From Candidatus Gastranaerophilales bacterium (lineage in GTDB: Bacteria; Cyanobacteriota; Vampirovibrionia; Gastranaerophilales; Gastranaerophilaceae), in NCBI GenBank assembly GCA_944325085.1, contig CALUYT010000007.1, positions 1 to 51,742 of the forward strand: a stretch of DNA of 51,742 nt, written 5' to 3'. This document shows positions 1-51,742 of the stretch, in pieces. Positions within the stretch are counted from its first letter, which is position 1; each line of letters starts with the position of its first letter. Position numbers and translations under genes: made by a program. The notes below the pieces were generated by a model, which was not told where the DNA came from, made no database searches, and saw nothing but the letters and a program-made list of their open reading frames with translations.

Positions 1-4
1 TTAA

Positions 5-307
5 TTACCAATCTTGAGAAGAATATTTCTTATAAGCATCAACAACCCCCCTGTAAAAAGACGGTATTTGAACAATTTTATGCGTTATATAATATGGATT
101 AGTAAACACCGAAAATAACTCTGCACCAGCAATAGTTGTTGCATTTATAAATTGATTATTATTATTTTCATTTTGCTGATCATCTTCTATTTTTAATCTA
201 AAAGGATTATTACTTTCATAATAATTATAAGTTAAATTATTTATTATTTGAGGGACTTGTACTGTATCAACCCAATTAGGTAAAAGTGATCGGATTAAAA
301 TATTCAT
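5..307 (-). CDS. hypothetical protein, 100 aa
   Basis: I do not recognise this protein. It is a complete small reading frame of 100 residues, ATG to TAA. It is polar, with an Asn/Gln-rich run near residues 46-53, no signal peptide and no membrane segment. No Shine-Dalgarno sequence precedes the ATG. It lies downstream of the fabF terminator on the same strand, so it needs its own promoter, and I see only weak candidates. Codon use (AT-rich third positions) resembles the neighbours, which favours a real gene, but an isolated short frame could also be spurious. Confidence 0.45.
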   Translation of the reverse strand: MNILIRSLLPNWVDTVQVPQIINNLTYNYYESNNPFRLKIEDDQQNENNNNQFINATTIAGAELFSVFTNPYYITHKIVQIPSFYRGVVDAYKKYSSQDW

Positions 308-365
308 ACTATCATTAAAAACAAAACATAATAAATTTTAATCAAATATAAAAAAATATTTACAC

Positions 366-394
366 AAAAAAAGGCTCTATAAATAGAGCCTTTC
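366..394 (-). terminator. rho-independent terminator after fabF
   Basis: An inverted repeat with arms at 370-378 and 385-393 (AAAGGCTCT / AGAGCCTTT) has a six-base loop. Read on the minus strand it is followed by a run of seven T. It lies just past the fabF stop codon and closes the fatty-acid operon. Confidence 0.85.
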
Positions 395-416
395 AAATAT
401 ATAAATATTTAGAACA

Positions 417-1667
417 TTAAACTTCTTTAAATACTAAAGATGCATTTTGTCCGCCAAAACCAAATGAATTAGATAATGCAGCATGAAGTTCAGCTTTAAC
501 AGCCTTATATGGAACATAATTCAAATCTGCAACTTCTTCATCTTGATTATCCAAGTTGATTGTAGGAGGAACAACATTGTCATTAAGAGCTTTAATACAA
601 ACAATTGCTTCAGCAGCACCTGTTGCACCTAACATATGACCATGCATACTTTTTGTTGAAGTTACGTAAAGTCCAGGATTTTGTTTTCTATCGCCAAAAA
701 CTTTAGCAACAGCTTCAGATTCAGCTTTATCACCTAAACCAGTACTTGTACCGTGAGTATTGATATACTGAATATCAGAAGGTTTTAAACCTGCGTCTTT
801 TAATGCAAATTCCATTGAATGAATAGCACCTGCACCATCTGGAGCTGGAGCTACGATATCATAAGCATCACCTGTTTGGCCATAACCTACGATTTCAGCA
901 TAAATTTTAGCGCCACGTTTTTTAGCATGTTCGTATTCTTCAAGAATTAAAACTGCAGCACCTTCTGACATAACAAAACCATCTCTATCCTTATCATAAG
1001 GTCTAGATGCTCTTTGAGGTTCATCATTACGTTTTGACAAAGTTCTAGCAGCTGAGAATGCGCCAACACCAACATCACAAATAGTAGCTTCTGCACCACC
1101 TGCAACCATAATATCGGCATCACCATATTGAATTGAACGGAAAGCATCGCCAATTGAATGGGAACCTGTTGCACAAGCTGAAACTACAACTTTGTTTATT
1201 CCTTTAAATCCATATTTAATAGAAATTCTACCTGATGGCATATTAACAATCATCATAGGAACTGTAAATGGTGAACATTTATTAGGTCCTTTTTCAATAA
1301 TTCTTACGTGATTTTCTTCAAAAGTTCTAAATCCGCCAGCAGCAGAACTTACAATAACACCTACTCTATATGGATCAAGATCTTTAATTTCTTCTATTTT
1401 TGAATCCTTAATTGCCTCGTCTGCAGCAACCATAGCAAATTGGATAAATCTATCCATTTTTTTTGCTTCTTTGCCATCCATATATTCTTCAGGATTAAAA
1501 TCCTTAACTTCGCCGGAAATTTTAACTACATGTTTATCTATATCAATTGATTGAGAAGTTGCAATTCCACTTTTTCCGGCTTTTAAACATTCCCAGAATT
1601 TATCAACACCAACACCAAAAGGTGTAACAGCTCCCAATCCTGTAATAACTACTCTTCTTTTATCCAT
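417..1667 (-). CDS. fabF: beta-ketoacyl-ACP synthase II (KAS II)
   Basis: This is the elongating condensing enzyme of type II fatty-acid synthesis. It joins malonyl-ACP to acyl-ACP in the cytosol. The catalytic triad is visible: Cys165 in VSACATGSH, His305 in NTHGTSTGLGD, and His344 in MHGHMLGATG following Lys339. The C-terminal glycine loop is GFGGQNAS. Length (416 aa) is normal for the family. Three conserved positions differ from the usual form: Gly instead of Pro after GTST, His instead of Thr before GH, and Gln in the last glycine loop. The start ATG is preceded by AGGGGAT. It is the last gene of the leftward fab operon, about 110 nt after acpP, separated by a strong hairpin, and followed by a terminator. 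Confidence 0.97.
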   Translation of the reverse strand: MDKRRVVITGLGAVTPFGVGVDKFWECLKAGKSGIATSQSIDIDKHVVKISGEVKDFNPEEYMDGKEAKKMDRFIQFAMVAADEAIKDSKIEEIKDLDPYRVGVIVSSAAGGFRTFEENHVRIIEKGPNKCSPFTVPMMIVNMPSGRISIKYGFKGINKVVVSACATGSHSIGDAFRSIQYGDADIMVAGGAEATICDVGVGAFSAARTLSKRNDEPQRASRPYDKDRDGFVMSEGAAVLILEEYEHAKKRGAKIYAEIVGYGQTGDAYDIVAPAPDGAGAIHSMEFALKDAGLKPSDIQYINTHGTSTGLGDKAESEAVAKVFGDRKQNPGLYVTSTKSMHGHMLGATGAAEAIVCIKALNDNVVPPTINLDNQDEEVADLNYVPYKAVKAELHAALSNSFGFGGQNASLVFKEV

Positions 1668-1695
1668 TTAAGATATCCCCTTTAATAATAAATAA

Positions 1696-1730
1696 TGCGA
1701 GAATGAAATACCCAGTATCTCACTCTCGCA
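1696..1730 (-). promoter_or_regulatory. acpP-fabF intercistronic hairpin
   Basis: A long imperfect inverted repeat (TGCGAGA... ...TCTCGCA outer arms, about 15 paired bases with a few G-T pairs) fills the acpP-fabF gap. No T-run follows on either strand, so it is not a full terminator. It could stabilise the 3' end of the abundant acpP message, serve as a processing site, or dampen read-through into fabF. Confidence 0.55.
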
Positions 1731-1777
1731 AATATAAAATCCAGTTTGAAAAATTCAAAATTCAAATAGTGAGATAA

Positions 1778-2014
1778 TTACTTACCTAATTTGCTGTCAA
1801 TGTAATTAACTGCATCTTGAACTGTTTGAATTTTTTCTGCGTCTTCATCAGGAATTTCGCATTTGAATTCTTCTTCTAAAGCCATAACTAATTCAACTGT
1901 GTCTAAAGAATCAGCACCTAAATCATCTGTAAAACGAGCTTCAGGTGTAACTAATTTTTCGTCAACACTTAATTGATCTACTACAACTTTTTTAACTGTG
2001 TCTAATGTACTCAT
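1778..2014 (-). CDS. acpP: acyl carrier protein
   Basis: This is the 78-residue acidic acyl carrier protein that carries growing fatty acids on 4'-phosphopantetheine. The attachment serine is Ser36 in the signature [11 protein letters not shown], and the protein has the usual four-helix length and acidic composition. The start has a GAGG ribosome site. It has its own near-perfect promoter inside the operon (2064-2092), in keeping with the need for much more carrier protein than enzyme. It is followed by fabF after a strong intercistronic hairpin. Confidence 0.98.
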
Positions 2015-2063
2015 CTTCTTTTTCCTCTTTATTAATTTGTATTACTAATACTTTTCTTGCTAT

Positions 2064-2092
2064 ATTATAAACTGTTGAATAAATTTTTGCAA
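2064..2092 (-). promoter_or_regulatory. acpP promoter, TTGCAA-17-TATAAT
   Basis: On the minus strand the -35 is TTGCAA (2087-2092), the spacer is 17 bp and the -10 is a perfect TATAAT (2064-2069). It lies about 50 nt upstream of the acpP start, in the fabG-acpP gap. It would give acpP-fabF expression independent of fabD-fabG. Confidence 0.75.
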
Positions 2093-2137
2093 GATATTTA
2101 CAAATACAGCACTAATTTGTTAAAAATCTTTACTAAC

Positions 2138-2869
2138 TTATATTAGCATACCACCATCAACTTCTAGTGCTTGTCCTGTAACATAATCAGCATCTAATGC
2201 CAAAAATTTAACAGCTTTTGCAATATCTTCAGCTTGACCTAATCTTCTTAATGAAATTGCTTTTAAATATTCATCCATATTTGGCAAATCTTTAGTCATA
2301 TCTGTTTCAATAAAACCAGGGCATACAGCATTAACTCTAATACCGCGAGAACCTAATTCTTTTGCCAAAGATTTAGTAAAACCGATTAAACCTGCTTTTG
2401 CAGCTGAATAATTAGCTTGACCAGGATTACCATATAAACCTACAACAGATGAAGTGTTAATAATTGCACCACTTCTTTGTTTCATCATTAATTTTACTAC
2501 AGGTTTTGATACATAGAATGCACTATTTAAGTTTGTATTAATAACAGCATTCCATTTTTCAGCATCCATTCTGATAAACAAATCGTCACGTGTGATACCT
2601 GCGTTATTTAATAAAACATCAATTCTTCCATATTTTTCAATAATTTTAGCAATAGCTTCATCAACTTCAGCTTGATTTGAAACATCAAATTTATAACTAT
2701 CAGAATTTGAACCTAAAGCTTTCAATTCTTCAACTGTTTTTTCAGCAGCTGCAGAGTTACCGGCATATGTAATAACTACATCACAACCAGCTTTTGCCAA
2801 TTCAATAGCACAAGCTTTACCAATACCTCTTGAACCACCTGTTACTAAAGCTACTTTTTTATCTGTCAT
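2138..2869 (-). CDS. fabG: 3-oxoacyl-ACP reductase
   Basis: This NADPH-dependent short-chain dehydrogenase reduces the 3-keto group after each condensation. The N-terminal nucleotide loop is TGGSRGIG (residues 10-17), followed by NNAGITRD near 88-95. The catalytic residues are Ser141, Tyr154 and Lys158 in SSVVGLYGNPGQANYSAAK. The C-terminal segment TGQALEVDGGM is typical of FabG. Length 243 aa is standard. It has an AAGGAG site and starts 39 nt after the fabD stop codon, so it is co-transcribed with fabD. Confidence 0.97.
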   Translation of the reverse strand: MTDKKVALVTGGSRGIGKACAIELAKAGCDVVITYAGNSAAAEKTVEELKALGSNSDSYKFDVSNQAEVDEAIAKIIEKYGRIDVLLNNAGITRDDLFIRMDAEKWNAVINTNLNSAFYVSKPVVKLMMKQRSGAIINTSSVVGLYGNPGQANYSAAKAGLIGFTKSLAKELGSRGIRVNAVCPGFIETDMTKDLPNMDEYLKAISLRRLGQAEDIAKAVKFLALDADYVTGQALEVDGGMLI

Positions 2870-2908
2870 AATTTTCTCCTTATCTAAATTTCTATATAAT
2901 TTTAATAT

Positions 2909-3856
2909 TTATGCTAAAGCTAATTCTTCTTTTAAAGCTGCAACTGTAGCTTCTAAAGATTCTTTATCATAGATATTATATGTTTTAACTGTAGCATCAA
3001 TTTTTTTGTTTAAACCTGCCAAAACTTTACCAGGTCCAATTTCGATAAATGTATCCACATCTTCAGCAATCATATTTTGAATAGTTTGTGTCCAATGAAC
3101 TGAAGAATAGATTTGACGAGGCATTTTATTCTTAAATTCAGGAGCTAAGAATGTTGCTTGAGCATCAACATTTGTGAATACCGGAGTTTGAGCGTTTTCT
3201 AAATCCAATTCAGCTACAAAATTTGCAAATTCATGACCTGCATTTTCCATAAATTTTGAATGGAAAGCGCCTGAAACAGCCAATGGAACAACTCTTCTTG
3301 CACCAGCAGCTGATAATAACTCACCAGCTTTTGCAACTGCTGCTTCATCACCTGTAATTACAACTTGTGCTGGAGAATTGTAATTTGCAACATCAACATA
3401 ACCAACACTTGATGCTTCTTTCAAAGCCGCTTCAAGACTACCTTCAGGAGCATTCAAAATAGCTGCCATAGCACCGCCTTTTGTTTGTCCCATTAAATCA
3501 GCTCTTTTTTGAATAGCTTTTAAAGTTGTTTCAAGATCCATTACACCTGAAGCGTACATTGCACAATATTCACCTAAACTATGACCTGCAGTGCAATATG
3601 GTGTAATATCAATTTGAGATTTTAAAGCTTCTAAAGCTGCTATTGACATTGTAACAATTGAAGGTTGGGTATTTACTGTTTGTTTTAAATCTTCTTCAGG
3701 ACCTTCAAAACACATTGTTGTAATTTTTTTACCTAAAACTTTATCTGCTGTATCAAAAACATTTTTTGCAGATTCAAAATTTTCATACAAATCTTTTCCC
3801 ATACCTACAGCTTGTGAGCCTTGACCTGGAAAAATAAAAGCAATTTTCTTTGTCAT
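2909..3856 (-). CDS. fabD: malonyl-CoA:ACP transacylase
   Basis: This enzyme moves malonyl groups from CoA to ACP, supplying extender units. The oxyanion-loop motif FPGQGSQ includes Gln11. The nucleophile Ser93 lies in GHSLGEY, Arg118 binds the malonyl carboxylate, and His199 in SGAFHS is the catalytic base. Length 315 aa matches the family. An AGGGAG site lies before the ATG. It is the first gene of a transcription unit with its own promoter, placed directly behind the fabH terminator. Confidence 0.97.
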   Translation of the reverse strand: MTKKIAFIFPGQGSQAVGMGKDLYENFESAKNVFDTADKVLGKKITTMCFEGPEEDLKQTVNTQPSIVTMSIAALEALKSQIDITPYCTAGHSLGEYCAMYASGVMDLETTLKAIQKRADLMGQTKGGAMAAILNAPEGSLEAALKEASSVGYVDVANYNSPAQVVITGDEAAVAKAGELLSAAGARRVVPLAVSGAFHSKFMENAGHEFANFVAELDLENAQTPVFTNVDAQATFLAPEFKNKMPRQIYSSVHWTQTIQNMIAEDVDTFIEIGPGKVLAGLNKKIDATVKTYNIYDKESLEATVAALKEELALA

Positions 3857-3901
3857 ATTTATACTCCCTACTTATTATTTTTTATAATTTTGTTATATTT
3901 G

Positions 3902-3930
3902 ATTATACTACAAACACGCTAATAAAGCAA
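3902..3930 (-). promoter_or_regulatory. fabD promoter, TTGCTT-17-TATAAT
   Basis: Minus-strand -35 TTGCTT (3925-3930), 17-bp spacer, perfect -10 TATAAT (3902-3907), about 45 nt before the fabD ATG. The -35 overlaps the last two bases of the fabH terminator stem, so the new transcription unit begins where the previous one ends. Confidence 0.75.
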
Positions 3931-3957
3931 AAAATAGGCATATGTTGCCTATTTTTT
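3929..3957 (-). terminator. terminator after fabH
   Basis: A 12-bp stem (3929-3940 with 3946-3957, core ATAGGCA/TGCCTAT) with a 5-base loop is flanked by A and T runs on both sides. It lies between the fabH stop and the fabD promoter, and splits the fab locus into two transcription units. The A/T symmetry means it could work in both directions. Confidence 0.8.
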
Positions 3958-3982
3958 ACAAAATTTATATTTTACAAAAATA

Positions 3983-4993
3983 CTAACAAATACCTTCACG
4001 AAGTCTTACAACTGCAGCACCCCATGTCATACCTGCACCAAATCCGCATAAAATAGCTGTTGAACCTAATTTAATTTTACCTTTTTCAACACCTTCTACC
4101 AATGCTATTGGAATAGATGCAGCTGAAGTATTTCCATAATATTTAATATTTGAAATAACTTTTTCATCAGAATATTCAAGTCTTTGTTGTAAAGCTTCTA
4201 CAATTCTTTGATTAGCTTGATGAGGTATTAAATAATCAATATCATCTGCAGTCATACCGGCATCTTCAATTGCCATATCAACATATTTTGGTAATGTGCT
4301 TACAACAAACTTGTAAACATCTCTACCTGCCATATGAATTTTAGAATCAACTTCATCACATGGTTCAACTAACGGACAATTCTTACCAGGCATATTCATG
4401 TAAATATACTGACCAATTTCACCATCTGCTTTGATATTTAAAGATAAAATATCATCAACTCCATCTTCAGCTTCAGTAACAACCATAGCACCTGCACCGT
4501 CACCAAATAAAATTGAAGTTCCTCTATCTTCCCAATCAACCAAGCGAGAATTGTTATCAGCAGCAACAATCAAAATAGTCTTATATAAACCAGATCCTAT
4601 TAAACCTCTTGCTACTTGTAAAGCATATATTAAACCAGTACAAGCTGCTGTTAAATCAAAAGAAGGTACATAATTTGGAATACCTAATTTATATTGAATA
4701 TCACAAGCTAAAGCCGGATATAATTGAGGTGGAGCAGATGCTGCAGCAATAACACAATCAATATCTTCAGCTTTAAATCCTGATTTTTCTATTGCTTTTC
4801 TTGAAGCCTCTACGCCTAAATCTATAGCACTTTCATTACCTGAAACAACTCGTCTTTCTTTTATACCAGTACGTGTATAAATCCATTCATCAGAAGTTTC
4901 ATATAATTTTGTTAAATCATCATTTGTTATAATTGTTTCTGGAACACTATATCCAACACCGGCAATTCTAAGTGGTTTTACATTTTTTGTCAT
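3983..4993 (-). CDS. fabH: beta-ketoacyl-ACP synthase III (KAS III)
   Basis: This enzyme initiates fatty-acid synthesis by condensing an acyl-CoA primer (usually acetyl-CoA) with malonyl-ACP. The Cys-His-Asn triad is visible: Cys118 in LTAACTGLIY, His258 in LIPHQANQRI and Asn288 in YYGNTSAASIP. The N-terminal DEWIYTRTGIKERR block is also typical. Length 336 aa is normal. An AGGA site precedes the ATG. It begins 10 nt after the plsX stop, so the two are co-transcribed, and it ends at a strong terminator. Confidence 0.97.
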   Translation of the reverse strand: MTKNVKPLRIAGVGYSVPETIITNDDLTKLYETSDEWIYTRTGIKERRVVSGNESAIDLGVEASRKAIEKSGFKAEDIDCVIAAASAPPQLYPALACDIQYKLGIPNYVPSFDLTAACTGLIYALQVARGLIGSGLYKTILIVAADNNSRLVDWEDRGTSILFGDGAGAMVVTEAEDGVDDILSLNIKADGEIGQYIYMNMPGKNCPLVEPCDEVDSKIHMAGRDVYKFVVSTLPKYVDMAIEDAGMTADDIDYLIPHQANQRIVEALQQRLEYSDEKVISNIKYYGNTSAASIPIALVEGVEKGKIKLGSTAILCGFGAGMTWGAAVVRLREGIC

Positions 4994-5003
4994 AATAATT
5001 TTC

Positions 5004-6068
5004 CTATCTATTTATATTTTCTGCTATTTTAGAATTGATATCTTTGTTAAGTACTCTGACAGCAGCTCTTACGGCATTTTTCATAGCATAAGATGAACTA
5101 CGTCCATGAGCAATAACTGAAATACCTTTTACTCCTAATAATAACATACCACCAAAAACTTCCCAATTAATTTTTTTAAGAATTCTTCTTAAAAATGGTT
5201 TTGCCATCAAACCGATTATACAACCCAAAATATCTGATTTAAATTCACTTGAAATCATTTTCAATAACATAGATGCTGTACCTTCGGTAACTTTTAATGC
5301 AACATTACCGGCAAAGCCATCACACACAACAACATCACATTTATTTATGAAAAGTTCTTTACCTTCTATATTTCCTACAAAATTTATAATACCTTGTTCA
5401 TGCATTTCTTTTAATATTGGATAAGTTTCTTTAACTAAAGCATTACCTTTACCTTCTTCTTCTCCAATACTTAAAATACCAACTTTAGGACTTTCAATAC
5501 CTACTATATGTTTTGAATAAGCAACACCCATTTCAGCAAATTGAGCAAGCATTTCCGGAGTACAATCACTATTTGCACCACCATCAATTAACACAACAGG
5601 TTCTTTCATTGTAGGTATAGTAACAGCAATCGCAGGTCTTGTTACTCCGTGAATTCTTCCTAACCCAAATAAACTAGCAGCCATAGCAGCTCCTGTTGAA
5701 CCTGCTGATACTACCGCTTCACAACGACCTTCAGCAACAGCTCTAACAGATGCTACAATTGATGAATCTTTCTTTTTACGAATTGACTGACCAACAGCCT
5801 CGCCCATACCAATAACTTCTGAAGCATGTGTAATAGTATAATCAATTTTATCCAAATCGATTTTAATTTTTCTTTTATGCCCTTTAGTACCGCAATCTGA
5901 AAGGATAAAACCTCTATCTCTGATTTTATCAAGTTCTGCTTTTATTTCATCTTCTCTGCCAACAAGTTCTAGACCAACACCATATTCTTGTGCTGCCCAT
6001 AATGAACCTTCAACAATTGCTTGCGGAGCATAATCACCGCCCATTGCGTCTATTGCTATTCTTGACAT
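5004..6068 (-). CDS. plsX: phosphate acyltransferase PlsX
   Basis: PlsX converts acyl-ACP to acyl-phosphate, the first committed step of phospholipid synthesis in the PlsX/PlsY route. The N-terminal signature IAIDAMGGDYAP is diagnostic, as are VSAGSTGAAMAAS near residue 120 and VVCDGFAGNVALK near 245. Length 354 aa is slightly above the usual 330-345. A GGAGAG site precedes the ATG. It sits between rpmF and fabH, the conserved rpmF-plsX-fabH arrangement that couples lipid synthesis to ribosome production. Confidence 0.97.
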   Translation of the reverse strand: MSRIAIDAMGGDYAPQAIVEGSLWAAQEYGVGLELVGREDEIKAELDKIRDRGFILSDCGTKGHKRKIKIDLDKIDYTITHASEVIGMGEAVGQSIRKKKDSSIVASVRAVAEGRCEAVVSAGSTGAAMAASLFGLGRIHGVTRPAIAVTIPTMKEPVVLIDGGANSDCTPEMLAQFAEMGVAYSKHIVGIESPKVGILSIGEEEGKGNALVKETYPILKEMHEQGIINFVGNIEGKELFINKCDVVVCDGFAGNVALKVTEGTASMLLKMISSEFKSDILGCIIGLMAKPFLRRILKKINWEVFGGMLLLGVKGISVIAHGRSSSYAMKNAVRAAVRVLNKDINSKIAENINR

Positions 6069-6142
6069 ATCCTTCTCTCTCCAAAGCTTGGTATAGAAAT
6101 CAGAAGCGGCAATTTTTATTGTCGCCTCTGATTATCTTTTAA

Positions 6143-6466
6143 TTATTCTTCTGTTTTTTCTTCTTTAGTTTCTTCAGCTTTAACTTCTTCAGTTTTTGCT
6201 TCTTCTACTTTTGCTTCTTCAGCTTTTGGTGCAGCTTTTTTAGTTGATTTTTTTGCTGCTTTTTTTGCTGGAGCTGCAGCTGCTGCTGCTTTGTCAGCTA
6301 ATTTTACAGGTTGGCCTTTGTAAGTGCCACATGCTGTACATACTGTATGTGTTAAAACTGTTTCGCCACAGTTAGGACATTTTGTTGTTTCAGGTTTTGT
6401 AGCTTTCCAATTTGATCTTCTGCTACCTTGAGCTGAATGTCCTGTTCTTTTCTTAGGTACTGCCAT
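6143..6466 (-). CDS. rpmF: 50S ribosomal protein L32 with a long C-terminal tail
   Basis: The first 60 or so residues are a normal bL32: MAVPKKRTGHSAQGSRR at the start and a four-cysteine zinc site (CPNC ... CTAC, residues about 31-48). Usual L32 proteins end near residue 57-60. Here about 47 extra residues follow: an Ala/Lys-rich stretch (about 60-80), then a Glu/Lys/Ala repeat built on EEAKxEE/EEVKAEE units to the end (about 81-107). The tail is low-complexity, highly charged and probably disordered. An AAAGGA site precedes the ATG. It lies between yceD and plsX, the standard neighbourhood. The role of the tail is unknown. Confidence 0.95.
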   Translation of the reverse strand: MAVPKKRTGHSAQGSRRSNWKATKPETTKCPNCGETVLTHTVCTACGTYKGQPVKLADKAAAAAAPAKKAAKKSTKKAAPKAEEAKVEEAKTEEVKAEETKEEKTEE

Positions 6467-6496
6467 TTTGTTCTTTCCTTTTTTATTTTCTACTAA

Positions 6497-6997
6497 CTAA
6501 TCTTTTGGGTTAATTTGGATATTTTTAAAGACTTCCAGTCTTGGATCAGGAATATTTTCTTCTGACAAAAAATTCCTTCCTTTACAATTAATACCACAAA
6601 CTTTTTTATTTGGAAGATTTAATATTACAGATTGATACAATAAGTCATAAATATCAATTTCTTTTACTCCATTTAAATCTGTTACAAATTGACCTTCTTT
6701 CAGTTCAAACTCTTGTCCGGATTCGTCATAATCCCCTAACAATGAACCTTTTGAATACATTTCGTCAATATCAAAATCTAAATCGTAATTAAATTTTTCC
6801 AAACATAAGTCACATTCTAATGTAACAGTTCCTTTTATATTCCCTGTTATTTCTATAAATTCTCCAAGTGACTTTGCACAAAGTTCGGCATGTATAGGCG
6901 TAACACAATCTATACCTTCAATTTTTTCATCAAAAGTACAATAAAGTGTTTTATTTTCGGCTTTTTCTAAATCTTCGAGTAATAATATTTTTTCCAT
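6497..6997 (-). CDS. yceD: YceD/DUF177 family protein
   Basis: This belongs to the YceD (DUF177) family, almost always encoded just before rpmF and linked to 23S rRNA accumulation or processing in some species. The family core is visible: TLECDLCLEKFNYDLDF (a CxxC pair), an acidic mid-section ending in IDIYDLLYQSVILNLPNKKVC, then a second Cys pair (C-GIN-C) and DPRLEVFKN at the end. I place the start at the ATG at 6997 (166 aa). A longer frame starting at 7027 would overlap the upstream gene by 29 nt. With the chosen start there is one base between the upstream stop and this ATG, so translation is probably coupled. No strong ribosome site is seen. Confidence 0.88.
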   Translation of the reverse strand: MEKILLLEDLEKAENKTLYCTFDEKIEGIDCVTPIHAELCAKSLGEFIEITGNIKGTVTLECDLCLEKFNYDLDFDIDEMYSKGSLLGDYDESGQEFELKEGQFVTDLNGVKEIDIYDLLYQSVILNLPNKKVCGINCKGRNFLSEENIPDPRLEVFKNIQINPKD

Positions 6998-6998
6998 T

Positions 6999-7262
6999 TT
7001 ATACAAATTGTTCTTCTTGGATAGCAACAGCAGCTATTTGATTTGACAAGAAACAAACTTTCTTTAATGGTCCATCTGTATCTTTTTCAATCAATGTAGC
7101 ATTAGAAGCTTGCATTTTTTCAACTAATTCTTGATATAAAGCTTGAGCTTCTTTTACATATAATACCAAAGGTGCTGTAGAACCTTTAATAAATACAAGA
7201 ACTGCATAACGTTTTTTGATATTTTGAGCGTTCATTCCTTGCGGATTAAATTGCTGTGCCAT
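6999..7262 (-). CDS. small conserved-looking protein, 87 aa
   Basis: I do not recognise a family. The start is the ATG at 7262, preceded by AAGGAGA at good spacing; a longer frame from 7307 lacks this site. The polar N-terminus (AQQFNPQGMNAQNIKKR) is followed by a region that reads as strand-strand-helix-strand-strand: KRYAVLVFIKG, APLVLYV, a helix around KEAQALYQELVEKMQ, then KKVCFLSNQIAAVAI. It is the first gene of the yceD-rpmF-plsX-fabH unit, one base from yceD, so a role linked to ribosome or lipid synthesis is possible but only by context. Confidence 0.75.
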   Translation of the reverse strand: MAQQFNPQGMNAQNIKKRYAVLVFIKGSTAPLVLYVKEAQALYQELVEKMQASNATLIEKDTDGPLKKVCFLSNQIAAVAIQEEQFV

Positions 7263-7340
7263 ATTTTTCTCCTTTTCTTGTAAATGTATTTTACTATAAA
7301 AATGCAAATTTTAAAAGAGCTTATATATTTTTTAGGTAGC

Positions 7341-7369
7341 TTGACTTAAATTCTCAGTGTTTGTACAAT
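7341..7369 (+). promoter_or_regulatory. thiE promoter, TTGACT-17-TACAAT
   Basis: The -35 TTGACT (7341-7346), a 17-bp spacer and the -10 TACAAT (7364-7369) lie 21 nt before the thiE ATG. The transcript leader would be only about 14 nt, too short for a TPP riboswitch. Confidence 0.75.
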
Positions 7370-7390
7370 ATAGGCAACGGAGTTTGGTTT

Positions 7391-8044
7391 ATGTGGGACA
7401 AATTAAAGGAACAGTTTAACCTATTAAAATTAGAAAAGAAAAAATTATATCTAATTACAAATTCTGAAAAATTTTTATCAAAAGATGATTTTTTAGATGC
7501 TATAGCTTCTGCTTTGCAAGGTGGAGTTGATATTGTACAACTAAGAGAAAAAACTATTCCTGATAGTGTTATTGTTGATATTGGACATAAAATCAGAACT
7601 TTATGTGATGAATATGGTGCAACATTTATTGTCAATGACAGACCTGATATTGCTCATATCGTTGAAGCCGATGGAGTTCATCTTGGGCAAGATGATATAA
7701 ATGTTAATGATGCAAGAGAAATATTAGGACCAAATTCTATAATTGGCAAAACTTGCAATAATACTGATGAAATAATCAATGCTATAAATGAAGGAGTTGA
7801 TTATGTAACATTTGGACCTATATTCACAACTCTAACAAAAAATAACGATTATATTGATTATGCAACAATACAATGGGTTAATCAGAATATTGATATCCCT
7901 GTATTTCTAACAGGGGATATTTCTCTAACAAACCTTGAAGAATTAGCTCAAACAGGAGTTAATAAAATAGTTGTTACTAATTCTATAATGTATGCAAGAG
8001 TTCCTGAATATACTGCAAGAGAATTTTTAAAATATTTACCTTAA
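7391..8044 (+). CDS. thiE: thiamine-phosphate synthase
   Basis: ThiE joins the thiazole and pyrimidine halves of thiamine. Family motifs: IVQLREK near residues 50-56, FIVNDRPDIA near 80-89, the signature ADGVHLGQDD near 93-102, and FGPIFTTLTK near 144-153. The start is the ATG at 7391 with GGAG upstream; the frame is open back to a TTG at 7361, but that lies inside the -10 box. Two usual features are altered: the GxSxHT loop reads GKTCNN, and the phosphate-binding GGI near the end reads TGDI. These changes make it a diverged ThiE, or a relative with shifted substrate use. No other thi gene is in the window. Its stop overlaps that of the convergent gene. Confidence 0.85.
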   Translation: MWDKLKEQFNLLKLEKKKLYLITNSEKFLSKDDFLDAIASALQGGVDIVQLREKTIPDSVIVDIGHKIRTLCDEYGATFIVNDRPDIAHIVEADGVHLGQDDINVNDAREILGPNSIIGKTCNNTDEIINAINEGVDYVTFGPIFTTLTKNNDYIDYATIQWVNQNIDIPVFLTGDISLTNLEELAQTGVNKIVVTNSIMYARVPEYTAREFLKYLP

Positions 8045-9279
8045 AGTATGTTGATTATATTCCCTTGTTTATCAAATTCCATAAACACTTCATTTTGACC
8101 TTCGCTGCGTTCAAAATAAGTTACTGGTAAACCTTCTTTTGAATATTTTACATTCTTTTCAAAACCATTTTTATAATTCATTACAGTAACCTCTTTTGAA
8201 CCGTCATCAAAGTTCACTGTCAATTTTTCGGAACCATCTGCCAAACTTTCACTAATCATTTGATTATCCGGACTAAATGTAATAGTCTTGGCATTATTTA
8301 TATCTTGTTGTTCTAAAATTGCAACAAGATCTCCATTTACATTAAATCTATGAAGAACCATTCCGCCATTTTCTGTTAAAGTTGAAATTGATTCTAATGC
8401 TCCGTTTGAATAATAAGTTTTTTCACCTTGAACTTGTTTTGGATTATAACCTAAAATATATGGTTGTGCAGGTGTTAAATCTTTATCATTCATTGGATTT
8501 TTGCCTGTTGCATTTGGAATTGGAGTTTTTGTTTTAACTGTTCTACTTGCCAAAACACCATTCAAAAATTGAAGATGCTCTTTTGAATGTTGATTATTAT
8601 TTTTTGTCACAATACTTGTAATATTACCGTTTTTATCAAAATCTATTTTTCTTCCAATATTTTGATTTTCATAAGTTTCAGTAATAGAAGATGTATTATT
8701 TTCAAAATTTACAACATATTCTTTTACAACACCATTTGGTTCATAAACATTATCTATAGAAACAGTTGGTTTACCGTTTTCATATACTGTTTTGCTCAAC
8801 TCTTTACCTGTTTCTGGAGAATATTTAACTAATTCTATAAATGAAAGTTTAGGTAATTTACCTTCTTCAATTGTGTTCATATTTTCTTGAGTTTGAATAA
8901 GGTGACCTGATTCATCATATGTTTCTATTTTACTTATGGCATCATTTGGTGCTTGAATATCCATTTTATAAACAACTGTACCCTTTTCGGTTTTATCTAT
9001 AATAGTATCCAACTCACCCATAGAATTATAAATTCTTTCACCTTTTATAACTTTTATTGCTTCAGGTTGTAAGATTGTTGGAAGCAGCGGTTGAACATTT
9101 TTTGCTGTTGGTTTTGAAATTGCCGGAGTATTATATGATGCTAATGCATTCATCCCGTTAAGCGTTGTATTATTATTTATTGGAACATTTGCTTGATTTT
9201 GCTGAATAGGATTTGTATTTAACCCATTTGGCATACCTACATTATTAACCATTGGCAAAGAATTTACAGAATTAATCAT
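8041..9279 (-). CDS. hypothetical protein with repeated beta-hairpin units, 412 aa
   Basis: I do not recognise a named family. The first 60 residues are Asn/Pro/Thr-rich and look disordered. There is no signal peptide. The rest is strand-rich with repeats resembling MORN/YD-type hairpins: GERIYNSMGELDTI near residue 80 and GEKTYYSNGALESIS near 285 are clear copies, and similar units (YDESGHLIQT, FDKNGNITSI, FSPDNQMISES, FDKQGNIINIL) recur to the end. Such repeats often mediate protein or surface contacts. An AAGG site precedes the ATG. It converges on thiE and the two stop codons overlap in the sequence TTAA, leaving no room for a terminator between them. Confidence 0.8.
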   Translation of the reverse strand: MINSVNSLPMVNNVGMPNGLNTNPIQQNQANVPINNNTTLNGMNALASYNTPAISKPTAKNVQPLLPTILQPEAIKVIKGERIYNSMGELDTIIDKTEKGTVVYKMDIQAPNDAISKIETYDESGHLIQTQENMNTIEEGKLPKLSFIELVKYSPETGKELSKTVYENGKPTVSIDNVYEPNGVVKEYVVNFENNTSSITETYENQNIGRKIDFDKNGNITSIVTKNNNQHSKEHLQFLNGVLASRTVKTKTPIPNATGKNPMNDKDLTPAQPYILGYNPKQVQGEKTYYSNGALESISTLTENGGMVLHRFNVNGDLVAILEQQDINNAKTITFSPDNQMISESLADGSEKLTVNFDDGSKEVTVMNYKNGFEKNVKYSKEGLPVTYFERSEGQNEVFMEFDKQGNIINIL

Positions 9280-9452
9280 ACTACTACCTTCAAATTTTTC
9301 TTACACTACACTATTTTTATAAAGTTCTAATTAATATTTTTATTGCTAAATTGTAACTTTTTGTAAATTGTTAATTATATGGCAATATATAGGGTTTTTT
9401 AAATTTTTATAGTATAATAATTTTAAGGGATAATTATGAAGAAGGAGCACAA

Positions 9453-10823
9453 ATGTTTGGAGTAATACTAGCAGGGGGTTCAGGAAGCCGTTTATGGCCT
9501 TTATCACGTGAACTTTATCCAAAACAATTACTAAATTTATATGCTGAAAAAAGCCTTTTACAATCTACTTTTGAAAAATTAAATAAATTTATCCCTGCTG
9601 AAAATATCATCAGTGTAACTAATACAAAACATCAAGCTAATGTAAAAATGCAACTTGGTGAATTAAGCGGAAATTCAATAGTATTAGCAGAACCTCTTTC
9701 AAAAAATACAGCTCCTGCTATTGCTTTGAGTGTAAAATATATTATTGAAAATTATAATTCAAAAGAAACAATCCTTGTAGTGCCTTCTGATTTGTTAATA
9801 GAGAATGATGAAAAATTTGTTCAAACAATACAAGAAGCTCAACAATACGCAGATAAAGGTTATATTGTTACTTTTGGTATTAAACCTACATATCCGGAAA
9901 CAGGTTTTGGTTATATTTGTTCAAAAGATAATAAAGTTTTACAATTTAGAGAAAAACCTGATTCTAAAACAGCTGAACAATATTTAGAAAAACCTGATTA
10001 TTTTTGGAACAGTGGAATTTTTATGTTTAAAGCTTCCACAATTATAAAAGAATTTGAAAAATATTGTCCTGAAATCTCAAATATTATCAGAAATATCAAT
10101 TGCTCAGAAAAAAATATTTCATTCACAGAATTTGAAAAAATGCCTTGTATTTCTATTGACTACGCTATCATGGAAAAAAGTGATAACATTGCAATGGTAG
10201 AATTAAAATCTGATTGGAAAGATTTAGGTTCTTGGAAATCTATTTATGATGTGAGTCAAAAAGATGCAAATAATAATGTATTTATTGGACATGTTTTAGA
10301 TAAAGATTCAAAAAATTCCTTTGTATATTCTTCTTCAAAATTGGTTGCAACTATAGGATTAGAAGATACTGTTGTAATTGAAACCGAAGATGCTATTTTA
10401 GCTTGTAAAAAGAATAAAACTCAAGAAGTAAAACAAATATATGAAACTCTAAAACAACAACACGATGATACCCAAAAAGTTCATAAAACAGTTTACAGAC
10501 CTTGGGGTTTTTACACAGTTATTGCAGAAGGCAAAGGGTTTATTACAAAAATTATCCACGTAAACCCTGGTCAACAATTATCTGTACAATCTCACAATCA
10601 TAGAAGTGAACATTGGGTTGTTTTAACAGGTATGGCAAAAGTTGTCTTAGAAGGTAAAGATCATATATTATCACCAGGACATAGTATAGATATTGCAGTA
10701 AAAGCTATACACTCTTTACAAAATCCTTTTGAAGAAGATTTAGAAATTATTGAAGTTCAAAAAGGTGATATCCTTTCAGAAGACGATATAATAAGATACG
10801 AAGACATTTACGGTAGAGCATAA
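9453..10823 (+). CDS. manC: mannose-1-phosphate guanylyltransferase / mannose-6-phosphate isomerase
   Basis: This is a two-domain enzyme making GDP-mannose for surface polysaccharide. The N-terminal nucleotidyltransferase (about 1-330) opens with GVILAGGSGSRLWPLSRE and PKQ. The C-terminal cupin isomerase (about 340-456) has RPWGFYTVI, a metal site SHNHRSEHW and a terminal block ending DIYGRA. Length 456 aa is slightly short of the usual 465-480. AAGGAG lies 5 nt before the ATG. A perfect TATAAT (9413-9418) is upstream, with no good -35. The gene stands alone; downstream there is only an all-A/T hairpin at 10855-10881, a weak terminator at best. Confidence 0.93.
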   Translation: MFGVILAGGSGSRLWPLSRELYPKQLLNLYAEKSLLQSTFEKLNKFIPAENIISVTNTKHQANVKMQLGELSGNSIVLAEPLSKNTAPAIALSVKYIIENYNSKETILVVPSDLLIENDEKFVQTIQEAQQYADKGYIVTFGIKPTYPETGFGYICSKDNKVLQFREKPDSKTAEQYLEKPDYFWNSGIFMFKASTIIKEFEKYCPEISNIIRNINCSEKNISFTEFEKMPCISIDYAIMEKSDNIAMVELKSDWKDLGSWKSIYDVSQKDANNNVFIGHVLDKDSKNSFVYSSSKLVATIGLEDTVVIETEDAILACKKNKTQEVKQIYETLKQQHDDTQKVHKTVYRPWGFYTVIAEGKGFITKIIHVNPGQQLSVQSHNHRSEHWVVLTGMAKVVLEGKDHILSPGHSIDIAVKAIHSLQNPFEEDLEIIEVQKGDILSEDDIIRYEDIYGRA

Positions 10824-10903
10824 CAGCTTTTTAACCATATTGTTACGATATGTAAAAATTATATAAAAAATATATAATTTTGCGCAATTTAATGTTGCAA
10901 AAT

Positions 10904-10932
10904 TTGTTTATTATATTGTAACGAGGTATAAT
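10904..10932 (+). promoter_or_regulatory. promoter TTGTTT-17-TATAAT
   Basis: -35 TTGTTT (10904-10909), a 17-bp spacer and a perfect -10 TATAAT (10927-10932). Transcription should begin at or next to the ATG at 10940, which means a leaderless message, or else a non-coding RNA starting there. Confidence 0.7.
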
Positions 10933-10939
10933 TAGTATC

Positions 10940-11125
10940 ATGGTTGAGAAGACTGAACAAAACTTAGAAATTATTAAGAAAAATGCTCCAGAGACGAGAG
11001 AACAAGAAGTTGTTGAAAAAATTCGGTCAACTCGACAAACAAATCCTATTCAACGAAAGTTGTTGGACTTTAGCTTGTCTAACAAAACCAACAAATTTTC
11101 AGTAAAAGATTTGTTCAAAAGATAG
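10940..11125 (+). CDS. small charged protein, 61 aa
   Basis: I do not recognise it. The frame encodes 61 mostly helical, charged residues (for example TREQEVVEKIRS, PIQRKLLDF, FSVKDLFKR) with no signal or membrane segment. It begins 7 nt after a perfect -10 box and has no Shine-Dalgarno sequence, so it would be translated from a leaderless mRNA. Codon use is less AT-biased than in neighbours (CGG, CGA, ACG, TTG). The frame ends in TAG, but stays open for 33 further codons to a TGA at 11225-11227, through the GC-rich region. It could be a real small protein, the 5' part of a read-through product, or the 5' part of a structured RNA. Confidence 0.5.
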   Translation: MVEKTEQNLEIIKKNAPETREQEVVEKIRSTRQTNPIQRKLLDFSLSNKTNKFSVKDLFKR

Positions 11126-11240
11126 GCTCGCGTAGCACGGTTTTATGAGGATCGACACGTACCGCAATGTTGTACGGTTTGTGAGGAGCTGAAAATAATT
11201 ATGCTTCGTTTCCCCTTTGAGGGGTGAAGAATTCGGTTTT
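11124..11240 (+). other. GC-rich structured region, candidate non-coding RNA
   Basis: This 117-base stretch is about 46% G+C by count, against roughly 30% around it. A long-range stem pairs GCTC (11126-11129) with GAGC (11186-11189). Inside it, CGTAC (11158-11162) pairs with GTACG (11172-11176). A second hairpin follows: CCCCT/AGGGG with outer CTTC/GAAG (11204-11228). An imperfect direct repeat ACGGTTTTATGAGGA / ACGGTTTGTGAGGA lies at 11137 and 11174, 37 nt apart. No T-run follows. It sits downstream of a strong promoter and between two small coding frames. It may be the body of an RNA started at about 10939, or the leader of the next gene. Confidence 0.45.
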
Positions 11241-11263
11241 AGTATTGTATTAGTTTGGTAGTT

Positions 11264-11776
11264 ATGTACGAAATAAAAAAACAAATATATTTAGACTTTA
11301 CAAAAAATCAAAAGTCTGCATTATGTAATTTTTTACGTGCATTAGTTAAAAAATCAATGGATTTAAGCATTGATGATATTTGGAATAGTTTTTACGCAGA
11401 TGAAAAATACTATTTAGAATTGCACTGTTCAAGATTTGAATTTTTAAGTGAAATTATTGATAATGAAGAATTTAAATCAGATACTTTAAAATATTTAAAA
11501 GAATGTAAAAAATATTATGAATACAAGGAAAAACAACGACCAATTATTGAAGCAAATAAAGAATATGAAAAACAAAAAAGAAAATTTTTACAAGAAGTAA
11601 AAATGTCTAAAGAAGCCCCTACAAAAAAACAACTTTACTATTATGACCGATTATGTAAAAAATATAATATCGAAAAAATTGATCTAAAATCAAAGTTAGA
11701 AGCCCGAAATGAAATAGATAAAATAATTACAGAACACCAAACCGATTATAAAATATCAATAGAAAGTGAAGAATAA
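11264..11776 (+). CDS. hypothetical helical protein, 170 aa
   Basis: I do not recognise a named function. The protein is Lys/Glu-rich and looks almost fully helical, with no signal peptide. The last part, TKKQLYYYDRLCKKYNIEK (about 124-142) plus a helix with LEARNEIDKIITEH, resembles a small C-terminal 'TxKQ...L...' helical module seen in many uncharacterised bacterial proteins. The start is placed at ATG 11264; a TTG three codons earlier is possible. No clear Shine-Dalgarno sequence is seen. It ends 5 nt before prmC, so the two are probably translated together. Confidence 0.78.
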   Translation: MYEIKKQIYLDFTKNQKSALCNFLRALVKKSMDLSIDDIWNSFYADEKYYLELHCSRFEFLSEIIDNEEFKSDTLKYLKECKKYYEYKEKQRPIIEANKEYEKQKRKFLQEVKMSKEAPTKKQLYYYDRLCKKYNIEKIDLKSKLEARNEIDKIITEHQTDYKISIESEE

Positions 11777-11781
11777 AACAA

Positions 11782-12615
11782 ATGCTAATCCCAGAAATTG
11801 TAAAAATATTAACAAATGCAGGAATACCGGAAAATGAAGCTAACATTGAAGTAAAACTTCTTATAGAACATTTTGCAGGATATTCTCTTGTTGATATATT
11901 GATGGGTAAAAAACTTGATGAAGAAAAACTAAAACTTGTAGAAGAAAAAGCAAAATATAGAGCTCAAACAAAAAAACCTATTCAATATATAATAGGTTTG
12001 GCTGATTTTATGGGACAAAAATTTATAGTAAATGAATCAGTTTTAATACCAAGAGATGAAACCGAAATTTTAACCAGAAAAGCTATTGAAATTATAAATA
12101 CAAATAATTACAAATGGGCACTTGATATGTGTACGGGTTCCGGGTGTATAGCGTGTTCTATTGCAATGAATACAAAAGCTCAAGTTATTGGTACGGATAT
12201 TTCAACAGAAGCTTTACACACTGCATTTTCTAATATGGAAAAATTTGAGTTATTCAATAAAGCAACATTTAGAAAATCAGACATATATTCAAAAATACGT
12301 CCTGAAGAAAGATTTGATATTATAATATCAAATCCTCCTTATATCCCGCCACAATTAAAAAATTCTATTCAAACAGAAGTTTCTTTTGAGCCTGATTTAG
12401 CATTATATACACAAGATGAAAAAGGCTTGGAATTTTATGAAAAAATAACATTAGATGCTCATAAATTTTTAAATCCAAACGGATATTTACTATTTGAACT
12501 TGGAATTGGTCAAAGTCAAGATGTAGCTAATATAATGAAACAAAATAACTTTAAAGAAATACAAGTTATAAAAGATTTAGCAAATATAGATAGAGTAATT
12601 CTGGGTAAAATTTAA
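11782..12615 (+). CDS. prmC: release factor glutamine N5-methyltransferase
   Basis: PrmC (HemK) methylates the Gln of the GGQ motif in peptide release factors RF1/RF2. The N-terminal helical domain (1-85) includes QYIIGLADFMGQKF. The SAM site is LDMCTGSGCIA (about 114-124). The catalytic SNPPYIPP motif is at residues 183-190, which positions the glutamine amide. Length 277 aa is normal. It follows the upstream 170-aa gene by 5 nt. It converges on bioC with 4 nt between stop codons and no terminator visible. Confidence 0.95.
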   Translation: MLIPEIVKILTNAGIPENEANIEVKLLIEHFAGYSLVDILMGKKLDEEKLKLVEEKAKYRAQTKKPIQYIIGLADFMGQKFIVNESVLIPRDETEILTRKAIEIINTNNYKWALDMCTGSGCIACSIAMNTKAQVIGTDISTEALHTAFSNMEKFELFNKATFRKSDIYSKIRPEERFDIIISNPPYIPPQLKNSIQTEVSFEPDLALYTQDEKGLEFYEKITLDAHKFLNPNGYLLFELGIGQSQDVANIMKQNNFKEIQVIKDLANIDRVILGKI

Positions 12616-12619
12616 ATTA

Positions 12620-13360
12620 CTATTTTTTCTTAGCAATAACTATTATTGGATAATAACTTAATATTGTTTTTGGATATTTTTTTGCAAACTTATCACAAAA
12701 TTCTTTTACTTTTTTTACAGTCCAAGTTTTTTCAGACAATGAATTTACACCCGTATGTTTCATATGAGCCAACAATTCTAAAGGATTATTGAACTTCATC
12801 TCTTCATAAAAACTTTCACAATATAAAATTTCAAACCCTTGTTTTTCAAGAATATCTTTTATTTCATCTTCTGTTTTATATTTTAAAGTAAGTCCGGTTA
12901 ATTCAGTTATTTCTTTGAAATTATCAGGAGAAAAAGTTGAAAATGCTAATATTGAATCTTGATGCATTGCTAATTTTAATATTTCTAATGCTTTATCCAA
13001 ATTGTCAAACCATTGAAACATTGCATTAGATATTATCAAATCCATTTTTTTAGGAGCTTTTATTTTTAAAGCATTCCCACATAGAAAATTCACATTTGGA
13101 ATTAATTTTTCTATGTAATTTTTAGATTTTGGAACGATATCATTAGCATAATAATTTTTAAATTTTAAATTATTAACAACTCTCTTTGTCAAAAGTCCTG
13201 TTCCAGAACCTAATTCTAAAACATTTTCAAAAGTATTAACAGTTTTTACAAGTTCAATAATCATTTTTGATGCCATTAAATCTTGAACTGTAGCATTTTT
13301 ATCATACTCTTTCATACTTTTTTCAAATTGTTTTTTTATATGTTTTGTATCTATAGACAT
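12620..13360 (-). CDS. bioC: malonyl-ACP O-methyltransferase BioC
   Basis: BioC methylates the free carboxyl of malonyl-ACP, disguising it so fatty-acid synthesis can build the pimeloyl chain of biotin. The SAM-binding motif LELGSGTGLLT lies near residues 47-57. The BioC-type segment SNAMFQWFDNLDKAL is near 111-125. The N-terminal IKKQFEKSMKEYDKNA is typical of the family. Length 246 aa is normal. Its start overlaps the bioG end by 10 nt, so it is the third gene of a tight bioF-bioG-bioC operon. Confidence 0.9.
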   Translation of the reverse strand: MSIDTKHIKKQFEKSMKEYDKNATVQDLMASKMIIELVKTVNTFENVLELGSGTGLLTKRVVNNLKFKNYYANDIVPKSKNYIEKLIPNVNFLCGNALKIKAPKKMDLIISNAMFQWFDNLDKALEILKLAMHQDSILAFSTFSPDNFKEITELTGLTLKYKTEDEIKDILEKQGFEILYCESFYEEMKFNNPLELLAHMKHTGVNSLSEKTWTVKKVKEFCDKFAKKYPKTILSYYPIIVIAKKK

Positions 13361-14022
13361 ATCTTTATTATTTCATCCCAGCTCTTATATTGAAAAAATG
13401 GTGAATGACCAAATTCTAACATTTTAATCGGTACATTAAAATATTTATGACAAGCTATTTGATTTTTAGCAGGAATAATTTTATCAAACTCACTAACTAA
13501 AGCTATATCATAAAATTTATCATTTGAAATTTCGGTAGATTTAATTAAACTATATAAATTTTCAAGTTCAGAAACTCTATTTTCAATACTTCTTAAAACT
13601 TGATTATTCATATATAATTCAAATTCTTCTTCTGTTTTATACACATTTTTATAAAATTTTCCACTCAAACCTGCAAACGCGTGTTTTAAAGTTAATTCAA
13701 ACATCTTAACAGGAATTCCATATTCATTATCTACAGGTTTTATAGTTCCATTTATCGCAATTTTTTTATCGAAATTCTTAAATAAATCTTTTAATAAATA
13801 AGCAACAAAAACTCCCATTGACCAAGTTATTAAAATTTTATTTTCATAATTTGACAACTCATTCAAAACTTGAGGAATTTCAATATCATTGTAATCATAA
13901 ATCATTAACACATCATTATTTAAACATTGCAACAACTTAAACGGAGTTTCATCAAAACTCCAACCCGCAAAAAATACTATTAAATTTTTATTATTTTGCT
14001 TGTTTAACCAATAAGCTTTCAT
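13351..14022 (-). CDS. bioG: pimeloyl-ACP methyl ester esterase BioG (DUF452)
   Basis: BioG removes the methyl group placed by BioC, releasing pimeloyl-ACP for BioF. This is an alpha/beta hydrolase of the DUF452/BioG type: FFAGWSFDETPF near residues 17-28, nucleophile Ser68 in TWSMGV, a likely acid Asp180 in SEFDKIIP, and His206 in FGHSPF. It replaces the more familiar BioH. Length 223 aa fits the family. It overlaps bioF by 32 nt and bioC by 10 nt, showing strong translational coupling. No Shine-Dalgarno is needed or obvious. Confidence 0.9.
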   Translation of the reverse strand: MKAYWLNKQNNKNLIVFFAGWSFDETPFKLLQCLNNDVLMIYDYNDIEIPQVLNELSNYENKILITWSMGVFVAYLLKDLFKNFDKKIAINGTIKPVDNEYGIPVKMFELTLKHAFAGLSGKFYKNVYKTEEEFELYMNNQVLRSIENRVSELENLYSLIKSTEISNDKFYDIALVSEFDKIIPAKNQIACHKYFNVPIKMLEFGHSPFFQYKSWDEIIKICL

Positions 14023-15133
14023 TAATCTTCTCCATTAAAAGACTTAATTCATTTTCTTCTATATCGCAAGTTAAAGATAACCTGATTCTTGAAGTTCCAA
14101 CAGGAACTGTTGGTGGTCTTATAGGCAATGTAAAATAACCATTATGGAATAATATATCACATAAATCTACTGTATCTTTATTGTCACCAATTACAACAGG
14201 TATTATTTGACTTTGACTACCCATTTTTTTTGCTATAGAAAGCATTCTTTTGCGTTTTTCTATCGTTTTAGGAAATTTATTTTCTATAATCCATTTAGAA
14301 AAAGCGATATTTATTGGTGGCAAAGCTGTTGAAAAAATAAAAGAACGAGCTTTATTTATTAAAAAATCTATAAGTATTCTTGAACCAACAGCAAAGGCTC
14401 CCATAGACCCGACAGATTTTCCAAAAGTTCCTACTATTAAGTCTATATCATCAATTATACCTAAACTTTCTGCAACACCTAAACCTTTTTCTCCAAAAAC
14501 CCCGAAAGCATGGGCTTCATCAATAATCATATAACAATTATATTTTTTCTTTAATTCAACAATTTTTTCTAAGTTTTCAATATCTCCGTCCATTGAAAAT
14601 ACGCTTTCAGTAATAATAAAAGCATTTTTATAATTTTCGCGTTCTCTTATTAAAAGTTTTTCTAAAGCTTCCATATCATTATGAGGAAATCTGAAAAATT
14701 TACCCTCTGATAATCTCATACCGTCAATAATAGAAGCATGATTTAATTTATCAGAAAAAATCACATCACCTTTTTGATTTAAAGCACTGGATATACCAAC
14801 ATTAGCGTGATATCCGCTATTAAATAATAAAGTTACATCTTTATTATATAAATTTGACAATAAATTTTCTAATTCATCATAAACAGGTAATGTTCCTGTT
14901 AATAATCTTGAAGATGCACTGCCAAATGAGTATTCTCCATTAGCATATTCCAAAAATTCCTCAGTAATTTTCTTATTATCTGCAAAGTTTAAATAATTAT
15001 TTGAAGATAAATTTAAAAGTTTTTTCCCTTTGTAATATATATATTTTTCATCTTTAGATTCAAAATCTTTCAAACTTCTAAAATGTGAATGAGATTTCAA
15101 ATCTTCCAATAATTTTTTATAATCATCATACAT
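13991..15133 (-). CDS. bioF: 8-amino-7-oxononanoate synthase
   Basis: BioF condenses pimeloyl-ACP (or -CoA) with L-alanine, the first step of biotin ring assembly. It is a PLP enzyme of the alpha-oxoamine synthase family: His133 in LNHASIIDG stacks on the cofactor, DEAHAFGVFG starts at Asp205, and Lys239 in TFGKSVGSMG forms the Schiff base. Length 380 aa is normal; the related kbl product differs at these loops, and the bioG/bioC neighbours settle the choice. The ATG lies 6 nt after a -10 box with no ribosome site, so the message is probably leaderless. bioA, bioD and bioB are not in the window. Confidence 0.93.
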   Translation of the reverse strand: MYDDYKKLLEDLKSHSHFRSLKDFESKDEKYIYYKGKKLLNLSSNNYLNFADNKKITEEFLEYANGEYSFGSASSRLLTGTLPVYDELENLLSNLYNKDVTLLFNSGYHANVGISSALNQKGDVIFSDKLNHASIIDGMRLSEGKFFRFPHNDMEALEKLLIRERENYKNAFIITESVFSMDGDIENLEKIVELKKKYNCYMIIDEAHAFGVFGEKGLGVAESLGIIDDIDLIVGTFGKSVGSMGAFAVGSRILIDFLINKARSFIFSTALPPINIAFSKWIIENKFPKTIEKRKRMLSIAKKMGSQSQIIPVVIGDNKDTVDLCDILFHNGYFTLPIRPPTVPVGTSRIRLSLTCDIEENELSLLMEKINESLLVKQAK

Positions 15134-15139
15134 AACTTT

Positions 15140-15168
15140 AATTTATGACAAACTAAAGATGATTTCAA
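15140..15168 (-). promoter_or_regulatory. bioF promoter, TTGAAA-17-TAAATT
   Basis: Minus-strand -35 TTGAAA (15163-15168), 17-bp spacer, -10 TAAATT (15140-15145), then 6 nt to the bioF ATG. It sits between the upstream terminator (15176-15208) and the start codon, so it is the only place for a promoter. I see no BirA-type operator palindrome. Confidence 0.6.
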
Positions 15169-15175
15169 CACAAAT

Positions 15176-15208
15176 AAAAAAGAACCTTACAATATAAGGT
15201 TCTTTTTC
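15176..15208 (-). terminator. terminator after the murA unit
   Basis: A stem of AGAACCTTA (15181-15189) and TAAGGTTCT (15195-15203) with a 5-base loop is flanked by A and T runs. It ends the murA / 114-aa transcript before bioF. Confidence 0.85.
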
Positions 15209-15229
15209 CTACTTTCCACTACTAACCTT

Positions 15230-15574
15230 TTACTTATCTAATTTAACATTTTGACTTTCGTATTCAATACCCATTTCTCTAAGTGTTTTTATAAAATTCT
15301 GAGCACAAATTCTTTGAGCTTCAGGAGGTACGATACGTAATATTTCAACTGTTCTTGATATAACAGGATCTTTATCATACCAACGGTTATTTGCATTTAC
15401 AGGTTTAACCATTGCATAAAACTTATCAATAGTTTCTTTAGAAACTTTTTCTTCAATTTTTTGTAAAAATATTTCAGCTTGAGCTCTTAACTCAGTTTGG
15501 TAATTTCTTAACAACTCAATCACTTCTAATAATAATGGGTCATGATCATACCAACGTTTATAAGTAGGACTCAT
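15230..15574 (-). CDS. small protein with duplicated RWYDxDP motif, 114 aa
   Basis: I do not recognise a named family. The protein contains an internal duplication: KRWYDHDPLLLEVIELLRN near residues 6-24 and NRWYDKDPVISRTVEILRI near 62-80, each followed by a helical stretch with conserved acidic and aromatic positions. It has no signal or membrane segment. GGAGGG precedes the ATG. Its start overlaps the end of murA by 17 nt, so the two are translated together, and a terminator follows it. The context hints at a link to cell-wall synthesis, but only by position. Confidence 0.8.
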   Translation of the reverse strand: MSPTYKRWYDHDPLLLEVIELLRNYQTELRAQAEIFLQKIEEKVSKETIDKFYAMVKPVNANNRWYDKDPVISRTVEILRIVPPEAQRICAQNFIKTLREMGIEYESQNVKLDK

Positions 15575-16877
15575 TATGTGTACCCTCCGTTAGGTTTATT
15601 TGGGAATCATCGTCTCTTCGTTCAATTTTCCCTCCCAACAATCTTATCTTATTTTCGAAGTTTTCGTATCCTCTATCTATATGATGTAATTTTTCAACAA
15701 CAGAATTTCCATCAGCCATCAAAGCTGCAACAACTAAAGAAGCTCCAGCTCTTAAATCACTAGCTGTTAATGTAGCTCCTGTAAGTTTTTTAACACCTTT
15801 AATAATTGCGTGATTTCTGTCTTGATGAATATCAGCACCCATTCTATTCAAATCAGGAACTTGCATAAATCTATTTTCATACAGACTTTCTGTAATAATC
15901 CCAACCCCATTAGCAGTTGTTAAAAGAGTCATTGCCATTGATTGTAAATCTGTAGGAAAACCAGGATATGGCTGAGTTACAAAATTTATAGAGTTAAGTC
16001 TGTTTTTGCAACTTACTTCCATAGATGTTGGATCTAAAAGTTTAATATTAGCGCCCATTTTCAATAATTTATCAGTAAAGAAAGTCAAATGAGCAGGATA
16101 GATATTCTTAATAATACCTTTACCTTTTGTTGCAATAATTGCAGTCATAAAAGTACCGGCTTCTATTCTGTCAGGTATTGTTGTGTATTCAATTGGATGT
16201 AAATCAGATTGTTTTACCCCATTTATAATAATCTCAGAAGTACCTGCACCTTGAATATCAGCACCCATTGTATTTAAAAAGTTTGCTAAATCAACAATTT
16301 CAGGTTCTTGAGCTGCATTTTGAATTCTTGTAGAACCTTCTGCCAAAACAGATGCTAACATAATATTTTCAGTAGCACCAACTGAAGGTATATCTAAATA
16401 AACGTCAGAACCAACTAATTTGTTAGTCTTTGCATGAACATATCCATTTTCAATTTTAATTTTAGCACCAAGAGCTTCTAATCCTCTAATATGGAAATCA
16501 ACTCTACGTTCGCCAATAGCACAACCACCAGGCAATGCTACTTTTGCTTCCTTACAACGAGAAACCAAAGCACCTAAAACAATAAAAGATGCTCTCATTT
16601 TACTAACAAGTTCATAACTTGCAGTAACATTAGTAATATCAGTGGCATCAATTGTTAAAGATTTTTCCTCTTTATTATAACTTGTTTTTGCACCTAACTG
16701 AGCAATTACACTTAACATAATCTCAACATCAGTTAATGCTGGTACGTTATAAATCTTAGATTCGCCTTTTGCTAAAATTGCAGCTGCCATTAACTTTAGA
16801 ACCGAATTTTTAGCACCACCTATAGAAACTTCACCTTTTAAAGGTGTTCCACCTTTTATATAAAATCTTTCTACCAA
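15558..16877 (-). CDS. murA: UDP-N-acetylglucosamine 1-carboxyvinyltransferase
   Basis: MurA transfers enolpyruvate from PEP to UDP-GlcNAc, the first committed step of peptidoglycan synthesis. Substrate residues Lys23-Asn24 lie in GGAKNSVLKLM. The catalytic Cys119 is in LPGGCAIGERRVD; it is the cysteine attacked by fosfomycin in this family, so the enzyme is predicted to be of the sensitive type. FPTDLQSM near 314 carries the conserved Asp. Length is 439 aa, about 20 more than usual, as a polar C-terminal tail. The start is a TTG at 16877 with GGAGG five bases upstream; no better ATG exists. It has its own promoter (16922-16950). Confidence 0.95.
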   Translation of the reverse strand: MVERFYIKGGTPLKGEVSIGGAKNSVLKLMAAAILAKGESKIYNVPALTDVEIMLSVIAQLGAKTSYNKEEKSLTIDATDITNVTASYELVSKMRASFIVLGALVSRCKEAKVALPGGCAIGERRVDFHIRGLEALGAKIKIENGYVHAKTNKLVGSDVYLDIPSVGATENIMLASVLAEGSTRIQNAAQEPEIVDLANFLNTMGADIQGAGTSEIIINGVKQSDLHPIEYTTIPDRIEAGTFMTAIIATKGKGIIKNIYPAHLTFFTDKLLKMGANIKLLDPTSMEVSCKNRLNSINFVTQPYPGFPTDLQSMAMTLLTTANGVGIITESLYENRFMQVPDLNRMGADIHQDRNHAIIKGVKKLTGATLTASDLRAGASLVVAALMADGNSVVEKLHHIDRGYENFENKIRLLGGKIERRDDDSQINLTEGTHNESYL

Positions 16878-16921
16878 TTTAGCCTCCGAAAGAAATCCTT
16901 ATCATATCTTCACTATACATC

Positions 16922-16950
16922 ATAATACAATCTCCACAGTTTGTTGTAAA
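16922..16950 (-). promoter_or_regulatory. murA promoter, TTTACA-17-TATTAT
   Basis: Minus-strand -35 TTTACA (16945-16950), 17-bp spacer, -10 TATTAT (16922-16927), about 45 nt before the murA TTG start. It is divergent from the protease gene at 17047. Confidence 0.6.
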
Positions 16951-17046
16951 TAAATTAAATTATGTAAAGAAAATATATACTTTATACGCATTTTTACTAT
17001 TTGAAAATTTTTAATCTATATATAGGGGATATTTTGGGGATAAATA

Positions 17047-18699
17047 ATGAGTTCATTAAGATTAGGTCTTAAATTAGTAAAACAAAGCGCTGCTTGGGTC
17101 AAAGCCTGTGGTAAAAAAAGTATTTTAGAAACCTCACCACAAATTTTTCATGGCATAAACCCAACATTAACACTACAAAATGGTAAAACTATATATTTAC
17201 CTCGTTTTTTATCAGAAGAAATGAAAACTGCAAGAAAAATGAATAAAGCAGCACTTCAAGAACTTAAAAAGCCTATTGATAGAAGCTTTCCTAAAGCAAC
17301 TGCTGAAGATTTAAAACGTCTTACAGATACTTCATTTGAAATAAGCGGACAAAGAACAGTATATACAAATCCTCGAGATGGTAAAATTTATCATCTACTT
17401 TCAGAAGGAAAAACTGACGATGGACTTGCAAAAATAAGAATACTTGATGCTAATGGTGCATTTGTAAAAACAGTAGAAGTAAAACCTCAAAAAGTTGTTA
17501 TTATGGATGATTTTGTTTCACAATCTCCAATTCATGCAACATACAGTAATCAATATCCGAAACTATCTCACGGAGATTTAGTAAATCTGGTTGCTAAAAG
17601 AACCAATCCTTTCGCAGATTTTGAAACAATAGATATCGCCAGAGATAAAAGCAGATATGCTTATATAAATCTTTATGAAGAACTCGAAACTCTTCAAAAA
17701 CGAATAGATGCCGGAGAAAAAATTGACTTTTTATCACTTTCAATAGCTCGACAATTTTCCAAAGAAAATGCTAAAGAATCACTTTCTATGATTAATACTG
17801 ATGCCATAACAGCAAAAACAACTAATATACTAAATAATAATGACGTTTTTGAAAAATTTCCATTAGGTATATTTGCAAGCAAAAACAAAGGAAAATTACG
17901 AGTTATACAAGGAGCAGGTAATAACGGAAAAAATGCAATAAACGCTGATTTATCATATCCTTATATAGAAGGTGTTGGAGCTCTAAATCCTCATACAAAA
18001 AAAATAGCACCATTTTCAGCCAGTCGTAATAGTTTATATACCCAACACTATGAACAAGGAATATTTCCTTATGTACCAACTTCAAACGGTTTAAGTCTTT
18101 CAGGCGGGTTATCAACAGATATTCCACTAAAACCTGAATTACATCAGCTTGCTCAAAAATATTTAGGTAAAAAACCAACAATTGCAACTACTGAAGAACA
18201 TAGGATAATAAATAAATTAAAGAAAAGCTGTCAGAATGAATATGAAACTGCATACAAAGAACTTTATGAAAAACTTGTAAGTACTGATGAAAAAAGAACT
18301 TTAAAAGAAATATATGAAAAAGCCAAAATAGAAATGCGTGAAAAAAGTGGTACTCAATATAAAAAACAATATGACGAATTAAAACAACAACTACAAAAAC
18401 GAGTAACAAATGCAATGAAAACTGTAAATATTCCTTCTTTAAAAGAATATCAAAAAGCAGTAGCAAAATTAGAACAAGAAGGAAAAGTTATGCGCACAGG
18501 TTTCGGTGGAGAATATTGTATTCCAAATAAAAATCCATATTCACAAAGTTATACAATGGAATTTGGACAAAATAAAACTGGTGAACTTCAACTTGCTATC
18601 CCACATACAGACACAGCAAGTTTAACAGGAACATCTTTTGCTACACCAAAACGTGCTGCAAAACTAGCTCTTGATAAAATGCTTGAAAATGTATTATAA
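17047..18699 (+). CDS. subtilisin-like (S8) serine protease with a coiled-coil insertion and no signal peptide
   Basis: All S8 landmarks appear in order: Asp154 or Asp155 in VVIMDDF, His175 in LSHGDLV, a core strand IDFLSLSIA (227-235), oxyanion Asn292 in GAGNNG, the strand block GVGALNPHTKKIAPFS (309-324), and nucleophile Ser530 in LTGTSFATP. In normal subtilases Asn and Ser are about 65 residues apart; here they are about 238 apart. The extra residues include a Lys/Glu-rich predicted coiled coil (about 383-480). The N-terminus is basic but has no clear signal peptide or propeptide, so the enzyme may act inside the cell. GGGGA precedes the ATG. It is a lone gene between murA and gloA, ended by a terminator. 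The S8 assignment comes from motifs only. Confidence 0.82.
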   Translation: MSSLRLGLKLVKQSAAWVKACGKKSILETSPQIFHGINPTLTLQNGKTIYLPRFLSEEMKTARKMNKAALQELKKPIDRSFPKATAEDLKRLTDTSFEISGQRTVYTNPRDGKIYHLLSEGKTDDGLAKIRILDANGAFVKTVEVKPQKVVIMDDFVSQSPIHATYSNQYPKLSHGDLVNLVAKRTNPFADFETIDIARDKSRYAYINLYEELETLQKRIDAGEKIDFLSLSIARQFSKENAKESLSMINTDAITAKTTNILNNNDVFEKFPLGIFASKNKGKLRVIQGAGNNGKNAINADLSYPYIEGVGALNPHTKKIAPFSASRNSLYTQHYEQGIFPYVPTSNGLSLSGGLSTDIPLKPELHQLAQKYLGKKPTIATTEEHRIINKLKKSCQNEYETAYKELYEKLVSTDEKRTLKEIYEKAKIEMREKSGTQYKKQYDELKQQLQKRVTNAMKTVNIPSLKEYQKAVAKLEQEGKVMRTGFGGEYCIPNKNPYSQSYTMEFGQNKTGELQLAIPHTDTASLTGTSFATPKRAAKLALDKMLENVL

Positions 18700-18736
18700 A
18701 AAATAGAAATGTTTTATCAAACATTTCTATTTTTTA
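18699..18736. terminator. bidirectional terminator
   Basis: AAAAATAGAAATGTTT and its complement surround a 4-base loop, with A and T runs on both sides. It lies between the convergent protease gene and gloA and can serve both. Confidence 0.85.
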
Positions 18737-18754
18737 CTAAATTATTTATTTAAA

Positions 18755-19138
18755 TTACCAAACAACTTTTTCTATAAGTTCAATTTCATATCCGTCAGGA
18801 TCTTTTATAAATGCTATTTTTGTACCTTTGCCATTCAAATCAAAAGGTTCATATAAGTATTCATATCCTAATGAATGCAATTTTTCACTAAATTCTTCTA
18901 ATGATTTTACTGAAAAAGCAAAATGCCCAAATGCATTACCTAATTCATATCCATTTTCAGGAGTTTCATCATTATAAGTTAATTCTAATTGAGTAGAACC
19001 TTCTTCATCATTTAAAAAATATAACCAACAATCCTCTAATCTTTTTTTATGATCCAATTTCATATTTAAAAGTTCTGTATAAAATTTTAAACTGGCATCA
19101 ATATCTTTTACTCTAATCATTGTATGTAATAATTTCAT
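18755..19138 (-). CDS. gloA: lactoylglutathione lyase (glyoxalase I)
   Basis: This belongs to the vicinal-oxygen-chelate fold and detoxifies methylglyoxal via its hemithioacetal. The four metal ligands fit GloA: His5, Glu52, His72 (AFGHFAF) and Glu120 in DPDGYEIELIE. TMIRVKDIDASLKFY at the start is characteristic. Length 127 aa matches bacterial GloA. GGAGG precedes the ATG. Metal (Ni/Co versus Zn) and thiol cofactor cannot be told from sequence alone. Confidence 0.92.
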   Translation of the reverse strand: MKLLHTMIRVKDIDASLKFYTELLNMKLDHKKRLEDCWLYFLNDEEGSTQLELTYNDETPENGYELGNAFGHFAFSVKSLEEFSEKLHSLGYEYLYEPFDLNGKGTKIAFIKDPDGYEIELIEKVVW

Positions 19139-19193
19139 ATTTTAATATCCTCCTGCCTAAGAGTATAACATAAATTCTATTTATAATACCCCT

Positions 19194-19221
19194 TTGACAA
19201 TATTCTTTGAAATTATATAAT
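19194..19221 (+). promoter_or_regulatory. hisS promoter, TTGACA-16-TATAAT
   Basis: Both hexamers are perfect: -35 TTGACA (19194-19199), -10 TATAAT (19216-19221), 16-bp spacer. Only 6 nt separate the -10 from the hisS ATG, which puts the predicted first transcribed base at the start codon. Confidence 0.85.
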
Positions 19222-19227
19222 TTTCAT

Positions 19228-20469
19228 ATGGCTAATATAATTAAAGTATTAAAAGGAACAAAAGACATTCTGCCACAAGAAGTTAATATGTGGCAATTTT
19301 TGGAACAAAAAGCAAATCAAGTATTCTCAAAATACGGATTTAAAGAAATTCGTACACCAATTATTGAATACACAGAACTTTTTGCTCGTGGTGTTGGAGA
19401 TACAACTGATATAGTTAATAAAGAAATGTACACTTTTGAAAAAAGTGACAGATCAATAACATTAAGACCTGAAAATACAGCAGGTGTTGTTCGTTCATAT
19501 ATAGAAAACGGTATGTCAAGATTACCAGCTCCTGTTAAACTTTGGTATCACGGACCAATGTTTCGTTATGAAAGACCACAAGCAGGACGTCAAAGACAAT
19601 TTCACCAAGTTGGTGTTGAAATGTTTGGTGTAAAACAACCTACTGCAGATGCTGAAGTTATATTAATGGCCGTTAATTATTTAAAGGCTTTAGGTTTAAA
19701 TGATTTAGATGTAGAAATCAATTCTTTAGGTTGTCCTAAATGCCGTCAAGAATTCAAAGATAAATTAAAAGCTGTATTAAAACCTTATTTTAATGAGTTA
19801 TGTGAAGATTGCCAAAATAGATATGAAAAAAATCCATTAAGATTATTAGATTGTAAAGTTGAATCTTGTAAAAAAATATTTGAAAAACCCGAAGTTCAAG
19901 AAATTATAAATTCTGATTTTATTTGTGAAGAATGCGCAGAACATTACACAGAATTAAAATTATATTTGGACAAAATGGGCGTAAGATATACTGAAAATAA
20001 ACTTTTAGTTAGAGGTTTAGATTATTATAATAGAACTGTTTTTGAAATAAAATCTAACAATTTAGGTTCTCAAAATGCAGTATGTGGTGGCGGAAGATAT
20101 GATAGTTTGGTAGCTCAACTTGGAGGAGAGGATACTCCTGCTGTTGGTTTTGCTATGGGAATGGAAAGATTAATATCTCTTATACCTCAAAAAGAATCTA
20201 AAAAATTAGATGGATATATAGTTTCGAATTTTCCGGTTGATGCCTTTGTTTTAGCTGAAGATTTAAGACACCAAGGCTTAAATGTAGAATTTGATTTAAC
20301 TAATAGAAAATTTACAAAACAAATAGAAAAAGCATCTAAAGTTGCTAAATATGCGTTTATTTTAGGTGAAGATGAAATATTAAAACACCAAGTTTCTATT
20401 AAAAATTTAGAAAGCGGTAAACAAATCACAGCTGATCGTGCAACTTGTGTTAAAATGCTTGATTTGTAA
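19228..20469 (+). CDS. hisS: histidyl-tRNA synthetase
   Basis: This class II synthetase charges tRNA-His. Motif 1 region: GFKEIRTPIIEYTELF. Motif 2: FRYERPQAGRQRQFHQ. The histidine-binding loop is LVRGLDYYNRTVFE and motif 3 is GFAMGMERL. A Cys-rich insert (CPKC ... CEDC ... CEEC) is common in bacterial HisRS. I start it at ATG 19228 (413 aa): the longer frame from 19207 would begin inside the promoter. There is no Shine-Dalgarno sequence, consistent with a leaderless mRNA. Two glycosyltransferase genes follow within 25 nt and may be co-transcribed. Confidence 0.96.
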   Translation: MANIIKVLKGTKDILPQEVNMWQFLEQKANQVFSKYGFKEIRTPIIEYTELFARGVGDTTDIVNKEMYTFEKSDRSITLRPENTAGVVRSYIENGMSRLPAPVKLWYHGPMFRYERPQAGRQRQFHQVGVEMFGVKQPTADAEVILMAVNYLKALGLNDLDVEINSLGCPKCRQEFKDKLKAVLKPYFNELCEDCQNRYEKNPLRLLDCKVESCKKIFEKPEVQEIINSDFICEECAEHYTELKLYLDKMGVRYTENKLLVRGLDYYNRTVFEIKSNNLGSQNAVCGGGRYDSLVAQLGGEDTPAVGFAMGMERLISLIPQKESKKLDGYIVSNFPVDAFVLAEDLRHQGLNVEFDLTNRKFTKQIEKASKVAKYAFILGEDEILKHQVSIKNLESGKQITADRATCVKMLDL

Positions 20470-20490
20470 AAAATAAAAACGTAGGATATT

Positions 20491-21369
20491 ATGAATAATC
20501 AAGTAAAAATCTCTATTGTTGTTCCTGTATATAATGTCGAAAAATATCTAAAAAGATGTTTAGATAGTCTTGTAAATCAAACTTTAAAAGATATTGAAAT
20601 TATTTGTGTAAATGATGGTTCTAAAGACAATTCTTTGAATATCTTAGAAGAATATGCAAAAAAAGATAATAGAATTGTTATTTTAAATCAAAAAAATGCA
20701 GGTTTATCAGCTGCTAGAAATACCGGTATGGAAATTGCAAAAGGTGAATATATTGGATTTGTAGATTCAGATGACTGGGTTGATTTAGATTTTTTTGAAA
20801 AATTATATATAGCTGCAAAAAATAATGATTGCGATATTGCCGTTGCGGACTTTATTAGAGAACACCCAACAAAAAAGAAAAAAAGACTTAATATTACAAA
20901 AGAAGAAATTTTTGAAAAACCTGAAGACAAATATTTAGCTTGTAAAACTTATAGAGAAGGTTGTGTTTGGAATAAAATTTATCGTACAGAATTTTTAAAA
21001 CGTATAGATTTAAAATTTGTTGTCGGAATGTATTATGAAGATAGAGATTTTACAGCAAGATCTTTATTCTATTCAAAAAAACTTATAACTGTTCCTGATA
21101 CTTATTATAGGTATTTTGTTAATCCTAAATCTATTGTGAAAAAAGGTATTAATGTAATTCAAAATGATCATTATATACTAGTTAGGCAACAAGTCTTAGA
21201 TTTTATAATAAAAAATAAAATAAATGTTCCTGATGGATTATATAAAGCTGAAACAAAAAGTTTTAAAATTTTTGGAAAAAAACTCTTCACAATAAAAGAA
21301 AGTACTAAAAGTAAATATATATTTTTATTTGGAAAAATTAATATATTTAAATGGAAAAAGAAAGATTAA
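20491..21369 (+). CDS. family 2 glycosyltransferase
   Basis: This is a GT-A fold sugar transferase: ISIVVPVYNVEKYLKRC at the start, VNDGSKDNS near 48, NAGLSAARNTG near 70, and the metal-binding VDSDDW (about residues 91-96). The last 130 residues form the variable acceptor part. There is no membrane segment. It starts 22 nt after hisS with an AGGA site, and is followed 3 nt later by a GT8 gene. The pair probably decorates a surface glycan (LPS core or capsule); substrate unknown. Confidence 0.92.
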   Translation: MNNQVKISIVVPVYNVEKYLKRCLDSLVNQTLKDIEIICVNDGSKDNSLNILEEYAKKDNRIVILNQKNAGLSAARNTGMEIAKGEYIGFVDSDDWVDLDFFEKLYIAAKNNDCDIAVADFIREHPTKKKKRLNITKEEIFEKPEDKYLACKTYREGCVWNKIYRTEFLKRIDLKFVVGMYYEDRDFTARSLFYSKKLITVPDTYYRYFVNPKSIVKKGINVIQNDHYILVRQQVLDFIIKNKINVPDGLYKAETKSFKIFGKKLFTIKESTKSKYIFLFGKINIFKWKKKD

Positions 21370-21372
21370 ATA

Positions 21373-22284
21373 ATGAAAAATATCAATGTTTGTTTATCTT
21401 TTGATGATAATTACAGTAAATATGCAAGTGTTGTTATGGCATCTATTTTAAAAAATGCTAATGCTGAAGATTTTTTGAATTTTTTTATTTTAGATGGACA
21501 AATTTCTAAAGAAAATAAAGATAAAATTTTAGAATTAAAAAATTTAAAAGAATGTAATATTAAATTTATTGATATAGATGAAAGATTATTTGAAATATAT
21601 AAGCAAATAAATACTCATACCTACATAACATTACCTACATATTACAGATTAAAATTAGCTGAATTATTACCTAATATAAGTAAAGTTATTTATCTTGATT
21701 GTGATATGGTTGTTAACTCAAGTTTATCAGAACTTTTTGACATTGATTTAGAAAATAATATTATTGGTGGTGTTTTAGATGCTAGAGTAAAACATAAAAA
21801 ACAATGGAAAAATAAAAAATACATAAATGCTGGTATGATATTATTTGATTTAAATAAAATTCGTCAAAACAAAATTGAAGATAAGTTTGTTGAATACACT
21901 AAAAATAATCTTGATAATATAAAAACAGGAGATCAAGATATTATAAATTATACTTTGGAAAATCAAATTAAAATATTACCTGATATTTGGAATGTTCAAG
22001 TAAGTGGTTTTGCAAGTAGAACATGTTTTACCCGATATCCAAAAATTATACATTTTATCGGTGCAGATAAACCTTGGATATTTGCTTCTTGTGTATTTTT
22101 TAAAGATTTATATTTTAAATATTTACAAGACACACCTTGGGCTTTAAATGATGAAGAAAAAAAGAAATGGTATATTGAAAATAAAAAAGCTTCAACGTTA
22201 AAATTTTGGAAAAAAAGACCTCTATGTATTTTTCATCCTAAATATATATACGCATTTTATAAATCTTTTTTATCAAAAAGCTAA
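21373..22284 (+). CDS. family 8 glycosyltransferase
   Basis: GT8-type retaining glycosyltransferase, related to the LPS galactosyl/glucosyltransferases. It has an N-terminal NVCLSFDDNYSKYASVVMAS, TLPTYYRLKLAELLP, a DxD metal motif in YLDCDMVV (about residues 110-117), KYINAGMILFDL near 152, and a C-terminal IIHFIGADKPW. Length 303 aa is typical. It starts 3 nt after the GT2 gene. Sugar and acceptor cannot be inferred. Confidence 0.92.
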   Translation: MKNINVCLSFDDNYSKYASVVMASILKNANAEDFLNFFILDGQISKENKDKILELKNLKECNIKFIDIDERLFEIYKQINTHTYITLPTYYRLKLAELLPNISKVIYLDCDMVVNSSLSELFDIDLENNIIGGVLDARVKHKKQWKNKKYINAGMILFDLNKIRQNKIEDKFVEYTKNNLDNIKTGDQDIINYTLENQIKILPDIWNVQVSGFASRTCFTRYPKIIHFIGADKPWIFASCVFFKDLYFKYLQDTPWALNDEEKKKWYIENKKASTLKFWKKRPLCIFHPKYIYAFYKSFLSKS

Positions 22285-22300
22285 TAATATAAAAACAGTC

Positions 22301-22329
22301 TTGATTTTAAGGCAAAAATAATATATAAT
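22301..22329 (+). promoter_or_regulatory. promoter TTGATT-17-TATAAT
   Basis: -35 TTGATT (22301-22306), 17-bp spacer, perfect -10 TATAAT (22324-22329), about 37 nt before the 66-aa gene. The leader contains GGGGTG as the ribosome site. Confidence 0.75.
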
Positions 22330-22366
22330 ACTATACTGTAACCAGTATTGAAGGGGTGACTATTTT

Positions 22367-22567
22367 ATGGCAGAAAAAATTACAATTCGTTCAGACAGGG
22401 ACACAGATTACAAATTCATGTACAAAGGTGAAGAAGTTGTTCTTGGTGCAGGTAAAATTATTGGTATTGCTGACGGTTTAGAACATGTTGTTCTTCCTAC
22501 CTGTGCAATGAAAATAATGAATAATTTAATTGTTATAAAAGATGATGTTAAAAAAGACAAAAAATAA
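22367..22567 (+). CDS. small protein, 66 aa
   Basis: I do not recognise it. It is a complete 66-residue frame with its own near-consensus promoter, a GGGGTG ribosome site and a terminator, which makes it a convincing single-gene unit. The sequence alternates short strands: KITIRSD, YKFMYKGEEVVLGAGKIIGIAD, HVVLP, NNLIVIKDD, ending in a Lys/Asp-rich tail. This suggests a small beta-sandwich or barrel, cytosolic. The strong promoter suggests abundant expression. Confidence 0.8.
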   Translation: MAEKITIRSDRDTDYKFMYKGEEVVLGAGKIIGIADGLEHVVLPTCAMKIMNNLIVIKDDVKKDKK

Positions 22568-22600
22568 AATATTATTTTTTACATAATAAAAGCATATTTT

Positions 22601-22636
22601 AAAGACCGAAATTTTCATTCCGGTCTTTTATTTTAT
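22601..22636. terminator. terminator between the 66-aa gene and ilvE
   Basis: An 8-bp stem AAAGACCG/CGGTCTTT with a long loop is followed on the plus strand by TTATTTTATTT. Placed between convergent genes, it may serve both. Confidence 0.75.
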
Positions 22637-22654
22637 TTAATATATATATTTTTA

Positions 22655-23692
22655 TTATGCAATAACTTTTATCCAACCTTCTGGAGCATCTATTCGTCCA
22701 TATTGAATTCCTGTTAAGGTATCATATAATTTCTTTGAAATTTCTCCCATTTCATTCATTCCTGAAGGGAAACATATTTCTTTACCGTGATCTACAATTT
22801 TACCTACAGGAGAGATTACAGCTGCTGTACCACATAAACCACATTCTTTAAAATCTTTTAATTCTTCAAGATAGATTTCTCTTTCTTCTGTTTCTAAACC
22901 TAGATATTCTTTTGCTACATACATTATAGAACGTCTTGTAATAGAAGGTAAAATAGAACTTGATTTTGGAGTTATTACTTTATTGTCTTTTGTTACAAAA
23001 AAGAAATTAGCTCCACCAGTTTCTTCTACTTTTGTACGAGTTTTTGCATCAGGATATAAATTTTCATCATACCCTTCTTTATGTGCTGAAACTATTGCAT
23101 GTAAGCTCATTGCATAATTTAATCCAGCTTTAACATGTCCTGTACCATTTGGAGCTGCTCTATCAAAATCACTAACTTTTAAGGTGATAGGTTTTGCTCC
23201 ACCTTTAAAATATGGTCCTACAGGAGATGCAAATACTCTAAATTGATATTCGCTTGAAGGTTTTACTCCCATTACCGGTGCAGAACCAAACATAAATGGT
23301 CTTAAATATAATGTTGCACCTGTTCCATAAGGCGGAACATATTTTAAATTAGCTTTTACAACTTGTTCTACTGCTTCTATAAATTTATCTGTTGGAAATG
23401 GTGGCATTTCTAATCTTAAAGCTGTTTCATACATTCTTTGAGCATTTAAATCAGGTCTAAAAATTACAACTTTACCATCTACTGTTGTATATGCCTTCAT
23501 CCCTTCAAAACATGTTTGAGCATATTGCAAAACTCCGGCACTTTCATTTAATACAATATTTTCATCAGATGTAATATGACCTTCATCCCATTTTCCATCT
23601 TTATAATTTGAAACATAACGTTTTTCTGTTTTATAATAACCAAAACCTAAATTTGCCCAATCTATATTGGCTTTTTCCATAGTGCTCACCAT
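22655..23692 (-). CDS. ilvE: branched-chain amino-acid aminotransferase
   Basis: This PLP enzyme of fold type IV exchanges amino groups between glutamate and Leu/Ile/Val. The PLP lysine is Lys188 in GTGHVKAGLNYA. Other blocks: YAQTCFEGMKAY near 57-68, RPDLNAQRM near 79, and KVEETGGANFFFV near 221. Length 345 aa and the long N-terminal extension match the BCAT-II type found in cyanobacteria and eukaryotes. The start ATG at 23692 has AAGGAT upstream; a second in-frame ATG four codons later lacks spacing. I see no leader peptide or T-box. Confidence 0.94.
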   Translation of the reverse strand: MVSTMEKANIDWANLGFGYYKTEKRYVSNYKDGKWDEGHITSDENIVLNESAGVLQYAQTCFEGMKAYTTVDGKVVIFRPDLNAQRMYETALRLEMPPFPTDKFIEAVEQVVKANLKYVPPYGTGATLYLRPFMFGSAPVMGVKPSSEYQFRVFASPVGPYFKGGAKPITLKVSDFDRAAPNGTGHVKAGLNYAMSLHAIVSAHKEGYDENLYPDAKTRTKVEETGGANFFFVTKDNKVITPKSSSILPSITRRSIMYVAKEYLGLETEEREIYLEELKDFKECGLCGTAAVISPVGKIVDHGKEICFPSGMNEMGEISKKLYDTLTGIQYGRIDAPEGWIKVIA

Positions 23693-23757
23693 AATAAATC
23701 CTTTCTAAGAATATTTTACTATTCTCAAAAATTTCTAAATACTATATTTTACAAATA

Positions 23758-24879
23758 TTATCTGATTTGAACAGGCATTATCAAACAAATAAAGTCTTCT
23801 TCACTATTTGGTTTTAATACTGTTGCTGACAAACTTGCATTAAGACCAATTATAACTTCATCGCTTTCTATAATTCGTAACGCATCTAATACAAATTTAT
23901 AATTAAAAGCAATTAACAATTCTTCTGCAGTATATTGAATATCTATTTTATCTTCAGATTTACCTGAATCAGGAGTGTCTGCAGACAATGTCAATTCATT
24001 ATCTGCAAAAAGCATTTTTACAATACTTGTTTTATCATTTACCATTACAGAAACTCTTTCCAAAGCAGATATTAATTGAGAAACATTAACAATAGCTTGT
24101 TTTGGACTTTCTGAAGGTATTAATTGATTATATTTAGGGAATTGCCCTTCTAATAATCTTGAAATTGTTAAAGTTTTTTCTGTTTTCAATATAATTGTAG
24201 ATTTATCTTTACATATTTTTATAGTTTCATCTTCAATAAAAGCACCCATTTTCATAAATTCATTTAATGTTCTTGATGGGATAATTAATTGAGTTTGTTC
24301 TGCTATATCACTATTTATTTTTTCTCTAACTCTTGCAAGTCTATTACCATCAGTAGAAGCAATTTCTAATACTCCATTTGAAAATTCACAAACTATACCT
24401 GATAATAAATTACTTACTTCATAATTTGCAGCTGCAAAACCAGCTTGTCTAATAGCTTTCAAAAACGGTTTTAATTCTACATCAAAATATTTAGCTTCAT
24501 CACTTTCATGATTATAAAATTCTGGAGGAAATTCACTTGCAGAAATACCAATAATATCAAATTTAGATTTTTGACAAGTTATTTCAACATTAGTTCCATT
24601 TTCATCAAGTTCAAAAGTTACAAGATCATTTCCTAATTTAGAAACAATTTCGTTAAGTTTTCTTGCTGGAAGAGTAATTTTTCCAGGTTCATCTACTTGA
24701 GCATCCACATTTGTTATAACTGTTAAAACTAAATCTGTAGCCGTTAATCTAACTATATTATTTTCTAAAGCTTCTATTAATATATTATACAATACTGGTT
24801 GAACAGCTTTTTGAGAAGTTGCACGTTCTACTATTTTTATACCATTGTACAAATCTTCTTTTTTAATTATGAATTTCAT
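23758..24879 (-). CDS. dnaN: DNA polymerase III sliding clamp (beta subunit)
   Basis: DnaN forms the ring that holds the replicase on DNA. It has the three-domain layout: MKFIIKKEDLYNGIKIVERA at the start, FDIIGISASEFPP near 113, SGIVCEFSNGVLEIASTDGNRLARV near 160-185, and the terminal clamp motif ICLIMPVQIR. Length 373 aa is standard. I start at ATG 24879 because AGGAG is 7 nt upstream; a TTG two codons earlier is too close to that site. It is transcribed away from the repeat-rich region at 24.9-25.3 kb, as often seen beside replication origins. Confidence 0.97.
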   Translation of the reverse strand: MKFIIKKEDLYNGIKIVERATSQKAVQPVLYNILIEALENNIVRLTATDLVLTVITNVDAQVDEPGKITLPARKLNEIVSKLGNDLVTFELDENGTNVEITCQKSKFDIIGISASEFPPEFYNHESDEAKYFDVELKPFLKAIRQAGFAAANYEVSNLLSGIVCEFSNGVLEIASTDGNRLARVREKINSDIAEQTQLIIPSRTLNEFMKMGAFIEDETIKICKDKSTIILKTEKTLTISRLLEGQFPKYNQLIPSESPKQAIVNVSQLISALERVSVMVNDKTSIVKMLFADNELTLSADTPDSGKSEDKIDIQYTAEELLIAFNYKFVLDALRIIESDEVIIGLNASLSATVLKPNSEEDFICLIMPVQIR

Positions 24880-24885
24880 ACCCAA

Positions 24886-25335
24886 TACTCCTTAATTATT
24901 ATTGATATTATTATAGAATAAATATATCTAAAATAAAACAATATAAAGTGTTTCAAAGTCACAAATCTTTATGTTTTAGATAAATAGAAATAAGATAATA
25001 TATTATTTTTTGTAGATAACATTTTTAGAAAGTTTTATTATAAATATAATAATATAAATTAAATAAATATATATAATAAATAATATAATCATGATAATAA
25101 GTATAAAACATTTGTAGAAAACTTCTGAAAGTTTGAATATGAGCAAGTTTTGGATTGTTCATATTTTGTAGAAAATTTATAATTTTTTATTCAAAAATTG
25201 TAGATAAATTTTTGAATTATATTTTTAAAACAATTAATTGTAGAAAACTAAAACTTTTCTACATTAATTCTAAAAGTTTTCTACATAAAAATCTTTATTG
25301 TATAATTATAATGTTGACACTATCGGAGAAGGGAT
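24886..25335. other. oriC: candidate chromosomal replication origin (oriC)
   Basis: This 450-base gap holds no gene. It contains seven exact copies of TTWTCTACA, five in the reverse orientation (25011-25019, 25113-25121, 25167-25175, 25199-25207, 25239-25247) and two forward (25255-25263, 25277-25285). The motif differs from the classical DnaA box TTWTCCACA at one base. Most copies extend to TGTAGAAAACT. Between the first and second box, about 25021-25100 is almost pure A/T, a good unwinding element. dnaN lies at one edge, and gene orientation diverges from here on both sides. In several cyanobacteria the origin is beside dnaN. Known: family context. Inferred: origin function. Confidence 0.72.
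25301..25312 (+). promoter_or_regulatory. tandem -10 boxes before the 25.3-kb gene
   Basis: Two TATAAT hexamers stand back to back (25301-25306, 25307-25312), about 25 nt before the ATG at 25336. No strong -35 is seen, and the -35 position overlaps or abuts the last DnaA-like box (25277-25285), so DnaA binding could affect this promoter. Confidence 0.5.
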
Positions 25336-27054
25336 ATGGAGTTTAAAAATAAGTTTTATTCTTTTTATAATAGTATTTTGTCGTTTGTAAAAAAATATGC
25401 AGATCAATTTACGGTATTAGGTTTGTGTATTTTATTTTATTATATATTTTTTCACAATATAGGTACTTATTCTTTAATGGATGTAGATGAAACAAGATAT
25501 GTTGCTATGGCAAGGGATATGTTTCATTCAAAAGATTTTATGACATTATATTTAAATGGTCACTATTTTTTTGAAAAACCTCCATTATATTTTTGGCAAG
25601 AATGTTTATCTTTTGCTATTTTTGGAAAAGTAAACGAATGGACAGCAAGGTTTCCTGTTGCTTTATTAGGTTTTACTTTTTCAATGGTTGTTTATTTTGT
25701 TTCTAAATATTTTGTAAATAGAAGATTTGGCGTATTTACATCTTTGATATTGGCAACATCCTTAGAATTTATAATGTTGTCAAAATATGCCATATTAGAT
25801 ATTGTTTTAACTTTTTATATTGGATTATCATTAGTATCTTATTTTTCAGTTTATTTTTGTAAAGAAAAGCATCAGAAATATTTTTGGTGGGCCTTTTATA
25901 TATTTGCCGGTTTAGCTGTGATGGCAAAAGGAATACCTGGTTTTATAGTTCCTTTTGGTACTGTATTTTTCACATCTATTATGGCGAAAAAATTTAAAAA
26001 TATTTTTAAACCTATAAATATTATTCCTGGTGTTATTTTATTTTTATTGATTGTATTACCTTGGCATATTTATATGTTAAATAAATATGATCCATTATTT
26101 TTTGATGAATATATTATAAAACATCATATTGAAAGATTTTTTAATACTGCACATAATGCAATTGGGCGTAAACAACCTTTTTATTATTATTTTGTAGTTG
26201 TTTTATGGGGATTTATTCCTTGGATATTTTCAATGATTGCAGTATTTATTGATAAAATTATAAATTGGAACAAATTACATTATATAGATAAAATTGAAAG
26301 ATTTAATTTTGATGAACTTGATAATATTCATAAAATAATATCTTTATGTTGGATAACTATTATTTGGATAATGTTATTTTTCTCAGCATCAAGTACTAAA
26401 TTAGTTACATATATTCTACCAATATATTTTCCTTTAGCTATAATAACAGGTTTAATGTGGCAGGATTATGTTGATTTGAAAAAACACGAGAAACCAATAA
26501 ATATTTCAGTTAAAATTTTTGGTTGGGTTTGTGTTGTTGCAGGTATTTTAGCAATGTTTACTCCATTATATTTACCGGCACAATTAAATTATGATATTGC
26601 TGAAATAAGATGGTTTAGTTTAATTTGTCTTTTAGTTTTAGGTGTTGGAAGTTTGTTATTTGTAAAATATAGAAAATATTTAGGTGTATTTATCTTATAT
26701 GTTTTATTTATGGCTGTTGTTTCAGCTTTTGCAACTGAAGAATTTTTTGAAGTTGACTATAGATTTGGACAACAAGATTTGGTAGAATTTGCTAAATATG
26801 CAAAAAGCTATGATTATACTATATCTGCAAATGGTATGGATAGAAAATATTCTTTATTATTTTATAATGATGAACTTGTTGATTATGAATCAGAGGATAA
26901 AAATATAAAAAATATAAAACACGACTTAGCAAAAGCAAATAATATTGTAATTGTTAAAAATAAAGTTTTACCAGAATTATATAAAAATTTAGAATTTGAA
27001 GTTATTAAAAAAGGTCGTCGTTATACTATGATAAAAGGTATTACTAAAAAATAA
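25336..27054 (+). CDS. ArnT-like membrane glycosyltransferase (PMT/GT39-GT83 family)
   Basis: This is a polytopic inner-membrane enzyme that transfers a sugar from a polyprenyl-phosphate donor to a periplasmic acceptor, such as lipid A or a protein. The first periplasmic loop has the family signature MDVDETRYVAMARDM (about 48-62) with the catalytic-type acidic residues, then YFFEKPPLYFW (77-87). About eleven to twelve hydrophobic segments follow, then a soluble C-terminal part (about 480-572). Length 572 aa fits ArnT-like proteins. GGAGAAGGGA precedes the ATG. It could act on LPS (cell has lptB/F) but substrate is not readable. Confidence 0.88.
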   Translation: MEFKNKFYSFYNSILSFVKKYADQFTVLGLCILFYYIFFHNIGTYSLMDVDETRYVAMARDMFHSKDFMTLYLNGHYFFEKPPLYFWQECLSFAIFGKVNEWTARFPVALLGFTFSMVVYFVSKYFVNRRFGVFTSLILATSLEFIMLSKYAILDIVLTFYIGLSLVSYFSVYFCKEKHQKYFWWAFYIFAGLAVMAKGIPGFIVPFGTVFFTSIMAKKFKNIFKPINIIPGVILFLLIVLPWHIYMLNKYDPLFFDEYIIKHHIERFFNTAHNAIGRKQPFYYYFVVVLWGFIPWIFSMIAVFIDKIINWNKLHYIDKIERFNFDELDNIHKIISLCWITIIWIMLFFSASSTKLVTYILPIYFPLAIITGLMWQDYVDLKKHEKPINISVKIFGWVCVVAGILAMFTPLYLPAQLNYDIAEIRWFSLICLLVLGVGSLLFVKYRKYLGVFILYVLFMAVVSAFATEEFFEVDYRFGQQDLVEFAKYAKSYDYTISANGMDRKYSLLFYNDELVDYESEDKNIKNIKHDLAKANNIVIVKNKVLPELYKNLEFEVIKKGRRYTMIKGITKK

Positions 27055-27069
27055 TTTTGGAGGAAAATT

Positions 27070-27639
27070 TTGTTATCACGTTATAAAAAGTTCTTAGAAG
27101 AATTTGATAAAATAATAGAAACAATATTTGAAGAACAAAAAAGATATATAAAATGTAAAAAAGGTTGTTCAAAATGTTGTGAAGTAGGAGAGTATCCTTA
27201 TTCACAAATAGAATTTGCTTATTTAACACAAGGATATTTAAATTTACCTGCAAATACAAAAATATTAGTTCAGCAAAATATAAGAAATCTAATACTTGAT
27301 AAAAAAGAATATAAAGGTGAAAATTTTGAACATAAATGTCCATTTTTGATAAATGGAGAATGTTGTGTTTATGATTATAGAGGTATTGTATGTAGAACTT
27401 TTGGGGTTTGTTATTATGATGATACAAAAGGTTACGTCAAATTACCTGATTGTGTGCATAATGGATTAAACTATTCAGAGTTTTATGATGAAAATAAACA
27501 TATTTTAAACATACAAAATGTTCCAAAGGTAAATCTAAGAATAGATAGAATTTTACAAAGTGAATTGGCAAATAGTTTTGATTTAGATTGTGGTGATATA
27601 AGACCAATGGTTGATTGGTTTAATGGATTACAAAAATAA
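27070..27639 (+). CDS. YkgJ-family cysteine-cluster protein
   Basis: A small cytosolic metal-binding protein of the YkgJ (UPF0153) family. The signature CxxxCxxCC is at Cys29, Cys33, Cys36, Cys37, and a second set (Cys90, Cys98, Cys99, Cys108, Cys114) lies in HKCPFLINGECCVYDYRGIV and after. The family is thought to bind zinc or an Fe-S cluster; function is unproven. The start is a TTG at 27070 with GGAGG six bases upstream, 15 nt after the glycosyltransferase stop, so the two are co-transcribed. A terminator follows. Confidence 0.88.
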   Translation: MLSRYKKFLEEFDKIIETIFEEQKRYIKCKKGCSKCCEVGEYPYSQIEFAYLTQGYLNLPANTKILVQQNIRNLILDKKEYKGENFEHKCPFLINGECCVYDYRGIVCRTFGVCYYDDTKGYVKLPDCVHNGLNYSEFYDENKHILNIQNVPKVNLRIDRILQSELANSFDLDCGDIRPMVDWFNGLQK

Positions 27640-27645
27640 TAAAAA

Positions 27646-27671
27646 TAAGCCGGTACATAGTACCGGTTTTT
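27646..27671. terminator. terminator
   Basis: CCGGTAC (27650-27656) pairs with GTACCGG (27660-27666), three-base loop, followed by TTTTT. It lies between the convergent YkgJ gene and the tolC-like gene; the minus side has a weaker T-run. Confidence 0.8.
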
Positions 27672-27711
27672 AGTAAGTAAAAATATGATTAAGATTTTGA
27701 GTTAGTAATTT

Positions 27712-29112
27712 TTATAATTGACTGCCTACAGCTTTGTATAAGCCTATATAATCAACCAGGCAGTTAATTTTATCATTTACAACTTGTTGATCAGTGTATA
27801 ATACATTTTCTCTGACTTGAACAAGGTCTAATTTTGAAATAGTACCTTCATTAAATTTTCCGGTGCTATAACCAAAATCTTCTCTTTCTAATTTAGCTTG
27901 AGTTTTTGTGTCATTATATTTTTCATGATCTAATTTTATTGATACTAAAGCATCGTTTACTTCTTGAATAGCTGTTAAGTTTGTTTGATAGTAACTATTT
28001 AATAATCTTTCATAAGTATCTTTTTTCAATCTTAAATTAGCTATTCTTCTGCCACCTGTAAATATAGGTAAATTTATACCTGCTGCTAATGCGGCAAGAG
28101 CACTTTTTGTTGACCAAGCACTACCTAAATCACCTGATAAAAACAATGCTAATCCTGTTATATTTATTGATGGTAGAAATTCTTTTCTTGCAATTCTTAC
28201 ATCAATACCTGCTTTTTCTATCATTTTTTCAGCTTTTATATAATCAGGTCTTTGAGAAATTATTTCAGATTGAATTTCTGTAGGTATGTTGCCTGTAAAT
28301 TTTATATCATCAAAGCTTATTCTTTTTAAAGACTCTATATTATTAGGATTTTCTCCAATTAAAACACTTAATTGATTTAATAATTTAGTTCTTTGTTTTT
28401 TATATTCTGTTAAACTAGTATTTCCTGCAATATATGATTTATTAGCTTTAACAGTATCTGAAGTTGAAGTTAAACCTTCTTTATTTCTTGCAAGCATCAA
28501 TTCATAAATTAATTTTCTGTCTTTAACAATATCTTCTTGCAATTCTATCATTTTATCTAATTTGACAATATTTAAATAAGTTGTGCCAACTGCAGATGCT
28601 ATAGAAATATATGCAGCTCTTTCGTCTTGTAAAGATGCTTCATATTCCTTTTCAGAAGCTTTTGTTTTATCTCTGTTTTTTAAGAATAAATCAACTTCAT
28701 AATTAGCTATAGCAGGTGTTGCAAACATCCAATCTGATGAAACTGTATTTGGCATTTTTGTAAATGCAGGAGAAAAACCTGCACCAGCTATAGGTAACTC
28801 ATTTGCAAATTGAATTTTTACTGCTTGATAATATTCGTCAACCGCAATAGTTGCAGATTTTAAATCATAGTTATTTTTTATTGCTTTATCTATATAACCG
28901 TTTAAAATATCATCATTAAAATTCTTCCACCAATCATAATTTATATATTCATACTTAAATTCATCACTTTTTTGTTTTTGTTTATGCATTTTCGAAATAG
29001 AAACTTTTTTAGGTTCATTTGTTGATTTTTTACCTATAGCAAAACATGATAACGGAGTAATGTTTGTACAAATAAAACTTGCTAATAATAGTATAACTAT
29101 CTTCTTTTTCAA
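27712..29112 (-). CDS. TolC/OprM-family outer-membrane efflux protein
   Basis: This is the outer-membrane channel of a tripartite efflux pump. A signal peptide (about 1-25, ending SCFA) is followed by two outer-membrane-efflux repeats with the long helices and strands typical of TolC: for example NYDLKSATIAVDEYYQA near 75, ISQRPDYIKAEKMIEKAGIDVRIA near 285-308, and LDLVQVRENVLYT near 427. The Cys in the signal end is not in a good lipobox. Length 466 aa is normal. The start is TTG 29112 with GAGG upstream. It diverges from marR-emrA-emrB and shares their palindromic operator, so the four genes probably form one regulated pump. Confidence 0.9.
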   Translation of the reverse strand: MKKKIVILLLASFICTNITPLSCFAIGKKSTNEPKKVSISKMHKQKQKSDEFKYEYINYDWWKNFNDDILNGYIDKAIKNNYDLKSATIAVDEYYQAVKIQFANELPIAGAGFSPAFTKMPNTVSSDWMFATPAIANYEVDLFLKNRDKTKASEKEYEASLQDERAAYISIASAVGTTYLNIVKLDKMIELQEDIVKDRKLIYELMLARNKEGLTSTSDTVKANKSYIAGNTSLTEYKKQRTKLLNQLSVLIGENPNNIESLKRISFDDIKFTGNIPTEIQSEIISQRPDYIKAEKMIEKAGIDVRIARKEFLPSINITGLALFLSGDLGSAWSTKSALAALAAGINLPIFTGGRRIANLRLKKDTYERLLNSYYQTNLTAIQEVNDALVSIKLDHEKYNDTKTQAKLEREDFGYSTGKFNEGTISKLDLVQVRENVLYTDQQVVNDKINCLVDYIGLYKAVGSQL

Positions 29113-29159
29113 TGTTTTATATCCTCTTAAAATTAATTACTTGCATTTTGTATATCAGT

Positions 29160-29196
29160 ATGATAACATAATATTGTTGCAAATGCAACATATAAT
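29160..29196. promoter_or_regulatory. divergent promoter with a MarR-type palindromic operator
   Basis: A perfect palindrome TGTTGCA-AA-TGCAACA (29175-29190) sits between the tolC-like gene and marR. Toward tolC, -35 TTGCAT (29183-29188), 17-bp spacer, -10 TATCAT (29160-29165). Toward marR, a perfect -10 TATAAT (29191-29196) touches the palindrome; its -35 is poor. A repressor bound here would block both promoters, the usual arrangement for MarR autoregulation. Confidence 0.75.
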
Positions 29197-29231
29197 TTTT
29201 ACAACAAAGAGAAAAATACTAAATAAAATCT

Positions 29232-29693
29232 ATGTATAAATGTGAACACTACACAGAATCAATATATTATCAATTAGAACAAACAGCTAAGTATTGTAGA
29301 TATTTAGGCATGCAAATATTTCAAAAGTTAAATATTCCATTAACAATGGATGAGTTTGTAGCATTAGATGTAATAAATACAAACGATGGAATTTGCCAAA
29401 GAGAGTTAGCTAAGTTGATATTAAAAGATAGACCTAATACTGGGCGAATATTAAATACTCTTGAAGATAAGGGTTATATAAAAAGATTTGTGGATACAAA
29501 AAATAACAGACTTGTAAGAAGAATGTCTTTAACTGAAGATGGTTACAAAGTAACAAATGAAGTTACTGAAATTTTAAGAGATTATATAAATAAATTACCA
29601 AAAGTTTTTTCAGAAGATGATAAACAAGAGTTAATGAGTTCTTTGAAAAAATTTAAAGAGAGCTTAGAAAAAGAAGTAGCAATGAATATATAA
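29232..29693 (+). CDS. MarR-family transcriptional regulator
   Basis: A winged-helix repressor of the MarR family, probably sensing a toxic ligand. Recognition part: ICQRELAKLILKDRPNTGR (about 56-74) followed by ILNTLEDKGYIKRF and the wing DTKNNRLVRRMSLTEDGYK. Length 153 aa is standard, with helices at both ends for dimer formation. No strong Shine-Dalgarno is seen before the ATG. It is the first gene of marR-emrA-emrB (13 nt to emrA) and the likely binder of the palindrome in front of it. Confidence 0.92.
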   Translation: MYKCEHYTESIYYQLEQTAKYCRYLGMQIFQKLNIPLTMDEFVALDVINTNDGICQRELAKLILKDRPNTGRILNTLEDKGYIKRFVDTKNNRLVRRMSLTEDGYKVTNEVTEILRDYINKLPKVFSEDDKQELMSSLKKFKESLEKEVAMNI

Positions 29694-29706
29694 GAGGTTA
29701 TAAAAT

Positions 29707-30717
29707 ATGGAAGAAAATTTAGAAAATAAAAACGAAAAGACAGAAGAAAGTACTATTCAAAAACCTAAAGGAATAAAAAGAACTATAGCTTTGTTATTAA
29801 CGGTTGTAGTAGTTATTTTTGCTGGTTTATATATTCTTCATGAATTGCATTATCAATCAACAGATGATGCTTATGTTGAAACAACAATGGTAAATGTATC
29901 ACCAAGAGTATCAGGTCAAATTGAAGAAGTTTTCATCACAGATAACCAACACATAAAAGAAGGTGATTTAGTCGCAATTATAGATGATGATGATTACAAA
30001 ATAAAATTAGAACAAGCAGATTCTACATATGAAAAAATAAAATTGGATCAATCAAACGCAAAAGCTAATTTAGTAGCAGCACAATCAAATATTGCATTAG
30101 CTAAAAAAGATTTAGACAGATATAGAAACTTATATGAACAAGGTGCAGTATCAAAACAAACATTTGATGCAGCACAAGTTAAATATGATAGTGCTCAAGC
30201 AAATTTGACACAAGCAAATCAAGCTTTATTTTCTGATAAAGAAGGAAAAACAGTTGCTGATGCAAACTTAAGATCAGCAAAAGCTGCTAAAGACAAAGCT
30301 GCATTAGATTTATCATACACAAAAATATACGCACCTCAATCAGGTACAGTATCATCAAGAAGAGTAGAAAAAGGTATGTGGGTTTCAGCAGGTTCACCTT
30401 TATTTACTTTAGTACCTGAAGAAGTATGGATAGTAGCTAATTTTAAAGAAAATCAATTAAAAGATATGAAACCGGGTCAACCTGTAGATATTAAAATTGA
30501 TACATATCCAAATAAAATATTTAAAGGAAAGGTTGATAGTATTCAAAGAGCATCTGGTGCAAAATCAAGTTTATTCCCACCAGAAAATGCTGTTGGATCT
30601 TTCGTAAAAATCGTACAAAGAATACCTGTAAAAATTGTATTTACTGAAAAAATTGATCCAGAACAATATAATATAGTTCCAGGTATGTCAGTAGTGCCAA
30701 AAGTAAAAGTTAAGTAA
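29707..30717 (+). CDS. emrA: EmrA/HlyD-type membrane-fusion protein
   Basis: This periplasmic adaptor links an inner-membrane transporter to a TolC channel. One N-terminal membrane anchor (about 25-44) is followed by the biotinyl-lipoyl half STDDAYVETTMVNVSPRVSG, a helical hairpin (about 95-195) and the second half TKIYAPQSGTVSSRRVEKG. The C-terminal beta-barrel includes VEEWIVANFKENQL-like residues near 240. Length 336 aa is slightly short but complete. AGAGG precedes the ATG. It lies between marR and emrB. Confidence 0.92.
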   Translation: MEENLENKNEKTEESTIQKPKGIKRTIALLLTVVVVIFAGLYILHELHYQSTDDAYVETTMVNVSPRVSGQIEEVFITDNQHIKEGDLVAIIDDDDYKIKLEQADSTYEKIKLDQSNAKANLVAAQSNIALAKKDLDRYRNLYEQGAVSKQTFDAAQVKYDSAQANLTQANQALFSDKEGKTVADANLRSAKAAKDKAALDLSYTKIYAPQSGTVSSRRVEKGMWVSAGSPLFTLVPEEVWIVANFKENQLKDMKPGQPVDIKIDTYPNKIFKGKVDSIQRASGAKSSLFPPENAVGSFVKIVQRIPVKIVFTEKIDPEQYNIVPGMSVVPKVKVK

Positions 30718-30741
30718 AATATAATAATTGAAAAGTTTAAA

Positions 30742-30773
30742 AAAGAATATCGACATAAAAGTCGGTATTCTTT
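30742..30773 (+). promoter_or_regulatory. emrA-emrB intercistronic hairpin
   Basis: A 13-bp stem AAAGAATATCGAC / GTCGGTATTCTTT (one G-T pair) with a 6-base loop fills the emrA-emrB gap. There is no T-run after it, so it is more likely an mRNA-stabilising or processing element than a terminator. Confidence 0.5.
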
Positions 30774-30788
30774 CATAAAGAGGGAATA

Positions 30789-32357
30789 ATGTCTGAAGAA
30801 ATAAAAGAACAAGTTGCACAGGCAGATGATGATAGTAAATATTTGCCTGAGAATCCATGGATATCTGCTGTACCAACATTATTAGCTGTATTTATTTACG
30901 TAATAGATGGTACAATTGCAAACGTAGCATTACCATATATGGCTGGGAGTTTTTCAGCAACAAGAGATGAAAGTATTTGGATTTTAACCAGTTATTTAAT
31001 CGCAAGTGGTATAATCATTCCATCTGTAGGTTTTTTCTCTAAATTTTTCGGTAGAAAAAACTTTTATGTAATAAGTATATTGTTATTTACCATAGCATCA
31101 ATGCTTTGCGGTATGGCAAGAAATCTTGGTGAAATGGTTTTATTTAGATTTTTGCAAGGTGCAGGTGGCGGAGGTATTTTACCAATATCTCAAGCTGTTA
31201 TGATGGAAAGTTTTCCAAAAGAAAAACGTGGTATGGCCATGTCTGTTTTCGGTTTAGGTATAATTATTGCACCTATTGCAGGTCCTGTTTTAGGTGGTTG
31301 GATTACAGATAATTGGTCTTGGCCTTGGATATTTTTTATTAATGTTCCTTTTGGCTGTCTTGCTGCAATATTATCTCATAAATTATTATTTAATCCGCCT
31401 TATGCACAAAGAGAAAAAGGTGTAAAAATGGATGCTTTAGGGTTTTTCTTTTTAACTCTTTGGCTTTTATGTTTACAAATATTCTTTGATAAAGGTAATA
31501 ATGCCGATTGGTTTAATGCAACTTGGATATGTTGGTTGTTTACAGCATCTTGTGTATCTGGAATATGTTTTTTTATTTCTCAATTAATAAGAAAAGATAC
31601 TTTAGTTGATTTAAGTGTATTTAAAGATAGAAATTTTGTTATTGGTACTTTTATTCAGGTTGTAATGCAAGCTGTATTATATGCATCTTTAGCAATTTTG
31701 CCTCAATTTTTACAAAGTATGATGGGTTATACAGCATTTTTAAGCGGTTTTTCAATGATGCCTAGAGGTTTGGGTAGTATGACGGCTATGATTATTTGTG
31801 CATTAATTTCTGATAAAGTTGATAAAAGAGCTTTAGTTGCTATGGGACTTTTCTTATTAGGTTTTGCAGGTTTATTCTTTGGATTTTTAAATTTACAAAT
31901 TGCCAATATAAATATTATGATTCCTAATTATATTATGGGTCTTGGTATGGGACTTTCTATGGTTCCTATAATAAATTTATCTTTAGAAACTTTATCAAAT
32001 ATTCAAATGACAAATGCGACAGGTTTACAAAATTTGTTGAAAAATATAGGTAGTGCTATTGGAACATCGCTTGTTGCAACTATGTTGACAAGATTTAGCC
32101 AAATACACCAGTATATGATGGTAGGTAAATTAAATGATTTGAATCCTGCTTTTACAGAAAGAGTACAAGCAACTACTGCTATGTTATCTCAATATACTCA
32201 TGTTTCTGTTGCTAATCATATGGCTCAATATTCTCAATACGGAACATTATTAAAGCAGTCTAGTTTATGGGCTTATATGGATTCATTTAGAATATTTGGT
32301 TTATTGTGCTTTTTATTAATACCTTTATTATTATTATTTAAAAGAAGTAAAGTATAA
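30789..32357 (+). CDS. emrB: EmrB/QacA-family (DHA2) drug:H+ antiporter
   Basis: This inner-membrane MFS exporter of the 14-helix DHA2 group pumps hydrophobic toxins. The sequence shows about 14 hydrophobic spans. The DHA2 motif GWRWIFFINVP-like segment is present as DNWSWPWIFFINVPFG (about 177-192), with motif A-like GFFSKFFGRKN near 80 and motif C GIIIAPIAGPVLGGWI near 156-171. Length 522 aa is typical. GAGGG lies 5 nt before the ATG. A terminator follows. Works with emrA and the divergent tolC-like gene; substrate unknown. Confidence 0.93.
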   Translation: MSEEIKEQVAQADDDSKYLPENPWISAVPTLLAVFIYVIDGTIANVALPYMAGSFSATRDESIWILTSYLIASGIIIPSVGFFSKFFGRKNFYVISILLFTIASMLCGMARNLGEMVLFRFLQGAGGGGILPISQAVMMESFPKEKRGMAMSVFGLGIIIAPIAGPVLGGWITDNWSWPWIFFINVPFGCLAAILSHKLLFNPPYAQREKGVKMDALGFFFLTLWLLCLQIFFDKGNNADWFNATWICWLFTASCVSGICFFISQLIRKDTLVDLSVFKDRNFVIGTFIQVVMQAVLYASLAILPQFLQSMMGYTAFLSGFSMMPRGLGSMTAMIICALISDKVDKRALVAMGLFLLGFAGLFFGFLNLQIANINIMIPNYIMGLGMGLSMVPIINLSLETLSNIQMTNATGLQNLLKNIGSAIGTSLVATMLTRFSQIHQYMMVGKLNDLNPAFTERVQATTAMLSQYTHVSVANHMAQYSQYGTLLKQSSLWAYMDSFRIFGLLCFLLIPLLLLFKRSKV

Positions 32358-32359
32358 TA

Positions 32360-32390
32360 AAAAAAGCTCTTCTTTAGGAGGAGCTTTTTT
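32360..32390 (+). terminator. terminator after emrB
   Basis: AAGCTCTTC pairs with GAGGAGCTT (9 bp, one G-T) around a 5-base loop, then TTTTTT. It isolates emrB from mfd, forcing mfd to use a promoter in the next 42 nt. Confidence 0.88.
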
Positions 32391-32419
32391 AATAATTAGT
32401 ATAAAAATATTTTATAGGT

Positions 32420-32425
32420 TATAAT
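32420..32425 (+). promoter_or_regulatory. mfd -10 box (leaderless start)
   Basis: A perfect TATAAT lies 7 nt before the mfd ATG. The -35 position (TAGTAT) is poor. As a terminator ends at 32390, this is the only plausible promoter and the transcript should begin at or just before ATG. Confidence 0.6.
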
Positions 32426-32432
32426 ATTTTGT

Positions 32433-35400
32433 ATGTTTACAATAAATACAGAAGATATTTCTAATAATTATGAAGATTTTAGAATGAAAGTTAAGAAGGG
32501 TAAAACCTTTACAGTAACAGGTTTAACTTCTTTACTTAGAATTTTTCTTATATCTAAAATTCAAAAATATTCAGATAAAAAAGTATTATTTGTAACATCT
32601 ACTGAACAAAATGCTTTGAAATACCAAAGTGATTTAATGAGTGCATTTAATATAAAATCTGAAATAATGCCATTTCAGAACATATCAATGTATGAAACTA
32701 TCTCACCTAATTTATATGATTATTCTGAACAATTAAAAATATTAAGAAATAAACCGGATATTATTTTATGTCCTGTAAAATCATTATTAGAAAAGTTTCC
32801 TCAAAGTGATTTTTATAAAAAGAATGCTTTAAAAATTAAAATAGGTGATAGTATTGATTTAAAAGAATTTGCTCAAAAGTTAGTTGATTTAGGTTATAAA
32901 AAATCAACAATGGTAAATGATATTTCAGAATTTAGTATTAGAGGTGATATCGCAGATGTATATTCATTAAATGATAATCCTTTAAGAATAGAACTTTGGG
33001 GTGATGAAGTTGTAGATATAAGATATTTTAATAATGAAACTCAAAAATCTATTGAAAAAATAAAAGAAGCAGAAATTTTACCAATATATAAATTTACATT
33101 GGAGAATAAAAAACAAATTTCTGAAGATTTGCAAAAAGAAATAATTGAAAATATAGATGATGGAGTTTTAGATGATTTATATTTTGATGGAATAGAAGTT
33201 TATCAAAATTATTTTAATAATAATTTGGTTAGTATTTTAGATTATTTTGAAGATTATACAATTGTTTTTGATGAAACAGCTGAAATATTTTCTAAATATG
33301 AATTTATAGATGAAAATTTTAATAAACAATTAGAAGAAAATTTAAAATTAGGTTTGATAAAAAGAATAGAAGGTAAGAATCATTTTACTTATGAAGAATT
33401 TTTGCGTAAAATTTCATATTTTAGAAAAATAGGTTTAAACAATTTTATAGATGGGCATATGGAAGATTTGATAGAATTTAATGCTCAACCTTTAAGAAAT
33501 TTTGAAGCTGATGTTGATTTAATAACTGATTTTATTCTTGATCATAAAGATTACAAGATTATTATTGCAACGGATTATCCTGAACGTGTAAAAGAAATTT
33601 TAAAAGAAAAAGAAATTTTTGCTGTTGAATTTTCTGAAAGTATTGTATTAGGCGGAAGTATTTTAGAAGATTTTAAAACTATAGTAATGACTGATAGAGA
33701 GCTATTTAATAAGCGTTCAAAAGAAATTACAACAACAAAAAAATCTTATTTTAAAGAAAAACCAGAATATATTGAAAATATAAATGATATAAAACCCGGG
33801 GAATTTGTAGTTCATACAATTCACGGCTTAGGAATATATCAAGGTTTATCAAAACAAGAAATAGACGGACAATTAAAAGATTATTTAACAATAGAATATG
33901 CAAATAAAGATAAACTACATATTCCTGCAGAACAAATAAATTTACTTTGTAGATATAGAGGTTCAGGTACAATAAAACCAAAACTTTCAAAAATGGGTGG
34001 TAGAGATTGGGAATCTACAAAGGCTAAAGTTAAAAAAGAAGTTGAAGTTGTAGCATATGATTTACTAAGATTATACGCTAGAAGAAAAATGCAACAAGGA
34101 ATTCAATTTTTACCTGATACAACTTGGCAAGTTGAAATGGAAGAAGCTTTTGAATTTGTAGAAACACCTGATCAATTAAAGGCTATATCTCAAGTGAAAT
34201 CTGATATGGAATCTTCTGAGCCTATGGATAGACTTATTTGCGGAGATGTTGGTTTTGGAAAAACAGAAGTTGCTATGAGAGCTATATTTAAAGCCGTAAC
34301 ATCAGGTAAACAAGTAGCAGTAGTTGTACCAACAACCATTTTAGCTTTTCAACATTATCAAACGATATCAGAAAGATTTAAACCTTTTGGTGTTGATGTT
34401 GAATTGTTATCAAGATTTAGAACTAAAAAAGAGCAAAATGAAACATTGAAGAATTTAACAACAGGCAAATGTGATGTTGTTGTAGGAACTCATAGGTTAT
34501 TACAAGCAGATATAAATTTTAAAGATTTAGGTTTACTTGTTATAGATGAAGAACATAGATTTGGTGTAAGACATAAAGAAAAATTAAAACAAATGAGAGA
34601 AAATATCGATATATTATCTATGTCAGCAACACCAATTCCAAGAACATTATATATGTCTTTGTCTGGCATAAAAGATATGTCTATAATAAATACGCCTCCT
34701 AAAAACAGATTACCTATAAAAACATTTGTTGGTGAGTGGAATGAAAATATGGTAAAAAATGCCATAATTCATGAACTGGATAGAGAAGGACAAGTTTTTT
34801 ATCTTTATAATAGAGTAGAAACAATTTTGGAAATGAAAAATTTATTACAAAGAATAGTTCCAAATGCTCGAATTGCAATAGGTCATGGGCAAATGGATGA
34901 AAAGCAATTGGAAGAAGTAATAATAGATTTTTCAAATCATGAATATGACATCTTATTAGCTACAACAATTATTGAAAATGGTATAGATATTCCAAATGCT
35001 AATACAATGATTATTCATGATGCAGATAGATTTGGACTTGCTCAGTTGTATCAATTAAGAGGTAGAGTAGGCCGATCTCAAAGACAAGCTTATTGTTATT
35101 GTTTTTATAAAAAAAGTAAAGAAATTACTCAAGATGCTGTTAATAGACTAAAAGCAATTAAAGAATTTACGACACTAGGAAGTGGTTATCAAATAGCTTT
35201 AAGAGATGTTGAAATCCGAGGTGTCGGAAATATTTTAGGTACAAAACAACATGGACATATGATAAATGTAGGTTTTGATACTTATTGTGAATTATTAGAA
35301 GAAACAGTTCAAGAATTACAAGGAGAAAAAGTAGAAAAAACAACTCCAACTATAGTAGATATAAATGTAACTGCATATATACCGGATGAATGGGTAGGTT

Positions 35401-35819
35401 CATCAGAACAAAAAATGATTGAATATAAGCGTTTGGCAGATGTAAAATCTTCAGTTGAATTAGATTACATAGTCGAAGAATGGGTTGATAGATTTGCAAA
35501 GCCTCCTGAAAGTGTTGAAAATCTTATAAAATTAATAAGATTAAGATTGTCAGCAACAGAAGTAAAAATTTCGGCAATCAGAGAAGTTCAAGATTGTATA
35601 AGAATATACACTCCATATTCAAAACCTGAATGGAATATGATTCAGAAAGTTTTACCGCATAATATTTCTAAAAAAATAAAATTTACACTTGCTCCAAAAA
35701 CTTGCAGTGAGGGGGTTTCTATTTTAATTTTAGATACTTCTTATGTAAATTTTGATGAAGTATTTAACATTTTAACAGATTTGTTTTATTATGTTTATAA
35801 AGTTAGTCATGAATACTAG
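32433..35819 (+). CDS. mfd: transcription-repair coupling factor
   Basis: Mfd removes RNA polymerase stalled at DNA damage and recruits UvrA. The order is visible: a UvrB-like N-terminal module (about 1-330), the CarD-like RNA-polymerase interaction domain beginning GEFVVHTIHGLGIYQGL (near 455), then a superfamily 2 translocase with Walker A GDVGFGKTE at 604, DEEH at 705-708, SATPIPRTL, and QLRGRVGRS. The TRCF C-terminal domain ends the protein. Length 1128 aa is normal. No Shine-Dalgarno is present and the -10 is 7 nt away, so the mRNA looks leaderless. A foldase gene follows after 17 nt. Confidence 0.97.
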   Translation: MFTINTEDISNNYEDFRMKVKKGKTFTVTGLTSLLRIFLISKIQKYSDKKVLFVTSTEQNALKYQSDLMSAFNIKSEIMPFQNISMYETISPNLYDYSEQLKILRNKPDIILCPVKSLLEKFPQSDFYKKNALKIKIGDSIDLKEFAQKLVDLGYKKSTMVNDISEFSIRGDIADVYSLNDNPLRIELWGDEVVDIRYFNNETQKSIEKIKEAEILPIYKFTLENKKQISEDLQKEIIENIDDGVLDDLYFDGIEVYQNYFNNNLVSILDYFEDYTIVFDETAEIFSKYEFIDENFNKQLEENLKLGLIKRIEGKNHFTYEEFLRKISYFRKIGLNNFIDGHMEDLIEFNAQPLRNFEADVDLITDFILDHKDYKIIIATDYPERVKEILKEKEIFAVEFSESIVLGGSILEDFKTIVMTDRELFNKRSKEITTTKKSYFKEKPEYIENINDIKPGEFVVHTIHGLGIYQGLSKQEIDGQLKDYLTIEYANKDKLHIPAEQINLLCRYRGSGTIKPKLSKMGGRDWESTKAKVKKEVEVVAYDLLRLYARRKMQQGIQFLPDTTWQVEMEEAFEFVETPDQLKAISQVKSDMESSEPMDRLICGDVGFGKTEVAMRAIFKAVTSGKQVAVVVPTTILAFQHYQTISERFKPFGVDVELLSRFRTKKEQNETLKNLTTGKCDVVVGTHRLLQADINFKDLGLLVIDEEHRFGVRHKEKLKQMRENIDILSMSATPIPRTLYMSLSGIKDMSIINTPPKNRLPIKTFVGEWNENMVKNAIIHELDREGQVFYLYNRVETILEMKNLLQRIVPNARIAIGHGQMDEKQLEEVIIDFSNHEYDILLATTIIENGIDIPNANTMIIHDADRFGLAQLYQLRGRVGRSQRQAYCYCFYKKSKEITQDAVNRLKAIKEFTTLGSGYQIALRDVEIRGVGNILGTKQHGHMINVGFDTYCELLEETVQELQGEKVEKTTPTIVDINVTAYIPDEWVGSSEQKMIEYKRLADVKSSVELDYIVEEWVDRFAKPPESVENLIKLIRLRLSATEVKISAIREVQDCIRIYTPYSKPEWNMIQKVLPHNISKKIKFTLAPKTCSEGVSILILDTSYVNFDEVFNILTDLFYYVYKVSHEY

Positions 35820-35836
35820 AAGAGAGGGATATACCG

Positions 35837-36979
35837 ATGAAATGTTCTAAATTACTTACAACATTAGCATTATCTGCACTATTATTTACAGGATGCGGAG
35901 TTAAAGATCAAAATGCTATTATAAAAATTAATGACAAAGCTATTACTCAAGCTGAATACAACGATTTAATGGATAAAAGTATTGCTCAAACACCTTTTGG
36001 TAAATTAGGCGATTTAAAAGGTAATAAAGATGGCTTTTTATATCTAATGATTGAACAAAGAGTAATTAACCAATTAATTATTCAAGAATTACTAGACCAA
36101 GAAGCAGATGCTCGTGGTATTAAAGTTTCAAATAAAGATGTTGATAATGCTTTGAAAAAAATTATCGACCAAATGGGTGGAAGAGAACAGTTACAAGAAA
36201 TTTTAAATCAAAACGGTCTTAGCGCTGGAGAATTCAAAAAAGATGTTAAAAACCAAGTAAGAATGCAAAAACTAGCTAATTCTGCAGGTAAAATCGAAGT
36301 AACTGATAAAGAATGTGAAAATTATTATAAGAAAAACCCTGACAAATTCAAAAATCCAGAACTTGTTAGAGCTTCTCATATCTTGATTATGGCTAATGAA
36401 TATCAAATGGGTGAAGAATTAAAATCTAAATCTAAAAAAGATATTCCGACAGAAGAATTAACAGCTAAAGTAAAAGCTCAAATGGAAGAAAAGAAAGCTT
36501 TAGCAGAAAAATTAGCTAAAGAATTAAAAGCTGATAGTTCTAAATTTGCACAATATGCTAAAAAATATTCAGAAGATGAAGGAAGTGCAAAACAAGGCGG
36601 AGATTTAGGATTCTTCCCTAAAGATCAAATGGTACCGGAATTTGGACAAGTTGCATTTAGTTTAAAACCAAATACAGTTTCAGATGTTGTAAAAACTCAA
36701 TATGGTTATCATATTATCTTTGTTCAAGATAGAAAAGAACCATCTGTAACTCCATATGAAAAAGCAAAATCAGGTATCAAAGATTATTTAACTAATGAAA
36801 AACAAATAAAAGCACTTGATGAGTTAACTCAAAAAGCTAAAAAACAAGCAAAAATTGAATATATGGATGATAGATACAATCCTGATACTATTCAGAAAAA
36901 ATTAAGCAAACAAGTTGATGACGCTACTGGCGGAGCAGCAAGTAAAATAAAAGAACAAGCAAAGAAAAATAAAAAATAA
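35837..36979 (+). CDS. PrsA/SurA-type peptidyl-prolyl isomerase lipoprotein
   Basis: A parvulin-type folding helper for exported proteins. A signal peptide ends in a lipobox LFTGC with Cys20, so it is probably a lipoprotein. An N-terminal SurA-like helical region (about 30-165) is followed by a parvulin core: ELVRASHILIM (about 174-184), DLGFFPKDQMVPEFGQVAF (about 256-274) and TQYGYHIIFVQDR. The core is interrupted by a Lys/Glu-rich helix near 195-240. A Lys-rich tail ends the protein. Length 380 aa. GAGAGGGA precedes the ATG; it is 17 nt after mfd and closed by a terminator. Confidence 0.93.
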   Translation: MKCSKLLTTLALSALLFTGCGVKDQNAIIKINDKAITQAEYNDLMDKSIAQTPFGKLGDLKGNKDGFLYLMIEQRVINQLIIQELLDQEADARGIKVSNKDVDNALKKIIDQMGGREQLQEILNQNGLSAGEFKKDVKNQVRMQKLANSAGKIEVTDKECENYYKKNPDKFKNPELVRASHILIMANEYQMGEELKSKSKKDIPTEELTAKVKAQMEEKKALAEKLAKELKADSSKFAQYAKKYSEDEGSAKQGGDLGFFPKDQMVPEFGQVAFSLKPNTVSDVVKTQYGYHIIFVQDRKEPSVTPYEKAKSGIKDYLTNEKQIKALDELTQKAKKQAKIEYMDDRYNPDTIQKKLSKQVDDATGGAASKIKEQAKKNKK

Positions 36980-36995
36980 TTGAATGAGATATAAC

Positions 36996-37028
36996 AAAAA
37001 GGAATCCTATCATAGGGTTCCTTTTTTT
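36996..37028 (+). terminator. terminator after the mfd unit
   Basis: GGAATCCTA (37001-37009) pairs with TAGGGTTCC (37013-37021), loop TCA, followed by TTTTTTT. Confidence 0.88.
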
Positions 37029-37076
37029 ATTATAAAAATCATACAAATGCTTTATTATTTATTTAATTGACTTTGG

Positions 37077-37082
37077 TATAAT
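37077..37082 (+). promoter_or_regulatory. -10 box for the 37.1-kb gene (leaderless start)
   Basis: A perfect TATAAT lies 6 nt before the ATG at 37089, with no Shine-Dalgarno sequence. The -35 position is A/T-rich and not clear. A terminator ends at 37028, so the promoter must lie in this 60-nt gap. Confidence 0.55.
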
Positions 37083-37088
37083 GTTTCT

Positions 37089-38303
37089 ATGTTTGATATA
37101 TCATCACCAACAGTATATATACCTTTAATATTTCTAACTTTGGTAGCTATATTTGTATCAATTTTATATAAAGATGCTAAAAGAAATGCCAAAGAAGATA
37201 CTAAAGATTTGCCTTATTATAATGAAATAAGTTTGTCTATGAATTATATAGATAGAAATATTTTAGAAGATGGCAGGTTTCAGTATCGCAGAAATATAGA
37301 TTCAGATATTAATTACGAAAATACTACATACAATTCATTGAGACATGCCGGAACATTGTATTCAATGTATATGTATGAACAATATGGTTTGGTTCAAAAA
37401 TATAAAGAAGCAAGAATAAAATCTTCTAAATATTTTGTTGAGAGATATGTTAAAAAACTAGGTTCAAATAAATATGTAGTAATATCATTACCAGAAGAAG
37501 AAAATATAAAATTTCCAATAGCAAAATCCGGTGCTGCTGGAGTTGCTTTGTGTGCATTATCTAATTTGTATAAAGAAAATGAAATAGAATTAGAAATTTT
37601 GCAGGGGTTAGGGGAATTTTTATTATATGTTCAAAATGAAGAAGGTAATGTATATGCTTATTATGATTTAAAATCAAAAGCAATAAATAAAGAAGCTGAA
37701 GCATTATATTATCCGGGTGAAGCTGCAGCAGGTCTTATGTATTTATATGAAATAGACCCTCAACAAAAATGGCTTGATGCTGCTAAAAAGGCTTTATTAT
37801 ATATTGCAAATACAAGAAAAGACTTGAGTTTAGATATGCCATTTGATCATTGGTCTGTTTTGGCTATTGAAAAATTATTTAAGGCTAATCTTGTTACACC
37901 GGAAGAAAAAAGTTTATTACGTAATTATGCAGAACAAATGGCTATTCCAATGTTAAGTAATCAAATTACAAATGTAAATAATAGTTATTTTGGTGCATTT
38001 AAAGATAATATCAGACCTTGTAGTTTAGGAACTATTATGGAAGGATTATCTTCTGTATATTTTTGTACAGATAATGATAATTTGAAAAAAATAATATATA
38101 AATCATTATCAATAGGATGTATGTTTTTAAGCAAAGTTCAAGTGAAAACAGGAGAACAAGCAGGAGGATTACCAAATTCTGCAAATTGGGTTAAACCTGG
38201 AGTTACACCAAATGCGAGTGTAATAAGAATAGATAATGTTCAACATGTAGTAACAGGTTGGTTAAAATTTCAAAATATAATCAAAATTACTGGCAATTAC
38301 TAA
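37089..38303 (+). CDS. membrane-anchored alpha/alpha-toroid protein, 404 aa
   Basis: No specific enzyme is recognised. One N-terminal hydrophobic segment (about 9-26) anchors the protein, followed by repeated helical hairpins of the alpha/alpha-toroid type (six-hairpin glycosidase or terpenoid-cyclase-like): TTYNSLRHAGTLYSMYMYEQ, then SGAAGVALCALSNLY, YPGEAAAGLMYLYEIDPQQ, and FDHWSVLAIEKLF. Acidic and aromatic residues in the loops would suit sugar binding. Its end overlaps the convergent diguanylate cyclase gene by 17 nt. The likely role is on a cell-surface polysaccharide, but only by fold resemblance. Confidence 0.75.
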   Translation: MFDISSPTVYIPLIFLTLVAIFVSILYKDAKRNAKEDTKDLPYYNEISLSMNYIDRNILEDGRFQYRRNIDSDINYENTTYNSLRHAGTLYSMYMYEQYGLVQKYKEARIKSSKYFVERYVKKLGSNKYVVISLPEEENIKFPIAKSGAAGVALCALSNLYKENEIELEILQGLGEFLLYVQNEEGNVYAYYDLKSKAINKEAEALYYPGEAAAGLMYLYEIDPQQKWLDAAKKALLYIANTRKDLSLDMPFDHWSVLAIEKLFKANLVTPEEKSLLRNYAEQMAIPMLSNQITNVNNSYFGAFKDNIRPCSLGTIMEGLSSVYFCTDNDNLKKIIYKSLSIGCMFLSKVQVKTGEQAGGLPNSANWVKPGVTPNASVIRIDNVQHVVTGWLKFQNIIKITGNY

Positions 38304-38952
38304 ATAAAACTGTTTTATTTCTTCCTGAATTTTTAGCTTCATATAAGGCTTCGTCAGCTTTTTGTAAAAATTCTTCTTTTGAAAAAATATTATCGTTAAG
38401 TTGAAATGCTCCGATACTTACAGTAATATGTATTGGTTGATTTTGATATGATAAATTAAGAGTTTCTACTGTTTTTCTAAATCTTTCAAGAGGTATTATA
38501 GCTTTTTCAATATCAGTTTCTGTTAAAAGTACAGTAAATTCTTCTCCACCAAACCTAAACACTGAATCTGTTTTTCTAAATGTTTGCAAAGCTGCATTAG
38601 AAACTTGTTTTAATATATAATCGCCACATTGATGGCCATATGTATCATTTACTTGTTTAAAAAAGTCTATATCAAAAATTACGAGAGTTAATTTATTATT
38701 GTATCTTTTTGCTCTTAAAAATTCTTTTTCAAAACTGGAATCAAAACATCTTCTGTTAGAAAGACCTGTTAATTCATCTGTCATAGAAAGATATTTTGTT
38801 CTTGTGTAAATATAATTTATTTGTTTAATAACTTCCAGTTTGTTTTCTTCAGGAATATCAAAAGTTCTTATGACATTTTGAATATTTTGTTGTATTTCAT
38901 CAAGAATACTATCCGGAATATCAAACGACAATTCTTCTATATTTTCAACCAT
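38287..38952 (-). CDS. GGDEF diguanylate cyclase
   Basis: This enzyme makes the second messenger c-di-GMP from two GTP. A helical N-terminal region (about 1-55) is followed by the GGDEF domain: SMTDELTGLSNRR, DIDFFKQVNDTYGH, and the active-site GGEEF at 135-139. The product-inhibition RxxD site (RKTD, 126-129) is five residues before it, so feedback is likely intact. No sensor domain or membrane segment is present, so input probably comes through the short N-terminus. AGGAG precedes the ATG. The flagellar genes ten kilobases away are a natural target of c-di-GMP control. Confidence 0.93.
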   Translation of the reverse strand: MVENIEELSFDIPDSILDEIQQNIQNVIRTFDIPEENKLEVIKQINYIYTRTKYLSMTDELTGLSNRRCFDSSFEKEFLRAKRYNNKLTLVIFDIDFFKQVNDTYGHQCGDYILKQVSNAALQTFRKTDSVFRFGGEEFTVLLTETDIEKAIIPLERFRKTVETLNLSYQNQPIHITVSIGAFQLNDNIFSKEEFLQKADEALYEAKNSGRNKTVLFSNCQ

Positions 38953-39103
38953 AAAGCTCCTCTTATAGTGATTTTATCATAAAAATTTATGAAACAACTA
39001 TCTTCTTAAAAATATATTCGACAAAATACAATGTGAACTTTAAGAAAATTATATATTATTTACAAAACTCAACCAAAATAAAATATTCTAAATTTTGCGC
39101 AAT

Positions 39104-39126
39104 AAAAAAGCCGATCATACGGCTAA
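39104..39126 (-). terminator. orphan minus-strand terminator
   Basis: AGCCG / CGGCT (39109-39113, 39120-39124) with a 6-base loop is followed on the minus strand by a TTTTTT-type run. No minus-strand gene lies upstream of it, so it may end a small antisense-direction RNA arising within about 39130-39300. Confidence 0.6.
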
Positions 39127-39310
39127 CTTTGGTAAAAGGTTTGTGTGTGTAGGAGAAAATAAAGAAAAAGAAAATGGTCTGTGTACATGATATATATTCC
39201 CAATTTTTTTTGAAAAGTAACAAAAAATCCCAAAACTTTTACATTACTTAATGTTTTTATAAAAATAAAAATCATAACAGGATAAATAGAATTTATACCA
39301 AGTATAAAAT

Positions 39311-39339
39311 TTGCATTCTGTATATTTTTTCAGTAGAAT
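39311..39339 (+). promoter_or_regulatory. lptB promoter, TTGCAT-17-TAGAAT
   Basis: -35 TTGCAT (39311-39316), 17-bp spacer, -10 TAGAAT (39334-39339), about 25 nt before the lptB ATG, which has AGGGGA. Confidence 0.65.
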
Positions 39340-39364
39340 ATTGCTAAGAATGTAAGGGGAAGTA

Positions 39365-40090
39365 ATGAGAATTGAGGCAAAGAATTTAATCAAAATATAT
39401 GGTGATAGAAGTGTAGTAAATGATGTTTCTTTCAGCATAAATAAAGGTGAAGTTGTATGTTTGTTGGGTCCTAACGGGGCTGGTAAAACAACTACATTTT
39501 ATATGGTAGTAGGTTTGGTTAAACCAAACAAAGGCAGTATAACTTTAGATGGACAAGAAATTTCCAATTGGCCAATGCATATAAGAGCTAAAGCAGGTAT
39601 TGGATACTTGCCTCAAGAGGCATCAAGTTTTAGAAGTTTATCAGTTGAAGATAATATTAAATTAGTTCTTCAAATGAATGATAAGTTAACAGAATGTGAA
39701 AAAACAAAAAAATTAGAAGAATTGTTAGCAGAATTTGGTGTAGCAAGACTTCGTAATGCATCAGCAATATCTTTATCAGGTGGTGAAAGACGTCGTGTTG
39801 AATTGGCAAGAGCATTAGCTGCAAGTCCAGATTTTATATTATTAGATGAACCTTTTACAGGTATTGACCCGATTGCTATTGGTGAAATTAAAGATAATAT
39901 AAGAAAATTATCTGAAGACAAAGGTTTAGGGGTTTTGATTACAGACCACAACCCTAAAGCAACTTTGTCTATTACTGACAGAGCATATGTAATCTTTGAT
40001 GGTAAGATTAAAATTCAGGGTAAAAGTGAAGAAGTTGCTGTTAACCCTGTGGCTAAAGAGTTCTATCTAGGAAAGGACTTCTCTTTATAA
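39365..40090 (+). CDS. lptB: LPS export ABC transporter ATPase LptB
   Basis: LptB powers extraction of lipopolysaccharide from the inner membrane together with LptF/G. Walker A is GPNGAGKTTTF (35-45), the Q-loop region YLPQEASSFR follows near 81-90, the signature LSGGERRR begins at 137, and Walker B LLDEPFTGIDP at 159-169. Length 241 aa is typical of LptB. Its stop overlaps the start of the permease gene (TAATG), so the two are tightly coupled. Presence of this gene shows the organism has a diderm envelope with LPS-type glycolipid. Confidence 0.95.
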   Translation: MRIEAKNLIKIYGDRSVVNDVSFSINKGEVVCLLGPNGAGKTTTFYMVVGLVKPNKGSITLDGQEISNWPMHIRAKAGIGYLPQEASSFRSLSVEDNIKLVLQMNDKLTECEKTKKLEELLAEFGVARLRNASAISLSGGERRRVELARALAASPDFILLDEPFTGIDPIAIGEIKDNIRKLSEDKGLGVLITDHNPKATLSITDRAYVIFDGKIKIQGKSEEVAVNPVAKEFYLGKDFSL

Positions 40091-41208
40091 TGAGTTTTAA
40101 ATTCCCTAAAATAACAATATATGACAGATATATGTTTAAACAAGTAACTTTAGCATCATTAGTTGCTATATTGTTATTTACTATCGTTTGGATTGCTCCT
40201 GAAATTCTTTTGAACACAATAAAAGATGCTTTAGCTGGAGAATATGGTTTTAAAACAGCTTTATTGTTATTGTTTTACGAGTTACCAAAAATTTTAGATA
40301 AAGCTTTTCCTGTAGGTTTGTTATTAGGAACTTTATTTACTTTTGATAAAATGAGTAAAGATTCTGAAATAACTATTTTTAGAGCTGTAGGAATGTCTTT
40401 CCCAAGAATTATTGCGCCAGTTTTGGTTTTGAGCGTAATATTTACATTTTTATGTTTTATGACAGGTAACAAAGGAACTCCAATGGCTGCTGCAAAAATG
40501 CGTGCAATAAGAGGTTCTGTTCGTTCTACACAGTATATTTATACACAAAAAGATAAAACGGGACACCCTTTGGCTGCTGTTATTGTTTCAAAATCCTATG
40601 ATAGAAAACTCAGAAATGTAATTGTTTTGGACTTTTCAAATCAAGTTTATCAAGATGTTCATCAATTATCTAATATATATTCTGCTAAAAGCGGTTATGC
40701 ATATGATGATAGATGGGATCTTTTTGATGTTTCAAATTATAGAATTTCGGGCGATGGCATATATATTAGTATAAATCATATAAATAAAATGAAGATATTA
40801 GAAGGTGAATCTGCAAAAAATGCTTTGACACTGATGACATATTCTACAATGAAAGAGCGTGATATAACAAATGCTCAGCTTTATGATTATATTAAATTGC
40901 TTAAAAAAGAGAATTTGTCAGAAGAATATCATAATATTCTGAATAAATATTTACAAAGATTTTTCCACCCGCTTGTATGTATTTTGCTTGCTATTTTAGG
41001 TTGCTTATTAGGGTTTAGCAAACCTAGAGAACAAAGGTTGGTAGGTTTTACTATTGCTGTTGGTTGTATTTTTGTATATTATATAACTCTACCGTTTTTT
41101 GATTTATTAGCAGAAAAAGAAATTTTGTCACCATATATTACTGCAACGTTTCCAATAATAGCTTTTACAATTGCTATTTGTGCGTTCTACAAGTCAAAGG
41201 ATCTATAA
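40090..41208 (+). CDS. LptF/LptG-family LPS export permease (YjgP/YjgQ)
   Basis: The permease partner of LptB. Four to six hydrophobic spans are seen: three near the N-terminus (KQVTLASLVAILLFTIVWIA; ALLLLFYELPKILDKAFPVG; ARVLSVIFTFLCFMTGN-like) and three at the end (FFHPLVCILLAILGCLLGFS; IAVGCIFVYYITLPF; final span). A periplasmic jellyroll lies between. DKAFPVGLLLGTLFTF is a conserved coupling segment that contacts LptB. Length 372 aa. Whether it is LptF or LptG cannot be decided here, and only one copy is seen in the window. Confidence 0.9.
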   Translation: MSFKFPKITIYDRYMFKQVTLASLVAILLFTIVWIAPEILLNTIKDALAGEYGFKTALLLLFYELPKILDKAFPVGLLLGTLFTFDKMSKDSEITIFRAVGMSFPRIIAPVLVLSVIFTFLCFMTGNKGTPMAAAKMRAIRGSVRSTQYIYTQKDKTGHPLAAVIVSKSYDRKLRNVIVLDFSNQVYQDVHQLSNIYSAKSGYAYDDRWDLFDVSNYRISGDGIYISINHINKMKILEGESAKNALTLMTYSTMKERDITNAQLYDYIKLLKKENLSEEYHNILNKYLQRFFHPLVCILLAILGCLLGFSKPREQRLVGFTIAVGCIFVYYITLPFFDLLAEKEILSPYITATFPIIAFTIAICAFYKSKDL

Positions 41209-41209
41209 T

Positions 41210-42025
41210 ATGAAAATTTTAAAAATACTTTTATGTTTTATTATTTTATCTATTGTTAGTTTAAAACCTGCAAATGCTGCAAATGATATTTCTATTGATA
41301 AAAACAATGGAATATATCATATTGTTTTAAAAGGTGAAAAAATTAAGAAAAAAATAAAATTTGTAGCTGCAGAAGATTTGATTACAAATAGAGAAGCTCA
41401 TGTCAAAGGTAAAGCTACACTAACTGTAAATGCAGGATTTTTTGATCCGAAAAATGGAAAAACAATTTCTTATGTCGTAACAGATAGAATGACATCTGCT
41501 GATCCTATGTTTAATCCTGCATTATTAGCAAATCCGTTTTTTAGAAGAAATATGAATAAAATTCTAAATAGATCAGAATTTAGAGTTATGCAATGTGATA
41601 ACAATAAATATGAATATAGTATAGTTCCTCATAAGGCAGAAATACCTTTTGCTTGTAATGTAATTACATCAGCTCAAGGTGGACCGTTAATTTTACCTGA
41701 ATTGAGATTAGAAGAAGAAGGATTTATTGTAAAAAATAAAGAAGGTGAAGTTGTTAGAGAATCAGCAATGGTTTTGCATAAAACTCCAAGAACAATAATT
41801 GGCTTAAAAGGCACTGATGAATGTCATATTTTAATTATTACTGATGAAAATCCTATGGATTTATACGAAGTGCAAAAGTTATGTAATGATTTGAAACTTG
41901 ATAGAGCAATGGCTTTTGATGGTGGAGCTTCAACTTCTTTGAACTATAAAAATAAGTTGGAAGTTGTTTCTACTGAAGATGAAACTTCTGGTAGAATGTT
42001 AAAATCATTTATGCTTGTTTATTAG
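41210..42025 (+). CDS. secreted phosphodiester glycosidase (NAGPA/DUF2233)
   Basis: This is a periplasmic or secreted protein of the NAGPA family, which cleaves sugar-phosphodiester bonds. The start is ATG 41210, one base after the permease stop; a longer frame from 41171 would overlap it. A signal peptide ends ANA-A near residue 22. Family blocks: TVNAGFFDPKNGKTISYVV (about 74-92), ITSAQGGPLILPE (about 152-164), and the terminal MAFDGGASTSLNYK (about 247-260) with the conserved DGG. Length 271 aa. It may process an exported glycan, given its place after lptB-lptF. A terminator follows. Confidence 0.85.
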   Translation: MKILKILLCFIILSIVSLKPANAANDISIDKNNGIYHIVLKGEKIKKKIKFVAAEDLITNREAHVKGKATLTVNAGFFDPKNGKTISYVVTDRMTSADPMFNPALLANPFFRRNMNKILNRSEFRVMQCDNNKYEYSIVPHKAEIPFACNVITSAQGGPLILPELRLEEEGFIVKNKEGEVVRESAMVLHKTPRTIIGLKGTDECHILIITDENPMDLYEVQKLCNDLKLDRAMAFDGGASTSLNYKNKLEVVSTEDETSGRMLKSFMLVY

Positions 42026-42048
42026 TAAATAAAATAAATATAACACAT

Positions 42049-42084
42049 AAAAAAACAGTTTCTTTATGAAACTGTTTTTTTTAA
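42049..42084. terminator. bidirectional terminator
   Basis: AAACAGTTTC / GAAACTGTTT with a 5-base loop is flanked by A-runs on one side and eight T on the other. It ends the lptB unit (plus) and the tRNA-Cys transcript (minus). Confidence 0.88.
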
Positions 42085-42091
42085 TATAAAA

Positions 42092-42163
42092 AGGCGACAC
42101 CCAGATTCGAACTGGGGAATAAAAGCTTTGCAGGCTTCTGCCTTACCACTTGGCCATGTCGCC
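42092..42163 (-). tRNA. trnC: tRNA-Cys (GCA)
   Basis: It folds as a cloverleaf: acceptor GGCGACA with its 3' partner, D-arm with AAGTGGTAAGGC, anticodon loop CTGCAAA (anticodon GCA), T-arm CCCAG-TTCGAAT-CTGGG. Discriminator is U73, required for Cys. CCA is not encoded. Confidence 0.95.
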
Positions 42164-42182
42164 ACAAACCTTTTGTATATAT

Positions 42183-42211
42183 ACTATACGCAAGACAAAG
42201 AATTATGTCAA
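42183..42211 (-). promoter_or_regulatory. tRNA-Cys promoter, TTGACA-17-TATAGT
   Basis: Minus-strand perfect -35 TTGACA (42206-42211), 17-bp spacer, -10 TATAGT (42183-42188), about 20 nt before the mature 5' end. A strong stable-RNA promoter. Confidence 0.85.
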
Positions 42212-42222
42212 GGTGACATTAT

Positions 42223-43467
42223 TTATTTAGAAATCATTTTTGACATAAGAGCTTTAGCTGTTTCTAATTGAGTATCTTTTTTAGCTAAAATATCATCTCT
42301 TTTTAGAGGTTGTATTATGTCAGGTTTTATACCTCTCTTGTTAATATCATTTCCATTTGGAGTAAGATATTTTGCGATTGTTAAATTTAAACCTGTTTGG
42401 TTAGGCATAGGAATAATTTTTTGTACCATACCTTTTCCATAGGTTTTTGTACCTATAAGTTTTGCTTTGTGGTAATCTTTCATTGCACCTGAGAAAATCT
42501 CACTTGCACTTGCACTTGCCCCATCTATAAGCAATATTATTGGTTTATTTATATTTACATTAGTATCTTGTGCCATTACATCGTAATGATAGCCATTTCT
42601 ACCTACAATACTAACAATTTTGCCTTTTTGTATAAATATATTTGCCACAAATATGGCATTTTGTAATAGACCTCCTGTATTTCCGCGAAGATCTATAATT
42701 AATCCTTTTGTTTTATCGGTATTTTCTAAAGCTTCTAAAAATTCATTAGGAGTTGAATTACTAATAAAACTTGATATTTGGATATAACCAATATTTTTAT
42801 CAACAGAACTTTTTACTGTTTTTATTGAAATTTCTTTTCTTATTATTTTTTTACTGATGTATTCTTTATCTCTCAAGATATCAACATTAACAAAAGTATT
42901 GCTAGGACCTTTTACAAGATTTGCAACTTCAGCTAATGACATACCACTAACTTTTTTTCCATCTATAGAGATTATAATATCGTTGACTTTTAGGTCTGCA
43001 AATTGAGCAGGTGTGTTTTCGATAATGTTAATAATTTTTATTTTACCTGCATCACTTATAATATTTACACCAATACCTGAAATTTTTGAAATGATTGATG
43101 TATTTTGTTGAGCAAATTCATCTTTTGTTAAATATCTTGAGTATGGATCATCTAAACTTGCAAGCATTGTTTCTATTGCAACTTTAGCATCGTCAGGAGT
43201 TTTTATTTTCCCGCGATAATGGTTTTTCCATTTTACCCAAGATTGATAATTAAAATTTGGGTCATAATACTCATTTTTAACTGTTTGCCAAGTATAATCG
43301 AAAAATTTCTGTGGATTTAATGTTGTTGTAATAACTTTTTTTTGTTCAATATCCAACATTGGATTATGAGAATTAAGATAAAAAGAGTTAACGGCAAATA
43401 ATGTAATTGCTGTTGCTACAAATAAGATAACTGCTTTAATCCTTCTTCTCATAATTTTATTTAACAT
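42223..43467 (-). CDS. C-terminal processing peptidase (S41)
   Basis: A CtpA/Prc-type periplasmic protease that trims or degrades proteins from the C-terminus. An N-terminal membrane anchor (about 10-30) is followed by a PDZ domain (about 120-205) and the S41 core. Catalytic residues fit CtpB: Ser320 in GASASASEIF, Lys345 in TYGKGMVQ, and Gln349. The start is ATG 43467 (414 aa); a TTG just before is possible, and no good Shine-Dalgarno is seen. It is the last protein gene of a leftward envelope group; the tRNA-Cys promoter follows its stop within 15 nt. Confidence 0.93.
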   Translation of the reverse strand: MLNKIMRRRIKAVILFVATAITLFAVNSFYLNSHNPMLDIEQKKVITTTLNPQKFFDYTWQTVKNEYYDPNFNYQSWVKWKNHYRGKIKTPDDAKVAIETMLASLDDPYSRYLTKDEFAQQNTSIISKISGIGVNIISDAGKIKIINIIENTPAQFADLKVNDIIISIDGKKVSGMSLAEVANLVKGPSNTFVNVDILRDKEYISKKIIRKEISIKTVKSSVDKNIGYIQISSFISNSTPNEFLEALENTDKTKGLIIDLRGNTGGLLQNAIFVANIFIQKGKIVSIVGRNGYHYDVMAQDTNVNINKPIILLIDGASASASEIFSGAMKDYHKAKLIGTKTYGKGMVQKIIPMPNQTGLNLTIAKYLTPNGNDINKRGIKPDIIQPLKRDDILAKKDTQLETAKALMSKMISK

Positions 43468-43526
43468 CAAGGATTTTTTTTTATCAATATACTTTATTAT
43501 TAAAACAAGTATTTATTCAAAAATCT

Positions 43527-44213
43527 TTATAAATTATCAAAGCCAGGTGAATATGACGGTAAATTTTTATAACCTGTATTTTGCATCACTGCTTTTTTAA
43601 TATATTTGTTTGAATAATTACCTTTTTCAAGTAATTTTTTTAATGTATTTTCGCGTTTAACTAAGGCATTATTTTCTTGATTACTTTCAGGATAAATTTT
43701 TAAAATATCATCCCAAACAAAAGCTTCCATTGTCCAAGCATAAGTTTCTTCAGCAAGAGAGTTAAATTCATCTTGGTGCAAAGCTTCATGTGATAATAAT
43801 GCTGCTAAAGCTCCTGCAGGTGCATCTTTGTGTCTGTTACTTATATAAATATATAAGTTTTTCCCTTTTTTCCACCCTAAAGCATCAAAAGTTGCATATT
43901 CTTCATTTATTTGTCCTAAGTCCCTAAATTCTATTTTTATTGGTCTTTGAGATAAATTATTTCCTAAAATCGCATTTCTTGAGAACATACCTTCTGTATC
44001 TTGAAGCATATCAAGTGCAACATAAAATACTTCATCTTTACTGATATTTTTATATGTTGGTGTAATTTGTTTTATATATTCCGGTGTGTATTTTGCAGGG
44101 TATTGATGTGGAACTGTTAATTCCGGTGCATTTGCTGCAAAAACAGCTGTTTCAATTGCAAATAATACGGTAATAATACTTAATGTATTTTTTATAAATC
44201 TTCTCACTTCCAT
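43527..44213 (-). CDS. secreted HEXXH protein (putative zinc peptidase), 228 aa
   Basis: No named family recognised. A signal peptide (about 1-27, ending VFA-A) suggests export to the periplasm. The motif LSHEALHQDEF places His142, Glu143 and His146 as a zinc-metallopeptidase signature; Glu155 or Glu156 in NSLAEETYAW, nine to ten residues on, could be the third ligand or structural. The polypeptide before it (about 55-135) has alternating strands and helices. GGAG precedes the ATG. The neighbours (ctp protease downstream, TPR gene upstream) suggest an envelope quality-control or division group. Function is inferred from one motif only. Confidence 0.75.
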   Translation of the reverse strand: MEVRRFIKNTLSIITVLFAIETAVFAANAPELTVPHQYPAKYTPEYIKQITPTYKNISKDEVFYVALDMLQDTEGMFSRNAILGNNLSQRPIKIEFRDLGQINEEYATFDALGWKKGKNLYIYISNRHKDAPAGALAALLSHEALHQDEFNSLAEETYAWTMEAFVWDDILKIYPESNQENNALVKRENTLKKLLEKGNYSNKYIKKAVMQNTGYKNLPSYSPGFDNL

Positions 44214-44294
44214 TTTATTTCTCCAGTTAAATCTTATATAATATGTATTATATTTAGCTTTTTTTTAAAATCAAAAATTTTTAGACTTAACTTA

Positions 44295-45881
44295 TTATTT
44301 GTTTACTTTTCTATTTAATTTTACAAGTTCCGAATACATAATTTTATATTCATTTGAATTATCTATACTTTCAGCTTCTGATATATATTCTAAGGCTGTT
44401 TTATAATCCTGTTTTGTTTTATAAAACTCACTCATTTTTGTATAATATACCGGATTATTCAAATCATACAAAATTGCACGTTTCATACATTCAATAGCTT
44501 CATCTAAGTCGTTTAATTTTTCTCTTACAAGTGCTAAATAATAATATCCTTCTGCACAGTTTATATCAAGAGAAATGGCTTCTTGAGCATAAGTTTTTGC
44601 TGTTTCATAATCACCTTGTAAAAAGGCTGTTTTAGCTCCTAAAATAGTCCCTAATATATAATTCGGGTTTATATCTAATATTTTTTTTGCTAATTCTAAA
44701 GCTTTTTCATAATTTTTTTGTTTGATATATATTTCAGCTAAATCGCTTAAATAATTTAGATTTTCAGGGTTTTGTTCAATAATTTCATTTATTAAATCTT
44801 CTGCTTTATTAAAAATATTTAATTCTGCATAAATTTTACTTAAAGATATTTTTGTAAAATTATCATCAAATCCATTTTGTAGATTTTCTTCAAGAATATT
44901 TTTAGCACCCAAAAAATCCTTTTTTTGAGCTAATAATAAAGCTTTTATTACTCTGGCTTGGGAATGTTTTGGATTGATTTCTAAAATTGCATCGATTTCT
45001 TTTTTAGCTTTTGTAAAATCCTTTTGATCATAATATAAATAAGCTAAAGAATATCTATAATCAATATTATCTGGTGCAATATATAGTGCTTTTGAATATG
45101 CTTTTTGTGCTTCTTCAATCCAACCGTTGAAGAAATAGGCATTTGCAAGATTGTAATAATATTTGTCATTAGATTTGTCTATATTTGCAGCTTTTGAAAA
45201 GTTTTTTATTGCATCAATAAAATTCATATTTTCTAAATCAAATAGGCCTAAAAAGTTTAGAATTTCAGGATTTTGTGAATTTTTACCAATTTTATTGAAA
45301 ATATCTTGAGCTGCTTCAAAATTATTTTCATCAAATTTAATTCTGCCGTTTAATAACAGTACGTTTTCATTTTCACTGTTGCATTGAGTTAATAATTCTT
45401 TTGTTTTTTCAATTTCTCCATTTTCATAAAAAGCTTTAGCGCATTCTATTTTTACATCATCATTGAAATATTGCGAATTTTTATATTTATCAAGTTCGCA
45501 AAATAATTTCAATTTAGCAAGAATTTTGACAAGAGTTTTAAGATTTTCAGTATTTGGTTCATTTTCAAATAATTTTTCTGAAATAGATAATACTGTATTA
45601 AAATCTTCTTGACGCTCTTTGATTGTTCTATATATTTTTAAACTATTTACATGTAAAGGATTAAGCTGTAGAACTTTATCAAGATATTGAATTGCTCTTG
45701 AATAGTTGTTAAGTAAAAAATATAATTCACCTATTTGTGATAATATTTCAGGGTTGTCATTTTCTATTTCTAAAGCTTTATAAAGCATTTCAATTGCAGG
45801 TTTATATAAACCTGATTCTTTCAATTCAAAAGCTTGCTTAATATATTCTATACATTGTACATTTTCCATAATTTTACCCAT
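44295..45881 (-). CDS. tetratricopeptide-repeat protein, 528 aa
   Basis: A scaffold of about fourteen TPR units from end to end, each of 34 residues with the usual aromatic and small residue pattern; clear examples are YKPAIEMLYKALEIENDNPE, YSRAIQYLDKVLQLNPLH and YETAKTYAQEAISLDINCAE. There is no signal peptide and no catalytic domain. TPR proteins bind partner proteins, and the gene lies 2 nt after an FtsB-like gene, so a role in division or envelope assembly is possible. The start may be M1 (45881) or a second ATG four codons on. Confidence 0.88.
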   Translation of the reverse strand: MGKIMENVQCIEYIKQAFELKESGLYKPAIEMLYKALEIENDNPEILSQIGELYFLLNNYSRAIQYLDKVLQLNPLHVNSLKIYRTIKERQEDFNTVLSISEKLFENEPNTENLKTLVKILAKLKLFCELDKYKNSQYFNDDVKIECAKAFYENGEIEKTKELLTQCNSENENVLLLNGRIKFDENNFEAAQDIFNKIGKNSQNPEILNFLGLFDLENMNFIDAIKNFSKAANIDKSNDKYYYNLANAYFFNGWIEEAQKAYSKALYIAPDNIDYRYSLAYLYYDQKDFTKAKKEIDAILEINPKHSQARVIKALLLAQKKDFLGAKNILEENLQNGFDDNFTKISLSKIYAELNIFNKAEDLINEIIEQNPENLNYLSDLAEIYIKQKNYEKALELAKKILDINPNYILGTILGAKTAFLQGDYETAKTYAQEAISLDINCAEGYYYLALVREKLNDLDEAIECMKRAILYDLNNPVYYTKMSEFYKTKQDYKTALEYISEAESIDNSNEYKIMYSELVKLNRKVNK

Positions 45882-45883
45882 TT

Positions 45884-46351
45884 CTATTCTTCAACAACTT
45901 CTGGTGGAATATATATTTTTTCTGATGGTTCTACAGGTTTTTCTTTCTTTTGGAAGAATGGTAAATTTTTAATATCCCATTTTTTCTTCTTCTTTTTAGG
46001 TTCTTCCACTTTTTTATTGATAATAATTAAAACTTCATCTTCTCCAGCCATTTTAAGGTTATTTCTGGCAATTCCTTCAAGACTATTATCAGAAGTTATA
46101 ACTTTTTTTTCAGTTTTTAAATCTTGATTGCGTAATTTAGCTTGTTTTAAAAGGTTTTCAAGAGTTACAGCTTTACCTTGATAAGAAATAATCTTGGATA
46201 TATTTAAAATTGCACCATAACCAATTTGAATTAAACAAAAAATTAAAACAATCGTGAAAAAAGAATAGTAAAACTCAGTTTTTTTGCTGCGTTTTTTCTT
46301 TTTCTTAGGTGTTTTTTGATTATTTTCTGTATCCGAGTATTCTACCGTCAA
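45884..46351 (-). CDS. FtsB/DivIC-like septum-formation protein
   Basis: A small bitopic membrane protein of the divisome FtsB/DivIC/FtsL type. A Lys-rich cytoplasmic head (KKKKKRSKK near 16-24) precedes one membrane span (about 29-52), then a coiled coil (AVTLENLLKQAKLRNQDLKT) and the family ending SLEGIARNNLKMAGEDEVLII. The usual protein stops here near 105; this one adds about 45 residues: another basic block and a Pro/Glu tail. The start is TTG 46351 with AGAGGGA upstream. It is followed 2 nt later by the TPR gene. Confidence 0.8.
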   Translation of the reverse strand: MTVEYSDTENNQKTPKKKKKRSKKTEFYYSFFTIVLIFCLIQIGYGAILNISKIISYQGKAVTLENLLKQAKLRNQDLKTEKKVITSDNSLEGIARNNLKMAGEDEVLIIINKKVEEPKKKKKKWDIKNLPFFQKKEKPVEPSEKIYIPPEVVEE

Positions 46352-46417
46352 GATTTTATCCCTCTTAAACCAATTATAAACAAAATTTATTTATCAGACA
46401 AAAATATTTTTAGAAAT

Positions 46418-47347
46418 TTACAATTTTATATTGGTTGAAAATTTAAACTGATTTTTTAGTAATGTGTTGGTACTGTCAAAAATTGAGCTTGTCCCAAGTT
46501 CAAATAGTAATCTGTTTTTATCTCTATCGCCAAATGGATTGATTGAAACAGTAAATTCAGCTTTTCTGATATTTTTTACAATATCAGCAGATAATGTTTC
46601 TCTAAGTGTAAAATACTGATTAAGTTTTAACTCAGGTGAAAAATAAAAATTGTCGTTATAATTGTTGTTTGTAGAATTTATTGTTTTTTTATAAGCAGAA
46701 CTTATTGCAAAATGTTTTGTGTCAAATCTTGAAAAAACGCCCGTTGATTGTTCAAATTCAGCATAATCTATACCTTGTTCATAAATTGTGCCGGTTGAAA
46801 AGTGTCCTTTTTGTGTAGTGTTTGTATTGGAAACAGGAGATATACTATATTCCATATTATTAAATCTGGAATAACTATCAGTTTTACCAAATAAAAGATG
46901 AGGTTTTGCTAAGTATTTTTGACCTTTTATTGTTTCAGGCTTTTTTAAGTTTATTGATAATGTTTTATCAAGATTTTCATCAAGTGTTATTGTATCTTCT
47001 TCACCTTCTGTATATTCAGCGTATCCTTTTAATACATCTGAATACATATCAGAAATTTCGTAATTTTCGCTATCTTCATCTTCTTCTGATATTGTTAAGT
47101 CTTTAGAATCTTGCGAAGTATCAGCTGTAATATCATCTGATGTTATTACTTTTAAATTATTGTTATTATTGTTTTTGCTTGTTACAGTTTCTGATATTTC
47201 TTTTGAAATTTCACTATCTTCCGGAATATGGTATATGAAAATGTTAGGTAAATTTTGCTCTTTATTTAAACATTGTTTTGGGTTTTCAGCATATACAGGC
47301 AAAAAACTCAAAAGAAGTAAAATTATAATAAAGCTCATCTTTTTCAT
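46418..47347 (-). CDS. exported protein, possible outer-membrane barrel, 309 aa
   Basis: No family recognised. A signal peptide (about 1-20, ending VYA-E) is followed by an acidic, low-complexity, Asn/Asp/Glu/Ser-rich stretch (about 40-120). The last 170 residues are made of alternating polar/hydrophobic strands, several with aromatic ends (HFSTGTIYEQ, HFAISSAYKK, NFYFSPELKL, RLLFELGTSS) and a final strand ending FKFSTNIKL, like a small outer-membrane beta-barrel. A GGAG lies 13 nt upstream of the ATG, farther than usual. Divergent from the flagellar cluster. Confidence 0.7.
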   Translation of the reverse strand: MKKMSFIIILLLLSFLPVYAENPKQCLNKEQNLPNIFIYHIPEDSEISKEISETVTSKNNNNNNLKVITSDDITADTSQDSKDLTISEEDEDSENYEISDMYSDVLKGYAEYTEGEEDTITLDENLDKTLSINLKKPETIKGQKYLAKPHLLFGKTDSYSRFNNMEYSISPVSNTNTTQKGHFSTGTIYEQGIDYAEFEQSTGVFSRFDTKHFAISSAYKKTINSTNNNYNDNFYFSPELKLNQYFTLRETLSADIVKNIRKAEFTVSINPFGDRDKNRLLFELGTSSIFDSTNTLLKNQFKFSTNIKL

Positions 47348-47427
47348 ACAGACATTTTACTCCATTTTGTTTATAACTTCAATATATATCTGCAAGTTCG
47401 GTATATTTGTAATAAAAGTTATATGAC

Positions 47428-47456
47428 TTGACAAAAATTTTTTTGTATGATAATAT
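47428..47456 (+). promoter_or_regulatory. promoter TTGACA-17-TAATAT with extended -10
   Basis: -35 TTGACA (47428-47433), 17-bp spacer, -10 TAATAT (47451-47456) preceded by TGA, an extended -10. It lies about 220 nt before flgF and directly in front of a 49-codon frame. Confidence 0.75.
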
Positions 47457-47469
47457 ACAGGTGGGGTAA

Positions 47470-47619
47470 ATGTATATTTATAAGTCTTATCATTCGATGA
47501 GACTTTCTTTTTCTCAATTTTTATATATTTTAACCCTTTTTATTATTGACTTTAGTGAAAAACTCATTAAATACATGCTGGTACTCATCTATTTAGATGA
47601 TTTTTGTCAAAAAGATTGA
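47470..47619 (+). CDS. short ORF, 49 codons, upstream of flgF
   Basis: The frame runs ATG 47470 to TGA 47617-47619. It is preceded by AGGTGGGG and begins about 14 nt after a strong -10 box, so it would be the first thing translated from that promoter. The peptide is hydrophobic in two parts (FSQFLYILTLFIID and KYMLVLIYLDDF), possibly a membrane microprotein. A hairpin (47482-47505, AAGTCT ... AGACTT) with a T-rich tail lies inside the frame, so translation could influence attenuation in front of flgF. It may equally be chance within a leader; codon evidence is too short to decide. Confidence 0.4.
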   Translation: MYIYKSYHSMRLSFSQFLYILTLFIIDFSEKLIKYMLVLIYLDDFCQKD

Positions 47620-47636
47620 GTAAAAATGTCTAAATA

Positions 47637-47648
47637 CCCGATAATATA
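47637..47648 (+). promoter_or_regulatory. possible flgF-proximal promoter (sigma-28-like -10)
   Basis: CCCGATAATATA resembles the flagellar sigma-28 -10 (GCCGATAA). A TAAA (47621-47624) upstream is 3 nt too close for the usual spacing. An alternative reading is a sigma-70 pair TTGAGT-18-GATAAT. Either way it is about 30 nt before the flgF ATG. Confidence 0.4.
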
Positions 47649-47674
47649 AGTAAGTAGCATGTAGAGGTAGTAAA

Positions 47675-48370
47675 ATGAGATTAAACAGTGGAATTCACTA
47701 TAATGATAACGGTTTGACTATGTCAATCAGGGCTATGCACTTAGATAGTGAGCTGATTGGTATAAGTAATGAGAATATTGGTGGATTTGATAAAATTGGA
47801 TATCAAAGAAAAGAAGCTGTTGTGTCTTCATTTGCAGAATATTTAGGTGTGCATGCTCTATCAACAACAAAAGATGATAAAATCGGTCGTATTGCAGTGT
47901 CAGAAAATCCTTTGGATATTGCAATTGCAAATAAAGGTTATTTCCAAACTAAAAATGAAAACGGTGTAAAACTGACAAGAGATGGGCGTTTTCAAATAGG
48001 AAAAGATGGAACTTTATTAACTTTGGAAAATGCTCAAGTTTTGTCAAATTCAGGTACTCCTATAAAATTTCCATTTATACCTCAGGATTTAAAGCAGGTT
48101 AAAATCGATAAATCAGGTAAAATAACAATGTTTAATCCAAATACCCATAAATTGACATTGATTGGTCAATTAGGTGTTGTGGATACAAACGGTATTATGG
48201 TTATGGATCCTAATATAAAACAAGGATATAATGAGTTTTCTAATGTTTCATTAGAAAGAGAATTTTTAACAATGATGCCTGTTATCAAAAATTTTGATGC
48301 TAATAGACAAATGTTTATGCTTCAAAACTCAGTATTAGGTAAAACAATTTCACAATTGAGTACATCATAA
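47675..48370 (+). CDS. flgF: flagellar rod/hook protein, FlgF-like
   Basis: A flagellar basal-body rod protein of the FlgE/F/G family: an N-terminal rod domain (MSIRAMHLDSELIGISNENIGGFDK), the middle block NPLDIAIANKGYFQTKNENG followed by LTRDGRFQIGKDG, and a C-terminal helix DANRQMFMLQNSVLGKTISQL. Length 231 aa is close to FlgF. The N-terminal NiaN motif is altered (ISNENIGGF), and so is more divergent than the next gene. AGAGG precedes the ATG. First of flgF-flgG-flgB-flgC, spaced 17-27 nt. Confidence 0.88.
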   Translation: MRLNSGIHYNDNGLTMSIRAMHLDSELIGISNENIGGFDKIGYQRKEAVVSSFAEYLGVHALSTTKDDKIGRIAVSENPLDIAIANKGYFQTKNENGVKLTRDGRFQIGKDGTLLTLENAQVLSNSGTPIKFPFIPQDLKQVKIDKSGKITMFNPNTHKLTLIGQLGVVDTNGIMVMDPNIKQGYNEFSNVSLEREFLTMMPVIKNFDANRQMFMLQNSVLGKTISQLSTS

Positions 48371-48387
48371 AAGTAGAGGTTTAAAAG

Positions 48388-49104
48388 ATGTATAATTTAC
48401 AAGGAATAATTTCAAAAGGTACAAATAATGCATTAGTTCAATTTGAACGATTTGGTCAAATTGCAAATAATCTTGCCAATTTTCAAACTACAGGTTATAA
48501 AAATGTAACTTTTGAACAAATCTTAAGAGAAGATGGTTATTTAACCGGTTCTGTAAGAACAAATTATACTCAAGGTTCAATCAGAATTACAAGTAACCCT
48601 TATGATGTTGCAATAGATGGAGCCGGTTATATTCCGGTTGTATCACCATCAGGCGAAGTACAATATACAAGAGATGGTGCTTTTGTTCAAGGAAAAAATG
48701 GTTATCTTACAACCAGAGATGGCTGGTTGGTAGGTGAAGGTATTCAAATTCCAACAAATTGTTTTAAGTTTGAAATAAAAACAAATGGTGATGTTTTGGC
48801 ATATGATTCCAGAGGTGCAAAAGCTAAAAAAGTTGGTACAATACCTTTGGTTCGATTTGATAATCCTGCAGGCATGGAACAGGCTGATATGAACCGTTTG
48901 AAGCCTACTGAAGATGCAGGTGAAGCAAGACTTGTTAAAAATCATGATTGCATAAAACAAAATAATTTAGAAGCTTCAAATGTAAGTATATATCGTTCTG
49001 CAACAGATTTATTAAGATTGAATGCTTCTATGTTAGCAAGTATGCAAATGATGAAGCTGGCAGATACAATGTATAACAAAGCAATAAATATCCGAGAAGC
49101 TTAA
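48388..49104 (+). CDS. flgG: flagellar rod protein, FlgG-like
   Basis: Distal rod protein of the same family: FGQIANNLANFQTTGYKNV carries the rod signature (about 23-41), followed by NPYDVAIDGAGYIPVVSPSG, YTRDGAFVQGKNGYL, and the C-terminal NNLEASNVSIYRSATDLLRL near 191-210. The family SNV motif and helix are kept. Length 238 aa is somewhat shorter than the usual 260, so FlgF/FlgG naming is by order and relative conservation. AGAGG before the ATG. Confidence 0.88.
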   Translation: MYNLQGIISKGTNNALVQFERFGQIANNLANFQTTGYKNVTFEQILREDGYLTGSVRTNYTQGSIRITSNPYDVAIDGAGYIPVVSPSGEVQYTRDGAFVQGKNGYLTTRDGWLVGEGIQIPTNCFKFEIKTNGDVLAYDSRGAKAKKVGTIPLVRFDNPAGMEQADMNRLKPTEDAGEARLVKNHDCIKQNNLEASNVSIYRSATDLLRLNASMLASMQMMKLADTMYNKAINIREA

Positions 49105-49130
49105 AACTAAATAAATGAAAGGTATAAAAT

Positions 49131-49478
49131 ATGTACACATCATTAGATAGCATGGGTAAAGTTTCATTAATGTTAGGTTTGATTTCCCAAAGACAAAGAG
49201 CTTTGGGTTCAAATGTTGCTAACGTAGATACACCAGGTTATGTAAGACAAGATATTAACTTCGGTCAATATTTAAGTACAATGAATAGTCCTTTGGAAAC
49301 TAAATTATCAGAAAAATTGGGACCTTCCCCTATTGCAACTGATCAATCTGAAGAACCTGTTAATGCTGCTAATGAGTTGCTACAAATGCAAGAAAATTCT
49401 ATTTTATATTCAATGGCAACAAGAAGAATGTCAAATATAGTTACTGAAATGAAAACAGTAATCAATGTTGGAAAATAA
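49131..49478 (+). CDS. flgB: flagellar basal-body rod protein FlgB
   Basis: A proximal rod subunit. ALGSNVANVDTPGYVRQDINF (short form of the rod signature, about 24-44) is diagnostic. The middle is short, and the C-terminal helix has NELLQMQENSILYSMATRRM. Length 115 aa is slightly shorter than the usual 130. AAAGG precedes the ATG. It lies 26 nt after flgG and 19 nt before flgC, as expected for subunits assembled together. Confidence 0.95.
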   Translation: MYTSLDSMGKVSLMLGLISQRQRALGSNVANVDTPGYVRQDINFGQYLSTMNSPLETKLSEKLGPSPIATDQSEEPVNAANELLQMQENSILYSMATRRMSNIVTEMKTVINVGK

Positions 49479-49497
49479 TTAAGGTAGGTGATATCAA

Positions 49498-49941
49498 ATG
49501 GGTATAATGGAATCAATAGATATAGGTGCAAAAGCACTTCAAGTTCATGGAAAACGTATAGATGTCCATGCCAAAAATATTGCAAACCTTGATACACCAA
49601 ATTACGTAAGAAAAATTCCTGTTTTAACTGCGGTAGATGATGTTTCTTTTCATGGACTATTGAGTAATATGAAAGAAGATGTCTTTGGCGTAGGAACTTT
49701 ACCTTATTTACAAGGTGGTGTAAATTTTTCCGGAGTAGTAGAAGATCCAACATTAGGGCAAAAAATATATAAACCGGGTCACCCTGATGCAGATGAAAAT
49801 GGTTACATAAGAGCATCAAATGTTAATGCTATGGTAGATATAGCAGATGCATTGGTTGCTCAAAGAGCTTATGAAGCAAACTTGGCACTTGTAAATATAT
49901 CAAAAACTATGGCGCAAAGAGCTTTGGAAATTGGTAAATAA
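49498..49941 (+). CDS. flgC: flagellar basal-body rod protein FlgC
   Basis: A proximal rod subunit and FlgB partner. VHAKNIANLDTPNYVRKIP (about 24-42) is the rod signature, then the block PGHPDADENGYIRASNVN and a C-terminal helix ALVAQRAYEANLALVNISKT, the classic FlgC ending. Length 147 aa is normal. GGTAGGTG precedes the ATG. fliE, which normally follows flgC, is not found next to it; an unrelated DUF3137 gene comes instead. Confidence 0.96.
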   Translation: MGIMESIDIGAKALQVHGKRIDVHAKNIANLDTPNYVRKIPVLTAVDDVSFHGLLSNMKEDVFGVGTLPYLQGGVNFSGVVEDPTLGQKIYKPGHPDADENGYIRASNVNAMVDIADALVAQRAYEANLALVNISKTMAQRALEIGK

Positions 49942-49965
49942 TTTGTAGGTAAAAAACAAAAAGGT

Positions 49966-51015
49966 ATGGAGAAATATAAAAGTCAATTTATAATAAACTT
50001 TGGTAAAAGTTTACAAGCAAATGTTTTAAAATGGAAACAAATACAAAAAGATTCTATAAAAAGTTTATATTCAATAAATTCTTTAATGGCGTATTTTTTG
50101 TTACCATTGATTGGCTTGATACCTGCAAAAAGGGAAACTTTATCTAATTATCATTGGGATATGCATGGCATTTTTTATTTATTAATTTTTTTATTGGTCA
50201 TTTATATAAATATATCTGTTACTAACAAAAATTTTCAACTGAGTATAAAAAAAATATTGTTCCCTGAACTATTAAGAGTTTTTGGGTATATATATTATGG
50301 CGAAAACACTTATTTGAAAGAACTTTTTTTAGAAACAGAGAATGAAAACATTACAGATGATTATATTAAAAATCTAATTTTAAAATATAATAATGAGACT
50401 TATGACGTAAATTTAAATAATGCTACATTTGAACAATCAAAATTGTTTACTCATAAAATTACAGAAAGACTTGATGATGATATTGTTTTTGGGGAATACA
50501 ATGATGTTAAGTTCACAATGGTAGAAACAGATTTTGGTTGGAATGCAAAGAATAAAAATCATACATACAATCGTATGTTTAAAGGGATTGCACTACATTT
50601 TAAATTAAATAAAAAAATTACTTCAAGAGTTATAATTACTACAAAATTTACATTAACTAAAATTCCTGAAAATTATGAAAAAGTAATAGTAGAGTATGAA
50701 AAATTTAATAAAAAATATAATGTGTGGGCAGAAAAAGGTACCAATGGTCAAATTGAAGCCAGATATTTACTAAATACAGCTTTTATAGATAGGTTTATGC
50801 AAATACAAACAAGCTTTAGGGTAAATGAGATGAATTGTTCTATATGCGATGATTCTTTATTAATAATGTTATGTACAGGCAAAGATTTATTTGAAATGAA
50901 TTATTTGTTTGGAAAAGTTGATGATGTAAATCAATACAAACATTTATTTGAAGAATTTGCTTCAGTTTTTTCATTTATCGATATATTAAAGTTATCAAAT
51001 AAAACAGGTTTATAA
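49966..51015 (+). CDS. DUF3137 membrane protein
   Basis: This belongs to the DUF3137 family of unknown function. Two membrane spans occur near residues 40-55 and 66-86 (FYLLIFLLVIYINI). A beta-rich soluble domain follows with family features: a repeated FKGIALHFKLNKK-type block near 207, EYEKFNKKYNVWAEKG near 245-260, ARYLLNTAFIDRFMQI near 266, and SICDDSLLIMLCTGKDLFE near 288-306. AAAGG precedes the ATG by a few bases. It is 24 nt after flgC, so probably co-transcribed with the flagellar genes. The function is unknown. Confidence 0.85.
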   Translation: MEKYKSQFIINFGKSLQANVLKWKQIQKDSIKSLYSINSLMAYFLLPLIGLIPAKRETLSNYHWDMHGIFYLLIFLLVIYINISVTNKNFQLSIKKILFPELLRVFGYIYYGENTYLKELFLETENENITDDYIKNLILKYNNETYDVNLNNATFEQSKLFTHKITERLDDDIVFGEYNDVKFTMVETDFGWNAKNKNHTYNRMFKGIALHFKLNKKITSRVIITTKFTLTKIPENYEKVIVEYEKFNKKYNVWAEKGTNGQIEARYLLNTAFIDRFMQIQTSFRVNEMNCSICDDSLLIMLCTGKDLFEMNYLFGKVDDVNQYKHLFEEFASVFSFIDILKLSNKTGL

Positions 51016-51035
51016 GATACCAGGTTAATAATTAA

Positions 51036-51470
51036 ATGTATAATAAATTAAAACAATTTAGAAAATTAAAAAAATATATAAGTTGGAATATCATTTCAAT
51101 TGTTGGTTATATAGGAATTATAATAACAATGATTTTTTTAATGATGTATTCAATAGCTGCATCTAATTTGAATATGAGATATGATCTCAATGAATTTTAT
51201 ACAGATTATATTTCCAAACATATATTTAAACCGTATATTGATTTTTACAAATTTCAAATTTTTGTAATAGTAATGTTATTGATAGGATTTGCTTTTGAAT
51301 ACAGACATAATAATGAAAATAATTTATCAGGGTTACAATTGTTTGAAAATCATGAAAAATTTTATTCAGTAATTTTTTATTCAGGGTTGATATGTAATAT
51401 AATTCCTTTAAATATTATTATTATAGTATTAATCAGCATATTAATAAAAATTATAAATGCTATGGTATAA
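51036..51470 (+). CDS. three-span membrane protein, 144 aa
   Basis: No family recognised. It has three hydrophobic segments: about 18-44 (ISIVGYIGIIITMIFLMMY), 74-86 (FQIFVIVMLLIGFAF), and 111-143 (VIFYSGLICNIIPLNIIIIV to the end). A basic N-terminus (KLKQFRKLKKY) suggests the first loop is cytoplasmic. The region between spans one and two is about 30 residues and polar. It starts 20 nt after the DUF3137 gene, with a weak AGG site, and may be its partner. Confidence 0.75.
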   Translation: MYNKLKQFRKLKKYISWNIISIVGYIGIIITMIFLMMYSIAASNLNMRYDLNEFYTDYISKHIFKPYIDFYKFQIFVIVMLLIGFAFEYRHNNENNLSGLQLFENHEKFYSVIFYSGLICNIIPLNIIIIVLISILIKIINAMV

Positions 51471-51511
51471 TACTGAATATTATTATATTACTCAGCTATT
51501 ACAAGTAATTA

Positions 51512-51520
51512 TGTTATAAT
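51512..51520 (+). promoter_or_regulatory. tRNA-Leu promoter (extended -10)
   Basis: TGT-TATAAT is an extended -10 (TG at 51512-51513, TATAAT at 51515-51520), about 19 nt before the tRNA 5' end. No strong -35 is seen, in keeping with extended -10 promoters. Confidence 0.6.
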
Positions 51521-51539
51521 AGAATTACATAAACAAAAT

Positions 51540-51620
51540 GTCGATATGGCGGAATGGTAGACGTGCACGTTTGAGGGGCGTGTGGAGAAATCCGTGGGGG
51601 TTCAAGTCCCCCCATCGACA
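51540..51620 (+). tRNA. trnL: tRNA-Leu (GAG)
   Basis: A class II tRNA with a long variable arm (GGA-GAAA-TCC). Acceptor GTCGATA pairs with ATCGAC at the 3' end (the seventh pair is A-C). Anticodon stem CACGT/GCGTG, loop TTGAGGG, anticodon GAG (reads CUC/CUU). T-arm GGGGG-TTCAAGT-CCCCC. Discriminator A73, as needed for Leu. CCA not encoded. Confidence 0.95.
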
Positions 51621-51655
51621 TTATTTTAACCAAAAAAGTTGCGAGTCGACCATTT

Positions 51656-51742
51656 ATGATTAATATACGTAAAAATCCTTTATATCACCTTATTAGTATT
51701 GCTACTTATATTTTATTAGCATTAGTCGTATTAACATGTTTT
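51656..51742 (+). CDS. partial CDS, N-terminus of a membrane protein
   Basis: An ATG at 51656 opens a frame that runs off the window end with 29 codons visible. A short basic head (INIRKNP) is followed by one long hydrophobic segment ([18 protein letters not shown]). It lies 36 nt after the tRNA-Leu. The ribosome site (GCGAG) is weak. The frame could belong to a small membrane protein or be the anchor of a larger one; its function is not readable. Confidence 0.5.

Follow-up and report, generated by a model that had tools for sequence, protein, structure and literature searches.

Is the intergenic region beside dnaN in Candidatus Gastranaerophilales bacterium the chromosomal origin of replication (oriC), and does the 9-mer repeated within it act as a DnaA box? 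Gastranaerophilales are non-photosynthetic relatives of cyanobacteria and a common gut order. We studied the region (24880..25335) in a stretch of 51,742 nucleotides, hereafter the window, and in the whole assembly (65 contigs, 1.887 Mb, 96% complete), which was searched by pattern. Two divergent genes flank it. On the left, dnaN (23758..24879, minus strand, translation start at 24879) encodes the DNA polymerase III beta clamp (TIGR00663, 279.6 bits, above cut-off), and its named relatives, up to 92% identical, are labelled Candidatus Gastranaerophilales or Melainabacteria. On the right lies a gene for a PMT-family (ArnT-like) glycosyltransferase (25336..27054, plus strand; PF02366, 86.5 bits), a neighbour that is not thought to have a part in origin function. 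A few kilobases from the region, at 27712-32357, lie genes that encode an outer-membrane efflux protein (NodT/TolC type) and a transporter of the EmrB type.

A first, sequence-only reading had reported seven exact copies of TTWTCTACA, five reverse and two forward, in about 275 bases beside dnaN, and no further copies in the window. By searching the window for this pattern, we recovered all seven at that density, within 275 bp (25011-25285) of the intergenic region between dnaN and the glycosyltransferase gene. They start at 25011, 25113, 25167, 25199 and 25239 on the minus strand and at 25255 and 25277 on the plus strand. The cluster is not, however, the only place in the window where the word occurs, as an eighth exact copy lies outside it at 13727(+). 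The classical TTWTCCACA had no match in the window. First, in 20,000 Markov shuffles of 24886-25335, TTWTCTACA occurred 0.03 times on average and three times at most. Second, the Poisson probability of finding seven copies in 275 bp at the genome density is about 2e-15 per window of that kind. Third, two copies on the same strand with 20-50 bp between them were found three times in the assembly, each time in the cluster, and never for the reversed control. A genome-wide count had been proposed as a check: with 181 copies of TTWTCTACA in 1.887 Mb against 173 of the reversed control, the word is not enriched as such and only its clustering is special, yet the cluster is unique.

This intergenic cluster is the sole group of DnaA-box-like 9-mers that we found in the assembly. 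No equally dense rival was detected at dnaA or at any other locus in the assembly-wide search: the single dnaA found is on another contig, adjoining ruvA, and carries one copy of the word, within the coding region. Nevertheless, an assembly of 65 contigs and 96% completeness could be missing a second cluster, in which case the one described here might be a DnaA-titration or regulatory cluster of the datA or DARS type, with oriC elsewhere, perhaps in an unassembled gap. The features that accompany the boxes, and the GC skew considered below, bear on this point.

The near-pure A/T stretch reported earlier at 25021-25100 does contain only 4 G/C in 80 bases, the lowest 80-bp value of the window, and forms an AT-rich DNA unwinding element beside the boxes. 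It is conserved: in most same-genus relatives, a homologous 60-bp stretch, mostly with 1-4 G/C, as a rule starts some 84 bases ahead of the first box. A DnaA-trio-like stretch, TTATTATCATGATTA (25086..25100, minus strand), is located 12 nt from the box at 25113, an offset common to the relatives. In this genome it is made of two clean repeats plus TCATGATTA, while in several sister genera it reads (YTA)5 at the same offset, between the first box and the AT-rich element. A basal unwinding system consists successively of a box, a spacer, a trio and AT-rich DNA (PMC8235120, PMC8287927); here too the triplets lie at most 16 bp from the box, with the right polarity and with AT-rich DNA beyond. Across the order, a box followed by at least two YTA triplets at 9-14 nt was found in 71 of 87 origins, compared to 10 for the reversed control.

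The arrangement of the boxes is shared within the genus. In 20 same-genus elements, boxes are found at relative positions 0, 54, 86 and 126 in reverse and at 142 and 164 in forward orientation, with small shifts. Box 0, proximal to the unwinding element (TTTTCTACA, 25113..25121, minus strand), is identical in 20/20 elements and box +54 (TTTTCTACA, 25167..25175, minus strand) is likewise present in 20/20, but this pair served as the alignment anchor, so that its perfect conservation follows in part from the alignment itself. The remaining positions are outside the anchor. At +86 (TTATCTACA, 25199..25207, minus strand) the position is conserved, with TTWTCTACA in 13/20 elements and mostly TTTTATACA or TTTTGAACA in the rest, and at +126 (25239..25247, minus strand) TTTTCTACA is kept in 14/20. 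The two opposing boxes on the plus strand, both TTTTCTACA here, read TTWTCTACA in 16/20 elements at +142 (25255..25263) and in 15/20 at +164 (25277..25285). The exact match TTATCTACA on the other side of the AT-rich element (25011..25019, minus strand) is present, in this same-genus comparison, only in this genome and in G006. Other genera of the family have boxes at 0, 55, 87 and 116 in reverse and at 133 and 155 in forward orientation. Genus and family thus share one design: an AT-rich element, a DnaA-trio at some 12 nt from the first box, and then four boxes in one orientation and two in the other.

It had been predicted that the same 9-mers would be conserved upstream of dnaN in relatives. 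The cluster is indeed conserved, but its place is less so: in about half of the genus the element does not adjoin dnaN and no boxes lie directly upstream of that gene. By the criterion of the sequence-only reading, such an absence would speak against an origin, but most of these genomes have the same element kilobases away, often with the layout intact. In nine same-genus genomes (G002, G004, G006, G008, G009, G022, G026, G033 and G034), oriC and dnaN are on the same contig and about 3 to 62 kb apart, which suggests that rearrangements near the origin are frequent. Within this genus, dnaN is therefore a poor marker of oriC. In G003 (contigs C7, C88 and C17), about 5 kb separate the box cluster from a second dnaN with 70% identity to the query; the genome also has an 84% copy and a third, weak match. 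Either contamination (4%) or a real duplication would account for this.

The separation of the element from dnaN in relatives made GC skew more informative. In the window, third-position skew computed gene by gene on the plus strand takes mostly negative values to the left of the region and mostly positive ones to its right, whichever strand the gene is on, and its cumulative minimum falls between the gene ends at 24879 and 25335. The skew check proposed by the sequence-only reading thus succeeded for third positions but not for the raw cumulative skew, the minimum of which lies away from the cluster at 19205, probably through distortion by gene orientation. On contig C2 of G033, the raw minimum (169014) is 0.1 kb from the cluster pair at 168821-168883, whereas dnaN (106086) is 62 kb away. 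In G006 (contig C4), the raw minimum (94081) is 1.5 kb from the start of the cluster (95564), with dnaN (142418) at 47 kb. The third-position minima lie 7.5 kb (G033) and 1.5 kb (G006) from the clusters; gene orientation and noise are likely causes of the 7.5-kb offset, as of the raw minimum in the window. In G086, from another genus, the raw and third-position minima are respectively 5 kb and 2 kb from its own cluster. Skew therefore tracks the boxes rather than dnaN in relatives in which the two are far apart.

These observations bear on two alternatives. A cluster between two divergent genes is where promoters are expected, and the boxes could be arrayed operators at which a regulator controls transcription of dnaN and of the divergent gene, with no origin involved. 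We rejected this explanation on the grounds that, in relatives, the skew switch shifts away from dnaN along with the element, whose layout is intact kilobases from the gene; an operator would also leave the unwinding element, the fixed-distance trio and the skew unexplained, and we consider it very improbable. Equally slight is the probability of the titration or regulatory cluster evoked above, since skew switches in this region as well as at its homologue in three relatives, and titration sites would account neither for this switch nor for the unwinding element and the trio. Together, the unique cluster, the change of skew sign and the conservation of the cluster in relatives support the earlier proposal, and we conclude that the region is very probably oriC.

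We then considered the box itself. Counting boxes as TTWTNNACA, with positions 5 and 6 free, in 87 origins of the order yielded 698 boxes, in which position 6 is T in 497, A in 174, G in 18 and C in 9. Thus, T or A occupies position 6 in 671/698 boxes (96%), and the C found there in the cyanobacterial TTTTCCACA and in the E. coli TTWTNCACA in 1.3%; TTWTCCACA, as mentioned, has no copy in the window. At position 5, C occurs in 402/698 boxes. From the position-6 counts, the order consensus is TTWTNWACA, with CT dominant at positions 5-6, usually as TTTTCTACA. In the named loci, which extend up to 10 kb from dnaN in either direction, the word with T at position 6 reaches up to 10 copies per 400 bp, while those with C, G or A and the control reach at most 2. 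The idea of a lineage-specific box is thereby supported and refined, from TTWTCTACA to TTWTNWACA. Our literature search, thin on subscription journals, turned up no study that describes an origin from Gastranaerophilales or treats TTWTCTACA as a DnaA box. Photosynthetic species of the phylum have pairs of TTTTCCACA instead, in agreement with a previous study (PMC4674748). In one group of Gastranaerophilales (L229-L245), the 700 bp upstream of dnaN contain TTWTGAACA 66 times, TTWTCTACA 34 times and TTWTATACA 18 times, and the predominance of the first suggests that box preference has drifted again inside the order.

Could the T at position 6 be a mere effect of base composition? The G+C content of the window is about 23-33%, and the region could be an oriC whose DnaA still reads TTWTNCACA, the T having arisen by drift in a low-GC genome and Lys433 of DnaA, described below, being unrelated. 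Such drift would affect both free positions, yet C is found in 402/698 boxes at position 5 and in 9/698 at position 6; moreover, positions 7-9 (ACA) retain their C, and TTWTCCACA clusters at no dnaN locus of the order. Given the contrast between positions 5 and 6, we judge a low-GC artefact unlikely. It does draw some support from the assignment of Asp433 of E. coli DnaA to box position 7 rather than 6, as given in papers citing the crystal structure of the DnaA-box complex.

The DnaA of this genome has the AAA+ domain and the helix-turn-helix domain IV of the family (PF00308, 182.7 bits; PF08299, 85.1 bits; PF11638, 41.3 bits). However, the residue aligned to E. coli Asp433 is Lys in all 75 Gastranaerophilales DnaAs read, while it is Asp in 16/16 DnaAs from members of the phylum that lie outside the class; the neighbouring His434 persists in nearly all DnaAs of the order. 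The same papers describe Asp433 as a highly conserved base contact. The order protein, lacking this Asp, is a variant within the DnaA family and not a non-member. The changed box position 6 adjoins the base contacted by Asp433, and a causal tie between Lys433 and the change at position 6 is plausible but inferred. As both changes coincide in one clade only, they count as a single evolutionary event, with no independent replicates. A second lineage of the class likewise has a different residue, as three members of family f9 (L146, L147 and L148) have Thr at 433 (NRTHSS); no box was found for them upstream of dnaN or as close pairs, in a weak search that at 2/3 loci covered dnaN coding region and not the DNA upstream of it. 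In another genome of the class (G058, family f8; 4.3 Mb, 90% complete), neither DnaA nor DnaN was matched at E <= 0.001 by the queries used, which may reflect divergence or incompleteness.

Taken as a whole, the comparisons make us highly confident that the region would serve as the Gastranaerophilales chromosomal oriC, at which DnaA with Lys433 would bind TTWTNWACA, here as TTWTCTACA, and a trio would lead the opening of the AT-rich element. DnaA would bind the boxes through domain IV, which carries Lys433, and this residue may be the reason why position 6 changed. By analogy with known origins, the four same-facing boxes at 25113, 25167, 25199 and 25239 would allow a DnaA filament to be loaded in one direction. 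From the box at 25113, DnaA would then pass to the single-stranded trio (25086-25100), and trio-bound DnaA would open 25021-25100, where helicase would be loaded and two forks would start. The opposing boxes at 25255 and 25277 may make up the second of two arms, an arrangement known from E. coli oriC.

Few protein-DNA contacts in bacteria are as conserved as those by which the initiator recognizes the origin. Judging from its sequences, the order as a whole appears to have altered both the word that DnaA binds and a residue by which DnaA contacts DNA. If so, this would be a natural case of initiator-origin co-evolution, testable with small proteins and short DNA. One scenario, which we believe and doubt in equal measure, is that Asp433 to Lys and C to T or A at position 6 changed together near the base of the order, giving a start code poorly read by ordinary DnaA, and that a sub-lineage later drifted to TTWTGAACA. 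Since origin finders default to TTATCCACA or TTTTCCACA (PMC10225481), origins of this gut order may be missed; TTWTNWACA would allow their annotation, as well as peak-to-trough growth rates from metagenomes.

By its features, the region thus looks like an oriC of ordinary type that includes a basal unwinding system; what is new is its variant of the DnaA box, which extends across the order and is apparently matched by a change of residue in DnaA. In cyanobacteria (Synechococcus, Anabaena PCC 7120 and Cyanothece 51142), oriC has TTTTCCACA as its box and is commonly beside dnaN, not necessarily dnaA (PMC4674748). These bacteria belong to the same phylum in the genome taxonomy used and their 9-mer is the same but for one base (PMC4674748), but they combine C at position 6 with Asp433 in DnaA, whereas Gastranaerophilales combine T or A with Lys433. 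Precedents for lineage-specific boxes with differing domain IV contact residues are Thermotoga maritima, with the box ACCTACCAC, and the Epsilonproteobacteria, with T at position 5 (PMC10316083, PMC5043019, PMC7561715); there, however, other bases and other residues changed, and the Epsilonproteobacteria keep the HD dyad 433-434. As in the basal unwinding system of Bacillus subtilis and other bacteria, the element described here has a box, a spacer of at most 16 bp, YTA triplets of the same polarity and AT-rich DNA beyond (PMC8235120, PMC8287927), but the box is a variant, the spacer is longer, at about 12 nt, and lacks a clear GC cluster, and the trio is imperfect in this genus. Finally, as in E. 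coli oriC, the boxes form two arms of opposite orientation, and the unwinding element lies past one of these (PMC10316083); the element differs from E. coli oriC in its box word, in having fewer exact boxes and in the presence of a DnaA-trio.
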